A DNA stretch of 64,000 nt from Pseudomonas corrugata (GTDB taxonomy: Bacteria; Pseudomonadota; Gammaproteobacteria; Pseudomonadales; Pseudomonadaceae). Numbering within the stretch: the first letter of the stretch is position 1; every line of letters starts with the position of its first letter. The translations under genes were made by a program, and so were the position numbers. The stretch is from NCBI RefSeq assembly GCF_001269905.1, contig NZ_LHVK01000006.1, forward strand, positions 186,001-250,000. Reading direction: 5' to 3'. Below are positions 1-64,000 of this stretch, piece by piece. Below the pieces are notes generated by a model. The model was not told where the DNA came from, ran no database searches, and saw only the letters and a list, made by a program, of their open reading frames with translations.

Positions 1-1
1 G

Positions 2-1714
2 GAAATGGCTGAACGCGTCGACATCCTCAAGGGACCGAGCCAGCTCATCAACGGCATCTCGCCGCGAGGCAGCGTAGGCGGCGGGATCAACGTGGTGCCC
101 AAGCACGCCACCGACAAGCCCATCACCTCGTTCACCGGCAGCTACGCGTCCAACAACCAGCTCGGCGGTGCCGTGGATGTCGGCCGACGCTTTGGCGAGG
201 ACAACAAGTTCGGCATTCGCTTCAACGGCGTGAAACAGTCCGGGGACACCGAATGGGATCACCAGAGCGTGGACCGCGAGATGGCCGTGGTTGGCCTGGA
301 TTTTCGCGGTGAACGGCTGCGTCTCTCCACGGACATCGGCCACACCGAGCGCGATACCGATGCGCCGCAGGAACGTGTGCAGGTTGCCGCCGCCGCGCCG
401 GTTCCCCATGCCAGCGATGTGCGCAGCAACTATGCCCAGTCCTGGAGCAAGGCACGGACCAAGGACACCTTCGGCATGGTGAACGCCGAGTACGATGTCA
501 GTGATTCGACCATGCTGTACGGCGGCGTCGGTGCACGCAGGAGTAATCATGATTTTCTTCGGCACGGCGTTATCGTCACTAATGCCGCTGGTGATTTCAG
601 CGTTGCCCCGCGAGACTTTACCCGAGATGAGAATGTCCAGACGGCTAACGTAGGGGTGCGAAACTGGTTCCATACAGGGCCGGTGAGCCATGAGGTCAAC
701 CTGGCTGCCAGTTATTTTTATATGGACTTTACCAATGGCGGCGCGCGTTATGCGGCCTCCCCAAGCAATCTATATGACCCCGTTGAAACGCCAACCCCGA
801 ACGCCCCCACGCGTTCGGACCCAAAGGTCTATACCGAGAACCACTTCAGCGGAGTAGCGTTGTCCGACACATTGGGTTTCTTTGATGATCGGTTGCTGCT
901 GACCCTCGGTGCCCGCTGGCAGCGGGTAGAGGTTGACGATTGGTCGAATGGTGTCAAAGGCCTCACTGCCTACGATGAGGAAAAAGTCTCGCCATCGGGC
1001 GGCATCCTGTTCAAGGCCACCGATAAACTGTCGCTGTATGCCAACTACATGGAAGGCCTGAGCCAGGGCAAGATCGCGCCGTCAACCTCGATCAACGAGG
1101 ATGAGATTTTCCCGCCATTCATCAGTCGCCAGGTCGAGGTAGGGGCCAAGTACGACGCCGGTCCGTTCGCCTTGACTGCCGCTCTGTTCCGGATCAAGCA
1201 GCCGGCCTACGCGACCGACGCCACGACACGTGTCTTCGGTCCGAATGGCAAGCGTGAAAACACCGGCGTGGAACTGAGCGTCTTCGGTGAACCCCTCAAA
1301 GGTACCCGCCTGCTCGGTGGCGTGATGTACATCGACAGCGAACTGACCAACACCACCGGCGGCACTTACGACGGCAACCGCGCGCCGGCCACGCCGAAAT
1401 ACAACGTCAACCTCGGCGCCGAGTGGGACGTTCCGACTGTGCAGGGCCTGACCCTGACCAGCCGCGGCATCTATTCCAGCTCGCAGTACCTGGACCAGTC
1501 CAACACCAAGGAAATCGATTCCTGGGTACGCTTCGACGTCGGTGCGCGCTACGGCTTCAAGGTCGATGAAAAGAACATCACCCTGCGTGCCAACGTCGAG
1601 AACGTGGCGGACAAACGCTACTGGAGTTCAGCCGGGGCTTCGGATGACAGCGAGCCCGGTCTGACATTGTCGACCCCGCGCACCTACCTTCTGTCGGCTA
1701 CCGTGGATTTCTGA
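2..1714 (+). CDS. TonB-dependent siderophore receptor, C-terminal part (5' end outside window)
   Basis: Outer-membrane receptor for uptake of a ferric siderophore, energised by TonB. The window opens inside the plug domain: the first residues carry the ERVDILKGP and GSVGGGINVVPK plug motifs, and the frame is open to base 2, so the signal peptide, TonB box and early plug are missing. About 570 residues are visible, mostly alternating barrel strands, and the protein ends in a C-terminal Phe as barrel proteins do. It lies directly upstream of an achromobactin-type operon on the same strand, so uptake of that siderophore is the likely role. That link is inferred from position only; any ferric-siderophore receptor would look the same. 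Confidence 0.9.
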   Translation, partial: EMAERVDILKGPSQLINGISPRGSVGGGINVVPKHATDKPITSFTGSYASNNQLGGAVDVGRRFGEDNKFGIRFNGVKQSGDTEWDHQSVDREMAVVGLDFRGERLRLSTDIGHTERDTDAPQERVQVAAAAPVPHASDVRSNYAQSWSKARTKDTFGMVNAEYDVSDSTMLYGGVGARRSNHDFLRHGVIVTNAAGDFSVAPRDFTRDENVQTANVGVRNWFHTGPVSHEVNLAASYFYMDFTNGGARYAASPSNLYDPVETPTPNAPTRSDPKVYTENHFSGVALSDTLGFFDDRLLLTLGARWQRVEVDDWSNGVKGLTAYDEEKVSPSGGILFKATDKLSLYANYMEGLSQGKIAPSTSINEDEIFPPFISRQVEVGAKYDAGPFALTAALFRIKQPAYATDATTRVFGPNGKRENTGVELSVFGEPLKGTRLLGGVMYIDSELTNTTGGTYDGNRAPATPKYNVNLGAEWDVPTVQGLTLTSRGIYSSSQYLDQSNTKEIDSWVRFDVGARYGFKVDEKNITLRANVENVADKRYWSSAGASDDSEPGLTLSTPRTYLLSATVDF

Positions 1715-1723
1715 ACGGTGTAC

Positions 1724-1746
1724 AGCTCCACGGACGGAGCTATTTA
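1724..1746 (+). terminator. Possible terminator after the receptor gene
   Basis: A perfect 6-bp stem (AGCTCC / GGAGCT) with a 6-base loop starts 10 bases after the receptor stop and is followed by ATTTACCTATT. The T-rich tail is weak, so partial read-through is possible. Confidence 0.4.
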
Positions 1747-1983
1747 CCTATTGTGATGTATCGTTCTGATATTGGTTGATATTAATCTGCAATTATTTGA
1801 GGCCTGTAATTCGATATAAAAGCTGATTAACACTGCTTTCGGTACTGATATTAAAGTGCCTTGTCCCTATGTTTATTCCTGAATACTCCAATTCATTTCG
1901 GTGAATTTCCCCTGCGCGTCATTTAATAAAAATAGACCGCGAAAAATGCCCAATTTATTTGAAATTAAATATTGCACTCATCA

Positions 1984-2002
1984 GCGAATGAGAATAATTT
2001 GC
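1984..2002 (+). promoter_or_regulatory. Candidate Fur box upstream of acsF
   Basis: The 19 bases GCGAATGAGAATAATTTGC match the classical Fur consensus at 13 of 19 positions by eye. They sit 30 bases before the acsF start in an AT-rich 300-base gap (1715-2031). Iron repression through Fur is the usual control for such operons. The site is a sequence match only. Confidence 0.6.
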
Positions 2003-2031
2003 ATATCGGGACTTAATCAGGATTGATTCTC

Positions 2032-3408
2032 ATGTTGAATGAAAGCGCTGTACGCATCGATTCTTTGCAGAAGGACAATGCACATTATCTGCGCCGCCAA
2101 GGCCAGTTCGAATCCAATGTTCGCAGTTACCCGCGCAAGTTGCCCCTGGCCATCGCCAAGGCCCATGGCGTCTGGGTGACGGACGTGGAAGGCAAGACCT
2201 ACCTCGACTGTCTGGCGGGGGCCGGGACGTTGGCATTGGGGCATAACCATCCTGACGTCATGGCCAGCATCGATTACTTCATCTCCTCAGGCATGCCGAT
2301 GCACACCCTGGACCTCACCACGCCGCAGAAGGACGCCTTCAGTGAAAAGCTCCTGAGCCTGCTTCCAGGGCAAGGCCATGACTACTGCCTGCAATTCTGC
2401 GGGCCGTCCGGGGCGGATGCGGTAGAGGCGGCGCTCAAGCTGGCCAAGACGTTCACCGGGCGCAGCAGCATCATCAGCTTCAGCGGCGGCTATCACGGCA
2501 TGACCCACGGTGCGTTGTCGGTGACAGGTAACACCGGGCCGAAAGACGCTGTGGCGTCCTTGATGCCGGGCGTGCAATTCATGCCGTACCCCCATGAGTA
2601 TCGCTGCCCGCTGGGCATCGGCGGCGAAGCCGGGATCGAAGCGCTGGGCTATTACTTCACCCAGTTCATCGAGGACGTCGAAAGCGGAGTGTCGCTGCCG
2701 GCGGCTGTGATCCTCGAGGCGGTGCAGGGCGAGGGCGGTGTCAACTGCGCGCCGTCGCAATGGTTGCGCCGTATCCGCGAAGTCACCCAGCGGCACGGTA
2801 TTCTGCTGATCATTGATGAAGTGCAGGCTGGCTTTGGTCGCACGGGCAAGATGTTCGCCTTCGAGCACGCTGGGATCGAGCCTGACATCATTGTCATGTC
2901 CAAGGCCGTAGGCGGTGGATTGCCGTTGGCCGTGCTGGGCCTCAAGCGTGAGTTCGATGCCTGGCAGCCGGGCGCCCATACCGGGACATTCCGAGGCAAT
3001 CAGATGGCCATGGCCACGGGCCTGGCGACGCTCAACGTTTTGCAGCAGCAGGACCTGCCCGCCCAGGCTGAACGTCGCGGCGCCTGGCTCAAGACTCAGT
3101 TGGTGCAGTTGCAGCGCCGTTATCCGGCCCTTGGGCAGGTGCGAGGACGCGGGTTGATGCTGGGGATCGAGATCGTCGACGAGCGCCAGGCCCCTGATCG
3201 CCTGAGCAGCTATCCGGGCGACCCCACCCTCGCCGTGGCCATCCAGAAGCATTGCTTCGACCACGGGCTGTTGCTGGAGCGGGGAGGACGACAGGGCAAC
3301 GTGATCCGGTTGTTGCCGCCGCTGATCATCGATGACGAGCAATGCGCCTTGGTAATGGAGCGATTTGAACAAGCGCTGCAGGCTGCACTTTCACAAGAAC
3401 GTCGTTAA
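2032..3408 (+). CDS. acsF: Diaminobutyrate--2-oxoglutarate aminotransferase, achromobactin type
   Basis: PLP-dependent class-III aminotransferase expected to make L-2,4-diaminobutyrate from aspartate semialdehyde for the siderophore backbone. Visible signatures are the cofactor segment [16 protein letters not shown], the Schiff-base lysine in MSKAVGGG (about residue 291), EAVQGEGG and [12 protein letters not shown]. The start is ATG 2032 because CAGGA lies 9 bases upstream; an in-frame TTG at 2023 is less likely. Length (458 aa) fits the family. It is the first gene behind a Fur-box-like site, and the genes after it follow the acsF-D-E-yhcA-C-B-A order known from Dickeya and P. syringae. Confidence 0.9.
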
Positions 3409-3428
3409 ACAATCATTCGATATATACG

Positions 3429-3453
3429 TGGCGATATAAGTTATATCGGCCAC
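3429..3453. other. Intergenic hairpin between acsF and acsD
   Basis: In the 170-base gap an imperfect inverted repeat (GTGGCGATATA, loop AGT, TATATCGGCCAC) has an 11-bp stem with one bulge. There is no T-run after it, so it is more likely an mRNA-processing or partial-attenuation structure than a full terminator. The rest of the gap is unremarkable apart from the acsD ribosome site. Confidence 0.4.
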
Positions 3454-3578
3454 TTGATAAACAGCGCTAAACAATTTTCCCGAAGTTGGGGAGGCGGGCA
3501 CCTATTGTCTTGGCGCTGAACAAACGAACTTGCCCAGACATGAAGTCATCCGTAACCCGCAAGTTACGAGGAGCAACT

Positions 3579-5363
3579 ATGCAATATCCCGATCGTACTG
3601 CTTTATCCCACCGCGTCAGTGAATTGGCGAGTACTCGCGCCTTGCTCAATTGTTTGATCAAGGAGTTCGCGCTGCCGGAAAACTGCCTGGATTATCACTG
3701 GCCCCAGGATATGCGCGGCATTGCACCTGGAAGTTATCTGGAAGGGCTGCAATCGAAGGGGATTCCCCTGACCATCAGCCTGCCCAACGGCCAACAGTTC
3801 TTCGTGCTGGTGGATCGTCGCGATCGTCTCGGCAGCCATCGCTACCTGTCCGATGTGTATGCGCGGCAGGGCGATACGTCGTGGAGCAACCTGGCGTTCC
3901 CCGAGTTCGTCGCGCAACTGCTCGGCGCCTGTGAGCACATGACCCGCGCCAGCAACGACGAGTTGCTCGAACAGGTGCTGCAAAGCCAGTCCCTGACCGC
4001 CGCCATCGTCGCCCACAATATCGACGGTGATGGTCCGGCGCCGCTGAGCAACTACCTGGCCAGCGAGCAGGGGCTGTGGTTCGGTCATCCGAATCATCCG
4101 GCGCCCAAGGCGCGGCTCTGGCCAGCCCACCTGGCCCAGGAAACCTACGCTCCCGAGTTCCAGGCCCGGACAGCGCTGCACCTGTTCGAGGTCCCGCGCG
4201 AAGGGCTGCGGATCTCCGCCAACGGACTGACCGAAGAACAAGTGCTGGCCGGATTCGCCGACCAGCGTCGTGCCCGGCCGGGCCGGGCGATCATTTGTCT
4301 GCATCCGGTCCAGGCACAGCTGTTCGTGCAGGACCGACGGGTACAACAGCAACTGGAATTGGGCGAATTGCGGGACCTGGGCACCACTGGCGCGCTGGCC
4401 AGCCCGACGGCCTCCATGCGCACCTGGTACATCGAAGGGCATGACTACTTCATCAAGGGCTCGCTGAACGTGCGCATCACCAACTGCGTGCGCAAGAACG
4501 CCTGGTATGAGCTGGAAAGCACCCTGATCATCGACCAGTTGTTCCAGCGCTTGCAGCAGACCCAGCCGCAAACCCTGGGTGGCCTGTCCACCGTGGCCGA
4601 GCCGGGCTCTTTGAGCTGGGCGCCCAAGTATGCGAGCGAAGCCGACAGCCACTGGTTCCGCGAGCAGACCGGCGCGATCCTGCGCGAGAACTTCTGCCGT
4701 CGCGGCGGCGCGGACGTGAGCATCATGGCCGGTACGCTGTTTGCTCGGGATATTCATTCCCAGCCTCTGGTCCATGAATTCCTGCAAGGTTTTAACGGCC
4801 GGACATTGGATGACGGGCAATTGCTCGACTGGTTCGACCGCTACCAGGCGCTGCTGCTGCGTCCGGTGCTGGCGTTGTTTTTCAACCACGGCGTGGTGAT
4901 GGAACCCCATCTGCAGAACAGCGTGCTGATTCACGACGACGGCCAGCCACAGCAACTGCTGCTGCGGGACTTCGAAGGGGTCAAGCTGACCGAGGAACTG
5001 GGCATGTCCGGCATAGACGTTGGCCTGCATCCCCGGGTGCGCCAGTCGCTGGTCTACAGCCGTGAGCAGGGCTGGAGTCGCATCAGTTACTGCCTGCTGA
5101 TCAACAATCTGTCCGAAGCGGTGCTGGCCCTGAGCTGGGAGCGTCCGCACCTGGCCCCGTTGATGTGGGAACGGGTGACGCGCCAACTGCGCAGCATTCG
5201 TCAGGAGCTGGTACGGCCTGCGCCGGAACTGGACGCGCTGATCGCCGGCGAATCGATTTCCTGCAAAACCAATCTGAAGGTGCGCCTGGCCGCCAAGGCC
5301 GATCGTCAGGCCGGTTACGTCAGCCTGCGTTCGCCTTGGGGCGAGGAGGTGCGTTATGCGTGA
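3579..5363 (+). CDS. acsD: NIS siderophore synthetase, AcsD-like
   Basis: IucA/IucC-family NRPS-independent synthetase. The founding AcsD activates citrate as an acyl-adenylate and condenses it with an amino alcohol or serine-type substrate as the first achromobactin step; this function is taken from the family. Seen here are the NIS motifs HPVQAQLF, KGSLNVRITNCVRKNAW and the late MEPHLQNSVLI block, and a length of 594 aa that fits the family. ATG 3579 is chosen because ACGAGGAGCAACT precedes it; an upstream in-frame extension to 3486 has no ribosome site. The 3' end overlaps acsE by 8 bases, indicating translational coupling. Confidence 0.9.
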   Translation: MQYPDRTALSHRVSELASTRALLNCLIKEFALPENCLDYHWPQDMRGIAPGSYLEGLQSKGIPLTISLPNGQQFFVLVDRRDRLGSHRYLSDVYARQGDTSWSNLAFPEFVAQLLGACEHMTRASNDELLEQVLQSQSLTAAIVAHNIDGDGPAPLSNYLASEQGLWFGHPNHPAPKARLWPAHLAQETYAPEFQARTALHLFEVPREGLRISANGLTEEQVLAGFADQRRARPGRAIICLHPVQAQLFVQDRRVQQQLELGELRDLGTTGALASPTASMRTWYIEGHDYFIKGSLNVRITNCVRKNAWYELESTLIIDQLFQRLQQTQPQTLGGLSTVAEPGSLSWAPKYASEADSHWFREQTGAILRENFCRRGGADVSIMAGTLFARDIHSQPLVHEFLQGFNGRTLDDGQLLDWFDRYQALLLRPVLALFFNHGVVMEPHLQNSVLIHDDGQPQQLLLRDFEGVKLTEELGMSGIDVGLHPRVRQSLVYSREQGWSRISYCLLINNLSEAVLALSWERPHLAPLMWERVTRQLRSIRQELVRPAPELDALIAGESISCKTNLKVRLAAKADRQAGYVSLRSPWGEEVRYA

Positions 5364-6567
5364 TCTGCCCGAAACAGTGATGGCCGCCATTGATGCGGCC
5401 CGACGCAACAGCGAGGATCCGCTGGCGCTGTTTGTCTATGACCTTGAGGCGCTGACCCGCCATGTCAGCGAGGTCATGGCCGCGCTGCCCGCTGGTGTGG
5501 AGTTGTATTACGCGATCAAGGCCAACAGCGAGGCGCCGATGCTCGCGGCCCTGGCCCCCCTGGTCAGCGGTTTCGAGATTTCCTCGGGCGGCGAGATCGA
5601 GCGGGTCGTGGCGTGCCCGACGCGCAAGCCCTACGTGTTCTCCGGGCCGGGCAAACTCGACTCGGACCTGCGGGCCGCCCTGGAGAACCGGGTCGAGGCG
5701 ATCCACCTGGAAAGTCTCAATGAAATCGACCGTCTGCAGCGTCTGGCGCAACAGGCCGGCCGTGTCCAGCCAGTGTTCATCCGCATCAACCCGCAGTTGC
5801 CGTCGATTTTGTCGAGCAAACTGGCGATGGCCGGCACCGCGACGCCCTTCGGCATCGACGAAGCGGAACTGCCGGAAGCCGTGCGACGGGTGCAAGCGTT
5901 CAGTCACCTGAGCCTCAAAGGCTTCCATGTGCATGCAATGTCCCACCAGAACTCGGTGGAGCGTCACGAGCAGCTCCTGGACTTCTACCTGCAGCGCTGG
6001 AACGAATGGAAAGCGCTGGCGACCGGGGATGAGCAGCCTACTCACCTGAACGTCGGCGGCGGCATTGGCGTCGACTACCTGAGCGGGCAGCGCTTCGATT
6101 GGCAGCGTCTGTGCCGGCACCTGGGCAAGTCCCTGGCGCAGCATGAGCAGCCACCGGTGGTGCGCTTCGAGCCCGGCCGCTTCATCAGCGCATTCTGTGG
6201 TTATTACGTGATCGAAGTGCTGGACACCAAGACCAGCCATGGCGAGCACTTCCTGGTCTGTCGGGGGGGGACCCACCAGTTCCGTCTGCCGGCGGCCCAG
6301 AGTCACGATCATCCGGTCATTCACCTGCCACGTCGGCGCAAGCCGCAGCCGGACACCGCGCAGGCCTGGACCGTGGTCGGCCAGCTGTGCACGCCCAAGG
6401 ATGTACTGAGTCGCGGCCGCCAGTTGCAAGGGGCCGAGGTGGGGGACCTGTTGGTACTGCCCATGGCCGGTGCCTATGGCTACAACATCTCCCACGCGGA
6501 CTTCCTGTGTCATCCGCGTCCGCTGCAACAGTTTGTCGGCGCCACTGCGACTGGAGCGCGGTTGTGA
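5356..6567 (+). CDS. acsE: PLP-dependent decarboxylase, AcsE-like
   Basis: Fold-III (Orn/DAP/Arg type 2) decarboxylase. In achromobactin clusters it is thought to supply the decarboxylated amine building block, proposed to be ethanolamine from serine. Sequence evidence: the PLP lysine in YYAIKANSE (residue 55), HVHAMSHQ, the glycine-rich NVGGGIGVDY and EPGRFIS phosphate/substrate motifs. It has 403 aa and a strong GAGGAGG ribosome site inside the end of acsD, with an 8-base gene overlap. Diaminopimelate decarboxylase is the nearest alternative reading, but the context argues for the siderophore role. Confidence 0.88.
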   Translation: MRDLPETVMAAIDAARRNSEDPLALFVYDLEALTRHVSEVMAALPAGVELYYAIKANSEAPMLAALAPLVSGFEISSGGEIERVVACPTRKPYVFSGPGKLDSDLRAALENRVEAIHLESLNEIDRLQRLAQQAGRVQPVFIRINPQLPSILSSKLAMAGTATPFGIDEAELPEAVRRVQAFSHLSLKGFHVHAMSHQNSVERHEQLLDFYLQRWNEWKALATGDEQPTHLNVGGGIGVDYLSGQRFDWQRLCRHLGKSLAQHEQPPVVRFEPGRFISAFCGYYVIEVLDTKTSHGEHFLVCRGGTHQFRLPAAQSHDHPVIHLPRRRKPQPDTAQAWTVVGQLCTPKDVLSRGRQLQGAEVGDLLVLPMAGAYGYNISHADFLCHPRPLQQFVGATATGARL

Positions 6568-7970
6568 CGGTGCCGCGTCACTGGGTGGTGATCAACGTCA
6601 TGTTGGGCACCCTCACGGTCAGCCTCAATAACAGCTCGCTCAACCCGGCGTTACCGGCGTTCATGGCGGCGTTCGCCATCGGACCACTGATGGCGACCTG
6701 GATCGTCGCGGGTTTCATGACCGCCATGGGCATGACCATGCCGCTGACCAGCTTCCTGAGCCAGCGCCTCGGCCGCAAGCGCTTGTACTTGTGGGGCGTG
6801 GCGCTGTTCATCGGCGGTTCGCTGATGGGCGCGGTGGCTGACTCGATAGTGCTGGTGATTGCGGCGCGGGTGGTCCAGGGGATCGCCAGCGGGCTGATGA
6901 TCCCGTTGTCCCTGGCGATCATTTTTTCGGTGTATGCCAAGGATGAGCGGGGCCGGGTCACGGGGCTGTGGAGTGCCGTGGTCATGCTCGCTCCGGCGGT
7001 AGGGCCATTATGCGGCAGCCTGCTGCTGGAGTGGTTCAGCTGGCGCTCGCTGTTCCTGATGAACGTGCCCATCGGGCTGGTGGCGCTGATCCTGGGGTTG
7101 GGCGTGTTGCCGGCTTCCGAACCGCCGGAGCGCAAGCCGTTCGATTTCGCCGGGTATCTGCTGATCGCCTCGGGTATTGGCTTGCTGATGGTCGCCACCA
7201 GTCGTCTGCGCCACGCCGACGGCCTGCTGGATCCGCTCAACCTGGCGATGCTGACGGCGGGCGGGTTGTGCCTGATCGCCTTCGTGCGCGTCGAGTTGAG
7301 CCGTCCGGAGCCGCTGCTCAACCTGCGGATCTTCAACCTGCGCGGCTACCGCCTGAGCGTGATCATCGCCGTGGTGCAGTCGGTGGGCATGTTCGAGTGC
7401 CTGGTGCTGGTGCCGCTGCTGGTGCAGATGGTGCTGGGCTACAGCGCGATCTGGACCGGGTTCGCCCTGCTGTGCACCGCCGGGTTCGCCAGTCTGTTCG
7501 GCCAGATGGGCGGCAAGTTGCTCGACCGGCACGGGCCACGGGCCGTGGTGTCGGTGGGCATGCTGCTGACCGGCGCCTCGACCCTGGCCCTGGGCATGCT
7601 CGGCCCGCAGGCCACCCTCGCCACGGTGTTCGTCTTGATGATGGCGCGCGGTGCCGGGCTGGGGCTTTCCTACATGCCGGTGACCACCGCCGGGCTCAAC
7701 GCCTTGCCGGAGCCGATGGTCACCCAGGGCGCGGCGATGAACAACATCTCCCGGCGCCTCGTGTCGTCGCTGGCCATCGTGATCGCCTCGCTCTGGCTGG
7801 AAATGCGCCTGGGCGCCGAAGCGGGTTCTGCGTTGCGAGCCTCGGGCGCCGTCAGCGAGGTGTTCATCGCCACCGGCGTGCTGATCCTGCTCGCCTTGCC
7901 CTGCGCCTGGCGTTTCCCCATGCCGGAACGGGCGCCCGAAGTGCGGTCCGTGGCGCTCGAACAACGTTAA
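6564..7970 (+). CDS. yhcA: MFS transporter, YhcA-type siderophore exporter
   Basis: Major-facilitator protein of the DHA2 type with about 14 hydrophobic segments and the motif-A-like loop LSQRLGRKRLYLWG after the second segment. It is placed between acsE and acsC exactly as yhcA is in known achromobactin operons, so export of the new siderophore is the likely role. The GTG at 6564 overlaps the acsE stop by 4 bases and has GGAG about 8 bases upstream. An ATG at 6600 is possible but would shorten the first membrane helix. The open frame extends back to 6387 inside acsE, but that part is out-of-frame shadow. Predicted length is 468 aa. Confidence 0.82.
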   Translation: MTVPRHWVVINVMLGTLTVSLNNSSLNPALPAFMAAFAIGPLMATWIVAGFMTAMGMTMPLTSFLSQRLGRKRLYLWGVALFIGGSLMGAVADSIVLVIAARVVQGIASGLMIPLSLAIIFSVYAKDERGRVTGLWSAVVMLAPAVGPLCGSLLLEWFSWRSLFLMNVPIGLVALILGLGVLPASEPPERKPFDFAGYLLIASGIGLLMVATSRLRHADGLLDPLNLAMLTAGGLCLIAFVRVELSRPEPLLNLRIFNLRGYRLSVIIAVVQSVGMFECLVLVPLLVQMVLGYSAIWTGFALLCTAGFASLFGQMGGKLLDRHGPRAVVSVGMLLTGASTLALGMLGPQATLATVFVLMMARGAGLGLSYMPVTTAGLNALPEPMVTQGAAMNNISRRLVSSLAIVIASLWLEMRLGAEAGSALRASGAVSEVFIATGVLILLALPCAWRFPMPERAPEVRSVALEQR

Positions 7971-7986
7971 TTGATAAGGAACTCCC

Positions 7987-9843
7987 ATGACGATTTTTGA
8001 ACAAGCCCCTCAGCCCACCGCCCCAGGTGTCTGGCTGGCGGGTACCGATGCCGATGTCCGGGTAAAAGTCCAACAAAGGGTGGTCGGTCAACTGCTGCAA
8101 ACCCTGCTGTACGAGGACGTGCTGACGTACCAGTGCCAGGCGCTTGCGGACGGCCGGTATCGTTTCATGGTGCAAGGCATCGATGCCGCGCAACAACCGG
8201 TGCAATACCATTGTAATGGCCTGCGCAGCAGCAGTTTTGAGCTGATCCGCCTGGATCACGCCAGCCTTGAGCGAGTCGATGCCGCAGGCCATTCCCGGGT
8301 ACCTGACCTGCACCAGGCGTTGGCCGAACTGCTTGGCGAGTTCGAGGGCAGCACCCATCTGCCGCGCTTTATCCAGGAACTGGAGCAGACCCAGCTCAAG
8401 GATCTGCAATCGCGCAGCCAAGGCTACCGTGGACCGCGTGCTCCCCATCGGCTGGACGTGGATGCGCTGGAACAGCACTTCATGGACGCCCACAGCTACC
8501 ACCCGTGCTACAAATCGCGGATCGGTTTCTCCCTGCACGACAACACCCGCTACGGGCCGGAGTTCGCCAGCCCCATCGCCATTGTCTGGCTGGCCGTGGC
8601 CAAGTCCTGCGGGGCGATGAACCATTCCAGCAAGATGGATTTCGACGCGTTCATCCGCCAGGAAGCAGGGGAGACGCGCCTGCAACAGCTGGCCACGATC
8701 CTCGAAGGCCGCGGTCAGTCGCCGGACGCTTACTGGGTGCTTCCCGTCCACCCATGGCAATGGGAAAACACCATTGTCCCGACGTTCTACCCCGAGCTGC
8801 TCAGCGGCGAATTGATTTACCTGGGCACCTCGCAGGACCAGTACAAGGTCCAGCAATCGATCCGCACCCTGGCCAACGCCAGCGCGCCCGAGCGCCCTTA
8901 TGTCAAGCTGGCGATGAGCATGACCAACACCTCCAGCACGCGGATTCTGGCACGGCATACGGTGATGAACGGCCCGATCATCACCGACTGGCTGCAGCAA
9001 CTGATCGCCACCGACAGCACCGCCCGTGCCCTGGATTTCGTCATCCTCGGTGAAGTGGCCGGGGTCAGCTTCAGCTACGACCACCTACCGGTCACCCGCG
9101 CGTCTCAAGCCTACGGCACTCTCGGCGCTATCTGGCGTGAAAGCATCCATGCCTACCTCAAGCCCGATGAGCAAGCGGTGCCATTCAACGGCCTGAGCCA
9201 TGTGGAAAACCGCTATGGCCAGGGCGAGCAACTGCCGTTCATCGATGCCTGGATTGCCCAGTACGGTTTGCAGGCCTGGAGCCAGCGGCTGCTGGAAGTC
9301 ACGGTGCCGCCGATCATTCATATGCTTTACGCCGAGGGCATCGGTATGGAGTCCCACGGTCAGAACATTGTGCTGATCACCAAGGACGGTTGGCCGCAAC
9401 GCATTGCCCTCAAGGACTTCCACGACGGCGTGCGCTACTCCCCGGCGCACCTGGCGCGGCCGCAGCTGTGCCCGACCCTGGTGCCATTGCCCGCCAGCCA
9501 TGCAAAGCTGAACCGCAACTCGTTCATCCTCACCGATGACGTGAATGCGGTACGGGATTTCTCCTGCGACTGTTTCTTCTTCATTTGCCTGGCGGAAATG
9601 GCGATTTTCCTGCGCCAGCACTATCAGCTGGATGAGACCCGCTTCTGGCAGATGACCGCCGACGTCATCACGGCTTACCAGGCTGCGCACCCGCAACACC
9701 GCGAGCGCTTTGCGTTGTTCGACGTGTTCGCACCGTCCTATGAGGTGGAGGAACTGACCAAGCGCCGCCTGCTGGGCGACGGGGAGCGGCGCTTCAAGTC
9801 GGTGCCCAATCCGCTGCACCCCTTCAGGCCGCAGACATGCTGA
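7987..9843 (+). CDS. acsC: NIS siderophore synthetase, AcsC-like
   Basis: Second IucA/IucC-family synthetase (618 aa) of the operon, forming an amide or ester bond between a carboxylate and an amine of the siderophore. The family blocks are clear: HSSKMDFDAF, HPWQWEN, KLAMSMTNTSSTRIL, GMESHGQNIVLI and the following LKDFHDG. The C-terminal ferric-reductase-like subdomain carries the metal-site-like residues common to the family. AAGGAACTCCC precedes the ATG. The stop overlaps acsB by 7 bases. Which of the three condensations it performs cannot be read from sequence; the name rests on order and overall resemblance. Confidence 0.87.
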   Translation: MTIFEQAPQPTAPGVWLAGTDADVRVKVQQRVVGQLLQTLLYEDVLTYQCQALADGRYRFMVQGIDAAQQPVQYHCNGLRSSSFELIRLDHASLERVDAAGHSRVPDLHQALAELLGEFEGSTHLPRFIQELEQTQLKDLQSRSQGYRGPRAPHRLDVDALEQHFMDAHSYHPCYKSRIGFSLHDNTRYGPEFASPIAIVWLAVAKSCGAMNHSSKMDFDAFIRQEAGETRLQQLATILEGRGQSPDAYWVLPVHPWQWENTIVPTFYPELLSGELIYLGTSQDQYKVQQSIRTLANASAPERPYVKLAMSMTNTSSTRILARHTVMNGPIITDWLQQLIATDSTARALDFVILGEVAGVSFSYDHLPVTRASQAYGTLGAIWRESIHAYLKPDEQAVPFNGLSHVENRYGQGEQLPFIDAWIAQYGLQAWSQRLLEVTVPPIIHMLYAEGIGMESHGQNIVLITKDGWPQRIALKDFHDGVRYSPAHLARPQLCPTLVPLPASHAKLNRNSFILTDDVNAVRDFSCDCFFFICLAEMAIFLRQHYQLDETRFWQMTADVITAYQAAHPQHRERFALFDVFAPSYEVEELTKRRLLGDGERRFKSVPNPLHPFRPQTC

Positions 9844-10619
9844 GAACCAATCAACTGAAGCTCAAGCTCGCTGCGGGACAGGCCGCCTATGGCCTGATCA
9901 GTTCGATTCCGTCGGCCATGGCGATCGAGTTGATCGCCGAGGCCGGTTACGACTTCGTGATCATCGACATGGAGCATGTGCTGATCAACCCGGAAACCGT
10001 GGAGCACATGATCCGCATGGCCGAAGCCTACGCCGTCACACCCTTGGTGCGGGTGGCGGACCTGAATCCGAAAACCCTGCTGCGCCTGCTCGACGGCGGC
10101 GCCCAGGGCATCGTGTTGCCGATGATCGAAAGCCCGGAGCAACTGGCCGATGCGATTGCCGCGTGCAAGTACCAGCCGTTGGGGCGGCGCAGCCTGAATG
10201 CCGGGCGCCCCGGTTCGTTTGGCAAACACAGCCTGGCCGAGTACGTGGGACTGGCCAACGAGCAAATCATGGTGGTGGCGATGATTGAAAGCGCCGAAGG
10301 CGTACGGCGTGCGGCGGACATCGCGGCGGTGCCCGGCCTGGACATGATCCTCGAAGGCGCGGCGGACCTGTCCCAGTCTCTTGGCACGCCCTGGCAGATC
10401 AACACGCCGGCGGTGCAACAGGCGCTGCTGGACACCTGGCAGGCGGCCCGCGATGCCGGCATTCCCTATTGCGCCATTCCCCGCCAACCCGACGACCACG
10501 CCCGCTGGCGTGCCCGAGGGGTGAACACCTTTGTACTGGGCGACGAGCGCGGCATCGCGTTTCGCGCCCTCCAGGGCCGCTTGGCCACACTTTCTTCAGA
10601 AGGACATGAATCAAGATGA
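9837..10619 (+). CDS. acsB: HpcH/HpaI-family aldolase, AcsB-like (possible citrate synthase)
   Basis: 260-aa TIM-barrel aldolase of the HpcH/HpaI (citrate-lyase beta) family. Visible family features are EAGYDFVIIDMEH near residue 37, VLPMIESPEQL, and GAADLSQSLG. In staphyloferrin B clusters the homologue SbnG makes citrate from oxaloacetate and acetyl-CoA, so a dedicated citrate supply for the NIS enzymes is a reasonable inference here. It is embedded in the operon, overlapping acsC by 7 bases and acsA by 4 (ATGA), which argues for a role in siderophore assembly rather than aromatic catabolism. Confidence 0.85.
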   Translation: MLRTNQLKLKLAAGQAAYGLISSIPSAMAIELIAEAGYDFVIIDMEHVLINPETVEHMIRMAEAYAVTPLVRVADLNPKTLLRLLDGGAQGIVLPMIESPEQLADAIAACKYQPLGRRSLNAGRPGSFGKHSLAEYVGLANEQIMVVAMIESAEGVRRAADIAAVPGLDMILEGAADLSQSLGTPWQINTPAVQQALLDTWQAARDAGIPYCAIPRQPDDHARWRARGVNTFVLGDERGIAFRALQGRLATLSSEGHESR

Positions 10620-12499
10620 CTCGCCTGACCTCACAAGCCCTGGCCCAAGCCGCCGATATCGTCATGCAGGATCTGGTGGATTGCTTGCTGGCCGAACATT
10701 TCTTCGGCAGCGAGCCGTTGCCCCTGGCACGCATCGGCGACTGGCAGCAGGCCCACCCGACAGCGCCGGTGCTCGACGGGCTGACCCCGCAACAGTGCAT
10801 CTGGGATTGGTGTTACGACCCGACCGAACAGCGCTTCATCAGCATTGCCCTGCGTGCGGGTATCACCCAACAGTGGGAAAAAGTGCCGGGTACAGCGGTG
10901 CTGGCCCGGCAGGAGGAACAATGGACCGTGCTCTCCCCGGAAGACTTCATGAAGCGGGTGTTCAGCGCGATGGCCGAACGCTTCAAGGACAACGATAAAG
11001 GGCTGGCGCTGTTTCTCGATGTGCTGCGCACCAGCGTCAAGCAGACGGCACTGTCCTTGTCCCATGCGGTAGATGACCGTGAGTTGATGGCCCAGGATCC
11101 GGCGACGTTCTTGCGCACCATGGAACAGTGGGCCTCGCTGCGCGACCGTCCCTATCACCCGCTGGCCAAGGCCAAGCAAGGGCTCGACGACGAGGAGTAC
11201 CTGCGTTACCAGGCCGAGTTCGCCCGGCCGGTAGCCTTGAACTGGGTGGCGGTGGACCGCACGCTTCTGCAATGCGGTGAAGGCGTGGGAGACCTGGCGC
11301 AGTGTTATCCGGCACGTTATCTGTTGCCTGAACCTCTGCAGGCCCGGCTCGCCGGGGAAATGCAGTCACGGGGCCTGGCCGACAGCCACATCGCGCTGCC
11401 AGTCCACCCCTGGCAGTGGGACCACGTCCTCGACGAACAGCTGGGTGCGGTATTTGCCAAGGGCGACTGCCAGCGCCTGAGCTTCAATGAGGGTGATTTC
11501 TTCGCCACCTCATCGCTGCGCTCCATGACGCCGTGCTTCGACAGCGCCGACTACCTCAAGTTGCCAATGGCCATCCACTCCCTGGGCGCATCGCGCTACC
11601 TGCCAGCGGTGAAGATGATCAACGGCGGCCTGAGCGAAGCCTTGCTCCACGAGGTCCTGGACAAAGACGCGACCCTGCGTCACTCGCTGCACCTGTGCAA
11701 CGAGGGCAAGTGGTGGGCGTTCATGCCACCCGAGGCCACGCTGTTCGATGAGGCACCGAGGCATCTGTCGGCTATGGTTCGGGGTTACCCGAGCGCATTG
11801 CTCAACGATGCCGATACCCGCCTGCTGCCCATGGCCGCCCTGGGCACGCCGCTGCCGGGCAGCAACCGCCACTTCTTCGATGACTGGATGCGGTATCGCA
11901 ACCTGCCGGCGGACGCCGAGTCGGTCATGACCCTGTTCCGCGAACTGGCCCGCAGTTTCTTCGACATCAATCTGCGCATGTTCCGCCTCGGCATGCTGGG
12001 GGAAGTCCACGGCCAGAACGCTGTGCTGGTGTGGAAGGACGGCCATGCCGAAGGCTTGCTGCTGCGCGACCACGATTCGCTGCGGATCTTCGTGCCGTGG
12101 CTGGAGCGCAACGGCATGGCGGACCCGGTGTACCGCATCAAGAAAGGCCACGCCAACACGCTGTACCACGCGCGTCCTGAAGACCTGTTGTTCTGGCTGC
12201 AGACCCTGGGCATCCAGGTCAACATGCGCGCAATCATGGACACCCTGGCGCAGGTCTATTCGATGCCGGTGAGCTGTTTGTGGCAGGCCCTGCGGGACGT
12301 GCTGGACGAGTTGATCGAGACCATCGACTTCGACGCCGAGACCCGGGCGATGCTCAAGGCGCAACTGTTCGACGCACCGAACTGGCCGCAGAAGCTGTTG
12401 CTCACGCCCATGATCGAGCGGGCCGGTGGGCCGGGCAGCATGCCGTTCGGCAAGGGCGAGGTGGTCAACCCGTTCCGCCGGCTGTCGCTGGAGGCCTGA
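10616..12499 (+). CDS. acsA: NIS siderophore synthetase, AcsA-like
   Basis: Third IucA/IucC synthetase (627 aa). In the achromobactin scheme one of the synthetases attaches 2-oxoglutarate units; the exact step is not readable here. Motifs seen: HPWQWDH, KLPMAIHSLGASRYL, GEVHGQNAVLV, LLLRDHDSLR. The start overlaps the acsB stop as ATGA. It is the last biosynthetic gene in the classical order; in Dickeya the cbrABCD importer genes come next, but here the run continues directly into a reductase-like gene. Confidence 0.87.
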   Translation: MTRLTSQALAQAADIVMQDLVDCLLAEHFFGSEPLPLARIGDWQQAHPTAPVLDGLTPQQCIWDWCYDPTEQRFISIALRAGITQQWEKVPGTAVLARQEEQWTVLSPEDFMKRVFSAMAERFKDNDKGLALFLDVLRTSVKQTALSLSHAVDDRELMAQDPATFLRTMEQWASLRDRPYHPLAKAKQGLDDEEYLRYQAEFARPVALNWVAVDRTLLQCGEGVGDLAQCYPARYLLPEPLQARLAGEMQSRGLADSHIALPVHPWQWDHVLDEQLGAVFAKGDCQRLSFNEGDFFATSSLRSMTPCFDSADYLKLPMAIHSLGASRYLPAVKMINGGLSEALLHEVLDKDATLRHSLHLCNEGKWWAFMPPEATLFDEAPRHLSAMVRGYPSALLNDADTRLLPMAALGTPLPGSNRHFFDDWMRYRNLPADAESVMTLFRELARSFFDINLRMFRLGMLGEVHGQNAVLVWKDGHAEGLLLRDHDSLRIFVPWLERNGMADPVYRIKKGHANTLYHARPEDLLFWLQTLGIQVNMRAIMDTLAQVYSMPVSCLWQALRDVLDELIETIDFDAETRAMLKAQLFDAPNWPQKLLLTPMIERAGGPGSMPFGKGEVVNPFRRLSLEA

Positions 12500-12503
12500 G
12501 GGC

Positions 12504-13325
12504 ATGGCGGTCACTCGCATGCTCGGGATTAAACCGGCATTCGCCGCCGATGCCTGCCGGTTTACGGCCGGCGAATGGGCCGTGCTCAGCGGTCCCTTGC
12601 GGCTGAAACCGGCAGGAGAACGCGATTCGTCGCGTTCCCTGGCGGCCCATGAGCTGTTGAATGGCGGTGTGTGCCTGCGGCTGTTGGACGAGCTGACGCC
12701 GGTCCTTGGCTCACCGTCCCGGGCAATCACCGCCTCGCTGCTGAGCAAGCGAATGTCGTTCCTCACCACCAACACTTGCCTGTATGCGCTGTTGGCCTGT
12801 GACAAGGGGCTGCGGATGTCCTTGGACAACAGCGTCATCGAATACGGTCACGACGAGGGACGCTGGACCTCGTCGATGCCATTGCTGGACCTGGAGCCCT
12901 GGACCTATGCCGTCGGCGAGCGGCAGGCCTGGCGTGAAGCGGTGGTCGGCAGCCTGTTCGCCGGGCTGCTCAAGCCATTGTGGGATCGGTTCGCCCAGGT
13001 CAGCGGCATCTCCCGACGCATCCTCTGGGAAAACACGGCGGTGCGGGTCTATTCGCTGTATGAAAAACGCATGGACAGCTTGCGGGACCCGTCCACGCGC
13101 CGGCGCATCGATGCCGACTTCGACTGGCTGCTGAACCAGGCCGATCCTGGGCTGTTCGGCCTGGATTACAACCCGTTGCAGCATTTTCGTCGCGCCCCCA
13201 TGCCCCTTGCCGATGGAGGCTGTCGGCGATTGCGGCGCACGTGCTGTTTCTATTACCAAGCAAGCAACCCGGTCGAATACTGTTCGGCCTGCCCGTTGCT
13301 GCGCAAGAGAACAAGACATGAATGA
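12504..13325 (+). CDS. FhuF-like ferric-siderophore reductase
   Basis: 273-aa protein that ends in a four-cysteine motif: CC (residues about 247-248), then 11 residues, C (260), two residues, C (263). This is the [2Fe-2S] ligand pattern of FhuF-type cytoplasmic ferric-siderophore reductases. The N-terminal two thirds resembles the C-terminal reductase-like half of IucA/IucC proteins (SYxxR-like LYEKRMDS region). ATG 12504 is 4 bases after the acsA stop and preceded by GAGGCCTGAGGG; longer in-frame starts lie inside acsA. It probably releases iron from imported ferri-siderophore. Overlaps the next gene by 8 bases. Confidence 0.8.
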   Translation: MAVTRMLGIKPAFAADACRFTAGEWAVLSGPLRLKPAGERDSSRSLAAHELLNGGVCLRLLDELTPVLGSPSRAITASLLSKRMSFLTTNTCLYALLACDKGLRMSLDNSVIEYGHDEGRWTSSMPLLDLEPWTYAVGERQAWREAVVGSLFAGLLKPLWDRFAQVSGISRRILWENTAVRVYSLYEKRMDSLRDPSTRRRIDADFDWLLNQADPGLFGLDYNPLQHFRRAPMPLADGGCRRLRRTCCFYYQASNPVEYCSACPLLRKRTRHE

Positions 13326-13923
13326 TTCAATCACGCCAGCGGAGCTCACTGAGTCGCTGTTGGCACAGTACCGGGGTATCGCTTCGTCCACCCTGGGGCA
13401 CTTCACCGACAGCGGTTACCTGCGGGGTATTCGCCCGCTGTTCGATAACCTGCGCATGCTCGGCAGGGTGGTCACGGTCAGGCTCTTCACACCCGACGGC
13501 AGTGTCTTGCGCGAAGCCTTGTTGTTGAGCGAGCCGGGGGATGTGCTGGTGGTGGAATGCGTGGGTGACCCCGATTGCGCTTGCTGGGGAGAATTGCGCA
13601 CCCTGGCCGGCCTGATCAAAGGCCTGGCCGGCGTCGTGGTGTGCGGCGCGGTGACCGATGTGGCCGCCCTGCGGGCCCATCGCCTGCCGGTGTTCAGTCG
13701 CAGTGTCAGCGCTTTCACAACCCGCAGCCTTGGGCTCGGCGGCGAAGTCAATCAGCCGATCCGGGTGTCGGGTGTCACTGTGCATCCGGGCGACCTTGCC
13801 ATCGGCGATGACGACGGTGTGTTCATCCTCGGGGTGCAACAGGCCATCGATCTGCTGCCCAAACTACTGACGAAAGAACAGGCGGATCGGCAGAAAAGAA
13901 CCGAGTTTCTGCAACGGATTTAG
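13318..13923 (+). CDS. RraA-family protein, probably not an active aldolase
   Basis: 201-aa RraA/HMG-aldolase-fold protein, recognised by WGELRTLAGLIKGLAGVVVCGAV, the C-terminal GDLAIGDDDGVFIL, and the SSTLGHFTD N-terminus. Active family aldolases carry a G-x-x-R-D core; here it reads GAVTD (Thr113-Asp114), so the catalytic Arg is absent. RraA itself (the RNase E inhibitor) also belongs to this fold. ATG 13318 overlaps the reductase stop by 8 bases, so it is translated as part of the siderophore run. A function in siderophore metabolism is inferred only from this coupling. Aldolase, RNase E regulator and an unknown binding role all remain open. Confidence 0.75.
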   Translation: MNDSITPAELTESLLAQYRGIASSTLGHFTDSGYLRGIRPLFDNLRMLGRVVTVRLFTPDGSVLREALLLSEPGDVLVVECVGDPDCACWGELRTLAGLIKGLAGVVVCGAVTDVAALRAHRLPVFSRSVSAFTTRSLGLGGEVNQPIRVSGVTVHPGDLAIGDDDGVFILGVQQAIDLLPKLLTKEQADRQKRTEFLQRI

Positions 13924-13971
13924 TGGCCTGTGTGGTTGATTCGCGCACTCAAATCAACCGTACAGGTCACT
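13922..13971. terminator. Long hairpin between convergent genes
   Basis: About 17 of 20 positions pair between 13922-13941 and 13952-13971, around a 10-base loop, right at the stop of the RraA-like gene and before the convergent gene ending at 13983. There is no T-run, so termination is inferred from the position only. Confidence 0.45.
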
Positions 13972-13982
13972 AGCGCTGAGCG

Positions 13983-14384
13983 TCAGGCGTCGCGGAACAA
14001 GTCGTGGGCGTCCAGCAAGCGCCAGGCGATTTCCGGGCGTTTTTCCAGCCCGCGGCGAATGGCGGCCGGGATCGATTGGCGAATCTTGCGGCAGAGACCG
14101 GGTTGTTCCTGGAACTCGATGGCGATACCGCGCATGGTCCGGACTTCGTTATAGCCCGGCTCGATGGTCAAGCGGATGCCCAGGTTTTCGTAAAGCCGCT
14201 GTTGCAACCGTTCGAGCTCGGCCAGGTCCTGGATGTTTTCCAGCCGTTCGAGCAGGCGCTTTTCTTCCTGACGGTTCAGGCAAAGGATGCGCAAGTCGCT
14301 GCCCGCCGTTTCCAGCAATGCATCGCGCCCGCAGTCGCAGACGCCAGGCGGGCAGGGGGGGCGGATCGGAATCGACGCGGTCAT
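13983..14384 (-). CDS. Conserved hypothetical protein with CPPGVCDC motif
   Basis: 133-aa protein of unknown function. The N-terminus carries a tight cysteine cluster PPCPPGVCDCGRD followed by DLRILCLNRQEEKRLLERLENI, a predicted helical stretch, and a basic C-terminus. The cysteines could bind a metal or cluster. ATG 14384 is chosen because translation starts directly before the cysteine motif; the open frame continues upstream to 14540 but without a convincing start. It is convergent with the siderophore operon and divergent from the M42 peptidase gene. Confidence 0.6.
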   Translation of the reverse strand: MTASIPIRPPCPPGVCDCGRDALLETAGSDLRILCLNRQEEKRLLERLENIQDLAELERLQQRLYENLGIRLTIEPGYNEVRTMRGIAIEFQEQPGLCRKIRQSIPAAIRRGLEKRPEIAWRLLDAHDLFRDA

Positions 14385-14643
14385 GGGCTCCACAAATCCG
14401 GGTACGACGAAACTGCCGTTGAGTCCATCGGCGGTCCAGGCAATGTGATGCCTGGCGATATTGGGGTCAACCCTGTCATATGGCCGCCGGTCTGTCACCT
14501 GGCATGGCCCGCTCGTCTGTTTATCCGCCGATCCGATCAAATTTTTCCAACACGGGCACCCTCAAGAAAGACAGGCACGTTACGGTCCGCTCCGTCATCG
14601 GCACCGCGACGGCCCCGTGGCAAGCATAAGGAGAGTCCGATCG

Positions 14644-15705
14644 ATGCAAGCGAATCTGTCTACATTACCGTTGCTGGAAGAGTTGCTGATGGCCCGCGGA
14701 CCCGGCGGACAGGAAGACGAAGTCCGGCAAATCTGCCTGCGGGAACTGGAACCCCATTGCGACAAGACCTGGGTCGACCCGGCCGGCAACGTGATCGGCT
14801 TGATCAAGGGAGCCGTCAGCGGTAGCGGCCGCCAAACGCCGGTCAGGGTCATGGCGCATCTGGACGAAATCGCCATGCTGGTCAAACGCGTCGAACCCGA
14901 TGGAACACTTCGGGTAGTGGCCTTGGGAGGTGCTAACCCGATCAACTTCGGCGTGTGCCCGGTGGACATCCTGGGCGATCGGGATTTCATCCCGGGTGTG
15001 TTGTCGTTCGGCTCCATGCACAGCACGGCCGAAACCCATCAGGGGGCGGATGTCCTGTCCGGGAATGTGCACTGGGAAGATGTCCACGTGATCACCCGTT
15101 GTTCCCGGGAACAATTGCACAGGCACGGTGTGCGCCCTGGCACGCGGGTGGTGCTGAGCCAGCACTGGCGCCGGCCGTTTCGGGTGGGCGATGCCATTGC
15201 CGCGCACTTTCTCGACGACCGTGCGCCGATGGTCGCGACCCTGCAGGCTGCCGCGCTGTTGGCCGAGCGCCGGGCGGAACTGACCGGTGAAGTGTATTTC
15301 GTGTTCAGCACCCTGGAAGAGGAGTCCAATGCCGGAGCACTGTATGCCGCCGCCCACCTGCCGGGCGAGGTGACCGTTGCCGTCGAGGTCGGGCCGGTAG
15401 TGCAAGAGTATGGAACCCGGTTGAGCGTCAACCCGATCATCAATACGGGGGACGAAAAAGGCTGCTACAGCCGCAATATCGTCGACCAGTTGTACCGTGC
15501 CGGCGAACGCAGCGGCCTGGAGCCGCAATTCGCCTTCCTGGTGGACTTTGCCAGTGATGCCAGCGCCGTCATGGGCAGTGGCGTGTCGGCCATGGGAGGT
15601 TGTATCGCGATACCCACGGAAAACACCCATGGGTATGAGCTGATCCTGGAAGGCAGCATTGAAGCCTGCGCGGCGACGTTGCTGGAGTTCCTGCTCAATC
15701 GATGA
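14644..15705 (+). CDS. M42-family metallo-aminopeptidase
   Basis: 353-aa dizinc peptidase of the M42 (FrvX/PepA/YsdC) family, cytosolic and typically trimming N-termini of peptides in large tetrahedral assemblies. Metal and catalytic features: MAHLDEIAM (His72, Asp74), FLDDRAPM (second-site Asp), TLEEESNAGAL (Glu225-227), VEVGP, and the late NTHGYE histidine. ATG 14644 is preceded by AAGGAGAGTCCGATCG. It has its own 260-base divergent promoter region shared with the CPPGVCDC gene. Whether it acts with the siderophore locus or is only a neighbour is not shown by the sequence. Confidence 0.85.
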   Translation: MQANLSTLPLLEELLMARGPGGQEDEVRQICLRELEPHCDKTWVDPAGNVIGLIKGAVSGSGRQTPVRVMAHLDEIAMLVKRVEPDGTLRVVALGGANPINFGVCPVDILGDRDFIPGVLSFGSMHSTAETHQGADVLSGNVHWEDVHVITRCSREQLHRHGVRPGTRVVLSQHWRRPFRVGDAIAAHFLDDRAPMVATLQAAALLAERRAELTGEVYFVFSTLEEESNAGALYAAAHLPGEVTVAVEVGPVVQEYGTRLSVNPIINTGDEKGCYSRNIVDQLYRAGERSGLEPQFAFLVDFASDASAVMGSGVSAMGGCIAIPTENTHGYELILEGSIEACAATLLEFLLNR

Positions 15706-15727
15706 GGCCCTGCGGCCAGTGAACCCT

Positions 15728-16005
15728 ATGGTGTGCGAGCCTGCTCGCGATGACGGCGGAACCTTCAACACAGGAGCAAGCAGATCCACCGCTATCGCGA
15801 GCAGGCTCGCTCCCACAATGGGCCAAGGTGCCAGCAGGATTTGAGTCCCACCGCAGGTTCTCTGTGGGAGCGAGCCTGCTCGCGATGACGGCGACACATT
15901 CAACACTGGAGCGGGCAGACCCACCGCTATCGCGAGCAGGCTCGCTCCCACAATGGGCCAAGGTGCCAGCAGGATTTGAGTCCCACCGCAGGTTCTCTGT
16001 GGGAG
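15728..16005. repeat. Tandem REPIN array (two full units plus start of a third)
   Basis: Forward REP copies (TGTGGGAGCGAGCCTGCTCG type) begin at 15728 (degenerate) and 15863, and inverted copies at 15794-15817 and 15929-15952. Units repeat with an exact 135-base period, including the spacer that begins GGGCCAAGGTGCCAGCAGG. The third unit starts at 15998 and is broken at 16005 by the insertion element; it resumes at 17183 with its inverted REP at 17240-17263. Confidence 0.9.
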
Positions 16006-16028
16006 ATTCTATGGTGCAGGGCTAGCCC

Positions 16029-16976
16029 CTAAATGCCTTTTGGTAGGTATTCGCTCTGGTTCTTCAACAGAGCGAATGCCACTCGCGCAAGCTTGCGGGC
16101 CAGTGCTACCAGTGCTTGGGTTGTGCTAAATCCTCGAGCCCTTAGGGCCTCATAAAATCCCTTCCACGCCGCGGTGCGGCTCGCCGACATCGCGGCGTTG
16201 TGCATCAAGCGACGCGCCTCTGGATCACCTCGTTTAGACAAGCAACGGCGCCCCTTCTTTTTCCCTGAGTCCGCGATGCGCAAGTCCAAGCCCAGAAAAG
16301 CGATGAAAGCATCGGCATTCCTGAAGTCCCCACGCTGAAACGATGCGATTAAACGGGCACCACTCAACAAGCCGATGCCTTCGACTTTCATGCAACGCTT
16401 GAGCTGATGACCCAAACCGGCTTGTTCCAACTGCGTCTGAATGGTTTTCTCGAGCAGGGTTTCCAGTCTTTGCATAGCGTTTATCTGGCTTTTGAAAGCC
16501 GCTTCGAGCAACGGCTCGTTCGCCCAGCTTTGCTTGAGGCTGACACGCGCCTGAACCAGAGCTGCGCGGCGCCGGAAAAGGCTTATAAGTCGGCAATAAA
16601 GGGGTGATGGCGGGACCCAAGGGTGCAACAGATGGCCCTCGTTGTTTAAATAACGAGCCAACAACCGAGCATCTAAGGCATCTGTTTTAGCGCGCACTTT
16701 CACGCCCTTGCGGTAATGACTGAGCTCGTAACCGTCGATTATGTAGATCACACAGCCTTGCGCATAGGCCAGATCGGCGAATTCCTGGTGATAGGTATTG
16801 GTCGCTTCAATGGCAACATCCACTGGCGCGGGCAACGCCTTGAGCCATTTCTTGATCGCAGCTTTGGTGTTGGGGATTGTTTCGAGCCGGTCAGATTCGG
16901 CGTGATAAATCACCAACTCATCCTTGGCGACATCGACACCTACGATTGGCTGGGTGATGGCGATGGGCATTGCCAT
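16029..16976 (-). CDS. IS110-family transposase (DEDD/serine recombinase)
   Basis: 315-aa recombinase with the two IS110 domains. The N-terminal RuvC-like DEDD site is intact: Asp15 (GVDVAK), Glu57 (AIEATN), Asp99 and Asp102 (KTDALDA). A central helical segment (about 130-185) precedes the C-terminal Tnp_20 domain with GIGLLSGARL and Ser247 in CLSKRGDPEARR, the position of the nucleophilic serine. GGAGG lies 7 bases before ATG 16976. No frameshift or stop interrupts it, so the element could be active. It is the only gene of the element; its 200-base upstream region holds the guide RNA candidate. Confidence 0.95.
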   Translation of the reverse strand: MAMPIAITQPIVGVDVAKDELVIYHAESDRLETIPNTKAAIKKWLKALPAPVDVAIEATNTYHQEFADLAYAQGCVIYIIDGYELSHYRKGVKVRAKTDALDARLLARYLNNEGHLLHPWVPPSPLYCRLISLFRRRAALVQARVSLKQSWANEPLLEAAFKSQINAMQRLETLLEKTIQTQLEQAGLGHQLKRCMKVEGIGLLSGARLIASFQRGDFRNADAFIAFLGLDLRIADSGKKKGRRCLSKRGDPEARRLMHNAAMSASRTAAWKGFYEALRARGFSTTQALVALARKLARVAFALLKNQSEYLPKGI

Positions 16977-17004
16977 TGAAAATCCTCCGGGCTAAGGTTT
17001 GAAC

Positions 17005-17169
17005 ACTTGAAGGGTTCACCCAGAGGCGCAGGCTTGTTCCTATCGTCGGTCTAGGCCAGATGCATTCTTTATCGGCGCTTGGGTGAAAGGAGGAGGGGCG
17101 AAATCTCCCACGGTCTGTACTGCTGCTAACAGTCAGAATCGAGCCTTGTCCCTCCTCCTCCCTTCAAGT
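17005..17169 (-). ncRNA. Candidate IS110 bridge RNA
   Basis: Read on the minus strand, a 9-bp perfect inverted repeat (17161-17169 with 17005-17013) encloses two stem-loops. The first is closed by GGAGGAGGG/CCCTCCTCC (17150-17160 with 17090-17099). It displays AGGCTCG (17146-17140) and GTGGGAG (17111-17105), which equal the left target strand and the complement of the right target around the CT core of the occupied REP. The second is closed by CACCC/GGGTG arms (17075-17085 with 17018-17031). It displays AGAAT (17068-17064) and ACAAG (17037-17033), matching the right and left ends of the element. This is the target-loop/donor-loop layout described for IS110 bridge RNAs. Exact ends and transcription are inferred. 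Confidence 0.8.
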
Positions 17170-17182
17170 CCTACCATACAAG

Positions 17183-17336
17183 CGAGCCTGCTCGCGATTG
17201 CGATGTGTCAACCAACATCAATGCTGCTGACCTGACGCCATCGCGAGCAGGCTCGCTCCCACAATTGATCGGGGACAGCCGGAAAAGACAAGTCGGCTGC
17301 CAGGTCGCCTCGCGAGCAAGCTTTGCTCCTACAAGT
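17183..17336. repeat. Remainder of the split REPIN and a variant REP
   Basis: CGAGCCTGCTCGCGAT at 17183-17198 completes the third array unit, and the inverted partner lies at 17240-17263. A diverged copy (CGCGAGCAAGCTTTGCTCCT) follows near 17311-17332. Confidence 0.85.
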
Positions 17337-17369
17337 GGATTCAGGTTCAGCCGGAAAAGCCAGACCGCC

Positions 17370-17640
17370 TCGCTTTGGCTTTGGCTTTTGATCTTAGATG
17401 CCCCGTAAACCACAAGGGCCGAACGCAGGCGTTGCGCAGTGGGCATCACGGCATGGATGCCGGGATAGCCGCGCTGGGCCATGAATGGCCCTTCGCGGCG
17501 GGCCCACGGAGCAATGCCGGAGCGAGGGAACACCGAGCCTTGGCGAGGTGCCCAGTGGTGGGGCAAAGACTTTTTGGTTACTTTTGGGGCGCTTGCCAAA
17601 AGTGACCCGCCGTAAGGGCGGAACCATAAGCAGCCATTAC
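17370..17640. repeat. Non-coding stretch resembling a recurrent Pseudomonas intergenic element
   Basis: No convincing gene is seen. A minus-strand open frame spans 17171-17599 but runs through REP DNA and has no good start. The stretch contains a small inverted repeat (ACTTTTGG 17580-17587 with CCAAAAGT 17596-17603). From memory, very similar ORF text (HHWAPRQGS, GYPGIHAVMPTAQR) appears as hypothetical proteins beside many Pseudomonas genes, which suggests a dispersed repeat. Copy number cannot be checked here. Confidence 0.4.
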
Positions 17641-17667
17641 CAAAGAAACGGATATGTACACTAATCC

Positions 17668-18081
17668 TTACTTCACCACCTTAAGACTAGGCCGACCACT
17701 AGGCCGCGGCGGCTCATCATCCGGTGGCGGCAGGTCATCATCCACCTCGTACTCTTCCTCGCCATCCATCGGCGTTTCCAGCTCAAACACCATGCCCTGG
17801 CCATTCTCCCGGGCATAAATCCCCAGGATCGAAGCAATAGGCACATACAGCGTGTGGGGCACACCGCCGAAGCGGCCTTCGAAGCTCACGGCATCGTTGT
17901 CCATATGCAGATGGCGTACGGCTGCCGGCGATACGTTCAGGACAATCTGCCCGTCATTGGCAAACCCCTGCGGAACCTGTACCGATGGATACTCGGCATT
18001 GACCAGCATGTGCGGGGTGCAATCATTGTCCACAATCCACTCGTAGAGCGCGCGGACCAGATAAGGTCGACTGGAGTTCAT
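17668..18081 (-). CDS. sspB: ClpXP protease specificity-enhancing factor SspB
   Basis: 137-aa adaptor that binds ssrA-tagged peptides and delivers them to ClpXP. The N-terminal fold (SSRPYLVRALYEWIVDN, HMLVNAEYPSVQVPQG, IVLNVSPAAVRHL) is typical. A long acidic and proline-rich linker leads to the C-terminal ClpX-docking tail that ends PSLKVVK. It is downstream of sspA in the same direction with a 16-base gap, the classical sspAB pair. Confidence 0.93.
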   Translation of the reverse strand: MNSSRPYLVRALYEWIVDNDCTPHMLVNAEYPSVQVPQGFANDGQIVLNVSPAAVRHLHMDNDAVSFEGRFGGVPHTLYVPIASILGIYARENGQGMVFELETPMDGEEEYEVDDDLPPPDDEPPRPSGRPSLKVVK

Positions 18082-18097
18082 AGCGGCTCCCTAAGCC

Positions 18098-18715
18098 TTA
18101 GCGCATGTCGCGTTCGACACCAGACAGACTCGCCTGGAAAGTCTCACGCGCAAATTGGCGCTCCATATAATCAAGCAGCGGCTTGGCTGGCCGCGGCAAT
18201 TCGATACCCAGAATCGGCAAACGCCAGAGTATGGGCAATAGGCAGCAATCCACCAGACTTTGTTCCTCACTGAGGAAAAACGGCTTATCGATGAACAGCG
18301 GCGATACGCCTGTCAGGCTTTCACGCAATTCCTTGCGCGCCACGACCCGCGCCGGCTCCTTGGTCCGCGAATCCAGGATCAGATCCACCAACCCGCACCA
18401 ATCACGCTGAATGCGATGGATCAGCAGGCGGCTGTTGGCACGCGCCACAGGGTATACCGGCAGCAAGGGCGGATGCGGGTAGCGCTCATCCAGGTATTCC
18501 ATCACCACCGTCGACTCCCACAATGCCAGGTCACGATCGACCAGCGTGGGCAGGCTGCCATAGGGGTTCACTTCAATCAGCTTCGGCGGCTGACGGCCAG
18601 CCTCAACGTAGATGATCTCGGCGCTGACACCCTTTTCTGCCAGTACGATACGTACCCGGTGGGAATAGTGGTCGGCGGGGTCGGAGTAACAGGCCAACCG
18701 ATTGGTCACGCCCAT
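18098..18715 (-). CDS. sspA: Stringent starvation protein A
   Basis: 205-aa glutathione-transferase-fold protein that binds RNA polymerase and modulates stress and starvation transcription. The thioredoxin-like N-terminus ([22 protein letters not shown]) and the central [19 protein letters not shown] and [14 protein letters not shown] blocks are diagnostic. ATG 18715 has GAGGAGGATCGCC before it; the 14-codon upstream extension is non-coding. It is followed by sspB and lies downstream of petC, separated by a very strong hairpin. Confidence 0.93.
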
Positions 18716-18736
18716 GGCGATCCTCCTCGCTTGTTG

Positions 18737-18833
18737 AAATTTTAGAAAGAAAAACAAGCGCGCCCAGAGGGCGTCTCCCGTAACACCTGGCTTACCAGGC
18801 TCGTTACACCTTCAGAGACGCCCTTGGGCGCGC
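18737..18833 (-). terminator. Strong intrinsic terminator of petABC
   Basis: Arms 18758-18777 and 18815-18833 pair over about 19 bp with one bulge. A second hairpin (CCTGG..CCAGG) sits in the loop. On the minus strand the stem is followed by TTGTTTTTCTTTCT. It starts about 30 bases after the petC stop, so sspA must have its own promoter or rely on read-through. Confidence 0.85.
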
Positions 18834-18862
18834 ACGATTAACAGCAACAGCTTACAGCTTTA

Positions 18863-19645
18863 TCAATGCACGTCTTTCCAGTATTCACGCTTGAGCAGGT
18901 AAGCGAATACGAAGAAGAACGCCAGGTACAGCAATACATACGTACCGATGCGCTGATGTTGCAGCTTCACCGGGTTGGCCGAGTAGGCCAGGAACGTCAC
19001 CAGATTCTTGACCTTCTCGTCGAACTGCTCAGGCGTCAAGGCGCCACTGTTCGGCACGATGGTCAGCTGATCGCAGGCTTCATGAGTCAGGGCGGTGCCG
19101 GTCAACGGGTCGAATTGCTTCTTGCCGTTCTCGACGATCTGCACCTGTTTGCAGCCTACCACCTGACGCCCCTGCAGGCCGACCAGGACGTTCGGCATGC
19201 CGACATTCGGGAAGACCTTGTTGTTCACGCCCCATGGACGCGCAGGATCTTCATAGAACGAACGCAGGTAGCCATAGAGCCAGTCGGTACCGCGCACACG
19301 GGCGACCAGGGTCAGGTCCGGCGGCGCAGCGCCGAACCAGGTCTTGGCATCTGCCGGCTGCATGCCGACGGTCATGTGGTCCCCCAGCTTGGCGCCGGTG
19401 AACACCAGTTTCTCGAGCATCAGCTCATGGGGGATGCCCAGGTCATCGGCCACGCGCTCGTAACGCTGGAACTTGGCACTGTGGCAACCCATGCAGTAGT
19501 TGGCGAACGTACGCGCGCCGTCCTGCATGGCGGCTTTATCGGAAACGTCGATATCGACTTTTTCCAGCTCTGGACCACCGTGTTCGGCCGCGAAGGACAA
19601 GACAGGCATGGCAGCAAGAATCAGTACAGCAAATAGCTTTTTCAT
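18863..19645 (-). CDS. petC: Cytochrome c1 of the bc1 complex
   Basis: 260-aa precursor of the haem-c subunit of ubiquinol:cytochrome c reductase. It shows a signal peptide (MKKLFAVLILAAMPVLSFA), the haem attachment site CMGCH, and the membrane anchor near the C-terminus (YVLLYLAFFFVFAYLLKREYW). The start ATG overlaps the petB stop by one base (TGATG). A longer open frame to 19885 is shadow inside petB. Confidence 0.95.
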   Translation of the reverse strand: MKKLFAVLILAAMPVLSFAAEHGGPELEKVDIDVSDKAAMQDGARTFANYCMGCHSAKFQRYERVADDLGIPHELMLEKLVFTGAKLGDHMTVGMQPADAKTWFGAAPPDLTLVARVRGTDWLYGYLRSFYEDPARPWGVNNKVFPNVGMPNVLVGLQGRQVVGCKQVQIVENGKKQFDPLTGTALTHEACDQLTIVPNSGALTPEQFDEKVKNLVTFLAYSANPVKLQHQRIGTYVLLYLAFFFVFAYLLKREYWKDVH

Positions 19646-20856
19646 CAGCCAGTCACCCTTTCCGGAACCGGTTTTGTCTTCTCGAGCCTGGTATAGAACG
19701 GCATCAGAATGAAGTAGGCGAAGTACAGGAACGTACAGACCTGCGACAGCAACGTACGCTCCGGTGTTGGTGCCAGCACGCCCAGTACACCCAGGATCAT
19801 GAACGAGATGCAGAACACCACGAGCCAGATCTTGCTCAGCCAGCCTTTGTAGCGCATCGACTTGACCGGGCTGCGGTCCAGCCACGGCAGGACGAACAGC
19901 ACGGCGATGGCCGCGCCCATGGCGATAACACCCATCAACTTGTCCGGGATCGCCCGCAGAATCGCGTAGAACGGCGTGAAGTACCAGACCGGGGCAATGT
20001 GCTCAGGGGTCTTGAATGCGTTCGCCTGTTCAAAGTTCGGCTTCTCAAGGAAGTAGCCGCCCATCTCCGGGAAGAAGAACACGATCGAGCAGAAGATGAA
20101 CAGGAACACCACTACGCCGACGATATCTTTCACGGTGTAGTACGGGTGGAAGGCGATGCCATCCAACGGTACGCCGTTTTCGTCCTTGTGCTTCTTGATG
20201 TCCACACCATCGGGGTTGTTCGAGCCGACTTCGTGCAGCGCCAGGATGTGCAGCACCACCAGGCCGAGGATCACGATCGGCAGGGCTACCACATGCAAGG
20301 CGAAGAAGCGGTTCAGGGTAATGCCCGAGATCAGGTAATCACCACGGATCCACTGGGTCAGGTCGTTACCGATGACCGGAATCGCGCCGAACAGCGAGAT
20401 GATCACCTGGGCCCCCCAGTAGGACATCTGGCCCCACGGCAGCAGGTAACCCATGAAGGCCTCGGCCATCAGCGCCAGGTAGATCAACATGCCGAAGACC
20501 CATACCAGCTCACGGGGCTTCTGGTACGAACCGTAGAGCAGGCCACGGAACATGTGCAGGTAAACCACGATGAAGAACGCCGAAGCGCCAGTTGAGTGCA
20601 GCAGACGCAGGATCGAGCCGTACTCGACGTCACGCATGATGTACTCGACGGAAGCGAACGCTTCTTCAGCCGACGGGGTGTAGCTCATGGTCAGCCAGAC
20701 ACCGGTAACGATCTGGTTGACCAGAACGAGCAATGCCAGGGAGCCAAAGAAATAGAAGAAGTTGAAGTTTTTCGGAGCGTAGTACTTGCTGAGATGGTCT
20801 TCCCACATCTTGGTCGCGGGGAAGCGCGCATCAACCCAATCCATAAGTTTGCTCAT
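19645..20856 (-). CDS. petB: Cytochrome b of the bc1 complex
   Basis: 403-aa integral membrane subunit that carries haems bL and bH and both quinone sites. Eight to nine hydrophobic helices are visible, with the haem-ligand histidines in HSTGASAFFIVVYLHMFRG and HVVALPIVILGLVVLHILALH. The Qo PEW-type loop reads HPYYTVKDIVG... followed by PVWYFTPFYAILRAIP. ATG 20856 overlaps the petA stop by one base. A GTG directly before it is an alternative start without consequence. Confidence 0.96.
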   Translation of the reverse strand: MSKLMDWVDARFPATKMWEDHLSKYYAPKNFNFFYFFGSLALLVLVNQIVTGVWLTMSYTPSAEEAFASVEYIMRDVEYGSILRLLHSTGASAFFIVVYLHMFRGLLYGSYQKPRELVWVFGMLIYLALMAEAFMGYLLPWGQMSYWGAQVIISLFGAIPVIGNDLTQWIRGDYLISGITLNRFFALHVVALPIVILGLVVLHILALHEVGSNNPDGVDIKKHKDENGVPLDGIAFHPYYTVKDIVGVVVFLFIFCSIVFFFPEMGGYFLEKPNFEQANAFKTPEHIAPVWYFTPFYAILRAIPDKLMGVIAMGAAIAVLFVLPWLDRSPVKSMRYKGWLSKIWLVVFCISFMILGVLGVLAPTPERTLLSQVCTFLYFAYFILMPFYTRLEKTKPVPERVTG

Positions 20857-21449
20857 CACGCTTTCTCCGTGTCGACGCCGATGACAATGATCTCATCCGA
20901 CTCATAGGAATGCGGGGGAACTGGCAGGTTCAGAGGTGCAGGTTGCGATTTGTAGACGCGACCCGCCAGGTCGTAGTGGGAGCCGTGGCAAGGGCAGAAA
21001 TAGCCCCCTACCCAGTCCTTGCCCAGATCGGCAGGGGCCACTTCGGGACGGAACGTTGGCGAGCAACCCAAGTGCGTGCAGATTCCGATCAGCAGCAGGA
21101 TTTCCGGCTTGATCGAACGCACTTCAGGATTGACGTATTCCGGTTGGACCGAGTTCTTGGAAAAGGGATCGGACAGCTGGCCCTCGATCTTTTTCAGATT
21201 CCCCAGGATTTCCTCTGTACGGCGGACGATGAACACCGGCTGGCCGCGCCACTCAGCAATCATCTGCTGGCCTGGCTCGATCTTGCTGACATTCACTTTC
21301 ACCGGTGCACCTGCAGCTTTCGCCTTGGCACTGGGAAACCATGACCCCACGAACGGGACCGCAGCCCCCACCGCTCCTGCAGCACCCACCACGGATGTGG
21401 CTGCTACCAGGAAGCGACGCCGGCCTGCATTCACGCCGTCATTGCTCAT
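20856..21449 (-). CDS. petA: Rieske iron-sulfur protein of the bc1 complex
   Basis: 197-aa [2Fe-2S] subunit. It starts with a twin-arginine type leader and anchor (GRRRFLVAATSVVGAAGAVG) and has the two cluster boxes CTHLGC and CPCHGS that hold two Cys and two His. First gene of the petABC operon. The promoter should lie in the 250-base gap to rpsI, which also holds the rpsI terminator. Confidence 0.96.
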   Translation of the reverse strand: MSNDGVNAGRRRFLVAATSVVGAAGAVGAAVPFVGSWFPSAKAKAAGAPVKVNVSKIEPGQQMIAEWRGQPVFIVRRTEEILGNLKKIEGQLSDPFSKNSVQPEYVNPEVRSIKPEILLLIGICTHLGCSPTFRPEVAPADLGKDWVGGYFCPCHGSHYDLAGRVYKSQPAPLNLPVPPHSYESDEIIVIGVDTEKA

Positions 21450-21649
21450 TCAGTCCTCTCCCATCAGCTTTGTGGCCTGTTAGATCAGGCGTCTACTAAG
21501 TAAAAATCTGAACTTATAAAAATTTTGCCGAATGGTAATGAAAACCCCCAATTCTGACAAGGTAATTACCAAGCGACCATACCGCCAAGCCTTGTAGTAT
21601 AGGGGGTCTACGAATGTGGCAAGTTGTCACAGAGCATTTATTTCGCCCA

Positions 21650-21684
21650 TAAAAAAACGCCCAGCTCCGTGAGGAACTGGGCGC
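21650..21684 (-). terminator. Intrinsic terminator of rplM-rpsI
   Basis: GC-rich stem CGCCCAG...CTGGGCG (21658-21683) followed on the minus strand by seven T (21657-21651), 24 bases after the rpsI stop. Confidence 0.9.
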
Positions 21685-21706
21685 CTTTTGAAAGCGGAAG
21701 CGAAAA

Positions 21707-22099
21707 TTAACGCTTCGAGTACTGCGGACGCTTACGCGCTTTACGCAGACCGACTTTCTTACGTTCAACTTCGCGAGCGTCGCGAGTAACGAAGCCAGCT
21801 TTGCGCAGGGCGCTACGCAGGGTCTCGTCGTAGTCCATCAGAGCGCGAGTGATGCCGTGGCGGATTGCGCCAGCCTGACCACTTACACCACCACCGATAA
21901 CGGTGACGTAGATGTCGAATTTTTCGACGGTCTCGGTCAGTTCCAGCGGCTGACGAACTACCATGCGGGCAGTTTCGCGGCCGAAGAAGTTATCCAGGGA
22001 GCGGTTGTTGATGGAGATGTTACCAGTGCCCGGACGCAGGAAAACGCGTGCGGTTGCAGTCTTGCGACGGCCAGTGCCGTAATTTTGAGTCGCCGACAT
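21707..22099 (-). CDS. rpsI: 30S ribosomal protein S9
   Basis: 130-aa small-subunit protein. The full family pattern is present: [64 protein letters not shown]-type basic tail that ends in Arg and reaches the P-site. It is 14 bases downstream of rplM. Confidence 0.98.
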
Positions 22100-22113
22100 A
22101 ATGAACTATTCCG

Positions 22114-22542
22114 TTAAAACTTCAGTTCTTGGGGCTGCTGAGCAGTATGAGGGTGAGCAGCGCCCGCATAAACCTTCAGCTTACGATACATGTCGCGACC
22201 CAGCGGGTTCTTAGGCAGCATGCCTTTAACCGCGGTCTCGATCACGCGCTCAGGGGCTTTGGCGATCAGCTTTTCAAAGTTGATCGACTTGATGCCGCCC
22301 GGAAAACCGGAGTGGGAGTAGTACATTTTGTCAGTGGTTTTAGCGCCAGTAACACGTACTTGCTCAGCATTGATCACGACGATGTAGTCACCGGTGTCAA
22401 CGTGAGGGGTGTACTCAGGCTTGTGCTTGCCACGCAGACGGCTCGCGATTTCGGTGGCCAGACGACCCAGGGTCTGACCAGCAGCGTCGACGACGAACCA
22501 GTCGCGCTGTACTGTTTCCGGTTTAGCAGTAAAAGTTTTCAT
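22114..22542 (-). CDS. rplM: 50S ribosomal protein L13
   Basis: 142-aa large-subunit assembly protein. Recognised by [40 protein letters not shown] and [19 protein letters not shown]. First gene of rplM-rpsI; its promoter and leader lie in 22543-22787, a divergent gap with the aldo/keto reductase gene. Confidence 0.98.
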
Positions 22543-22787
22543 TCTTTATAGCCTCAGGGGCCGCCCTGTAAATTAGACGGCGGATCTTACTGAATAGTGC
22601 GTACTTTGACAAGTCAAAGGCAGCCGGATACAGACGCTTTCGGGGGCTCGGGTCGGCGCGTCCGTTCAACGGCAAGATTCTTCGGCGGCGGCGCATCACT
22701 TCCACTGCAGAAAGAGGTGCGCAATTATGCAGATTGCGAAAAATATTTCAACCTGCTTTTATGATTGTTTTGCCCAAGGAGTACCCG

Positions 22788-23828
22788 ATGGACTATCGCC
22801 AGCTAGGCCGTACCGATCTGAACGTGAGCGCCCTGTGCCTCGGAACCATGACCTGGGGTGAACAGAACAGCGAGGCCGAGGCTTTCGCCCAGATCGAACG
22901 CGCCAAGGGTGCCGGCATCAATTTCATCGACACCGCCGAGATGTACCCGGTCCCGCCCAAGGCCGAGACCTATGCCACCACCGAGCGCTACATCGGCAAC
23001 TATTTCAAAAGCCGTGGAGACCGTGCCGACTGGATCCTGGCGAGCAAGATCGCCGGCCCCGGCAACACCATCGATTACATCCGCGACAAGCATCTCAAGC
23101 ACAACCGCCGCCACATTGTCGAAGCGCTGGACGCCAGCCTCAAGCGCCTGCAAACAGACTGGATCGATCTTTACCAGTTGCACTGGCCGGAGCGCAGCAC
23201 CAATTTCTTTGGGCAACTGGGCTACACACACAAGGCCGATGAGGACTTCACCCCACTGGAGGAAACCCTCGAGGCCCTCGATGAACAGGTCCGTGCCGGC
23301 AAGATCCGCCATATAGGCCTGTCCAACGAGACGCCATGGGGCACCATGAAATTCCTCGCCCTGGCCGAAGCCCGTGGCTGGCCGCGAGCGGTGTCGATCC
23401 AGAATCCGTACAACCTGCTCAACCGCAGCTTCGAGATCGGCCTGGCGGAAGTCGCCCTTCGCGAGCAGTGCGGGCTGCTGGCCTATTCACCGCTGGCGTT
23501 CGGCTTCCTGTCGGGCAAATATGAGGGCGGTGCACGGCCGGCCAAGGGCCGCCTGACGCTCTATAGCCGCTTCATGCGCTACTTCAACCCACAATCGGAA
23601 GCGGCTTGCAGCCGTTATGTGGCGCTGGCCCGTGAACACGGCCTGGATCCGGCGCAAATGGCCCTGGCGTTCGTCACGCAACAACCGTTCGTGACCAGCA
23701 ACATCATCGGCGCAACCACCCTTGAACAACTGGACAGCAATGTCGCCAGCTTCGACCTGAAGCTGTCGGACGAAGTGCTGGCGGGGATCGAGGCGATTCA
23801 CAGGGATCAGCCGAATCCTGCTCCTTGA
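22788..23828 (+). CDS. NADP(H)-dependent aldo/keto reductase, Tas-like
   Basis: 346-aa cytosolic (beta/alpha)8 oxidoreductase like E. coli Tas. The catalytic tetrad is visible: Asp and Tyr in FIDTAEMYP, Lys in WILASKIAG, His in LYQLHWPERS. ATG 22788 has CAAGGAGTACCCG before it; an in-frame start at 22734 lacks a ribosome site. Substrate unknown. It is monocistronic and ends next to REP DNA. Confidence 0.88.
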   Translation: MDYRQLGRTDLNVSALCLGTMTWGEQNSEAEAFAQIERAKGAGINFIDTAEMYPVPPKAETYATTERYIGNYFKSRGDRADWILASKIAGPGNTIDYIRDKHLKHNRRHIVEALDASLKRLQTDWIDLYQLHWPERSTNFFGQLGYTHKADEDFTPLEETLEALDEQVRAGKIRHIGLSNETPWGTMKFLALAEARGWPRAVSIQNPYNLLNRSFEIGLAEVALREQCGLLAYSPLAFGFLSGKYEGGARPAKGRLTLYSRFMRYFNPQSEAACSRYVALAREHGLDPAQMALAFVTQQPFVTSNIIGATTLEQLDSNVASFDLKLSDEVLAGIEAIHRDQPNPAP

Positions 23829-23843
23829 TTGACCCATCGACCC

Positions 23844-23985
23844 AATCGCGAGCAGGCTCGCTCCCACAAGGGTTGCTGATCGTTCCCACGCTCTGCGTGG
23901 GAATGCATCTGGTGACGCCCGCGTCACCAGAGCGGAACGCAGAGCGTCCCTGGCGGCGTTTCCACGCAGAGCGTGGGAACGATCA
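23844..23985. repeat. REP copy and a large imperfect palindrome
   Basis: An inverted REP lies at 23844-23867. Next to it, the 25-base arm at 23877-23901 (TGATCGTTCCCACGCTCTGC...) pairs with 23962-23985 around an inner GTGACGC/GCGTCAC hairpin. This CGTTCCCACGCTCTGCGTGG sequence recurs in Pseudomonas genomes from memory; function unknown. Confidence 0.75.
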
Positions 23986-24004
23986 CCCCAAGAGCACAAC
24001 GCAA

Positions 24005-25141
24005 TCAAAGCGACCGCGCAATGATCTCCTTCATGATTTCATTGGTCCCCGCATAGATCCGCTGCACCCGCGCATCCGCCCACGCCCGGGCCACCGGATA
24101 CTCCCACATGAAGCCGTAGCCGCCATGCAACTGCACGCATTCGTCGAGCACCTTGCATTGCAGGTCCGTGCCCCAGTACTTGGCCATCGCTGCCGTCGGC
24201 ACGTCGAGCTTGCCCTGCAGGTGCAATTCCAGGCAGCGGTCGACAAAGACCCGGCCGATCTGGATCTCGGTGGCCATTTCCGCCAGTTTGAAGCGGGTGT
24301 TCTGGAAGTCCGCTATGGATTTACCGAAAGCCTTGCGATCGCGGGTGTAGTCCAGCGTCCACTGCAGCGCCGCTTCGGCCGAGGCCAGGCCACCGATCGC
24401 GACAGTCAGGCGCTCCTGGGGTAATTCCTGCATCAGGTAGGCAAACCCCATTCCGGCCTGACCTAGCAGGTTCTCCTTCGGCACGCGGACATCCTGGAAG
24501 AACAGTTCCGACGTGTCCTGAGCCTTCATTCCGACTTTCTCCAGGCGCTTGCCCTTCTCAAAACCAGGCGTGCCCGCTTCCACCAGGAACAGGCTGGTTC
24601 CCTTGGCGCCGGCTTTCGGATCGGTCTTGGCGACCACGATCACCAGGTCAGCGAGAAAGCCATTGGTAATGAAGGTCTTCGAACCATTGATGATGTATTC
24701 ATCGCCGTCCAGTACCGCTGTGGTTTTCACTCCTTGCAGGTCGGAACCTGCCCCGGGTTCGGTCATGGCGATGGCCGTGACCATTTCGCCGGAGACCAGT
24801 TTCGGCAGGTATTTATGCTTCAACGCTTCGCTGCCGTAATGCAGGATGTATGGCGCAACGATATCGGAGTGCAGTGAAAAGCCGATACCCGTCAGCCCCA
24901 GACGGCCGATCTCCTCTATCACCACCGTACTGTAGAGAAAGTCCGCGTCGAGCCCGCCATAAGCTTGCGGCAGATGCGAACACAGCATCCCCGCCTCCCC
25001 GGCCTTGTTCCAGAGTCGACGATCAACATGCCCCTGCTTCTCCCATTGGCTGTGGTACGGCACAGCCTCTTTTTCCAGGAACGTTCGCACGCTGTCGCGA
25101 AACAGTTCGTGCTCGGGACTGAACAGGGTTCTCGGGATCAT
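24005..25141 (-). CDS. Acyl-CoA dehydrogenase
   Basis: 378-aa FAD enzyme introducing the alpha-beta double bond of acyl-CoA. Family signatures: AMTEPGAGSDLQGVKTTA (FAD/substrate), GSKTFITNG, the C-terminal QLHGGYGFMWEYPVARAWADAR and IYAGTNEIMKEIIARSL, with the catalytic Glu expected in the last motif (GTNEIM region). ATG 25141 is used; 231 further upstream bases stay open but include the promoter. Divergent from a GlxA-type regulator that may control it. Chain-length or branched-chain specificity cannot be told. Confidence 0.9.
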   Translation of the reverse strand: MIPRTLFSPEHELFRDSVRTFLEKEAVPYHSQWEKQGHVDRRLWNKAGEAGMLCSHLPQAYGGLDADFLYSTVVIEEIGRLGLTGIGFSLHSDIVAPYILHYGSEALKHKYLPKLVSGEMVTAIAMTEPGAGSDLQGVKTTAVLDGDEYIINGSKTFITNGFLADLVIVVAKTDPKAGAKGTSLFLVEAGTPGFEKGKRLEKVGMKAQDTSELFFQDVRVPKENLLGQAGMGFAYLMQELPQERLTVAIGGLASAEAALQWTLDYTRDRKAFGKSIADFQNTRFKLAEMATEIQIGRVFVDRCLELHLQGKLDVPTAAMAKYWGTDLQCKVLDECVQLHGGYGFMWEYPVARAWADARVQRIYAGTNEIMKEIIARSL

Positions 25142-25286
25142 GGCGCACCTTCGGTTACTGTTGGATGGGGTTATCCGACAGAGCCTAAGCCTGGGATGTG
25201 CCATAGGACACTGGACACATCCGACAAAAAATAAGACGATCCAGCCGTCTGGTGACCACTTTCCCCTATAAAAACAAGATGAAATT

Positions 25287-26282
25287 ATGTCTATGCAACC
25301 CTCCACGCCCTTGCGGCGCGTCAGTATCCTCGCAGTCGACCGGGTTTTCGCTTTCACCCTCATGCAGGCCAAGGACTTCTTCCACCTGGCCAGCCTGCGC
25401 TACGGCAAACAACTGGGCCAGGGCCTGACACCGGCGTTTGAGATCCGCCTGGTCAGCCCTGATGGCAAACCGGTAAACAGCTTCAGCGAAGTGATCATGC
25501 CGGTGGATGGTGGCCTGGAAAACACCGATGTGATTATCCTGCCGGCGTTCTGGGATGACTTCCCCACCCTTTGCCAACGCTATCCCCAGGTCCTGCCCTG
25601 GCTGCGGGAACAGCACGCTCGCGGCGCCGTACTGTGCGGCGAGGCCACTGGCGTGTTCTGGCTTGCCGAGGCCGGGCTGCTCGATGGCAAGGAAGCCACG
25701 ACCTACTGGCGCTTCTTCAACGCCTTCAGGGAGCGTTTTCCCCAAGTACACCTGAACCAGGACAAGCACCTGACCGACGCCGACAACCTGTTCTGCGCAG
25801 GCGGCACGACTTCGGTGTGCGACCTATACATCTACCTCATCGAACGCTTCTGCGGCGCCAACGTGGCCCAAGCCGTGGCGCGGGACATCCTGTATGAAGT
25901 GCAGCGCAATTATTCACCGGGCAGGATCGGTTTCGGCGGTCAGAAGCTCCACCAGGACGTGATCATCCTGCAGATCCAGCACTGGCTCGAAGAGCACTTC
26001 GCCGACAAGTTCCGTTTCGAGGACGTCGCCCGGGAACACGGCATGAGCATTCGCAATTTCATGCGCCGCTTCCAGACCGCTACAGGTGACAAACCGCTGC
26101 ATTACCTGCAGCGGCTGCGCATCGAAACCGCCAAGGGTCTACTCTCCGGCAGCCGCAAGAGCATCAAGACCATCAGCTACGAAGTCGGCTACGACGACGC
26201 GAGCTTCTTCGCACGGCTGTTCCGCCAACACACAGACCTGTCGCCGAACCAGTACCGGCAGCAATTCCAGCAGGCGGCGTAA
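25287..26282 (+). CDS. GlxA-type AraC-family transcriptional regulator
   Basis: 331-aa regulator with an N-terminal DJ-1/PfpI-like amidotransferase-fold domain (about 10-200; the elbow Cys is kept in GAVLCGEATGVFWLAEAG) and a C-terminal AraC double helix-turn-helix (about 235-328; RMRIETAKGLL-like LRIETAKGLLSGSRKSIKTISYEVGYDD, FARLFRQHTDLSPNQYR). Such proteins often activate amino-acid-derivative or fatty-acid genes. The 145-base divergent gap with the acyl-CoA dehydrogenase gene suggests that as a target. An ATG at 25293 is equally possible as start; neither has a strong ribosome site. Confidence 0.88.
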   Translation: MSMQPSTPLRRVSILAVDRVFAFTLMQAKDFFHLASLRYGKQLGQGLTPAFEIRLVSPDGKPVNSFSEVIMPVDGGLENTDVIILPAFWDDFPTLCQRYPQVLPWLREQHARGAVLCGEATGVFWLAEAGLLDGKEATTYWRFFNAFRERFPQVHLNQDKHLTDADNLFCAGGTTSVCDLYIYLIERFCGANVAQAVARDILYEVQRNYSPGRIGFGGQKLHQDVIILQIQHWLEEHFADKFRFEDVAREHGMSIRNFMRRFQTATGDKPLHYLQRLRIETAKGLLSGSRKSIKTISYEVGYDDASFFARLFRQHTDLSPNQYRQQFQQAA

Positions 26283-26304
26283 GGCTTCGGACCCCACGCC
26301 CCCC

Positions 26305-26394
26305 TGTGGGAGCGAGCCTGCTCGCGATGACGGCGGCACATTCAGAATCGTAGCAAGCTGACCCACCGCCATCGCGAGCAGGCTCGCTCCCACA
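26305..26394. repeat. REPIN (inverted REP pair)
   Basis: Forward REP 26305-26328 and inverted REP 26371-26394, same family as the array at 15.8 kb. Confidence 0.9.
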
Positions 26395-26416
26395 GGGTTA
26401 TGCGGTGGATCAGCCA

Positions 26417-26450
26417 TAAAAAAGGCCTGCAATCGCAGGCCCTTTGTGTT
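26417..26450. terminator. Bidirectional terminator between regulator and zapE
   Basis: Stem GGCCTGC (26424-26430) / GCAGGCC (26435-26441) with A-run on the left (T-run for minus-strand zapE) and CTTTGTGTTTT on the right. Confidence 0.85.
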
Positions 26451-26462
26451 TTCCGAATCAGC

Positions 26463-27557
26463 CTAAGGCTTGTGCGCCCGCGACAGGAACTCGTGGGACT
26501 GCATTTCCAGCAGGCGACTCAGGGTCCGCTGGAATTCGAACGTCAGGCGCCCCCCAGTGTAGAGGTCCTTGAGTTCGACTTCGGCCGAGATGATCAGCTT
26601 CACGTTACGGTCGTAGAACTCGTCGACCATGTTGATGAAGCGACGGGCGATGTCGTCGGTGGTAACGCTCATCTGTTCGACGCCGCTGAGCAGTACGGCG
26701 TGGAAGATCTTGCCCAGTTCGATGTAGTCGTTCTGGCTGCGTGGGCCATCGCACAGTTCACGGAAATCGAACCAGGCCACATCGTCACAGGTGCGGACTG
26801 CGCGGATCTCGCGATTCTCGATCATCAGCACATCGTTCTCGACAGCCTGGGTGCATTCCGGCGTCAAGGCGCGGAAGCTCTTGCGCAGGCTTTCTTCGGC
26901 AGCGGCATCCAGTGGGTAATGGAACAGCTCCGCCTGTTCGAGATGGCGCAAGCGATAGTCGACGCCGCTGTCGACGTTGACGATTTCGGTGTGTTCCTTG
27001 ATCAACGCAATGGCCGGCAGGAAGCGCGCCCGTTGCAGACCGTCCTTGTACAAGCCGTCCGGCACGATGTTCGACGTGGCGACCAGGGTCACGCCGTTCC
27101 TGAACAGCTCTTCCATCAGGGTGCCGAGGATCATGGCATCGGTGATGTCGGACACGAAGAACTCATCGAAGCAGATCACCCGCGTTTCATTGGCGAAACG
27201 TTTGGCGATGATGGTCAATGGGTTCTTCTCGCCACCCAAGGTCTTCATCTCTTCATGCACACGCTTCATGAAGCGGTGGAAGTGCGTACGGGTCTTTTCC
27301 TTGAAAGGCAGTGCCTCGAAGAAAGTGTCCACCAGGTAGGTCTTGCCACGCCCCACACCGCCCCAGAAGTACAGGCCCCTGACCGGCGCCAGCTCCTTCT
27401 TGCCGAACAGTTTTCCCAACAAGCCCGGCTTGTTGCTCGACGCGGCGATCAGGTCGTCGTACAGGCGCTGCAAGTGCCGCACGGCCGTTTCCTGGGCTGC
27501 GTCGTGGAAGAACTCCGGGCGTTTCAGATCAGCTTGATATCGTTCTAGGGGCGTCAT
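26463..27557 (-). CDS. zapE: Cell division protein ZapE (AFG1-like ATPase)
   Basis: 364-aa P-loop ATPase that associates with the FtsZ ring. Walker A is GGVGRGKT in LYFWGGVGRGKTYLVDTFF, Walker B is VICFDEFFVSDI, and the sensor region is VATSNIVPDGLY, all as in AFG1/ZapE. ATG 27557 starts MTPLERYQ, the usual N-terminus; a TTG four codons earlier is less likely. Transcribed toward a bidirectional terminator. Confidence 0.93.
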   Translation of the reverse strand: MTPLERYQADLKRPEFFHDAAQETAVRHLQRLYDDLIAASSNKPGLLGKLFGKKELAPVRGLYFWGGVGRGKTYLVDTFFEALPFKEKTRTHFHRFMKRVHEEMKTLGGEKNPLTIIAKRFANETRVICFDEFFVSDITDAMILGTLMEELFRNGVTLVATSNIVPDGLYKDGLQRARFLPAIALIKEHTEIVNVDSGVDYRLRHLEQAELFHYPLDAAAEESLRKSFRALTPECTQAVENDVLMIENREIRAVRTCDDVAWFDFRELCDGPRSQNDYIELGKIFHAVLLSGVEQMSVTTDDIARRFINMVDEFYDRNVKLIISAEVELKDLYTGGRLTFEFQRTLSRLLEMQSHEFLSRAHKP

Positions 27558-27575
27558 ATTCGTTAGCAAGGCAAC

Positions 27576-27608
27576 AAAAACGGGCCGTCACTGTAGCGAC
27601 GGCCCGTA
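27576..27608 (-). terminator. Intrinsic terminator of trpS
   Basis: Stem ACGGGCCGTC / GACGGCCCGT (27580-27589 with about 27598-27607) followed on the minus strand by TTTTTG. It lies about 40 bases after the trpS stop and just before zapE. Confidence 0.88.
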
Positions 27609-27646
27609 AGAATGGCAATCGGCCCTTATCGGGTCGTGCCGTTGAT

Positions 27647-29002
27647 TTATTCCTGGGCGGGTTTCAGCGCAGCGTGCAGCGCTTCAATAGCAGCGTCTCT
27701 TGCCGCACTGTCAGCGAATACCGGGCTTTCGCCGATATACTCACCGAGCATCCAGACGCGAAAGCTGAGCTCTTCACTGTGTACTTCGTACACTTCGCCA
27801 AGTTGCAGGACTTTGGTCACTCGACCAGCCGTTTTGCCATCTTCAAAACGACTCGACAACAGCAGCTCTTCTCCATCCGCCGACAACAGGCGGAAGCGGA
27901 AACTGCCGTCGTCTTCCCGGAAGCTGACAAAGCGCGCCGCCTTGACCGCTTTCTTCTTCGTGCCGGCCGCCACCTGAACCTGGCTGACGAATGAACGCAG
28001 GCCAACGGCTTCACGCAGTTCGGCAAGGAACGGCGTCGCCACGGCCCGGGCTTTTTTCGCGCCCAACTGCAGGATGTCTTCAAGATCCGCCGGCCGCTCG
28101 ATCAACTGGTGATAACGCTCGCGGGACTCACCCAACTCGCTATCGAGCAACTGGAACAGACGACTCTTCGCTTCTCCCCAGCCCAGGCCCTGCAACAGCT
28201 CGCTGCGGAACTCGGCTGACTGGGCCGGGGTGGCGAAGGCCTGGAACAGTGTAAACAGGTGCGAATTGTCCGGGTCCTTCGCCTCACCCGGTGCTCGGGA
28301 GTCGGTGACGATCCGCGAAATCGCGTCCTTCATGTCCTTGGCGCTGCTGAACAACGGAATGGTGTTGTCGTAGCTCTTGGACATCTTGCGACCATCGAGC
28401 CCCGGCAGCGTAGCGACGCTTTCTTCGATCAGCGCTTCGGGCATGGTGAAAAATTCCTTGCCCTGGCCAAACAAGTGGTTGAAGCGCTGGCCGATGTCCC
28501 GAGCCATTTCCACATGCTGGATCTGGTCGCGACCGACCGGCACCTTGTGGGCGTTGAACATCAGGATGTCAGCGGCCATCAGCACCGGATAGCTGTACAG
28601 GCCCATGGTAATGCCGGCGTCCGGGTCTTCGCCGGCCTCGACGTTCTTGTCCACCGAGGCCTTGTAGGCATGGGCGCGATTGAGCAGGCCCTTGGCGGCG
28701 ACACAGGTCAACAGCCAGGTCAGTTCCGGGATCTCGGGGATATCGGACTGGCGATAAAAGGTCACGCGATCCACGTCCAGGCCACCGGCCAGCCAGGTCG
28801 CGGCGATTTCCAGCCGCGAGCGCTGGATGCGTAGCGGGTCATCGCACTTGATCAGGGCGTGGTAGTCGGCCAGGAAGTAGAACGAATCGGCATTGCTGTC
28901 GCGGCTGGCGAGAATCGCCGGGCGGATGGCGCCGGCATAGTTGCCCAGGTGCGGGGTGCCAGTGGTGGTGATGCCGGTCAGGATACGGGTACGAGTCGTC
29001 AT
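27647..29002 (-). CDS. trpS: Tryptophanyl-tRNA synthetase with C-terminal extension
   Basis: Class-I aminoacyl-tRNA synthetase. The ATP signatures TPHLGN (residues 16-21) and KMSKS (206-210) are present. The core matches the usual 330-residue bacterial enzyme, but the protein has 451 residues. Residues 358-451 form two similar copies (FRFRLLSADGEELLLSSRF... and FRVWMLGEYIGESPVFAD...) resembling DUF1508/YegP repeats. Longer TrpS of this kind is usual in Pseudomonas as far as recalled. Single-gene unit with its own terminator, 24 bases downstream of the hydrolase gene. Confidence 0.95.
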   Translation of the reverse strand: MTTRTRILTGITTTGTPHLGNYAGAIRPAILASRDSNADSFYFLADYHALIKCDDPLRIQRSRLEIAATWLAGGLDVDRVTFYRQSDIPEIPELTWLLTCVAAKGLLNRAHAYKASVDKNVEAGEDPDAGITMGLYSYPVLMAADILMFNAHKVPVGRDQIQHVEMARDIGQRFNHLFGQGKEFFTMPEALIEESVATLPGLDGRKMSKSYDNTIPLFSSAKDMKDAISRIVTDSRAPGEAKDPDNSHLFTLFQAFATPAQSAEFRSELLQGLGWGEAKSRLFQLLDSELGESRERYHQLIERPADLEDILQLGAKKARAVATPFLAELREAVGLRSFVSQVQVAAGTKKKAVKAARFVSFREDDGSFRFRLLSADGEELLLSSRFEDGKTAGRVTKVLQLGEVYEVHSEELSFRVWMLGEYIGESPVFADSAARDAAIEALHAALKPAQE

Positions 29003-29026
29003 GAATTATCGCTTGTCAGACTGCTG

Positions 29027-29656
29027 TCAATTCGAAAGGCGCGGCAGGAGCAGATCCTTGAGATCGGTCAGCTTGCCATGAAAAAAGTGTCCGCATTCTG
29101 CCACTTTCAGCAGCTCATGGGGGCGTTGGAGCGCATCGGACCAATCGTAGACCAGTTGGGGATCGACGACTTCATCATTTTCCGGCTGGATCACCGTCAA
29201 CGCGCCGCTCTTCGCCAAAGGCGACTGCTCGTCCAGGCGCATCACCGCCGGGGCCACCATGAACAGGTGCTTGAGCGATTGCCCCTGGGCTTCGAGCCGC
29301 CCACCCAGACTGGCAGCAACGAAGCCGCCGAAGGAAAAACCGAAGAGGCTCAAGGGCAGTTGCGGGTGTTTTTCCCGCAGCCATGCGGCGGCGGCCTCGG
29401 CGTCGTCCACTTCACCGGTCCCCATGTCATGGCTACCGGCACTGGCGCCGACGCCGCGATAATTGAAACGCAATGTGACCAGGCCGGCATCCCGGGCAGT
29501 GCGCTGCAGGGTCGAAACCACTTTATTGAGCATGGTCCCGCCCTGCACCGGATTCGGATGGCAGATCAGCGCCAGGCCACGGGGCGCCTCGCTGTCCAGG
29601 TACAAGGCTTCCAGTTGGCCCACCGGGCCTTCGATGACTACAGGGGTTTCGCGCAT
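29027..29656 (-). CDS. Alpha/beta hydrolase
   Basis: 209-aa small cytosolic serine hydrolase. The nucleophile elbow is GFSFGG (in LSLFGFSFGGFVAAS), an oxyanion segment HPNPVQGGTM follows the first strand, and late Asp/His are in ENDEVVDP and ECGHFFHGK. It resembles the COG2945-type family of alpha/beta hydrolases; substrate unknown. ATG 29656 is used in preference to a TTG two codons earlier. Likely cotranscribed with trpS downstream. Confidence 0.85.
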   Translation of the reverse strand: MRETPVVIEGPVGQLEALYLDSEAPRGLALICHPNPVQGGTMLNKVVSTLQRTARDAGLVTLRFNYRGVGASAGSHDMGTGEVDDAEAAAAWLREKHPQLPLSLFGFSFGGFVAASLGGRLEAQGQSLKHLFMVAPAVMRLDEQSPLAKSGALTVIQPENDEVVDPQLVYDWSDALQRPHELLKVAECGHFFHGKLTDLKDLLLPRLSN

Positions 29657-29804
29657 AAGCAAGGGAAAGAACTCCGTGACCCCGGATAGGGTCGACTCGT
29701 CTAGCTAAAAGTCTGTGCCTGGCATGATTGCGATGTTCTTCGCGGTATACAGCGCAGGTCCGAGCCGTTAACGTAAAGCAAAGCCGTTTATAGAGGAAGG
29801 ACTC

Positions 29805-30239
29805 GTGGAACACTCGCTCTTAGTTTGGTTGTTGCCGACTCTTGCCCTGGTTGCCGGTGTCGCCATTGGATTCCTGCTTGCCCGACTGCTGCCCAACGCA
29901 GTGCCCAACAGCACGCAACGTCAGCTGGACGACATTCAGGAACGTTTCGACAGTTATCAGAATGAGGTGGTGACCCACTTCAACGCCACCGCTTCTCTGG
30001 TGAAGAAACTCACCCAGAGCTACCAGGATGTTCAGGATCATTTGTCCGAGGGTGCCAACCGCCTGGCCCTGGACGAACAGACTCGCCAGCGCCTGCTGGC
30101 CGCCCTGCACGCCGACTCGGCGCAGGCTCCACGGGAACGCCTGACTCCACCAAGGGATCAGGAACCACCTCGGGACTACGCGCCCAAGGCACCGAATTCG
30201 CCCGGCATGCTCGATGAGCATTACGGTTTGAAGAAGTAA
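29805..30239 (+). CDS. zapG: Cell division protein ZapG / YhcB (DUF1043)
   Basis: 144-aa inner-membrane protein with one N-terminal helix (LLVWLLPTLALVAGVAIGFLLARLL) and a cytoplasmic coiled coil (RQLDDIQERFDSYQNEVVTHF...). YhcB links envelope growth to division. GTG start at 29805 behind AGAGGAAGGACTC. A strong terminator follows. Confidence 0.9.
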   Translation: MEHSLLVWLLPTLALVAGVAIGFLLARLLPNAVPNSTQRQLDDIQERFDSYQNEVVTHFNATASLVKKLTQSYQDVQDHLSEGANRLALDEQTRQRLLAALHADSAQAPRERLTPPRDQEPPRDYAPKAPNSPGMLDEHYGLKK

Positions 30240-30257
30240 GCTGCACGTAATATCAAA

Positions 30258-30292
30258 AGCCCGCCCGATCCTGTGATCGGGCGGGCTTTTTC
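30258..30292 (+). terminator. Intrinsic terminator of zapG
   Basis: Perfect stem AGCCCGCCCGATC / GATCGGGCGGGCT with short loop, then TTTTTC. Confidence 0.93.
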
Positions 30293-30330
30293 ATGGACGC
30301 AGGTTTTCCGGTGAGGGCTGTCCGTTGAGG

Positions 30331-30831
30331 TCAGAACGCCAATTGAAGGCTCTGCTGACCTTCGAGGCTGAGCAGCCATTGCTTGGCAGCCAGCCCACCG
30401 GCGAAACCGGTGAGGCTGCCGGAGGTGCCGATGACACGATGGCAGGGAGCGATGATCGAGATGGGATTCCGGCCGTTGGCTGCCCCTACCGCCCGAACAG
30501 CGGTCGGCTGACCGATCTGGATGGCGATGTCACGGTAACTGCGGGTCTCACCGAAGGGAATGGTCAGCAGTGCCTGCCAGACCCGCTTCTGGAAATCAGT
30601 GCCGACAAAGTCCAGCTCCAGCTCGAAACGGCGCCGCTGGCCGGCGAAGTATTCCATCAGTTGACGCTCGGTTTCCTTGAGCACCGGGTGATGGATGTCT
30701 TCCTCCAAGGGGCCCAGGCGCACGCGGTTCAGCCGCTCGTTTTCCCACAGGATAGCGGCCAGTCTTGCGCCTCGGGCGACGAGGATCAGTTGGCCGACCG
30801 GCGATGGGATGGTTTTGTACCGGGGTAACAT
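30331..30831 (-). CDS. ogt: Methylated-DNA--protein-cysteine S-methyltransferase
   Basis: 166-aa DNA repair protein that transfers the methyl group of O6-methylguanine to its own cysteine. The acceptor Cys130 sits in IIAPCHRVIG, preceded by the DNA-binding helix FGETRSYRDIAIQIGQPTAVRAVGAANGRN (motif without long gaps) as in Ogt. It lies just downstream of the LuxR-type regulator on the same strand. Confidence 0.93.
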   Translation of the reverse strand: MLPRYKTIPSPVGQLILVARGARLAAILWENERLNRVRLGPLEEDIHHPVLKETERQLMEYFAGQRRRFELELDFVGTDFQKRVWQALLTIPFGETRSYRDIAIQIGQPTAVRAVGAANGRNPISIIAPCHRVIGTSGSLTGFAGGLAAKQWLLSLEGQQSLQLAF

Positions 30832-30886
30832 CGAGTCATTCCTTTACTGGCTGGCTTCTGTGGCAGGTTGCTTTGCGCAGCTGGAC

Positions 30887-33622
30887 TCAGCCCAACAACC
30901 CCAGCTCCTTGGCCCTCGCCACGGCCTGGGTGCGACGCTCCACGCCGAGCTTGCTGTTGATATGACTGGCGTGGGTCTTGACGGTATGCAGCGAAATGAA
31001 CAACTGCTCGCTGATTTCCTGGTTGGAACAGCCCTGGGCAATCAGTTGCAGCACCGCCCGTTCCCGACTGCTGAGGCTTTCGACAGGTGCCGGGGAGTCG
31101 GCAGGTTGCGTTGATGTCGGCAGGCGTTCGAGCAGACTCTGGCACAAGGTGCTGGAGGGAGCCTGCAGCAGTTGCTCACGCAGCCATTCACGATGCTCGT
31201 CGCCCAGCAGCCATTCGAAAGGTTGCAATACACCACCGGCGGCGGCTTCGAAAGCCTGGGCGAGGGTGCTGCGGGCCTCCGGCTCACGACCGACGCTCAG
31301 CAACAAGGCGGCTTTCTGGTTGAGGGCCATCACGCAGAGCATCTGCCGGCCGGTTTGCTGGCCATGTTCAAGCAAGGCGTTGAGCCGCCCTTCCGCCAGC
31401 ATCGGCTGGCCCCGGATGGACTCCAACAACGCCTGTTGCAGCTCGACGTGCAGCGGCAACTGCGGGTGGAACTCTGGCGGTGCGGCAGCCTGTCCGCCGG
31501 TGTAGGTCCGCCCCAGCCGTGCCAACCAGGCTTCGGCCAGCTCGGTGCGGCCCTGAGCCAGCCAGAGCTCGCATTTGACCAGGGTGATCATCGCCAGGTA
31601 ATAAATCGGCGGAACATCCCAGATGTGCATCAGGCGTTCGGCTTCGGCCAGTTCGGCAAAGGCCCGGGCGAACTCGCCACTATTGCCTTCGATACGGGCG
31701 ATCACGCAATGACCCAGCAGCACGCTGATGTCGCGGCAAGCCCGAGCTTCGGTAAGGCCGGCCTGCAACCGCGCCAATCCGGCCTGGGGCTGCATGCGCA
31801 AGGTCAGCAGAAACCCTTCGTACAGGATCAACCGCGCCCGTACCGCATAAAGCCGTTGGGGCGAGAGTTTGTGTAAACGTTGCAGGCCCTGGCGCACTTC
31901 ATCCAGCGCCCGCAGGACCTCTCCCCGCGCCTGCAGGACCCGGGCGCGATCATAGTGGGCCAAGGCTTCGAACAAGGGATTGCCGACCCGCTGTGCCAGC
32001 TCCAGGGAGTCTCGGTTCAAACCACGGGCGCGCCACAGGTCACCGTCGGCAATCGCCAGGTTCGCCAATGTGGACAGGCACATCAGTCGTTGGCCGTAGC
32101 GTTTTCTCGGCAGGCTCTCCAGGGCTTCGGTGCAATAACGCACCGTGGCTTCACGATCCCCCCGGCCGCGGGCGACGATCCCACTCAGGGCCAACCATTG
32201 GGCAAGCATGGACTTTTGCGCGGTGGCCGACGGTGCCGGCAGGAAGCGGCTCAGGTGGGCGGCCAGCTCTTCGGCGGCGTCCAATTGACAGGCCAGCCCC
32301 AGCGCCCAGCTGTAAAGCACGATCAGCCTCGGGGTACTGATGAGCAGGCTGTCGGGCAAATCCATCTTCCAGCGCAGCAACATGCCGACGTTCTGCTCGG
32401 CCAGCAGCTGCTCCTCGGAGAGGGTCTGCACCAGGTTCGCCGCCACATCCAGATGCCCGGCCCGCAAAGCCTGCTCCACGGCTTCGTCGATCATGCCCTG
32501 GGCGTTGAACCAGCGACAGGCACGCAAATGCAGGGTTGCGGCCGGCACCATGGCCGGTGCGCTGGGGCGGCTGCGCAGCAGATCAGAGAACAGATGGTGA
32601 TAGCGATACCAGTGACCGTGTTCGTCCAGGGGCACCAGGAATACCTGATGGGCTGCCAGGTATTGCAGGATCTCGGCGCTATCATGGGCTTCGCGCACCG
32701 CATCGCACAGCTCGCTGCAAAAGCGATCCTGTGGCGCGGTGTCGTAGAGGAACGCCTGTACCTCGGCGGGCAGGCAGTCGATGACTTCTTCGAGCAGATA
32801 ATCGCGGATCAGCCCTTCCCCACCGTGCAGCGCCTGGGGCAGCCGTCCCTCGGAACCGGCTTCGGAGGCGGCCAGCAACCAGAAACGCAGCCCGGCGACC
32901 CAGCCTTCGCTGCGCAGGATGAGGTTTTCCAAGGCTTCACCGCGCAGCGAGCTACTGTGATGCTCGAGCAAGGTCAGGGCTTCGCCATGGGTCAGGCGCA
33001 GGTCCTGTTCATTCAGTTCGAGCAATTGCCGCGACAGGCGCAGGCGCGCCAGATGCCAGTTCGGGCGCTGGCGACTGGTGACCAGTACCAGCAAACCGTC
33101 AGGCAGGTGATTGAGGAAAAACTGCAAGCAACGATCCAGCACGGCGCCTTGGGCCAGGTGATAATCGTCAAGCACCAACAGCAAGGGGTTGCGGAGCGTC
33201 AGGTGACTGGTCAACTCATCCAGCAGGCCGTCGAGCCATTCTTCGAACGCAAAGGGCTGGTGGCGCTGACGCATTTTCAGCAGCCCTGCTGCCCGGCCAC
33301 CCAGCTGCGGAAAAAGCGCCTGGAGCCCTTCGAGCAGCCGCTCCAGAAAGCGTCCCGGGTCATTGTCCCTGACGTTGAGCCCCAACCAGAGGTTTTGCCA
33401 ATGCACCGGCAGGCTCTGGCAGAACTCCACTGCCAGGGAGCTTTTGCCGAACCCCGCCGGCGCACTGACCAACAGCAATCTGCCGCCGAGCCCCGCACTT
33501 AAACGCTCGCACAACCGCGGCCGCACGACGTGCCCGTCGGGCAACGGCGGTCGGTAGAAGCGCCCGTCCTGTACCGCGATGGCTGCGCGGGCAGAATCCG
33601 GAAGTGAAGACAGATCGGTCAT
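30887..33622 (-). CDS. MalT-type LuxR-family transcriptional regulator
   Basis: 911-aa STAND ATPase regulator. Domains: N-terminal NTPase with Walker A SAPAGFGKSS (about residues 50-60) and LLVLDDYHLA; winged-helix and a long TPR-like helical region (about 340-820) for inducer binding; C-terminal LuxR HTH (LSSRERAVLQLIAQGCSNQEISEQL, HTVKTHASHINSKLGVERRTQAVARAKELGLL). AlkS and AcoK belong to this group. ATG 33622 begins MTDLSSLPDS; the open frame extends to 33805 without support. It follows the DUF1329/DUF1302 genes and is a candidate regulator of them. Confidence 0.9.
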   Translation of the reverse strand: MTDLSSLPDSARAAIAVQDGRFYRPPLPDGHVVRPRLCERLSAGLGGRLLLVSAPAGFGKSSLAVEFCQSLPVHWQNLWLGLNVRDNDPGRFLERLLEGLQALFPQLGGRAAGLLKMRQRHQPFAFEEWLDGLLDELTSHLTLRNPLLLVLDDYHLAQGAVLDRCLQFFLNHLPDGLLVLVTSRQRPNWHLARLRLSRQLLELNEQDLRLTHGEALTLLEHHSSSLRGEALENLILRSEGWVAGLRFWLLAASEAGSEGRLPQALHGGEGLIRDYLLEEVIDCLPAEVQAFLYDTAPQDRFCSELCDAVREAHDSAEILQYLAAHQVFLVPLDEHGHWYRYHHLFSDLLRSRPSAPAMVPAATLHLRACRWFNAQGMIDEAVEQALRAGHLDVAANLVQTLSEEQLLAEQNVGMLLRWKMDLPDSLLISTPRLIVLYSWALGLACQLDAAEELAAHLSRFLPAPSATAQKSMLAQWLALSGIVARGRGDREATVRYCTEALESLPRKRYGQRLMCLSTLANLAIADGDLWRARGLNRDSLELAQRVGNPLFEALAHYDRARVLQARGEVLRALDEVRQGLQRLHKLSPQRLYAVRARLILYEGFLLTLRMQPQAGLARLQAGLTEARACRDISVLLGHCVIARIEGNSGEFARAFAELAEAERLMHIWDVPPIYYLAMITLVKCELWLAQGRTELAEAWLARLGRTYTGGQAAAPPEFHPQLPLHVELQQALLESIRGQPMLAEGRLNALLEHGQQTGRQMLCVMALNQKAALLLSVGREPEARSTLAQAFEAAAGGVLQPFEWLLGDEHREWLREQLLQAPSSTLCQSLLERLPTSTQPADSPAPVESLSSRERAVLQLIAQGCSNQEISEQLFISLHTVKTHASHINSKLGVERRTQAVARAKELGLLG

Positions 33623-33757
33623 GGCCGGCTCTTGTTTAAATGCAGGTGGCGGCGTTGCAGATGTCCGCAGACTAGCCGTAAACGAAGAGGTATTGAAGGG
33701 AGTGCTACAAATGGCTACAAAAAGACTACAAATCGACATCTCCTGACGACACATCCC

Positions 33758-33844
33758 GTGGGAGCAAGGCTTGCCCGCGATGAAGGCGCCTCGGTTCCAG
33801 GGCAAACCGCGTTAACTCCATCGCGGGCAAGCCTTGCCGCCACA
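33758..33844. repeat. REPIN, GGGAGCAAGGCTTGCCCGCG variant
   Basis: Forward REP 33758-33781 and inverted copy 33820-33844 of the second REP type. It separates the regulator gene from the DUF1329 gene terminator. Confidence 0.88.
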
Positions 33845-33851
33845 TTCAGGC

Positions 33852-33885
33852 CAAAAAACAAACGCCCCGAACCAGTCGGGGCGTT
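33852..33885 (-). terminator. Intrinsic terminator after the DUF1302-DUF1329 operon
   Basis: Perfect stem AACGCCCCGA (33861-33870) / TCGGGGCGTT (33876-33885), then TGTTTTTT on the minus strand. Confidence 0.92.
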
Positions 33886-33917
33886 TATCCGAGGATGCGG
33901 CCTCGGGGTAAAGCGGT

Positions 33918-35282
33918 TTAGCGGATACCCTCCTGGCGCAGCGCATTCGGCGTGAAGTCCGCGGTGGTGGCAGTGAAGCCGAAATCGTAGGCCGATTTCT
34001 CTTCATTCTTCATGCCCAGGGCCAGGTAGCGCCCGGATTGCAGGTCGTAGAGGGTTTCCAGGGCGTACCACGGCACTTGCTTGTCGTAGTAGTTCTCGGC
34101 ATGGGCCTCGGCAACACGCCACAGTTGGCCACGACCGTCGTAATGGTCGATCACCGCCGCCTGCCAGGTGTCTTCGTCGATGAAGAAATCGCGCTTGGCA
34201 TAGATGTGGCGTTGGCCTTCCTTCAGGGTCGCGGTGACATGCCAGACACGACGCAACTCATAGCGCGCCAGATCCTGGTTGATGTGGCCAGCCTTCAGGA
34301 TGTCGGCATACTTGAGTTGTGGCGAGTCGATCTTGTAGCTGTTGGCGGCTATGTACAGCTCTTTCTTGCCTTCCAGCTTCCAGTCATAGCGATCCGGCGC
34401 ACCGTTGTACATGTCCAGGTTGTCGGAGGTTCGCAGACCGTCGGCGGCGGTACCCGGCCCGTCATAGGAGACCTGTGGCGCCCGACGCACCCGACGCTGG
34501 CCGGCGTTGTAGACCCAGGCCGAACGCGGTTCCTTCACTTGGTCGAGGGTTTCGTGCACCAGCAGCACGCCACCGGCCAGGCGTGCCGGCGCGGTCACTT
34601 GCTGCTTGAAGTAGAACAGGATATTGCCGGGATTGGCCGGATCGAAATCCTTCATCTTGTCGCGGAACACGAACTGGTCGCGAAAGTACACCAGGCTGTA
34701 GGAGCCGTTGGGTTGCGGTGTGGCCTGGGTCACCAGGCGCGTCACGCTGCCGCCACGATAGCGGGTGATGTGGTTCCAGATCACCTCGACGCCGCTCTGG
34801 GGAATCGGGAACGGCACGGCCGTCTCGAAGTTTTCCAGGCCGTTGCCTCCGGATACGAGCTTGGTGTTGACCGCGTTCTTCTTGATGGAGGCGAACACCT
34901 CATCCGGCACGGTGGCGCCACGATGGGTCGGGTAGACCGGCATCTTGAAGGTTTCCGGGTAGCGCTTGAACATCGCGTACTGACCCGGCGCTAGCTTGTC
35001 CTTGTACTGCTCGACGTTCTGCGCGGTGATGATGAACAGCGGTTTTTCGCTGGCATACGGATCGGCGAGGAACCCCTTGCTGTCCACGCTACCGGCGTTC
35101 TTCGCCATGGGTTTCCAGGCAGAAATCGAACCGTCGGCATTACCGGCCATCTCGGCGCCCATTGGCGTCAGGCTCTTGCCCAGTTTGTCGGCCTCGCCCG
35201 CAGGCACCGCGGCCATGACGCTGGCGGCCAGCAGGGACAGTCCCAGTGCGCCGGCCTGCAACAGACTCTTTGTTATTTTCAT
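33918..35282 (-). CDS. DUF1329 family secreted protein
   Basis: 454-aa protein with a Sec signal peptide (LLQAGALGLSLLAASVMAA). The mature part is of the DUF1329 family, distantly like LolA/LolB lipid-carrying folds. Typical conserved stretches are ADKLGKSLTPMGAEMAGNADGSI near the start and HIYAKRDFFIDEDTWQ further on. The family almost always sits beside a DUF1302 gene, as here (24-base gap), in clusters that handle hydrophobic compounds. No catalytic residues can be named. Confidence 0.88.
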   Translation of the reverse strand: MKITKSLLQAGALGLSLLAASVMAAVPAGEADKLGKSLTPMGAEMAGNADGSISAWKPMAKNAGSVDSKGFLADPYASEKPLFIITAQNVEQYKDKLAPGQYAMFKRYPETFKMPVYPTHRGATVPDEVFASIKKNAVNTKLVSGGNGLENFETAVPFPIPQSGVEVIWNHITRYRGGSVTRLVTQATPQPNGSYSLVYFRDQFVFRDKMKDFDPANPGNILFYFKQQVTAPARLAGGVLLVHETLDQVKEPRSAWVYNAGQRRVRRAPQVSYDGPGTAADGLRTSDNLDMYNGAPDRYDWKLEGKKELYIAANSYKIDSPQLKYADILKAGHINQDLARYELRRVWHVTATLKEGQRHIYAKRDFFIDEDTWQAAVIDHYDGRGQLWRVAEAHAENYYDKQVPWYALETLYDLQSGRYLALGMKNEEKSAYDFGFTATTADFTPNALRQEGIR

Positions 35283-35306
35283 AGTGTGTCGTCCTGAATA
35301 CGATGC

Positions 35307-37166
35307 TTAGAAGGTCACGCCGACGCTGAGCGCCAGGAAGTCGCGATCGTCCACGGTGCTGAAGTCGCCACCAAAGAAGTTGGTGTAGGCCAGGCTCGCG
35401 TTGTAGGTGTTCTGGTACTCGGCATCCAGCCCGAGGCTGACGGCCTTGCGACCTTCCTCGAAGTTGCCGCCAGGACCTGGCGAATAGCCTTTGACGTCAT
35501 GGGACCAGGCCACGTTGGGCTTGAGGTTCACGCCGGCGAAGACGTCCGGGTATTCCCAGATGGCGCGCGCACGGTAGCCCCAGGAGGTGGCGGTGGTGAA
35601 GCCGTCGTTGTTGCAGTTGCTGTTGACGTTGCCGGCAGTCTGGCCGCCGCCTGCGGCGGTCGAGGCGTTGAGTGCTTCGCAGGTACCGTTTGGCAATTGA
35701 CCCGGGCCGAACACGGGATCTCGACCGTAGCGGGCTTCAGATTTGCTTTCCAGACCGCCGACATGCGTCACACCAATTTCACCCACCAGGGTCAGACGAC
35801 TGGCGCCCATGACCTGATCGAGGAAATGGGTAAAGGTAGTCTGGAATTGAGTGATCTCCTTGCGACGATAGCCATGCAGATCCTGGCCTGGCACCCCCGT
35901 GAGCACCGAGGCGTCAGCCAACGGCCCCCCGATCGGACGGACGCCAGCGAAAAGAATGTCAGTGGTGCTCAATTGTACCGGTGCATTCGGGCGATAGCTC
36001 AGTTCGCCGCTCCACGCGGTACCGGTAGGCAGGGTCGTGGAGAAACTCAGACCGTACAGGCGAATATCTTCCGGGTATTCAACGAAGTAATTGGAATTCC
36101 CTGCAACGATCAGAGGACGTAGCCCCGCTAATGGTCCCAGCGGGGTCGTATAGAACTGTGAAGGCGCTCCCGTGGCACTGAAAATAGGTGCGCGGCTGTG
36201 GTAGTTCATGAAGTAGGCACCGAACTCAGTATCCAGTGGTTCGAACATATACTTCATGGACGCGCCCCACTGGCCGCTGTCACGAGCGTCCCGATCAGGA
36301 CCACGGCGCACCAGAACGCCTTCCTCGTTGACATCCACGCCGAATGCATCCAGCGTCGGAAGGGCTGCTCCGGGAATAGTGGAACGCTTGTTCAACACCC
36401 GCAGATTATCCGTACACCCATCGGCAATCACATCCGGCTGGGAAAAGAACGTCCCGCAGTTATCGACAACCGTCTGGTCCCACTCCAACTGATAGAACGC
36501 TTCAGCCGACAGGTTATCGGTGAGGCTCTGGGACACATAGAACATGTTGACCGGAATCAAGCCCTCCTTGATCTCGGCACCGGGACGACGGAACGCGGAC
36601 ACGTCGACCGGGTTGATGGAGTTGATGCCACCCTGGATAAAGGTACTTTCACCCCAACTGACGACCTGCTTGCCCAAGCGAACGGAGCCCGGTTGATCGG
36701 CAATGGCATAGTTGTGATAAACGAAAGCATCGAGTATCTGCCCGCCGGAGGACTTGGCGCCTTCCTTGCGGTTGCTGTCGCTGATGTCCTTGAACTGACG
36801 GTTCTCGTCCTTGAGTTCGAAGTCGTACCAATACTTACCCCGCACAAACACGCCGGTATCGCCGTACTTCAGCTCCAGGTCATGAATACCCTTGAAGATC
36901 TTCGAGAAGGTTTCCCCGCGCTTGAAGTTCAAGTGACCGTCATCGGAGGTCTGGGACAGGCCCCTGCCACCGTTGTTGACGCCGATCAGGTCCTTGTTGG
37001 CATTGGCCGTGGACCAGCTCGCCCCCACCGACAGGGACGAATCGAACTGGCCCTCGATTTCACCGATGTTGAAACTGACGCCGAACGCAGGCCCGGCGAG
37101 CGAAGAGGCGAGACTGACCGCCAGAGGCAATTTTGCCCGGCGCCAGAACGTGTTTGCAGAGGTCAT
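35307..37166 (-). CDS. DUF1302 family outer-membrane protein
   Basis: 619-aa predicted beta-barrel protein: signal peptide (AKLPLAVSLASSLAGPAFG), then FNIGEIEGQFDSSLSVGASW, many alternating strands, and the C-terminal barrel signature LALSVGVTF. DUF1302 proteins are thought to be channels for hydrophobic substrates. First gene of the DUF1302-DUF1329 pair; the 333-base gap to 37499 upstream should hold its promoter, where no clear sigma-54 site is seen. Confidence 0.88.
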   Translation of the reverse strand: MTSANTFWRRAKLPLAVSLASSLAGPAFGVSFNIGEIEGQFDSSLSVGASWSTANANKDLIGVNNGGRGLSQTSDDGHLNFKRGETFSKIFKGIHDLELKYGDTGVFVRGKYWYDFELKDENRQFKDISDSNRKEGAKSSGGQILDAFVYHNYAIADQPGSVRLGKQVVSWGESTFIQGGINSINPVDVSAFRRPGAEIKEGLIPVNMFYVSQSLTDNLSAEAFYQLEWDQTVVDNCGTFFSQPDVIADGCTDNLRVLNKRSTIPGAALPTLDAFGVDVNEEGVLVRRGPDRDARDSGQWGASMKYMFEPLDTEFGAYFMNYHSRAPIFSATGAPSQFYTTPLGPLAGLRPLIVAGNSNYFVEYPEDIRLYGLSFSTTLPTGTAWSGELSYRPNAPVQLSTTDILFAGVRPIGGPLADASVLTGVPGQDLHGYRRKEITQFQTTFTHFLDQVMGASRLTLVGEIGVTHVGGLESKSEARYGRDPVFGPGQLPNGTCEALNASTAAGGGQTAGNVNSNCNNDGFTTATSWGYRARAIWEYPDVFAGVNLKPNVAWSHDVKGYSPGPGGNFEEGRKAVSLGLDAEYQNTYNASLAYTNFFGGDFSTVDDRDFLALSVGVTF

Positions 37167-37499
37167 TCGACGCTACTCCATGTTCTTTATTGTTATGGCA
37201 GGGGGGTATTTCCAAGGAACGTCTTCGGTGACCAGCGGCAGGGTTGCGGCACTCATTCAAAGTCGCATCGCCCGTTCGTGCAGGTGCCCTATCCTTGAAA
37301 ATCCTTGAGCGGACTATAGCCAGCAGGTAGTACGGCTTGATCCCTCTAAAGTGTGATTTGCAGCCCCCGACCAATCTGGAACAGTCCTTTGCCAGACCGA
37401 CATCTGTCGGCACGGCAAGGATGGCTGAAATTCGCTGTTTGACAAGGCAAGCGCTTGCTTGGTGGGGCTGCCGCGCCCTTTCGGACGCGGCAGATCACC

Positions 37500-39182
37500 T
37501 CAAAGCGTGGACAGGAAGGTGCTGTTGTTGCTCTGCCATTCGGCAATGTCGACGCGGATGCGTTTCTTGTCGAGCTTGCCGACGCTGGTCTTGGGAATTT
37601 CCGTAACAAGGGCGATCTGGCTCGGAATCGCCCACTTGCTCAGATGTCCCTGTTCGACGAAAGGCTTGAGGTGCTCCTTGAGCTCGCGAGCCCCGACCTG
37701 ATGCCCTTCGTGAATCACCAGCAAGGCAAACGGGCGCTCGCCCCACTGGGGATCGGGAATGCCCACCACTGCTACTTCGCGTACCGCCACGTGACGGCTG
37801 ATGAGGTCTTCCAGGTCCAGGGACGAGACCCATTCGCCCCCCGTCTTGATCACGTCCTTGATACGGTCGCGGATGTCGATGAAGCCCATGCTGTCCAGCG
37901 TGGCGACGTCACCGGTATGCAGCCAGCCGCCGGCCCAGAGTTCGGCACCCTTCTGCGGTTCGTTGAAGTAGCCTTCGGTGAGCCAAGGCGCGCGTAGCAC
38001 CAATTCGCCCTGGGTCTCGCCATCGGCCGGCAGGAACCGGCCTTCTGCGTCGACGATGGCGGCGTCCACCAAGGGGCCCGGTACACCGGCCTTGATCCGG
38101 TAGCTGACACGTTCGTCCTCGCTGCCGGCCATCAATTCCTCGTTGAGGTGGGCGCAGGATACCAACGGACCGGTTTCCGACATGCCATAGGCGGCAGTGA
38201 GCTGAATCCCCCTGGCCTTGGCGGCTTCGTACAGGCTGCGATTCAGGGCGCTACCGCCGATGACGATCTTCCAGCCGCCGAAATCGGTGCCCTGGGCACC
38301 CTTGGCATTGAGCACCATCTGCAGGATGGTCGGCACGCAATGGGAAAAGCTGACCTTCTCCTTTCGCCACAACTGAACCAGGAGCTCGGGATCGTAGCGG
38401 CCGGGGTAGACCTGCTTGAGGCCGAGCATGGTCGCCACGTACGGCAGGCCCCAGGCATGCACATGGAACATCGGCGTGATCGGCATGTACACATCATTGG
38501 TGCCCAGCAATCGCACACTGTCGATGGCCCCCATGATGGTCGCCTCGCCCAGGGAGTGCAGCACCAGTTGCCGGTGGGTGAAGTAAACGCCCTTGGGATT
38601 GCCCGTGGTGCCGGTGGTGTAGAAGGTCGTGGCGACGGAGTTTTCGTCGAAGTCCTGGAAGTCGTAGACGGGGCTGGCGGCCGCCAGCAACTGCTCGTAT
38701 TCGCCCACCAGGTTGGGCAGGTCGGCAGTTTTTTCCGGCAGGTCGGTCAGCAGCAGGGTCTTCTCCACCGTGGTCAGGTGTCCGGCTATGGCCTGGTACA
38801 ACCCGACGAACTCGCTATTGACCAGCACGAAGCGGTCCTCGGCGTGGTTCATGGTGTAGACAATCTGTTCCGGTGAGAGCCGCACGTTGATAGTGTGGAT
38901 CACTGCACCAATCATCGGGATCGCGAACATACATTCCAGATAGCGATGGCTGTCCCAGTCCATCACCGCCACGGTATCGCCCGCCTTGACCCCGGCCTCG
39001 GTCAGCACGTTGGCCAACCGTGCCACCCGTTCGATCAGCGTCGGATAGCTGTAGCGCAACTGGTCACGGTAGACGATCTCGCGGGTTTTCTCGTAACGCA
39101 CACCGGACATCAGCAGCCGCTTGATCAGCAGTGGATATTGATAAGCGCCTTCGGCGGGAGGAATAACGCGAGTCTGCAACAT
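37500..39182 (-). CDS. Acyl-CoA synthetase (AMP-forming)
   Basis: 560-aa ANL-superfamily ligase that activates a fatty or aromatic carboxylic acid with ATP and CoA. Motifs: TFYTTGTTGNPKGVYFTHRQ (P-loop), AYGMSETGPL, GWLHTGDVATLDSMGFI, and the C-terminal catalytic Lys in PKTSVGKLDKK. It is most like medium/long-chain members (FadD3/AlkK type). Upstream of DUF1302-DUF1329 in the same direction, suggesting uptake plus activation of a hydrophobic acid. The exact substrate is not visible. Confidence 0.9.
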   Translation of the reverse strand: MLQTRVIPPAEGAYQYPLLIKRLLMSGVRYEKTREIVYRDQLRYSYPTLIERVARLANVLTEAGVKAGDTVAVMDWDSHRYLECMFAIPMIGAVIHTINVRLSPEQIVYTMNHAEDRFVLVNSEFVGLYQAIAGHLTTVEKTLLLTDLPEKTADLPNLVGEYEQLLAAASPVYDFQDFDENSVATTFYTTGTTGNPKGVYFTHRQLVLHSLGEATIMGAIDSVRLLGTNDVYMPITPMFHVHAWGLPYVATMLGLKQVYPGRYDPELLVQLWRKEKVSFSHCVPTILQMVLNAKGAQGTDFGGWKIVIGGSALNRSLYEAAKARGIQLTAAYGMSETGPLVSCAHLNEELMAGSEDERVSYRIKAGVPGPLVDAAIVDAEGRFLPADGETQGELVLRAPWLTEGYFNEPQKGAELWAGGWLHTGDVATLDSMGFIDIRDRIKDVIKTGGEWVSSLDLEDLISRHVAVREVAVVGIPDPQWGERPFALLVIHEGHQVGARELKEHLKPFVEQGHLSKWAIPSQIALVTEIPKTSVGKLDKKRIRVDIAEWQSNNSTFLSTL

Positions 39183-39448
39183 AAGAATCCTTTTCTGACT
39201 GCATGGTCGTGACTGGAAGTAAGCACTCTAGAGGCCTTATACACGGTTCAAATCAGCCAAAGGAATGATTTATTCAGCGCACCAATAATAGCCTTGAGCC
39301 ACTCCGGGTGGATTTACAGCCATGACATGCCAAGCCTTGCCAGGACTGGATCCAAAGGCGAGCATAGGTGTCAGTCCTGTTACAAACAACGGTGGCGGAT
39401 GAACCTGGCAGGGCCGTCCAGATGCCACCCTTTTCGTTGCGAATCACA

Positions 39449-40363
39449 ATGAATACTGAACTGCCTCCCCAGCAAGCCCCTGAACTGTCGACACCGCCAC
39501 TGGTGTCGATCGTGGCCCCTTGCTACAACGCCGAGCAATACCTGGAAGAAGCGATGCATAGCCTCTTTGCCCAGGATTACCCAAACGTCGAAGTGATCGT
39601 GGTCGACGACGGCTCCACCGACAACAGCCTCGCCCTGCTCCGGCAGTTGCAGCAAACCTACGACTTCCAGCTGCACTCCCAGGCGAATCGGGGTGTCAGC
39701 GCGGCGCTCAATCATGGGTTGCTGCATGCCAAGGGCACCTACGTCTCAACCCCCGATCTTGACGACGTGATGCTGCCCCACTCGATCCGGGTCAGGGCCC
39801 ATTATCTCGACCAGCATCCGAACGTGGGTTGCGTCGGCGCCCTCATCATCTACATGGACAGCGAAGGACACGTCATCAAGGAACAACAGCGCGAGCATGT
39901 CCAGGTACATACCTTCGATGACATCCTGCGCGAAGCCGCCGTCATCGGCGCGCCGACTGCGCTGTATCGAATGAGCGCACTGCGTGACGCCGGATTCTAT
40001 GATCCGCAGCTGCGGGTCCAGGATTTCCAGATCACCCTGCGGATCGCTCATCAGGGTTACGAAATCCATGAGCTTCCCATCTGTGTTACGCGGTATCGAC
40101 GCCACCCCAATAACCTGTCGAGAAAGTACCGACTGATGCTCAAGGCGGACCTGCAAGCCATCGAACCCTATCGAGACTATCCGGCCTACGAGTCGGCCCG
40201 CACGGTGCTGGTGCACAAGGCGTTGAAGTACGCGGTGATCGAAGATCGGAAGGAGGCCTGGCAATTGCTGCGCAGTATTCCGTGGCGTCACCTGAACAAA
40301 ACCAGTTTCAAGCGGTTCAAGAGGCTGCTCCGGCCACGCTTCACGACAAGGTCCCGACCATGA
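39449..40363 (+). CDS. Family 2 glycosyltransferase
   Basis: 304-aa GT-A inverting transferase. It has the nucleotide-sugar fold start [31 protein letters not shown], and a DXD-like [11 protein letters not shown]. The C-terminal third is basic ([12 protein letters not shown]). ATG 39449 and ATG 39422 are both possible; neither has a strong ribosome site. It overlaps the acetyltransferase gene by 4 bases (ATGA), so the two are one unit, likely decorating a surface glycan. Acceptor unknown. The 236-base gap upstream (39213-39448) holds no other gene. Confidence 0.85.
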
Positions 40364-40977
40364 AATTTTTGCAGAAGCTCAAGGAGCGCAAGGTCCGCAA
40401 GCACCTCAAACGTTTGGAAAAGCTCGAAAGGTCTCCCGAAAAGATCCGTCTGCGCTATCCGAAATACCAGATCGGAGTGGGCACCTACGGCATTCCCGAA
40501 GTGACCGAATTTGGCGACGACACGGTGCTCAAGGTCGGGTCCTACACGTCTATTGCCCAAGGCGTGAAGATCCTGCTGGGCGGTGGGCATCGCATGGACT
40601 GGGTCAGCACGTTCCCGTTCCCATTGATGATCGACGAGGCCAGGCATATTCCCGGCAGCAACCCAACCAAGGGCGATGTGGTGATAGGCAGCGATTGCTG
40701 GATCTGTGCCGAGGCCATGATTCTATCCGGCGTGACTATCGGCCACGGGGCGGTGGTCGCCGCCGGAGCGGTAGTCACTCGCGATGTCGAGCCTTACGCC
40801 GTTGTCGGCGGCAACCCGTGCCGGTTCATTCGCTGGCGCTTCGAAGAGCCGGTACGACGGGCGCTGTTGGAATCGGCTTGGTGGGAATGGCCGGTGGAGG
40901 AGGTCAAGTCGGTGTCAGCATTGCTGTGCAGCGATAACATCGAGGCCTTCCTGGACTATGCCCGTCAACGTCCCTGA
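40360..40977 (+). CDS. Hexapeptide-repeat acetyltransferase (CatB/VatD-like)
   Basis: 205-aa left-handed beta-helix acyltransferase. The repeats run from [21 protein letters not shown] through [20 protein letters not shown] and [19 protein letters not shown] to [12 protein letters not shown], and the catalytic His is expected in GGGHRMDWV. Such enzymes acetylate sugars or chloramphenicol-type drugs; coupling to a glycosyltransferase favours sugar. The N-terminus (about 30 residues) is very basic. Its last four codons and stop lie within a perfect inverted repeat. Confidence 0.85.
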
Positions 40978-41015
40978 TCGTTACCCTTTCAGGCGTAACG
41001 ATCAGGGACGTTGAC
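40964..41015. terminator. 21-bp perfect inverted repeat between convergent genes
   Basis: Arms 40964-40984 and 40995-41015 are perfectly complementary around a 10-base loop. The left arm includes the acetyltransferase stop codon and the right arm ends 2 bases before the lysE-like stop. There is no T-run. It could act as a bidirectional terminator or mRNA 3' end protector. Confidence 0.7.
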
Positions 41016-41017
41016 AG

Positions 41018-41647
41018 TCAATGCGCTTCGGTAAACGCCAGCTTTACACCGATGGCAACCAGTACCGCACCCATGGTCCGATCGAACCAGTGGCCCATGC
41101 GGGCGAATCCGGCGCGCACCCGCTGCTGGCTGAACAGCATGGCCACCATGCAGAACCAGGCGGCCGTTGCGACCGCCAGGTACACACCGTAACCGGCCTG
41201 GATCGCCAGCGGCGTATGAGGATTGATCACGACAGTGAACAGCGACAGGAAGAAAAGCGTCGCCTTGGGGTTCAGGCCATTGGTGACGAAGCCCGAGGTG
41301 AATGCGCCGCGGGCGGTCCGTTCGCCCACTTCCTTGTGCAGATTCTCCTCGCTCGGCTTGGCCGGTTGCGCCCGCAGCGCCTTGAAGCCGATGTACAGAA
41401 GGTACGCCGCGGCGGCCCATTTCAGCGCGTTGAACAGCACGATGGATTGCGACACGATCAGGCCGATGCCCAACAACGAATAGCCTACGTGCAGAAAAAT
41501 CGCCGTGCCGACGCCCAGCGCCGTCCAGGTCCCGGCGCGGCGGCCATGGGTCACGCTTTCGCGTACCACCACGGCAAAATCCGGCCCGGGGCTGGCAACC
41601 GCCAGCAGGTGGATGAGAGCAACAGTGAGGAATTCGGTGAGATACAT
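41018..41647 (-). CDS. LysE/RhtB family amino-acid exporter
   Basis: 209-aa inner-membrane exporter with six hydrophobic helices and the family start LIHLLAVASPGPDFAVVVRES and the KAxGAxYLxYxG-like AAYLLYIGFKALRA. ATG 41647 is chosen; the upstream 20 residues come from REP-type DNA. The exported amino acid or homoserine lactone is not readable from sequence. Confidence 0.9.
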   Translation of the reverse strand: MYLTEFLTVALIHLLAVASPGPDFAVVVRESVTHGRRAGTWTALGVGTAIFLHVGYSLLGIGLIVSQSIVLFNALKWAAAAYLLYIGFKALRAQPAKPSEENLHKEVGERTARGAFTSGFVTNGLNPKATLFFLSLFTVVINPHTPLAIQAGYGVYLAVATAAWFCMVAMLFSQQRVRAGFARMGHWFDRTMGAVLVAIGVKLAFTEAH

Positions 41648-41675
41648 GGCGGCTCCTTCTAATTCAATCCCGAAC

Positions 41676-41707
41676 TTGTGGCGAGGGAATTTATCCCCTC
41701 GCCACAA
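41676..41707. repeat. GGCGAGGGGATTTATCCCC-type palindrome
   Basis: Near-perfect hairpin of a third Pseudomonas repeat type (TTGTGGCGAGGG / CCTCGCCACAA). A second copy is at 50417-50450 and a related one at 56255-56304. Confidence 0.8.
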
Positions 41708-41773
41708 GGCTGCAATTCATCTGATAGGCTCGCCACCTTACGCCTTCGGCTTCTGACACAAAAGGTACAGTTG

Positions 41774-42739
41774 ATGACGAACACCGTCCGCGCCGTCTTT
41801 CTCGACCACCCGTCCCTGGATCTTGGCGACCTGGACCTGGAGGCGCTGCGCAACTGCTTCAGCACGCTGCACTTGTTTGCGCGCACTACACCGGACCAGG
41901 TGATCGAACGACTCAAGGGCGCCACCGTGGCGATCACCAACAAGGTCGTGATCGATGCCGCCGCCATGGCCGCCAGCCCCGAATTGAAGCTGATCCTGAT
42001 CAGCGCCACCGGTACCAACAATGTTGACCTCACGGCCGCTCGCCATCACGGTATTACAGTGTGTAACTGCCAGGGCTACGGTACGCCATCGGTCGCCCAG
42101 CACACGATCATGCTGTTGCTGAACCTGGCGACGCGACTGGCCGATTATCAGAAGGCGGTGGGCGACGGGCGTTGGCAAGAGGCCTCACAATTCTGCCTGC
42201 TGGACTATCCCATCGTCGAACTGCAAGGCAAGACCCTGGGCCTGCTGGGCCACGGCGAACTGGGCAGTGCCGTCGGGCGGCTGGCGGAAGCCTTCGGCAT
42301 GCGCGTGCTGTTGGGCCAGATCCCCGGACGTCCTGCCCGTCCTGACCGCTTGCCGCTGGATCAGCTGTTGTCGCAAGTCGATGCCCTGACTCTGCACTGC
42401 CCACTCAATGAACATACCCGCCACTTCATCGGCGCGCGGGAACTGGCGACGCTCAAGCCCGGCGCTTTCGTGATCAACACCGCCCGTGGTGGCCTGATCG
42501 ATGAACAGGCCCTGGCTGACGCCCTGCGCAACGGTCACCTGGGCGGCGCGGCCACCGACGTGCTGAGCGTGGAGCCGCCAACCCAGGGCAATCCGCTGCT
42601 GGCCAGCGATATTCCCCGCCTGATCATCACGCCTCACAACGCCTGGGGCAGTCGCGAGGCGCGGCAACGGATCGTTGGCCAACTGACTGAAAACGCCCAA
42701 GGCTTTTTCAGGGGTACAGCGCGACGGGTCGTCAGTTGA
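41774..42739 (+). CDS. D-2-hydroxyacid dehydrogenase (glycerate dehydrogenase-like)
   Basis: 321-aa NAD(P)-dependent reductase. The nucleotide fold reads LGLLGHGELGSAVGRLA, catalytic Arg is in INTARGGLIDEQAL, Glu in DVLSVEPP and His in IITPHNAWGS. HprA-type glycerate/hydroxypyruvate reductase is the closest description. ATG 41774 follows AAAGGTACAGTTG; the frame upstream to 41678 is repeat DNA. Confidence 0.88.
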   Translation: MTNTVRAVFLDHPSLDLGDLDLEALRNCFSTLHLFARTTPDQVIERLKGATVAITNKVVIDAAAMAASPELKLILISATGTNNVDLTAARHHGITVCNCQGYGTPSVAQHTIMLLLNLATRLADYQKAVGDGRWQEASQFCLLDYPIVELQGKTLGLLGHGELGSAVGRLAEAFGMRVLLGQIPGRPARPDRLPLDQLLSQVDALTLHCPLNEHTRHFIGARELATLKPGAFVINTARGGLIDEQALADALRNGHLGGAATDVLSVEPPTQGNPLLASDIPRLIITPHNAWGSREARQRIVGQLTENAQGFFRGTARRVVS

Positions 42740-42772
42740 TAAACTGCCGCACTTTTTTTCAAGGAGCAGACC

Positions 42773-43771
42773 ATGGATCCGCGCAGTGAAGTACTGCTTC
42801 GTCAGCCCGAACTATTCCAGGGGTCGGTCCTGCTGGCCGGCCTGCCCGCCGACGACCTGCTCGGCCGCTTGCCCGACGCCCATGGCTGGTGCTGGCATGC
42901 AGGCGATCAGGCCGCACTGGACGCCCGCTTCCCCGAGCGCAGCCACTTTGGCGTAGACGCCCCTTCCCGTGGGTTCGACAGTGCGGTGGTGTTCCTGCCC
43001 AAGGCCAAGGACCTGACGGACTACATCCTCAATGCCGTGGCCTCGCGCCTGGGCGGTCGTGAAGTGTATCTGGTGGGGGAAAAGCGCAGCGGCATCGAAG
43101 GGGCTTCCAAGCAGCTCAACCCGTTCGGCAAACCGCGCAAGCTCGACAGCGCGCGGCATTGCCAGCTGTGGCAGGTCACCGTCGCCAACGCTCCAGAGGC
43201 CAAGCCCCTGGAAAGCCTGGCCCAGACTTACGAGCTGCCCCTGGAGGAAGGTCCGCTGAAGGTCATCAGCCTGCCGGGGGTGTTCAGCCACGGTCGCCTG
43301 GATCGCGGCAGTGCGCTGCTGCTCGAACACCTGGATAAATTGCCCAGCGGCCACCTGCTGGACTTCGGATGCGGTGCCGGTGTGCTCGGGGCAGCCGTCA
43401 AGCGTCGTTATCCGCACAACACCGTCACCTTGCTGGATGTGGACGCTTTCGCCGCCGCCAGCAGTCGCCTGACCTTGGCTGCCAACGGCCTGGAAGCTGA
43501 GGTGCTGACCGGTGACGGTATCGATGCCGCGCCGATGGGCCTGAACGCGATTCTGAGCAATCCGCCGTTCCATGTTGGCGTCCACACCGATTACTACGCG
43601 ACGGAAAACCTGCTGCGAAAAGCGGCCAAACATCTGAAAAACGGTGGGGAATTGCGCTTGGTTGCGAACAGTTTCCTCAAATACCAGCCGCTGATCGAAG
43701 AACATCTGGGCGTGTGCACCATCAAGGCCGAGGGCCAGGGCTTTCGCATCTACCGGGCCAAGCGCGGTTGA
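42773..43771 (+). CDS. rsmC: 16S rRNA (guanine-1207-N2)-methyltransferase
   Basis: 332-aa enzyme with two related domains, as in RsmC: an N-terminal non-catalytic domain and a C-terminal SAM-binding domain. The SAM motif is [15 protein letters not shown] (about 195-210) and the catalytic box is [22 protein letters not shown] precedes the ATG. Monocistronic in appearance. Confidence 0.92.
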
Positions 43772-43819
43772 AAGCTTTTTAAGACACAGCACTTGCCCAA
43801 TCGGATTTGCCTAGGCAGA

Positions 43820-44000
43820 ATCCGCAGCGTCCTAGGGGAGTAGTCTCCCGCGAGCACCCTGCTCGCCCGGCATACGTCAACATACTTGGTCAGCAGACCA
43901 TGGCGTATGCGGCCCAAGCGTCCGGAACCGGTCGCAGGGTTTGACAAGACCTATGACACGCACACCTTACCCGGGGCGGGGAGGCTGTACGTGTCATAGC
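43820..44000 (+). promoter_or_regulatory. yybP-ykoY (manganese) riboswitch
   Basis: The leader of the GDT1-family gene has the conserved yybP-ykoY elements: CCTAGGGGAGTAG at 43831-43843, GTCAACATACTTGG around 43877-43890, and a final helix CTATGACACG (43951-43960) with CGTGTCATAG (43990-43999) enclosing CACCTTACCCGGGGCGGGG. The class senses Mn2+ and controls Mn exporters such as MntP and the UPF0016/TMEM165 family, which is exactly the downstream gene. The ribosome site lies about 20 bases beyond the last helix, consistent with translational control. Confidence 0.88.
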
Positions 44001-44031
44001 CGTGTTGACCCGCCCCTCTAGGAATCACCTG

Positions 44032-44616
44032 ATGCTGGACTCTTTCCTCGTACCCACCACCATCGTTGCGCTGGCCGAAATCGGCGACAAGACCCAATTG
44101 CTTGCGCTCGTCCTGGCGGCTCGTTTTCGCAAACCCTGGCCGATCATCGCCGGCATTGTCGCCGCGACCCTGGCCAACCATGCGGCAGCCGGAGCCGTGG
44201 GGGCCTGGGTGGGCAGTATTTTCTCGAATGCGGTGTTGCACTGGATCCTGGCAGCGAGCTTCGCCGCCACCGCGCTGTGGACGCTGGTTCCCGACAAACT
44301 GGACGACGAAGAAGCGAGCACCGCGCGCAAGTTCGGCCCCTTCCTGACCACGCTGATCGCGTTTTTCCTGGCGGAAATCGGCGACAAGACCCAGATCGCC
44401 ACCGTGATGCTCGCCGCGCAGTACCCGCAATTGTGGCTGGTGATCATCGGTACCACCGTGGGCATGCTGATTGCCAACGTGCCGGTGGTACTGGCCGGCA
44501 ATTTCGCCGCCGATAAGCTGCCGCTCACCCTGATCCGCCGCCTGGCCGCCTCGGCATTCTTCATCCTGGCGATTGTGGCGGTGTACAAGGCAATGCAAAG
44601 CAGTGGCTGGGTTTAA
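44032..44616 (+). CDS. TMEM165/GDT1 (UPF0016) family manganese exporter
   Basis: 194-aa membrane protein with six helices in two repeats. Each repeat carries the cation-binding signature E-x-G-D-K-[ST]-Q, seen as EIGDKTQLLAL and EIGDKTQIATV. Family members export Mn2+ (MneA, Mnx) or exchange Ca2+/Mn2+ for H+. ATG 44032 is preceded by TAGGAATCACCTG. Control by the riboswitch directly upstream supports the manganese assignment. Confidence 0.92.
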   Translation: MLDSFLVPTTIVALAEIGDKTQLLALVLAARFRKPWPIIAGIVAATLANHAAAGAVGAWVGSIFSNAVLHWILAASFAATALWTLVPDKLDDEEASTARKFGPFLTTLIAFFLAEIGDKTQIATVMLAAQYPQLWLVIIGTTVGMLIANVPVVLAGNFAADKLPLTLIRRLAASAFFILAIVAVYKAMQSSGWV

Positions 44617-44631
44617 ACCGTGTGATCATTC

Positions 44632-44723
44632 ATCGCGAGCAGGCTCGCTCCCACATTGGGCGCCGGTGTCCACAAAAAATGTGGTCACTGCAAATCCCTT
44701 GTGGGAGCGAGCCTGCTCGCGAT
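44632..44723. repeat. REPIN
   Basis: Inverted REP 44632-44655 and forward REP 44700-44723, with a short CCACA...TGTGG hairpin between them. Confidence 0.9.
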
Positions 44724-44753
44724 GAGGCCAGTGGCCTCACCGCATAAGAAAGG

Positions 44754-45569
44754 TTACTTCTTGGCCTTCTGGTAAAGCGGCATCACCTTTGGAATCGCCG
44801 CCTGCAACGAAGCGATCCGGCTGCTGGACGCAGGGTGAGTGCTCATGAACTCCGGTGGTGCGCCTTCCGAGGCCTTGCTCATCTTGTTCCACAAGGTGAT
44901 GGCGGCGTTCGGGTTGTAGCCGGCGCGAGCGGCCAGTTCGAGGCCGATCAGGTCGGCTTCGTTTTCGTTGGCACGGCTGTTGGGCAAGGTCATGCCGTAG
45001 TTGGCCACGGTATCGGCCAGCGCCAGGCTGTCCTGGCTCAGGCCGAACAAGGCACCAGCGCCCTGCTTGGCCATCTCGATGCCGTAGGCCTTGGACATTG
45101 CTTCACGACCATGCTCACGCAGGGCGTGGGCGATTTCATGGCCCATGACCGCAGCAATTTCATCGTCGGTCAGCTTCAGCGAGTCGATCAGCCCGGTGTA
45201 GAAAATGATCTTGCCGCCGGGACCGCAGTTGGCATTGAGCTCGTCGCTCTTGATCAGGTTCACTTCCCACTTCCACTGCGCCGAGTCCGGGCGGAACACC
45301 GGGGCCTGGGCAATCAGTCGGTCGGCAATGGCCTGGACGCGCCTGGCTTCTTTGCTGGTCTTGTCCAGCACACCCTGGGTGTTCGCCTCGCCTACGGTCT
45401 TCTGATAGGACTGGGCGTACATCTGGTTGACCTCATCGGTCGACAACATGCTGAACATGTACTGTTTGCGTTCAACGCCCACAGCGCCGCCGCTGGTGGT
45501 ATTAACCGATTGGCAACCGGCAAGCAACAGGCTCGTGCCGAGGACACTTGCCATCAACGTCTTGTGCAT
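44754..45569 (-). CDS. M48-family metalloprotease lipoprotein
   Basis: 271-aa zinc protease. The lipoprotein signal ends LLLAGC (Cys about 19). The zinc site HEIAHALREH and downstream Glu in NENEADLIGLELAARAGY are complete, and the C-terminal FMSTHPASSSRIA is the usual M48 substrate-groove motif. It resembles LoiP/YggG, which degrades outer-membrane proteins. The 217-base gap to the divergent chemoreceptor gene shows no other coding sequence. Confidence 0.92.
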   Translation of the reverse strand: MHKTLMASVLGTSLLLAGCQSVNTTSGGAVGVERKQYMFSMLSTDEVNQMYAQSYQKTVGEANTQGVLDKTSKEARRVQAIADRLIAQAPVFRPDSAQWKWEVNLIKSDELNANCGPGGKIIFYTGLIDSLKLTDDEIAAVMGHEIAHALREHGREAMSKAYGIEMAKQGAGALFGLSQDSLALADTVANYGMTLPNSRANENEADLIGLELAARAGYNPNAAITLWNKMSKASEGAPPEFMSTHPASSSRIASLQAAIPKVMPLYQKAKK

Positions 45570-45786
45570 ATTAAAGCTCCCTGGAAACGTGGTCGTATCC
45601 TATGCGGTGATTTGTATCGGCGCCAGATATACAACGATGGATTACAGCTATTTCGGACAGCCCCCACCTCCACTCCATTAGCGACATTCACGATTCAAAA
45701 ACAGTCACCCGACGAACAACACCTCATGCCAGGCCCTATGAACGCCGATACAAGCTTCAGACGTCATTCCCGCGTCCGGAGCCTTT

Positions 45787-47925
45787 ATGAAATTCAAGTC
45801 GATCCAGTTTTCCGTGGCCGCCCTGGCCGGGGCCATCGTGCTCAGCGTGGTCGGGGCCCTGGTCCTGTACGCATTGTTCGCCGGGGCCCGCACCCAGGAC
45901 ATGGTGCAACAACGGACCAAGGCGCAGTTTGAACAACTCATTGAACAACGCCTCAGTGCCCTGGCCCGAACCCAGGCCAGCCTGATCCAACGGGAACTGG
46001 AAGCCCCATTGCAGCTCGCCAAGGGGCTTGCCACCACGAACGCGCTGATGGGCATGAAGGGCACGGACGGCAACCCGCAGTTGAAGATTGCTCGCGAGCA
46101 GATGATCAGCCTGCTGCGCGAAACCGTCGTGCGCAATCCCAAAGTCCTTGGCGCCTACATCGCCTGGGAACCGAACGCCATCGACCACGATGACGCCAAC
46201 TACGTCAACAGCCCCGTCGTGGGCATGGAAACCAACGGGCGTTTCCTGCCGTGGTGGTTCCGCAATCAGGACGGCACCCTGGGCCTGGAAAAACTTGCCG
46301 ACGTGACTGATCAGAAGTTGCTGTCCACCGGTATCCGCGCCAGCGAGTACTACCTGTGCTCCCAAGACAGCAGGAAAGCCTGCGTCATCGACCCGGCGCC
46401 CTACCGCGTCGGCGACACCATGACCATGCTCGCCTCGTTCATCGAGCCGATTCTCATCGATGGCAAATTCCAGGGCATCGCCGGCGCGGATCTGTCGGTG
46501 AACTTCATCCAGGACATGCTCGTGGCCGCCGATGCCAAGCTGTACAACGGCGCCGGGGAGCTGGCGTTGCTCTCCAGCAACAACCGGTTCGTAGCGTTCA
46601 CGAAGGATCCGGGCAAACTTGGAGAAAAAGCCAGCGACCTGCTCGACGCCAGTGAGCTGGACAACCTGGGCAAGCTCGGTATGGGCGAGGTGCGTTATGA
46701 CATCGATGAAGAGCACGGGCACATCGAAGTGTATATGCCGTTCGGCATTGGCGAGACCAACGCCCGCTGGACGCTGATGCTGCAATTGCCGCTGAATGCG
46801 GTGATGGCCGACCTGCAAGCGCTGCAGAAAGATCTGAACGACCGGCGCCAGTCCGACATTTTCGGCATGGCGATGGTGGGCCTGGCGATTGCCGGTATCG
46901 GCTTGCTGGTGATCTGGCTGGTGGGCCATGGCATTGCCCGGCCACTCAAGCAAATGGTGGCAATGCTCGATGATATCGCCCAGGGTGAAGGTGACCTGAC
47001 CCGTCGCCTGGTGAGCGATCGCGCCGACGAGTTGGGGGCGATTGCCAGGGGCTTCAACACGTTCCTGAGCAAGCTGCAGGGGATGATCACCCAGGTGGTG
47101 ACCTCGGTGCAGAGCGTCAGCGACTCATCGGAGCACACCGCCGACATCGCGATCCGCACCAACCAGGGCGTGCACAAGCAGATGTCGGAAATCGACCAGG
47201 TCGCCACCGCCGTACACGAGATGACCGCTACGGCTCAGGATGTGGCCCGCAACGCAACCCAGGCCGCCCAAGCCGCCAGTCACGCCGACCAGGCAGCCAG
47301 CCAGGGCATGCAGATCGTACGGGATACATCCACGTCCATCGGCGCCCTGGCCGTTGAAATCGGCAAGGCAGTGGGCGTGGTACAGACCCTGGCCAAGGAC
47401 AGCGAGAACATCAACGCAATTCTCACCGCTATTCGTGGCATCGCCGAACAGACCAATCTGCTGGCGCTCAACGCCGCCATCGAAGCCGCCCGGGCCGGTG
47501 AACAGGGCCGCGGATTCGCCGTGGTGGCTGACGAAGTGCGCAACCTGGCGCAGAAAACCCAGCAGGCCACGGAAGAAATCCAGTCGATGATCCAGCAATT
47601 GCAGCAGGGTACCCGGGACGTGGTACGGGTGATGGAAGACAGCCAGCACCGCACCGATGAAAGCGTGCAACATGCGGCAAAAGCGGCCCAGGCCCTGGAA
47701 ACCATCACCCAGGCGGTGTCGGTGATCAACGACATGAACACCCAGATCGCCAGCGCCGCCGAGGAACAAAGCGCCGTGGCCGATGACATCAACCGCAACG
47801 TCATCAACATCGGGCAAGTGGCGAACGAAGTGGCGGGCGGCGCGGATGAGTCCAGCGCGGCCAGTGCTGGCTTGACCAAACTGGCAGAGCAGCAGCGGCG
47901 GCTGATCAATCAGTTCAGGGTTTAA
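45787..47925 (+). CDS. Methyl-accepting chemotaxis protein with Cache sensor
   Basis: 712-aa chemoreceptor. First membrane helix about residues 8-33, a large periplasmic double-Cache-type sensor to about 355 ([33 protein letters not shown]), second helix about 358-382 ([20 protein letters not shown]), HAMP to about 435, then a coiled coil with the kinase-control tip [18 protein letters not shown]. No C-terminal CheR-binding pentapeptide. The ligand is not readable; the classical amino-acid-binding Cache motif was not recognised. Confidence 0.93.
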
Positions 47926-47936
47926 CGGAGAACCCC

Positions 47937-47957
47937 TGTGGGCGAGCCTGCTCGCGA
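47937..47957. repeat. Partial REP
   Basis: A single REP copy lacking three bases (TGTGGGCGAGCCTGCTCGCG), 12 bases after the chemoreceptor stop. Confidence 0.75.
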
Positions 47958-47983
47958 TAGCGGCAGTAAAGGCGCCACAGGCC

Positions 47984-48607
47984 TCAAGCCGGGGTCAGGC
48001 ATTCCGGTCCGTTGAGTTTCGGGTCGTTGACCATGTTGGCCAGCACCCGCTCACGCAGTTGCGCCGGTTCACTTGCCAGCAACCCTTGCAAGGCATACAG
48101 GGGCGTTTCGGGATCGAGCCACAGGCGTTGACCCTCTTCGTCCAGGATCAACGGCCTGCGCTGCCCCGCCGCCGGCTGGGTGATGACCGCCGTGCTCAGC
48201 CATACCTGCTCCTGCACTGGATACGCTTCCCAGATCGCGGCAAAGCACAACGACGAGCCCTCGCCCGGCGTCAGCCAGTAGGGGCGCTTGCGCGTGCCGC
48301 CGCGCCACTCGTAAAAACCGTTGGCCGGCAACAGGCAGCGACGCAGGCGCAAGGCTTCACGGAACATCGGCTGCTCGGCCACGGTTTCAGCCCTGGCGTG
48401 AGCCGGGGTACGGGACAGATCAGTCAGCCATGCGGGCGTCAGGCCCCAGCGCGCACGGGCCAACTCGCGCTGCCCCTCGGCACCGGCCCGCAGCATCAAT
48501 ACCGAATCGTTGGGCGAAATATTCCATTGGGCCTTCTGGTCGGCAGGAAAGCCGGGCAAGGCCGCGAAAGCGGGGTTCCAGCGAAACAGGGCATAACGTC
48601 CACACAT
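47984..48607 (-). CDS. SRAP-domain protein (YedK/HMCES-like), altered active-site residues
   Basis: 207-aa SOS-response-associated peptidase-fold protein that crosslinks to abasic sites in single-stranded DNA through Cys2. It starts MCGRYALF, keeps the catalytic Glu (Glu100 in NGFYEW) and the conserved WGLTPAW. By alignment to recalled E. coli YedK, the Asn of the NAR motif is replaced by His70 (AHARAET), and the IHDRRP block loses its His and Asp: here it reads GQRRPLIL. ATG 48607 immediately before Cys2 is required by the mechanism. Function is likely but chemistry may differ. Confidence 0.88.
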   Translation of the reverse strand: MCGRYALFRWNPAFAALPGFPADQKAQWNISPNDSVLMLRAGAEGQRELARARWGLTPAWLTDLSRTPAHARAETVAEQPMFREALRLRRCLLPANGFYEWRGGTRKRPYWLTPGEGSSLCFAAIWEAYPVQEQVWLSTAVITQPAAGQRRPLILDEEGQRLWLDPETPLYALQGLLASEPAQLRERVLANMVNDPKLNGPECLTPA

Positions 48608-48642
48608 GGGGTAACACGACTCTTGATCGAACGGCCGCCAGC

Positions 48643-48903
48643 CTAACAGACCAACGTGCCGGGATAGCTCTCCGGCTCATCGCCGGGCACTGGCATCGCC
48701 GCATTGTACGCGACGATCAGTTCCCGGGCGTATTGCGCCTGCTCGTCGTCCACCGTCAGCCCCAGCAGGCCCTGCATCGGCAACTCGCCCGCTCCACCCA
48801 CCAGGTCACGCCCCACCAGATACGCCGTGATGCCCTCGCTGGCGAGCATGCCTTGCAGCAGCTCGCCCTCCATCAGGTTTTCAAGCTCGTAGATTCTTTG
48901 CAT
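48643..48903 (-). CDS. DUF2007 domain protein
   Basis: 86-aa small protein with the DUF2007 pattern MQRIYELENLMEGELLQGMLASEGI and LLGLTVDDEQAQYARELI. The fold resembles PII-like signal domains, but the role is unknown. ATG 48903; the longer open frame to 49077 overlaps the next gene. Tandem with the CPXCG gene (10-base gap). Confidence 0.82.
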   Translation of the reverse strand: MQRIYELENLMEGELLQGMLASEGITAYLVGRDLVGGAGELPMQGLLGLTVDDEQAQYARELIVAYNAAMPVPGDEPESYPGTLVC

Positions 48904-48913
48904 GGCGCCCCCA

Positions 48914-49096
48914 TCAATCGTTTTCGCTAGAGACCTCGAGAAACCAATCCTCGCCATGCACCTGCAAGTTAAAGTTGATCGGTCGACAACACACCTGACA
49001 ATCCTCGATATAGACCTGATCCCCGCCGGACAGATCCACGGTCGTCTCAACCTCTTCCCCACAATACGGACAATCATAAAGAGCGGTTTCCAGCAT
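48914..49096 (-). CDS. CPXCG-motif cysteine-rich protein
   Basis: 60-aa predicted zinc-binding protein. Two Cys pairs: CPYCGEEV near residue 9 and CQVCCRPI near residue 33. Widespread in gammaproteobacteria with unknown function. Probably cotranscribed with the DUF2007 gene. Confidence 0.85.
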   Translation of the reverse strand: MLETALYDCPYCGEEVETTVDLSGGDQVYIEDCQVCCRPINFNLQVHGEDWFLEVSSEND

Positions 49097-49236
49097 CGCG
49101 GTCTCCCAGGTGACTTGTGCGTATAATCGCCGGTCTATTTGCAGGGCTATTTTCGTCTGGCTTATCTTCCAGGCCGTGCCCCGTCGTTTTTTCGATCGAA
49201 CCTTTAACTTACCCTAGCCGTTTCCAACAAGAGAGC

Positions 49237-50403
49237 ATGATGGGCGAATTCGATGCCATCCGACCTTACGACGACAGCGAAGTCCCAGCAGTGCTGGCCC
49301 GGCTGCTCGGCGACAAGGCGTTTCTAGATATCCTCACCCACTTCCGCTTCCCGCGCCTGGCCGGCGCCTTCGGCTGGATACTCAAACCTCTTATAGCGCA
49401 AAGATTGCGCCGTGAGTTCGCCAGCGTGACATCGGTCGCCACTTTGCAGGATAAAGTGGAGTTCTACGTCGACCACACCATCGAGCGCGCCACAGACGGC
49501 GTGACCTACACAGGGGTGGAGCAGTTCAAGTCCGGCAGTGCCTACCTGTTCATCGCCAACCACCGAGACATCGTGATGGACCCGGCCTTCGTCAACTATG
49601 CGGTGTATCACGCCGGCCTGCCGACCCCGCGCATCGCCATTGGCGACAACCTGCTGCAGAAACCTTTTGTCAGCGACTTGATGCGCCTGAACAAGAGCTT
49701 CATCGTGCACCGCTCCATCACCGGGCGACGGGAGAAGATGGCGGCCTACCAGTTGCTGTCAGCGTATATCAACCACTCGATCCGCAACGACTGCGCCTCG
49801 ATCTGGATCGCCCAGGCCGAAGGGCGGGCCAAGGACGGCGACGACCGTACCGAATCGGCCATCCTCAAGATGTTCCATATGAGCCGCAAGGACGAGCCAT
49901 TCGGCGAGGTCATCCAGTCGCTGAACCTCACCCCGGTGTCGATCAGCTACGAATACGACCCGTGCGACCAGGCCAAGGCTCGCGAACTGTACATCCGCGC
50001 CACCACCGGCACCTATACCAAGGCACCGGGCGAAGATGATGTGAGCATTGCCAAGGGCATCACCGGCTACAAGGGCCGGGTGCATGTGAACTTTGCTGCG
50101 CCGATCACCGAGCTGTTCGAGGACACCAAGCAGTTGGCCCAGGAGATGGATCGGCAGATTCTCGGCGGTTATCGCCTGTTCCCGGTGCATTACCTGGCTT
50201 ACGCCCAATGGGCCGACGCCGATCCGCAGTTGCAGGTGCCGAAGGCGGCCGAGGTATTCGGTGCCGATGAAATGGCCAAGGCCCAGGAAGAGTGGCAACG
50301 CCGGCTGGATGCGTGCCCGGCGGAACACCGCCCATTCCTGGTGCTGCAATATGCAACGCCGGTGCGTAATCAGTATCGGGTCAAGGCGGGGTTGGGGTTG
50401 TAA
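49237..50403 (+). CDS. 1-acyl-sn-glycerol-3-phosphate acyltransferase-like protein
   Basis: 388-aa PlsC/PlsB-superfamily acyltransferase. The catalytic H-x4-D is NHRDIVMD (about residue 105), followed by RLNKSFIVHRSITGRREK and the substrate-binding IWIAQAEGRAKDGDD, which take the place of the usual EGTRS block. No membrane helix beyond a weak one. ATG 49237 or 49240 follows CAAGAGAGC; the upstream frame is unsupported. Acyl acceptor unknown; phospholipid synthesis or recycling is likely. Confidence 0.85.
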   Translation: MMGEFDAIRPYDDSEVPAVLARLLGDKAFLDILTHFRFPRLAGAFGWILKPLIAQRLRREFASVTSVATLQDKVEFYVDHTIERATDGVTYTGVEQFKSGSAYLFIANHRDIVMDPAFVNYAVYHAGLPTPRIAIGDNLLQKPFVSDLMRLNKSFIVHRSITGRREKMAAYQLLSAYINHSIRNDCASIWIAQAEGRAKDGDDRTESAILKMFHMSRKDEPFGEVIQSLNLTPVSISYEYDPCDQAKARELYIRATTGTYTKAPGEDDVSIAKGITGYKGRVHVNFAAPITELFEDTKQLAQEMDRQILGGYRLFPVHYLAYAQWADADPQLQVPKAAEVFGADEMAKAQEEWQRRLDACPAEHRPFLVLQYATPVRNQYRVKAGLGL

Positions 50404-50416
50404 GACGACGCAGGGC

Positions 50417-50450
50417 CCTGTGGCGAGGGGATTTATCCCCTCGCCACAGG
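50417..50450. repeat. GGCGAGGGGATTTATCCCC palindrome
   Basis: Perfect hairpin (CCTGTGGCGAGGGG / CCCCTCGCCACAGG) between convergent genes; same family as 41676-41707. Confidence 0.85.
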
Positions 50451-50477
50451 AGCAACTTTGCTACAGGTCAGGTCATC

Positions 50478-50762
50478 TCAACCGACCTGCGTGCTGATCC
50501 ACGACACCAGCAACGCCAGCGCCAGGCAGCCAAAACCGAACCGGTAGAAAAACCGGTTCATGCGCTGGGTCGCCAGATCCAGCAGCGCTTCGAAGCGTTC
50601 TTCACTATTGCGATTGCCTGCTTGCAGGTTCGCTCGCGCCCGTTGTTCACGGCGGCGCGTCGCATGCAACACCCAACCGCCAGGGCAGGCAAACAACAAG
50701 GCGAACAGGTTGATCAGTTTGGCCGGGTGGAGAGCGAACAACGAAAGCAGATGCAACGACAT
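50478..50762 (-). CDS. Small membrane protein of unknown function
   Basis: 94-aa protein with two hydrophobic segments (AKLINLFALLFACPGGWVL and FYRFGFGCLALALLVSWI) separated by a basic, charged linker rich in Arg. ATG 50762 is used; the longer frame to 50948 translates a REP. Not recognised beyond that. Confidence 0.6.
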   Translation of the reverse strand: MSLHLLSLFALHPAKLINLFALLFACPGGWVLHATRRREQRARANLQAGNRNSEERFEALLDLATQRMNRFFYRFGFGCLALALLVSWISTQVG

Positions 50763-50862
50763 CACAAACCTCAAGGGGAAACGAAACGGGACACGCCCGG
50801 GACCTGCGAGCAAGGCGCGAATTCTACCGAAAGCCCACCGCCCTGCCCTGTTTTTTCCGACC

Positions 50863-50948
50863 TGTGGGAGCAAGGCTTGCCCGCGATGAAGGCGCCTCGA
50901 TCCTTGGTAAACCGCGTCAGCTTCATCGCGGGCAAGCCTTGCTCCCAC
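50863..50948. repeat. REPIN, GGGAGCAAGGCTTGCCCGCG variant
   Basis: Forward copy 50863-50887 and inverted copy 50925-50948; nearly the same internal spacer type as at 33758-33844. Confidence 0.88.
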
Positions 50949-51054
50949 AGAGCTTCGTTGCTGCGGGGCTGAGCTACGGACTCACGTTCACCGTCACGGT
51001 TTCGTCATCTGGATAAGCCACCCTGTCGCCCTCCAAACCTGCACGGACCCCGTC

Positions 51055-51261
51055 ATGCTCCACGCCGAAAACCAGGATCGCCTATACCTCATCACGCCCA
51101 GCGACGAACAGCAGAACCTCGTCGGCAGCCTGTCCTTCAACGTACAGGACCCGCATTGGCTGGTGTATTGCGTCCTCGGCGGTCATCAACATGCCGACCT
51201 GCCGGAGACTGACCTGCTGACGGGCATCAGTATGCTGGAACTGTATTCACAGGCTGCCTAG
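51055..51261 (+). CDS. Small hypothetical protein
   Basis: 68-aa acidic protein (QDRLYLITPSDEQQNLVGSL, DPHWLVYCVLGG). No signal peptide, no known motif. Accepted because the codon usage is ordinary and the frame ends just before a REP-derived terminator; a clear ribosome site is lacking. Confidence 0.45.
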   Translation: MLHAENQDRLYLITPSDEQQNLVGSLSFNVQDPHWLVYCVLGGHQHADLPETDLLTGISMLELYSQAA

Positions 51262-51271
51262 AAAAGTCGCG

Positions 51272-51310
51272 AAAAAACCTGAGGGAGCGAGCCTGCTCGC
51301 TCCCTCAGGT
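51272..51310 (-). terminator. REP-derived terminator of the yajG-like gene
   Basis: Perfect 15-bp arms (ACCTGAGGGAGCGAG / CTCGCTCCCTCAGGT) with a CCTG loop, followed on the minus strand by six T (51277-51272). The core is a REP copy. It serves the convergent lipoprotein gene 18 bases away. Confidence 0.8.
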
Positions 51311-51328
51311 GGGGGTCCGCCCCGGATC

Positions 51329-51913
51329 TTACTCAGCCAGCACCTGACCAATGGTCGGGTCCTTGAACAGTCGGGTCAGGGCGTCGCTCAACACATCGCT
51401 GACCAGCTTGGTGTTGGTGTCCTGGTTGGGCGCCATGCCGAAACGCTGGTCCAGCGAAGACCCATAACGACCGCTGTAACGGCGATTGGCGTTCTGCACA
51501 TCAGAACGGAAAGTCGCACCAATGGTGGCTTCGGTCACGTACATGCCTTCCTTGGGCGATTGATACTTGAGTTCGGCCAGGGTTACGGTCAGTTGTGGTG
51601 CATTCATAGCGTTCGCGGTAGGGGTGAAGCCCAGCAAACGCACTGCGGCTTCAGCCTGGGCTTGCAGCTTGGGCAGGATCTGCGCGCCCTGTACCGTGAT
51701 CACGCTGGTTTCCGGATACAGCCCGCCGCGGGTACCGAGCGTCGGCGACGGTCGACCGTCCACCACCCGTACCACCACCGGCTGGCCATGCCCCACAGGC
51801 GCCAGCTGGGCGTTGAGCCTGGGTTCCGGGTTAAGTTGTTGCGGGCTGTGGGCGCAGCCGACAAGGGTCAGACTGGTCACAGCGATCAAACCGAACAACA
51901 GGCGTTGCAACAT
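51329..51913 (-). CDS. YajG-family lipoprotein
   Basis: 194-aa lipoprotein with lipobox LTLVGC (Cys about 20) followed by AHSPQQLNPEP. The mature part (VVVRVVDGRPSPTLGTRGG, a stretch VTLAELKYQ) matches the YajG family of unknown function, found beside muropeptide-permease genes in enterics. Start ATG 51913 follows GAGAAGAGC; the extension to 52066 is unsupported. Confidence 0.85.
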   Translation of the reverse strand: MLQRLLFGLIAVTSLTLVGCAHSPQQLNPEPRLNAQLAPVGHGQPVVVRVVDGRPSPTLGTRGGLYPETSVITVQGAQILPKLQAQAEAAVRLLGFTPTANAMNAPQLTVTLAELKYQSPKEGMYVTEATIGATFRSDVQNANRRYSGRYGSSLDQRFGMAPNQDTNTKLVSDVLSDALTRLFKDPTIGQVLAE

Positions 51914-52114
51914 GCTCTTCTCTCCAGAATCGGGCACTGACAGACCCGCAGTATAGCGGTGCGCCATCGCGGCGAACCAGCCGAATGAATACTGAAATTT
52001 CTGACATGTGCCGCCAATGCCGGTTCCTGTCACCCCTTTGTCACGGTCCTTACACCGGCATGTCATGGCTAGCTGTCAGGCTGTCCACAAGCTCCCCGAC
52101 ACGGAAATCCGGCC

Positions 52115-52348
52115 ATGCGTCTTCTTATCTCTTTGTTCACCCCACGCCCACAGCATCGCAGCTTTGCCCTGCTGGATCGCAACGGCCGCTGCCAGGCGTT
52201 CAAGCAATGCAGCCTGCAACCCATGGGTGAAGGCTGGGTGGAAATCGAGGAAATCCGCCTCAACTGGCTGAATCAGCCTTTACCCGCGAGCGCCCGGGTA
52301 CAGCCGCTTCGTAGTCGCGCGCGCAGTCGCCAGTTGTTGGCCATCTGA
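52115..52348 (+). CDS. Small conserved hypothetical protein
   Basis: 77-aa basic protein (MRLLISLFTPRPQHRSFALLD, CSLQPMGEGWVEIEEIRLNWL). Unknown function. From memory similar short proteins occur in other Pseudomonas. ATG 52115 has only a weak ribosome site (GGAAATCCGGCC). Confidence 0.55.
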   Translation: MRLLISLFTPRPQHRSFALLDRNGRCQAFKQCSLQPMGEGWVEIEEIRLNWLNQPLPASARVQPLRSRARSRQLLAI

Positions 52349-53083
52349 CCGAATGGCTAATAAAAGTCATTAAACACGACCATTTTCCTGCGTTTCTTCG
52401 TTACAATCTCCCCCCGATTATAAGGACGTCTCCTGATCGGGCCTCGCAACACCGCTGATACGCCAGTTTCGGCACCCCGCATCGCCCACAGAGAGCCGCC
52501 CACACAGATCGAGTGAAGCTGGCGCGCCTGCTGTTTCCGGGCCAATCACCACTTTTCGCGAATCTGCGGAGCTGTCATTACGCTCGGTCACTGAGCTGTC
52601 TGACCGTTTTGCCTGTCATGTACTGCATGGGGCAAGCAATCCGGACACGGTGCCTGGCTGGGACAGCCCTTTTTTGAGGTTCACGTCTTCAAAAGAGCGT
52701 GAAAAAACGGGTTTTCACAACTTCACAAGAGTGTGGCGAGCAAATGAAAAGTTTTGCGTCTGAACAAGCACCATTGGCGTCTGAAACAGCCCAACGACAC
52801 AGGACCGGATATCGCTCAAGAACCGGCGCCTGAAGCCTGTCCACTACGGATTTGGTTGCACGAACGGATGTCTCGGCCATAAGTCGAATTGCCTGCCCGG
52901 CGCTGAAATGAGTTCATGTGACTCTTGAGGCCAGGCGGCATGCATCCGTAGCAGTTGCAAAAAATTGCGAAGATTCGGACATGGCGATCCTGGCCATGGG
53001 TACCTGGGGCACAACCGACCTGCCCCGTCACTCCTGGCCGCTATGCCGACAATTTGGTGCTGCAGATTTTGGAGACGCGTTAA
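52349..53083. other. Long non-coding leader region upstream of mqo
   Basis: 735 bases without a supportable gene on either strand. It contains a weak hairpin GGCTG GGA CAGCC followed by CTTTTTT (52656-52675) that could end a short transcript, and further AT-rich stretches (TGCAAAAAATTGCGA near 52957). The mqo ribosome site GGAGACGCGTTAA closes it. Whether it holds a small RNA, promoters or a remnant is not clear. Confidence 0.5.
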
Positions 53084-54589
53084 ATGGCGCATAACGAAGC
53101 AGTCGATGTAGTTCTGGTAGGGGCCGGCATCATGAGTGCCACCCTGGCCGTGCTGCTCAAGGAGCTCGACCCCGCGATTTCGCTGGAAGTCGTCGAGCTG
53201 ATGGATTCCGGTGCCGCGGAGAGTTCCAACCCCTGGAACAACGCCGGTACCGGCCACGCCGGTCTGTGTGAGCTGAACTACACGCCGCAGGCGGCCGATG
53301 GCAGTGTCGACATCAAGAAAGCCGTGCACATCAACACTCAGTTCGAGGTGTCGAAGCAGTTCTGGACGTACCTGACCAGGAAAGGCACGTTCGGCTCCTC
53401 CAAATCCTTTATCGCCCCGGTGCCGCACCTGAGCTTTGTGCAGGGCGAAAAAGGCGTGTCCTTCCTGAAGAAGCGCTTCGAACTGCTGAGCCAGCATCAT
53501 GCCTTCGCCGACATGGAATACACCGAAGACAAAGGCAAGATGGCCGAGTGGATGCCGCTGATGATGCCGGGCCGTCCGGCCGATGAAGTCGTTGCCGCCA
53601 CCCGCGTCATGAATGGTACCGACGTCAACTTCGGAGCCCTGACCAACCAACTGCTCAAGCACTTGACCAGCGCCCCCGATACCCAGGTCAAATATTGCAA
53701 GCGCGTCACCGGCCTCAAGCGCAACGGCAGCGGCTGGACCGTGAGTATCAAGGACGTCAACTCCGGCAGCAGCCGCGACGTCGATGCCAAATTCGTATTC
53801 CTGGGTGCCGGTGGCGCGGCATTGCCGCTGCTGCAAGCCTCGGGCATCGAGGAAAGCAAGGGCTTCGGTGGCTTCCCGGTCAGCGGTCAATGGCTGCGTT
53901 GCGACAACCCGGAAGTGGTCAAGCACCACCAGGCCAAGGTCTACAGCCAGGCTGCGGTGGGCTCGCCGCCCATGTCAGTGCCGCACCTGGATACCCGCGT
54001 GGTCGATGGCAAGAAATCCCTGCTGTTCGGGCCATACGCCGGCTTCACCACCAAGTTTCTCAAACACGGTTCGATCATGGACCTGCCGCTGTCGGTCCGC
54101 GCCGGCAACATCGGCCCGATGCTGGCTGTGGCCCGCGACAACATGGACCTGACCAAGTACCTGATCAGCGAAGTGATGCAATCCATGGAGCAGCGCCTGG
54201 AGTCCCTGCGGCGCTTCTACCCCGAGGCGAAAGCCGAGGACTGGCGCCTGGAAGTGGCCGGCCAACGGGTGCAGATCATCAAGAAAGACCCGAAAAAAGG
54301 TGGCGTCCTGCAGTTCGGCACCGAGCTGGTGGCAGCCAGGGACGGCACCCTTGCCGCCCTGCTTGGCGCATCGCCAGGTGCTTCGGTGACCGTTTCGATC
54401 ATGCTGGACCTGATCGAGCGCTGCTTCCCGGACAAGGCCAAGGGAGCGTGGGCTGCCAAGCTCGCGGAAATTTTCCCGGCCAGGGAAAAAGTGCTGGAAA
54501 CCGACGCGGCCCTGTATCGCAAGATCAACGCGCAGAACAACATCGCGCTGGAACTGGTTGAAGACAGCAAGGCTCAAAGTTACGCCTGA
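53084..54589 (+). CDS. mqo: Malate:quinone oxidoreductase
   Basis: 501-aa FAD flavoprotein of the inner-membrane surface that oxidises malate to oxaloacetate and passes electrons to quinone, replacing NAD-malate dehydrogenase. FAD fold [19 protein letters not shown] at the N-terminus, [19 protein letters not shown], and the C-terminal [14 protein letters not shown] block are typical. Followed by a bidirectional terminator. Confidence 0.96.
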
Positions 54590-54606
54590 CACTGTCTCGT
54601 TATAAA

Positions 54607-54643
54607 TAAAAAGCCTCCGATGATGGAGGCTTTTTATTTTCCG
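54607..54643. terminator. Bidirectional terminator after mqo
   Basis: Stem AGCCTCC (54612-54618) / GGAGGCT (54625-54631) with A-run before and TTTTTATTTT after. Confidence 0.92.
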
Positions 54644-54646
54644 CGC

Positions 54647-55108
54647 TTATTTCATGCTGAACCTGATGCGTGTTCCGCCGTGACGAACGTAATCGTCGTC
54701 ATCATCAACTTCAAACAACTCTGCGACACAGACATCTTTGGGCTGTGCATCGACCCAACGACGATAAGGCATTGTCTGCTCATCTCTCACCGGAGCCTTA
54801 GCGATGTGCCCGAAACTGAAATGGCACTTGCGACGACCTTGCGTATAGGTAAAAGACTCACGCTCGGCGCGCGATTGTGGCAGGTAATAGGTCAGCTCCT
54901 GACTTGCGCCGGGACTTACCGAAAAGCTGTGACCTGCATTGGCCGGGTCCTGGGTCCAGGTGAAGTCGCTACCTGGAACAATCATTGCCGACGTTGCATT
55001 GAATATTTCCACATTGACGATCTCATCGAACGCATTGGAAACCGAACTTGCCAGGCAACCGAGCAAGGCCAACATCGCCCCGGCGATCCATTTGCTTTTA
55101 TCTTCCAT
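54647..55108 (-). CDS. Secreted hypothetical protein
   Basis: 153-aa protein with signal peptide (WIAGAMLALLGCLASSVSNA). The mature part contains EIFNATSAMIVPG, YYLPQSRAERESFTY, a lone pair of cysteines, and an acidic run DDDDD near the C-terminus. No family recognised. The gene and the following 186-base gap (55109-55294) are lower in GC than the neighbours, which may indicate acquisition. Confidence 0.65.
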   Translation of the reverse strand: MEDKSKWIAGAMLALLGCLASSVSNAFDEIVNVEIFNATSAMIVPGSDFTWTQDPANAGHSFSVSPGASQELTYYLPQSRAERESFTYTQGRRKCHFSFGHIAKAPVRDEQTMPYRRWVDAQPKDVCVAELFEVDDDDDYVRHGGTRIRFSMK

Positions 55109-55294
55109 GATGAATACAGCTCCATTAAAACGATTGAATTGAAACCATTCGGCTTCAACGCAAAAGTAATGGAAATCAAACTGAAACAGAACAGTCCGAA
55201 TGGTGACATAACCTTTCGGACACTTCTTAAAAGACTATGTGAACAACCAAGAGAAACGATCAAACGCCTCGAAAGACGTTAACCCGTTCCAGGC

Positions 55295-55582
55295 TCAACC
55301 GCGCGCTTTGTTGAACAACTCGATGTATTCCTCGGCATTACGCTGATCCTGGATCAACGCAACGAAATCGTTACCATGCTCATCCTTGCCATTGAGATCA
55401 TAGCCAGCTTCGACGAAGAAGGTCAGGAAACGCTCGAAATCATCGACCCGCAGGCCACGGTAGCCCTTGATGAGTTTGTGCAACGACGGCGAGGTGGCAT
55501 CGACCGGTTCGAAATTGAGGAACAGCTTGATCTGCTCATCGCCAATCTCGTCACCAATCACTTGTTTTTTGTCTTTACGCAT
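55295..55582 (-). CDS. PA4642-type small conserved protein
   Basis: 95-aa acidic protein beginning MRKDKKQVIGDEIGDEQIKLF, with VDDFERFLTFFVEAGYDLNG and NAEEYIELFNKARG. It resembles the PA4642 family found next to mqo in P. aeruginosa (recalled synteny). ATG 55582; the longer frame to 55717 overlaps the neighbour. Function unknown. Confidence 0.75.
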   Translation of the reverse strand: MRKDKKQVIGDEIGDEQIKLFLNFEPVDATSPSLHKLIKGYRGLRVDDFERFLTFFVEAGYDLNGKDEHGNDFVALIQDQRNAEEYIELFNKARG

Positions 55583-55643
55583 TGCCGGCTCCAACTCGCA
55601 CAATTCACGGGGCGGGCAGTTTACCCCTGGCAGGCCCCGACGC

Positions 55644-56129
55644 TCAACGCGGACGTACCGCTCCAGTATGTAGGTCAGCCCAGACATGGCCGTTGGCGTA
55701 GCTGAGGAACTGTACATACACGGTGTCGTTGCGCAGCAGATCGATGACCGCCTGATAATGCGTTTGTGGATAAGACAGGGTCAGGGTCTTGCTGGTCTCG
55801 TCGAAGACCGGTTTCTTCAAGCTCTTGCTTTCGCCATCGAAGCTGAGGATCACCTGATTGAGGGTGGCGCCCTTGTTCAACGGCTTGCCCTTGAGGCGCA
55901 CCAGCAACGGCGAAGTCACCGGTATCGGTTGCTGGTTGGACTGACGCTGATTACCCAGTACCACCGAGTACTCGGTGACTTGCAACAATTGCTGCTGCTC
56001 AGGCTGTTCCTGGCGTACCGCCAGGTCATCGGGCGGCAGGAACTGGCTGTGCATCGGCGTGGCAACGGCCACCAGCGGCAGACTGGAAATCAGAAGCAAG
56101 GCAGCACGGCGACGGATCGATACAGTCAT
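55644..56129 (-). CDS. Exported hypothetical protein
   Basis: 161-aa protein with signal peptide (RRAALLLISSLPLVAVATP) and a beta-rich mature part (EYSVVLGNQRQSNQQPIPV, LVRLKGKPLNKGATLNQVIL). No recognised domain. Start ATG 56129; the longer open frame to 56225 has no ribosome site. 61-base gap to the PA4642-type gene downstream. Confidence 0.7.
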   Translation of the reverse strand: MTVSIRRRAALLLISSLPLVAVATPMHSQFLPPDDLAVRQEQPEQQQLLQVTEYSVVLGNQRQSNQQPIPVTSPLLVRLKGKPLNKGATLNQVILSFDGESKSLKKPVFDETSKTLTLSYPQTHYQAVIDLLRNDTVYVQFLSYANGHVWADLHTGAVRPR

Positions 56130-56254
56130 GACAGGCTCCGGAGTCTTGGCCCGGCACTCTAGCATGAGCATGGCCCGCAAAAATAAACGATCTGGGTCAA
56201 TACATCCGCGCCAAGAGCACGGCATACTCCAAGAGCCATCAGCCTGACATTACA

Positions 56255-56304
56255 CAGTACTCCCTGTGGTGAGGGGATAATTTCCCTCACCACAGGGAGT
56301 ACTG
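56255..56304. repeat. 21-bp perfect inverted repeat upstream of sulP
   Basis: Arms 56255-56275 and 56284-56304 pair perfectly around GATAATTT. The centre (GTGAGGGGATAATTTCCCTC) is a variant of the GGCGAGGGGATTTATCCCC family. It lies 42 bases before the SulP start. Confidence 0.85.
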
Positions 56305-56345
56305 CCGGGATTTCGGCATTACCCGTTCATTTTTGAGGAGTGCCC

Positions 56346-58085
56346 ATGTCCTTCTCCACCCCACCTCTATTCGCCGCCTGGCGCCAAAGCTGGCGGGCCG
56401 GTTATACCCTTGAACGCCTGCGGGGCGACCTGGTGGCCGGGCTGACGGTCGGGATCATCGCCATCCCCCTGGCCATGGCCCTGGCAATCGCTGTCGGCGT
56501 CCCTCCGCAACACGGCTTGTACACAGTGCTCGTGGCCGCTCCGTTGATCGCCCTGACCGGCGGCTCGCGTTTCAACGTGAGCGGGCCGACAGCGGCATTC
56601 GTGGTGATCCTGCTGCCCATCACCCAACAATACGGGACAGGCGGCCTGCTGTTGTGCACGATGCTGGCCGGGCTGATTCTGATCGCCCTGGGACTGATGC
56701 GTGCCGGACGGCTGATCCAGTACATCCCCTACCCCGTCATCCTCGGCTTCACCGCCGGCATCGGCGTGGTCATCGCCACCTTGCAGTTGAAGGATCTGCT
56801 GGGCCTGACGACTGCCGGTCAGGCCCGGCACTACATCGAACAACTGGGCGAGCTGATCGTGGCCCTACCCAGTGCCCACCTCGGTGACAGTCTCATCGGT
56901 GCAGTGTGCCTGACCGTCCTGATCGTCTGGCCGCGCTGGGTACCGCGGGTGCCAGGCCATCTGGTCGCCCTGCTGGTCGGGGCGCTGCTGGGGCTGGCGC
57001 TGGAACGCGGTGGGTGGCCGGTGGCGACGCTGGGTGAACGCTTCAATTATGTCGTCGATGGCATCAGCCACCCCGGGATTCCACCGTTCCTGCCGAGCTT
57101 CGACTGGCCCTGGAATCTTCCTGACGGCCAGGGTCGTCCATTGGTGCTGTCCTATGACCTGATCCGCCAGTTGCTGGGCCCCGCCTTCGCCATCGCCATG
57201 CTCGGTGCCATCGAGTCGCTGTTATGCGCCGTGGTGGCAGACGGCATGACCGGCAGCAAACACGATCCCAACGCCGAACTGATGGGCCAGGGCCTGGGTA
57301 ACCTGGTGGCACCACTGTTCGGCGGCATCACCGCCACCGCCGCGATTGCCCGCAGCGCCACCAATGTGCGCAGCGGCGCGTTTTCGCCCCTGGCCTCGAT
57401 CATCCACAGCCTGGTGGTGCTGGTGGCGATTGTGCTGTTGGCGCCGCTGTTCAGCTATTTGCCGATGGCCGCACTGGCGGCGCTACTGGTGATGGTCGCC
57501 TGGAACATGAGCGAAGCCGGGCATACGCTGCACACCTTGCGCATCGCCCCGCGCAGCGATGTACTGGTGTTGCTGACCTGTCTCGGCCTGACGGTGCTGT
57601 TCGACATGGTTCTGGCCGTTTCTGTCGGCCTGCTGCTGGCGGCCGGGCTGTTCATCAAGCGCATGAGCGAGCTGACCGACAGCGCCGAGCTGCCGCGGCA
57701 CTTTCATCAAGCCTTACAGGACATGCCCGAACATGTGCGTTGCTACGAAATTCGCGGCCCACTGTTCTTCGGTGCGGCAGAAAAGGCCCTGGATGTGCTG
57801 CGCAGGTTTGATCCGGGGGTCCGCGTCGTGGTGGTGGAAATGAGCGCCGTGCCGATGCTCGATATGACCGCACTGGCGGCATTTGAAAATATTCTGAAGG
57901 ACTACCGCAAGCACGATATCGGCCTGATCCTGGTAGCGACCACCCCGCGAGTGCGCCTGAAGCTACGCCGCGCCGGCATCCATCGCGAACAGCGCCAACT
58001 GGCGTATGTGCAGACTCTGGAGCAGGCACGGATCAAGAGTGAGCATTGGCTGGCGGCTTGTGGGAGCAAGGCTTGCCCGCGATGA
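56346..58085 (+). CDS. SulP-family anion transporter with STAS domain
   Basis: 579-aa SLC26/SulP transporter for sulfate, bicarbonate or dicarboxylate. About 12-14 helices with family motifs AIPLAMALAIAVGVPPQHGLY, GGSRFNVSGPTAAFVV and GGITATAAIARSATNVRSGA. The cytoplasmic STAS domain is at about 450-560 (VVVVEMSAVPMLDMTALAAF). ATG 56346 has GAGGAG 5 bases upstream. The last residues CGSKACPR and the stop TGA are encoded by a REP copy, so the natural C-terminus has been replaced. Substrate not determined. Confidence 0.9.
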   Translation: MSFSTPPLFAAWRQSWRAGYTLERLRGDLVAGLTVGIIAIPLAMALAIAVGVPPQHGLYTVLVAAPLIALTGGSRFNVSGPTAAFVVILLPITQQYGTGGLLLCTMLAGLILIALGLMRAGRLIQYIPYPVILGFTAGIGVVIATLQLKDLLGLTTAGQARHYIEQLGELIVALPSAHLGDSLIGAVCLTVLIVWPRWVPRVPGHLVALLVGALLGLALERGGWPVATLGERFNYVVDGISHPGIPPFLPSFDWPWNLPDGQGRPLVLSYDLIRQLLGPAFAIAMLGAIESLLCAVVADGMTGSKHDPNAELMGQGLGNLVAPLFGGITATAAIARSATNVRSGAFSPLASIIHSLVVLVAIVLLAPLFSYLPMAALAALLVMVAWNMSEAGHTLHTLRIAPRSDVLVLLTCLGLTVLFDMVLAVSVGLLLAAGLFIKRMSELTDSAELPRHFHQALQDMPEHVRCYEIRGPLFFGAAEKALDVLRRFDPGVRVVVVEMSAVPMLDMTALAAFENILKDYRKHDIGLILVATTPRVRLKLRRAGIHREQRQLAYVQTLEQARIKSEHWLAACGSKACPR

Positions 58086-58147
58086 AGCTGACGCGGTCTG
58101 CCTTCGAAACCGAGGCGCCTGTTTCGCGAGCAAGCTTTGCTCCCACA
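58059..58147. repeat. REPIN overlapping the sulP stop codon
   Basis: Forward REP 58059-58083 (the stop TGA uses its last base) and inverted diverged copy 58124-58147. A degenerate CCCCGCGGGGATAACCCCC hairpin region follows near 58155. Confidence 0.85.
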
Positions 58148-58200
58148 AAAGCCCTGCGCTCCCGCGGGGATAACCCCCCTTGCCACAGGGGGGCGGTGCG

Positions 58201-58674
58201 TCAGTCGAACTGCGCGCGCATCCAGGCGTGGTATTCAACCACGCCCGGCTCGCCTTCCCGGGGAGCCCAGTGGGCCAGCTCGCCTTCGCCCACGGGCCGG
58301 TAGGGGCCGGCCTTGCACTCGAACATCAGGCTGTCGGCTTCCAGCACCACCAAGCCGTGATACACGCCCGCTGGCAGGTCGACGCCGAGGCAATCGCCTC
58401 CGGCCTGTAGAATGCGCTTGTCCGTCACCGTACCGGCGTCATCAAAGATCAACACACCCAGACGCCCCCTGAGCACCAGCAAGGTTTCTGCCTTGTCGGC
58501 ACTGAGGTGGCGATGGGGCGGGATGTACGTGGAAGGTTGCAACCCCACCGCCATGCGGTGGCAGGGTTCGTCCATCTGATGGAAGTTGTGGTGCTGCCGC
58601 CCACGAGGGCTGGCCGCGGCTTTCTCGGCCAGCTCATCGAACAATGTTTGATCCAGGAACCCCGGCCGAGTCAT
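58201..58674 (-). CDS. WbuC-family cupin metalloprotein
   Basis: 157-aa cupin. The barrel carries PPHRHLSADKAETLLVLRGRLGVLIFDD and a second half LPAGVYHGLVVLE, with metal-ligand His residues. WbuC-type proteins occur in O-antigen clusters, but the function is unknown. It starts 3 bases after the hpt stop, so it is cotranscribed with hpt. Confidence 0.82.
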   Translation of the reverse strand: MTRPGFLDQTLFDELAEKAAASPRGRQHHNFHQMDEPCHRMAVGLQPSTYIPPHRHLSADKAETLLVLRGRLGVLIFDDAGTVTDKRILQAGGDCLGVDLPAGVYHGLVVLEADSLMFECKAGPYRPVGEGELAHWAPREGEPGVVEYHAWMRAQFD

Positions 58675-58677
58675 CGA

Positions 58678-59235
58678 TCACATGCCCTTGACGGCGAAAA
58701 TACCGTTGGCGTTGCGCCAGTAACCTTTGTAGTCCATGCCATAACCGAAGATGTAACGGTCGATACAGGGCAGGCCGACGAAATCGGCTTTCAGATCGGG
58801 ACGGGCCTTGCGGTCGTGTTCCTTATCGATCAGCACGGCGGTGTGCACCGCGCGGGCGCCGGCATGCCGGCAGAAGTCGATGATCGCACCCAGCGTATGT
58901 CCCTCGTCGAGAATGTCGTCGATGATCAGCACGTCGCGGTCGATGAACGAGACTTCCGGCTTGGCTTTCCAGAACAGGTCACCGCCGCTGGTTTCGTTGC
59001 GATAACGGGTGGCATGCAGGTAAGAGGCCTCCAGCGGGAAGTTCAGGTAGGTCAGCAGCTTGCCGGAGAAGATCAGCCCGCCGTTCATGACACAGAACAC
59101 CACCGGGTTGGAATCGGCCAGTTGGTCGTTGATTTGCGCACCGACCCGGGCAATGGCCGCTTCGACTTCGGCTTCGGTGTACAGGCAGTCAGCCTCCGCC
59201 ATGATTTTACGGATGTGTTCGAGATCAGCGGACAT
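58678..59235 (-). CDS. hpt: Hypoxanthine(-guanine) phosphoribosyltransferase
   Basis: 185-aa purine-salvage enzyme. The PRPP loop is VLIIDDILDEGHTLGA, the pyrophosphate loop is FCVMNGGLIFSG, and the purine region is DFVGLPCIDRYIFGYGMDY. ATG 59235 follows CTGGAGAGCGCC. A longer frame to 59967 runs antisense through upp and is not used. Divergent from upp, giving a shared salvage promoter region of about 160 bases. Confidence 0.94.
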   Translation of the reverse strand: MSADLEHIRKIMAEADCLYTEAEVEAAIARVGAQINDQLADSNPVVFCVMNGGLIFSGKLLTYLNFPLEASYLHATRYRNETSGGDLFWKAKPEVSFIDRDVLIIDDILDEGHTLGAIIDFCRHAGARAVHTAVLIDKEHDRKARPDLKADFVGLPCIDRYIFGYGMDYKGYWRNANGIFAVKGM

Positions 59236-59397
59236 GGCGCTCTCCAGGGGTGGCAGGTCGGAAAAGCGGGCAAAGGTACGCATCCCGCCCGGCCAGATCA
59301 AGGGTTTGTGGACTAACGTTCTGTATTGTCTATAGGACAAGCCTTCGGGATAGATTAATCTAGCCCGGTTTTTTTGCCCGCCGCCGGAGTCTTCCCC

Positions 59398-60036
59398 ATG
59401 CCCATCCTCGAGATCCGCCATCCGCTGATCAGACACAAACTCGGCCTGATGCGTCGCGCCGATATCAGCACGAAGAACTTCCGCGAGCTCGCCCAGGAAG
59501 TCGGTGCGCTGCTCACTTACGAAGCCACCAAGGACCTGCCGCTGGAATCCTACGAGATCGACGGCTGGGCCGGTGCGGTCCAGGTGGAGAAAATCGCCGG
59601 CAAGAAGATCACCGTAGTGCCGATCCTGCGCGCCGGCATCGGCATGCTCGAAGGCGTGCTGAGCCTGATCCCGGGTGCCAAGGTCAGCGCCGTGGGCGTG
59701 GCTCGCAATGAAGAAACACTGCAGGCCCACACCTACCTGGAAAAACTGGTACCGGAAATCGACGAACGCCTGGCCATGATCATCGACCCGATGCTCGCCA
59801 CCGGCGGTTCCATGGTCGCCACCATCGACCTGCTGAAAAAGGCCGGTTGCCGCGATATCCGCGCCATGGTCCTGGTCGCCGCCCCCGAAGGCATCAAGGT
59901 CGTACAGGACGCTCACCCGGACGTGACCATCTATACCGCCTCCATCGACCAGAAACTCAACGAGCATGGCTACATCATCCCGGGCCTGGGCGATGCCGGC
60001 GACAAGATCTTCGGCACCAAGCAGAAGGACGCCTGA
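59398..60036 (+). CDS. upp: Uracil phosphoribosyltransferase
   Basis: 212-aa pyrimidine-salvage enzyme converting uracil and PRPP to UMP. The start [18 protein letters not shown] and the PRPP-binding loop [16 protein letters not shown] are diagnostic, and the length equals the family norm. ATG 59398 is preceded by CCGGAGTCTTCCCC. The permease gene follows after 2 bases. Confidence 0.97.
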
Positions 60037-60038
60037 GC

Positions 60039-61313
60039 ATGCAGGACGAGTTCAACGATCCGCTCTGGCGCCAGGTACTGTCCGGCGCACAGATGCTGTT
60101 CGTCGCCTTCGGCGCCCTGGTGCTGATGCCGCTGATCACCGGGCTGGACCCGAACGTCGCGCTGTTTACCGCAGGTCTGGGAACGATCCTGTTCCAGATC
60201 GTCACCGGGCGGCAGGTGCCGGTGTTCCTGGCGTCGAGCTTTGCCTTCATCACCCCGATCATTCTCGCCAAGGGCCAGTTTGGCCTCGCGGCGACCATGG
60301 GCGGCGTGATGGCGGCCGGTTTCGTCTATACCTTCCTGGGCCTGGCCGTGAAGATCAAGGGCACCGGCTTCATCGACCGCATGCTGCCGCCAGTGGTCAT
60401 CGGCCCGGTGATCATCTCCATCGGCCTGGCGATGGCGCCGATTGCCGCGAACATGGCGATGGGCAAGGCCGGCGACGGTACTGAACTGATTCACTACCAG
60501 ACCGCGATGATGATCTCGATGCCGGCCCTGCTCACCACGCTGATCGTCGCGGTGTTCGGCAAAGGTATCTTCCGTCTGGTGCCGATCATTTCCGGCGTGC
60601 TGGTGGGCTTTGCCATGGCGTTTTTCTTCGGCGTGGTGGACACCGCCAAGATCGCTGCCGCACCGTGGTTCGCCCTGCCGGCCTTCACCGCCCCCGCGTT
60701 CAACTGGCAGGCGATCCTGTTCATCGTACCGGTGGCCCTGGCGCCGGCCATCGAGCACATCGGCGGGGTGATTGCCGTGGGCAGCGTGACCGGTCGCGAC
60801 TATCTGAAAAAGCCCGGCCTGCATCGGACCCTGCTTGGTGACGGCATTGCCACCACCGCAGCCGGTCTGTTTGGCGGTCCGCCCAATACCACCTACGCCG
60901 AAGTCACCGGCGCGGTGATGCTGACCAAGAACTACAACCCGAAAATCATGACCTGGGCGGCGATCTTCGCCATCGCCCTGGCCTTCATCGGCAAGTTCGG
61001 CGCGCTGCTGCAAAGCATTCCGGTACCGGTCATGGGCGGGATTCTGTGCCTGTTGTTCGGTTCGATTGCGGCGGTGGGCATGAACACCCTGATCCGTCAC
61101 AAGATCGACCTGGGCGAAGCGCGCAACCTGGTGATCGTTTCGGTGACGCTGGTGTTCGGCATCGGTGGCGTGCTGGTGGGTACCGGCACCGGCCCGGATG
61201 ACTTCGGCCTCAAAGGCATTGCGCTGTGCGCCGTGGTGGCGATCGGGCTGAACCTGCTGCTGCCAGGTAACGATGGTTGGAAGCAGAAGAAGGCGGATGA
61301 ACCGCTGCTCTGA
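60039..61313 (+). CDS. uraA: Uracil permease (NCS2 family)
   Basis: 424-aa inner-membrane nucleobase:cation symporter with about 14 helices. The family block QVPVFLASSFAFITPI and the binding-site region APAIEHIGGVIAVGSVTGRDY (with its Glu) and LFGGPPNTTYAE are present. Two bases after upp, so the pair forms a salvage operon. Downstream DNA is a REPIN. Confidence 0.93.
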   Translation: MQDEFNDPLWRQVLSGAQMLFVAFGALVLMPLITGLDPNVALFTAGLGTILFQIVTGRQVPVFLASSFAFITPIILAKGQFGLAATMGGVMAAGFVYTFLGLAVKIKGTGFIDRMLPPVVIGPVIISIGLAMAPIAANMAMGKAGDGTELIHYQTAMMISMPALLTTLIVAVFGKGIFRLVPIISGVLVGFAMAFFFGVVDTAKIAAAPWFALPAFTAPAFNWQAILFIVPVALAPAIEHIGGVIAVGSVTGRDYLKKPGLHRTLLGDGIATTAAGLFGGPPNTTYAEVTGAVMLTKNYNPKIMTWAAIFAIALAFIGKFGALLQSIPVPVMGGILCLLFGSIAAVGMNTLIRHKIDLGEARNLVIVSVTLVFGIGGVLVGTGTGPDDFGLKGIALCAVVAIGLNLLLPGNDGWKQKKADEPLL

Positions 61314-61334
61314 GATGTTGCCTGACATGGCCCC

Positions 61335-61427
61335 ATCGCGAGCAGGCTCGCTCCCACACTGGATCTCGGTTGGTCACAAAATCTGTGTACACAACCCACC
61401 CCATGTGGGAGCGAGCCTGCTCGCGAT
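61335..61427. repeat. REPIN between uraA and hemH
   Basis: Inverted REP 61335-61358 and forward REP 61404-61427; separates convergent uraA and hemH. Confidence 0.9.
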
Positions 61428-61441
61428 AGGGCCCGTGAATG

Positions 61442-62467
61442 TTACAACGCGATCGGCGCCCGTTCGCACAACGTGCTCAACGCCTCGGCCCATTGCGGCT
61501 GATCATTGAGACATGGCACCAACACCAACTCCTCTCCACCGGCCTCGCGGAACTGCTCTTGCCCGCGATCACCGATCTCCTCCAGGGTCTCGATGCAGTC
61601 GGCCACGAATGCCGGGCACATCACCATTACCTTCTTGACCCCGCTTTTGGCCAATTCCTCCAGGCGCGCTTCGGTGTAGGGCTCGATCCATTTGGCCCGG
61701 CCGAGTCGGGACTGGAACGATACCGACCATTGACCGTCCTTGAGCCCCATCTGCCGGGCGAACAGCTCGGCCGTGCGAATGCACTGGGCGCGGTAGCACG
61801 TCGCAATGACCTCCGGCGGCGCATTCTTGCAACAGTCGGCGTCCTTGAAGCAATGGAACCCTGTCGGGTCCAGCTTGGTCAGGTGCCGTTCCGGCAAGCC
61901 ATGGAAGCTCAGCAGCAGGTGATCGTAATTCTGCATCAGATAGGGCTTGGCACTGGCAACCAGAGCGTCAAGGTATTCCGGCTGATCGTAGAACGGCTGG
62001 AGAATCGAGAACTGCACGTCGAGATTCTTTTCCCGCACGACCCGCTTGGCCTCTTCGACCACAGTGGTGATGGTGCTGTCAGCGAACTGCGGATACAACG
62101 GCGCCAGCGTGATCTTCTTGTGCCCCTGATTCGCCAGGCGCACCAGAGCCGACTCAATGGACGGCTCGCCGTAACGCATCGCCAATTCCACCGGACCTTG
62201 GGTCCACTGGGCAGCCATCGCCTGCTGCAGCCGGCGGCTGAGCACCACCAGCGGCGAACCTTCCTCCCACCAGATCGAGGCATAGGCACGGGCCGATTGC
62301 TCGGGGCGCTTGATCAGAATCAGCGACACCAGTAAACGTCGCACCGCCCAGGGCAGGTCGATGACGTACGGGTCCATCAGAAATTGATTGAGGTAGCGGC
62401 GTACATCGGCCACCGAAGTGGAGGCAGGCGAACCCAGATTCACCAGAAGCAACGCGTGATCGGTCAT
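61442..62467 (-). CDS. hemH: Ferrochelatase
   Basis: 341-aa enzyme that inserts Fe2+ into protoporphyrin IX. The start [12 protein letters not shown], the catalytic His in [12 protein letters not shown], and the late [20 protein letters not shown] and [15 protein letters not shown] are the family signatures, with the active-site Glu in the last. Follows the epimerase gene by 13 bases. Confidence 0.95.
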
Positions 62468-62480
62468 GCAACGTCCTATT

Positions 62481-63380
62481 TCAAAAGCGGCCGGACAAAT
62501 CGTCCAGTGCCGCAGGCAAATCCGTGAATCGGAAAGTGAAACCCGCCGCCTGCAACCGTGCCGGCGTGGCGCGCTGGCCGCCCAGCAGCAGCGACGACAA
62601 TTCTCCCAGTGCGACTTTCAATACCAGCTCCGGCATCGGCATCACGGCGGGCCGATTCAACACGTGCCCCAAGGCCTTGGCGAAATCGCGGTTACGCACC
62701 GGGTTCGGCGCACAGGCATTATAGGGACCGCTGGCGCCATCGCGGTGCAGAAGAAAATCAATAAGCGCGATTTGATCGTCGATGTGGATCCATGGCATCC
62801 ATTGCCGCCCGTTACCGATACGCCCGCCCAGCGCCAGTTTGAAGGGCAATAGCAGCCGCGACAAAAAGCCGCCCTCGGCGGACAGCACCAGGCCGGTGCG
62901 GATCAGCACCACGCGTATGCCCATGGCCTCGGCCCGTTGCGCGGTTTCTTCCCAGGCGATGCACAGTTGGCTGGCGAAATCCTCGCTGACCGGCCCCGAC
63001 TCCTCGGTCAATTCCCGTTCGCCGCCGTCGCCGTACCAGCCCACCGCAGAACCTGAAATCAACACGGCGGGTTTCTGTTCGCAGCGCTCCATCCACGCCA
63101 GCAAAACTTCGGTCAGGGTGACGCGACTGCTCCACAACAACATCTTGCGCTTATGGGTCCAGGGCCGATCGGCAATCGGCGCGCCCGCGAGGTTGACCAC
63201 CGCGTCCACCGGCTCGTCGATCTCATCGAGCTTGGCGATTCCCCGCACTTGCGCGCCGCAGATTTTGGCCACCTCTTCGGCTCGGCGGCTCCATACCGTC
63301 AAACGATGTCCCTGCTCCGACCAGAGGCGGCAGAGCTGACGTCCGATCAAACCAGTACCGCCGGTCAGCAATATGTGCAT
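62481..63380 (-). CDS. TIGR01777-family NAD-dependent epimerase/dehydratase (YfcH-like)
   Basis: 299-aa short-chain-dehydrogenase-fold protein. It shows the nucleotide motif [40 protein letters not shown] and the C-terminal [18 protein letters not shown] typical of the YfcH/SDR39U1 group. Function unknown. First gene of the pair with hemH. Confidence 0.9.

Positions 63381-64000
<620 letters not shown>

What the first reader, a model, noticed from the sequence alone, without database searches (positions are those of the whole stretch)
17005..17180. IS110 guide RNA whose guides match the REP it sits in
The non-coding left end of the IS110 element folds, on the transposase strand, into two stem-loops inside a 9-bp closing stem. 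The first loop shows AGGCTCG and GTGGGAG. These are 7-base matches to the left and right halves of the very REP that is interrupted, meeting at the CT core. The second loop shows AGAAT and ACAAG, matching the element's own right and left ends next to the same CT. This is the layout expected of an RNA-guided (bridge RNA) recombinase, and it explains at base level how a Pseudomonas IS110 element picks REP sequences. Bridge RNAs are described for other IS110 members; I do not know of a description for this element.
Basis: partly seen in the sequence, partly recalled or inferred. Interest (0 to 1): 0.88.

Follow-up and report, generated by a model that had tools for sequence, protein, structure and literature searches.

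The report
REP-targeting bridge RNA of IS110 element
A small jumping DNA element in this Pseudomonas genome carries a predicted guide RNA that spells out the host repeat it sits in; this is a new example of the known bridge-RNA mechanism, and related elements show that when the guide differs, the chosen repeat tends to differ with it.

Summary
An IS110-group element (window 16006-17182, 1177 bp) lies in a REP. Its left-end RNA body, folded without flanks, forms two stem-loops inside a 9-bp closing stem. Loop 1 shows AGGCTCG and GTGGGAG, 7-nt matches to the interrupted REP; loop 2 shows AGAAT and ACAAG, matching the element's own ends.

Relatives turn this match into a test. Among 105 distinct insertions, own guide/flank pairs beat all 5000 shuffles. 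In genomes holding several REP variants, 69 of 87 testable insertions sit in the variant spelled exactly by their own guide, against 43.4 expected from variant abundance (0 of 200000 simulations; counts). In an 11-row set, mostly from outside Pseudomonas, guides on both sides go with their own flanks.

It is a new member of a known kind. Added here: natural guides follow REP variants, with fitted costs of about 4-fold per G-U pair and 8-fold per mismatch. Transcription and activity could not be tested.

The parts
16006..17182 (-). IS110-group insertion sequence, 1177 bp, including one copy of the CT/AG core
   Evidence: Flanks overlap by AG when joined; alignment across the junction in G010
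16029..16976 (-). transposase/recombinase, 315 aa, DEDD + Transposase_20 domains; D15, E57, D99, D102, S237 invariant in 7 aligned relatives
   Evidence: Pfam, NCBIfam NF033542 'IS110 family RNA-guided transposase', nearest solved structures IS621 and ISCro4, alignment A2
16977..17180 (-). non-coding left end (204 nt) holding the predicted bridge RNA; RNA body about 16996-17170
   Evidence: Folds, 22-row alignment A1
17160..17168 (-). 5' arm of the 9-bp closing stem (CTTGAAGGG)
   Evidence: partner 17006-17014
17006..17014 (-). 3' arm of the closing stem (CCCTTCAAG)
17140..17146 (-). [quoted passage not shown]
   Evidence: goes with the flank in relatives
17105..17111 (-). [quoted passage not shown]
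   Evidence: goes with the flank across relatives
17103..17104 (-). target-loop handshake bases AT, complementary to the last two bases of the element's right end
   Evidence: Sequence; scheme from PMC11208158 (passages read)
17064..17068 (-). left donor guide AGAAT, matches the right end of the element
17033..17037 (-). right donor guide ACAAG, would pair with CTTGT at core plus left end
17183..17198 (.). left half of the interrupted REP (left target; CGAGCCTGCTCGCGAT on +)
   Evidence: 861 copies of AGGCTCGCTCCCAC in this genome
15997..16005 (.). right half of the interrupted REP (CTGTGGGAG on +), including the AG core copy
16006..16028 (-). short right end (23 bp) with CATAGAAT

Best explanation
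The element is an IS110-group insertion sequence whose left end encodes a bridge RNA. Shown here, from sequence alone: the RNA can form a target-binding loop and a donor-binding loop; the guides match the interrupted REP and the element's own ends around a shared CT core; in relatives the target guides go with the flanks on both sides; within a genome the guide, beyond variant abundance, predicts which REP variant is entered. Inferred from the published IS621 work: the element excises as a circle, the RNA is transcribed, the RNA-recombinase complex aligns circle and REP at CT, cuts the top strands with the composite DEDD/serine site, exchanges strands with help of the handshake bases, and integrates in the REP. 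The guide tolerates G-U pairs and single mismatches at a cost, which gives a possible path by which guides move from one REP variant to another.
For: Guide/flank match in the window: both 7-mers in order in 0 of 20000 shuffles. 105 distinct insertions: mean 6.18 of 7 own Watson-Crick matches against 5.24 permuted, maximum 5.51 in 5000; with guide register corrected 6.35 against 5.40, maximum 5.67, 64 of 105 exact; with 12 further copies read by eye 6.30 against 5.25, maximum 5.50, 67 of 117 exact. 69 of 87 insertions at the exact-guide REP variant, 43.4 expected, 0 of 200000 simulations (counts); e.g. G124, 6 of 7 in AAGCTCG although AGGCTCG is seven times commoner. Fitted cost 4.3-fold per G-U (95% 2.0-11.9) and 8.3-fold per mismatch (3.5-17.7); 0 of 300 guide reassignments fit as well. 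Eleven-row cross-family set: LT 67 of 77, RT 76 of 77, neither reached in 20000 permutations. Stem position A-U 28, U-A 13, C-G 7 of the 48 left ends parsed on both strands. Catalytic residues. Locus without the element. The distant Woeseiaceae copy sits in another dispersed repeat (15 exact copies of its 14-bp target) with other guides on both sides.
Against: No transcript or activity shown. The closing stem has no compensatory change and is absent from the minimum-energy fold when bases are added at both ends. 18 of 87 insertions sit in a variant that is not the exact guide match. Of 12 copies that the extraction pattern missed and that could be read by eye, 9 are not exact 7 of 7. Pairwise sign tests on the tree are too small to decide: position -6 about 3 same, 1 opposite, 3 no difference; position -3 about 4 / 0 / 1. 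One insertion, seen under two names (L037 = L063), has a non-REP left flank with an unchanged guide. L214 and L217 match their left flank poorly (5 and 4 of 7), and the 6 of 7 scored for L213 is out of register, 3 of 7 in register by my reading. L045 does not fit the stem rule by eye. No sigma-70-like promoter was found in the integrated element. The permutation tests are not corrected for kinship.
Confidence: 0.94

Rival explanations
1. The recombinase protein itself recognises the REP; the RNA loops resemble REP halves because the left end captured REP sequence or shares ancestry with it.
For: Nearly all Pseudomonas targets examined keep one side constant (right flank CCCAC in 93 of 96 with a right end found); the loop strings are REP-like.
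Against: The two guides match opposite strands and lie 28 nt apart in a loop; the guide predicts the chosen variant within one genome; guides on both sides go with unrelated flanks in other families while the donor parts stay alike.
Confidence: 0.03
2. The left end is an ordinary structured 5' leader or sRNA that regulates the transposase, as proposed for Asr9/Ssr9 of ISPpu9, and not a guide.
For: The structure lies directly upstream of the start codon; ISPpu9 sRNAs were reported to alter transposase expression (PMC8450116, passages read).
Against: A regulatory role does not predict agreement of loops with flanking host DNA.
Confidence: 0.02
3. Apparent guide-target agreement reflects shared ancestry: each genome has one REP variant and one inherited element.
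For: Guide equals the most abundant of five variants in 15 of 27 genomes (6.7 expected by shuffling), and sign tests on the tree lack power.
Against: The within-genome test allows for abundance, and at least 20 guide changes are needed on the transposase tree (quick method).
Confidence: 0.03

Closest known systems
ISPpu10 (Pseudomonas putida, IS110 group)
   Same: Pseudomonas IS110 element entering REPs between bases 9 and 10 with a 2-bp repeat (PMC1525189, passages read), the same position by my reading; guides predicted by Durrant et al. 2024 (legend of Extended Data Fig. 10 read)
   Different: I did not have the ISPpu10 sequence, so identity and guide sequence could not be compared
IS621 of E. 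coli
   Same: DEDD plus serine recombinase, bridge RNA in a long left end, CT core, REP target, short ATA/TAT donor repeats, handshake bases (PMC11208160, PMC11208158, parts read)
   Different: Protein only distantly similar (phmmer E 5.9e-23); other REP and other guides; right target guide matches 7 bases with the core here
ISPa11 and the seekRNA elements (IS1111 group)
   Same: REP target in Pseudomonas aeruginosa chosen by an RNA with two guide segments (PMC11187229, passages read)
   Different: There the RNA comes from downstream of tnp; here it is upstream in the left end
ISPpu9 of P. putida KT2440
   Same: IS110 element in REPs, AG core repeat, small RNAs detected from the element (PMC8450116, passages read)
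   Different: The RNAs were interpreted as regulators of tnp; relation to this element not tested

Membership tests
IS110 group, bridge-RNA recombinase | DEDD RuvC-like domain and Transposase_20 domain with catalytic serine | tested here: met
   residue numbers of IS621 from PMC11208158, placed with a chain offset of 2 by my reading
IS110 group, bridge-RNA recombinase | Long non-coding left end, short right end | tested here: met
   204 nt against 23 bp
IS110 group, bridge-RNA recombinase | RNA in the left end with two internal loops | tested here: met
   As a prediction; limited stem covariation
IS110 group, bridge-RNA recombinase | 5' side of target loop matches left target top strand, 3' side complements right target including core | tested here: met
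IS110 group, bridge-RNA recombinase | Donor loop matches the element's own ends | tested here: met
   AGAAT and ACAAG; ends and guides near-constant in relatives, so a match without covariation, and the extraction pattern itself nearly fixed the ends
IS110 group, bridge-RNA recombinase | Shared CT core and short ATA/TAT subterminal repeat | tested here: met
   CATAGAATCT and CTTGTATG; feature from the PMC11208160 legend
IS110 group, bridge-RNA recombinase | Transcribed RNA bound by the recombinase; recombination activity | not testable with these tools
   Needs RNA sequencing, binding and recombination assays
IS1111 group | RNA in a long right end | tested here: not met
   Right end only 23 bp; RNA in left end
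ISPpu10 as the same named element | High sequence identity to ISPpu10 | not testable with these tools
   ISPpu10 sequence not at hand; PMC1317595 is not held

The most novel reading that the evidence does not exclude
This IS110 lineage lives by reading its hosts' own dispersed hairpin repeats: its bridge-RNA guides have been rewritten many times to follow the repeat variant, or even the repeat family, of each host, and G-U pairing lets one guide serve two or three variants at once and so bridges the switch. It is a natural record of how an RNA-guided recombinase is retargeted.
Probability: 0.6. Interest if true: 0.58.

Novelty: new member of a known kind. Interest (0 to 1): 0.42.

Why it matters
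Bridge RNAs are being developed as programmable recombinases. These elements supply natural guide-target pairs in genomes that offer hundreds of REP copies in several variants, so mismatch and wobble tolerance in nature can be read from genomes and compared with laboratory screens. They also turn an old question, why certain Pseudomonas elements sit in REPs, into a base-level prediction that a guide swap can test.

Tried and rejected
Rfam gave no family for the RNA at gathering threshold and only weak, unrelated hits at E up to 5. Plasmid DNA search found no match; plasmid protein search gave 1074 records, all below 60% identity. A MAFFT-only alignment misplaced the target-loop stem in some rows, so RNAalifold support (29 pairs, 4 with compensatory change) is weak and the stem was recounted by anchored strings. 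Covariance-model building and structure prediction were not used. A fixed-offset guide definition fails for a class with one extra base (guide ending CGTCA); one search scored these out of register, allow for it. Of 203 loci held, 30 gave no element with the extraction pattern: fragments, contig ends, stumps, or variants. In 12 of these a left flank and guide could be read by eye: 3 exact (L072, L109, L110), 9 not (L076, L100, L103, L122, L123, L127, L128, L129, L138); adding them leaves the permutation result standing. None is in the 87-insertion test. The right guide of L109/L110 predicts a CTCTCAC flank, which was not found in the stretch held. For the cross-family table L210 was left out as a near-copy of L211. 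Independent-pair sign tests did not reach significance. Promoter scan of the integrated element: none.

Full report
Observation. On the minus strand the window holds a 315-aa transposase (16029-16976) with the DEDD_Tnp_IS110 and Transposase_20 domains. NCBIfam names it IS110 family RNA-guided transposase, and the only solved structures matched at E 0.001 are IS621 and ISCro4. Upstream lies a 204-nt non-coding left end; the right end is 23 bp. Joining the flanks gives an intact REP with a 2-bp AG overlap, so the element is 16006-17182. The joined sequence aligns at 84% over 913 positions to the matching locus of genome G010, which has a REP and no element there; the alignment reaches 81 bases past the junction, inside a REP array.

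Fold and guides. With bases added at both ends the closing stem is lost and the z-score is only -2.1. The guides AGGCTCG, GTGGGAG, AGAAT and ACAAG stand where stated; ACAAG also occurs a second time in the left end. Both target guides in order occur in 0 of 20000 dinucleotide shuffles. Bases AT after the right target guide complement the end of the element's right end, as expected for the handshake bases described in PMC11208158 (passages read); on the donor side the first handshake base C pairs with the last base G of the left target, the second does not pair (my reading).

Relatives. 45 named loci and 88 of 398 Pseudomonas genomes (which scored only two candidates a genome) hold related sequence. 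A pattern-based extraction gave 105 distinct insertions and 143 in 53 genome labels; at least two pairs of labels look like one genome under two names (L035/L065 and L037/L063), and 30 of 203 loci gave no element. Right flanks: CCCAC 93, CCTAC 2, TTATT 1, not found 9 of 105. Own guides match own left flanks at 6.18 of 7 positions on average, permuted 5.24, maximum 5.51 of 5000; with the register corrected and 12 further copies read by eye, 6.30 against 5.25, maximum 5.50, 67 of 117 exact. These permutations are not corrected for kinship.

The decisive test uses genomes with several REP variants. Five variants were counted in 39 genomes. The genomes used held 109 distinct insertions; 100 had a left flank among the five variants and 9 did not. 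Of the 87 whose guide also spells one of the five, 69 sit in the spelled variant; abundance alone predicts 43.4, and 200000 simulations never exceeded 59. Examples: G124 6 of 7 in AAGCTCG (106 copies) although AGGCTCG has 777; G039 6 of 6 in AAGCTCG (333) although AAGCCCG has 628; G295 5 of 6 in AAGCCAG (295) against AAGCCCG 394. Examples against: G366 0 of 2, G005 0 of 1, G100 1 of 3. A two-parameter fit on the 100 insertions (34 genomes) gives a 4.3-fold cost per G-U pair and 8.3-fold per mismatch, genome-bootstrap intervals 2.0-11.9 and 3.5-17.7; the two costs do not differ significantly (likelihood ratio 1.9). Reassigning guides among genomes never fitted as well in 300 trials. The window's guide AGGCTCG can form G-U pairs with AAGCTCG and AAGCCCG; elements with this guide in genomes poor in AGGCTCG sit in AAGCTCG (G204 2 of 2, G266 1 of 1, G289 3 of 3), and G289 also holds a copy whose guide reads AAGCTCG. 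In G094 guides TAGTTCG and GTAGGAG go with AAGTTCG-CT-CCTAC flanks, a sequence with 124 copies there and none in the 8 other genomes.

Guide changes are frequent: at least 20 on a transposase tree of 51 rows (quick method). Guide equals the most abundant of the five variants in 15 of 27 genomes, 6.7 expected by shuffling, 4 of 20000 as high; this number is not corrected for kinship, and tree-based sign tests were too small to decide.

Outside the genus, a profile search of 369 genomes of the class, at most six candidates scored in each, found 9 genomes at E 1e-70 or better, own genome included. There the right guide goes with the right flank: GTAGGAG with CTCCTAC, CGATGAG with CTCATCG, GAGCCGAG with CTCGGCTC; in L045 GAATAAAG with CTTTATTC. 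Two copies in one genome (G444) have left guides TTCCCTGG and TTCCTTGG, each identical to its own flank. In the 11-row table (window, L067, L045, and 8 of the 9 loci outside the genus) own matches, best sliding position, sum to 67 of 77 left and 76 of 77 right, neither reached in 20000 permutations. L214 and L217 match the left flank poorly (5 and 4), L217's flank matches other rows' loops better than its own, and the 6 of L213 is out of register. The Woeseiaceae copy L045 (45% protein identity) sits in GGTCCGCTTTATTC, present 15 times exactly in that genome; in the three places read in full (L220-L222) this lies in the loops of long hairpins. It is another dispersed repeat family than the Pseudomonas REP. 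That genome is a metagenome assembly and joins at repeats may be wrong.

Structure conservation. Of 49 distinct left ends, 48 could be parsed on both strands of the target-loop stem; the base before GGGA and its partner are A-T in 28, T-A in 13 and C-G in 7. L045 was not parsed and does not fit by eye. RNAalifold on 22 rows predicts 29 pairs, 4 with compensatory change, two of them U-A to C-G in the upper target stem; the closing stem shows none.

What is known. Durrant et al. 2024 (PMC11208160; sections 6, 8, 12, extended-data legends and passages read) describe the mechanism, report covariation over 5511 target-RNA pairs, show target motifs for 16 guides, and predict guides for ISPpu10 and ISPa11. 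PMC11187229 (passages read) shows an RNA guiding ISPa11, which targets REPs. Tobes and Pareja 2006 (PMC1525189; passages read) show ISPpu9 and ISPpu10 in REPs between bases 9 and 10. My paper searches (titles and starts of abstracts seen) listed nothing on guides following REP variants; the library lacks most subscription papers, so this is no proof of absence. The element is therefore filed as a new member of the IS110 bridge-RNA kind.

Not shown: transcription, RNA binding, recombination. No sigma-70-like promoter was found in the integrated element; in IS621 a promoter lies across the circle junction (PMC11208160, section 8), and TAGAAT in the right end would suit a -10 box there, which is inference.

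Noticed in passing
L220-L225 (G398, Woeseiaceae MAG): A dispersed repeat with a conserved core of about 30 nt (GGGATGGCTCCCTGCGGTCCGCTTTATTCCC); in L220-L222 it lies in the loop of long hairpins whose arms differ between copies yet are self-complementary. Several copies come in inverted pairs 132 bp apart. L224 and L225 show the IS110 right end joined to another point of this core (CT-GCGGTCCG).
   Followed up: partly
L197 (G000:C30 near 337803), L199 (G046), L198 (G182): Short left-end stumps: about 27-33 nt of the element's left end without the rest; in L197 and L199, whose sequence was read, a REP half precedes the stump. In the window's own genome the stump stands before a reading frame that looks like Dps (recalled, not searched).
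   Followed up: partly
L037, L063 (same insertion): Non-REP left flank: the first 14 bases of the right flank are repeated on the left of the element, with the guide unchanged; looks like a rearrangement.
   Followed up: no
L028: Element copy whose left end up to the target-loop hairpin and whose right end are replaced by REP DNA; rearrangement or assembly fault.
   Followed up: no
window 15740-16000: REPs in a direct repeat of about 135 bp just beside the element (self-matches).
   Followed up: no
window 43822-43942: yybP-ykoY manganese riboswitch (Rfam RF00080).
   Followed up: no
window 16029-16976: Sub-threshold match to NCBIfam TIGR_Tas_endo (33.5 bits against a cut-off of 100); one search lists a TIGR-Tas paper that mentions IS110 often (not read).
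   Followed up: no
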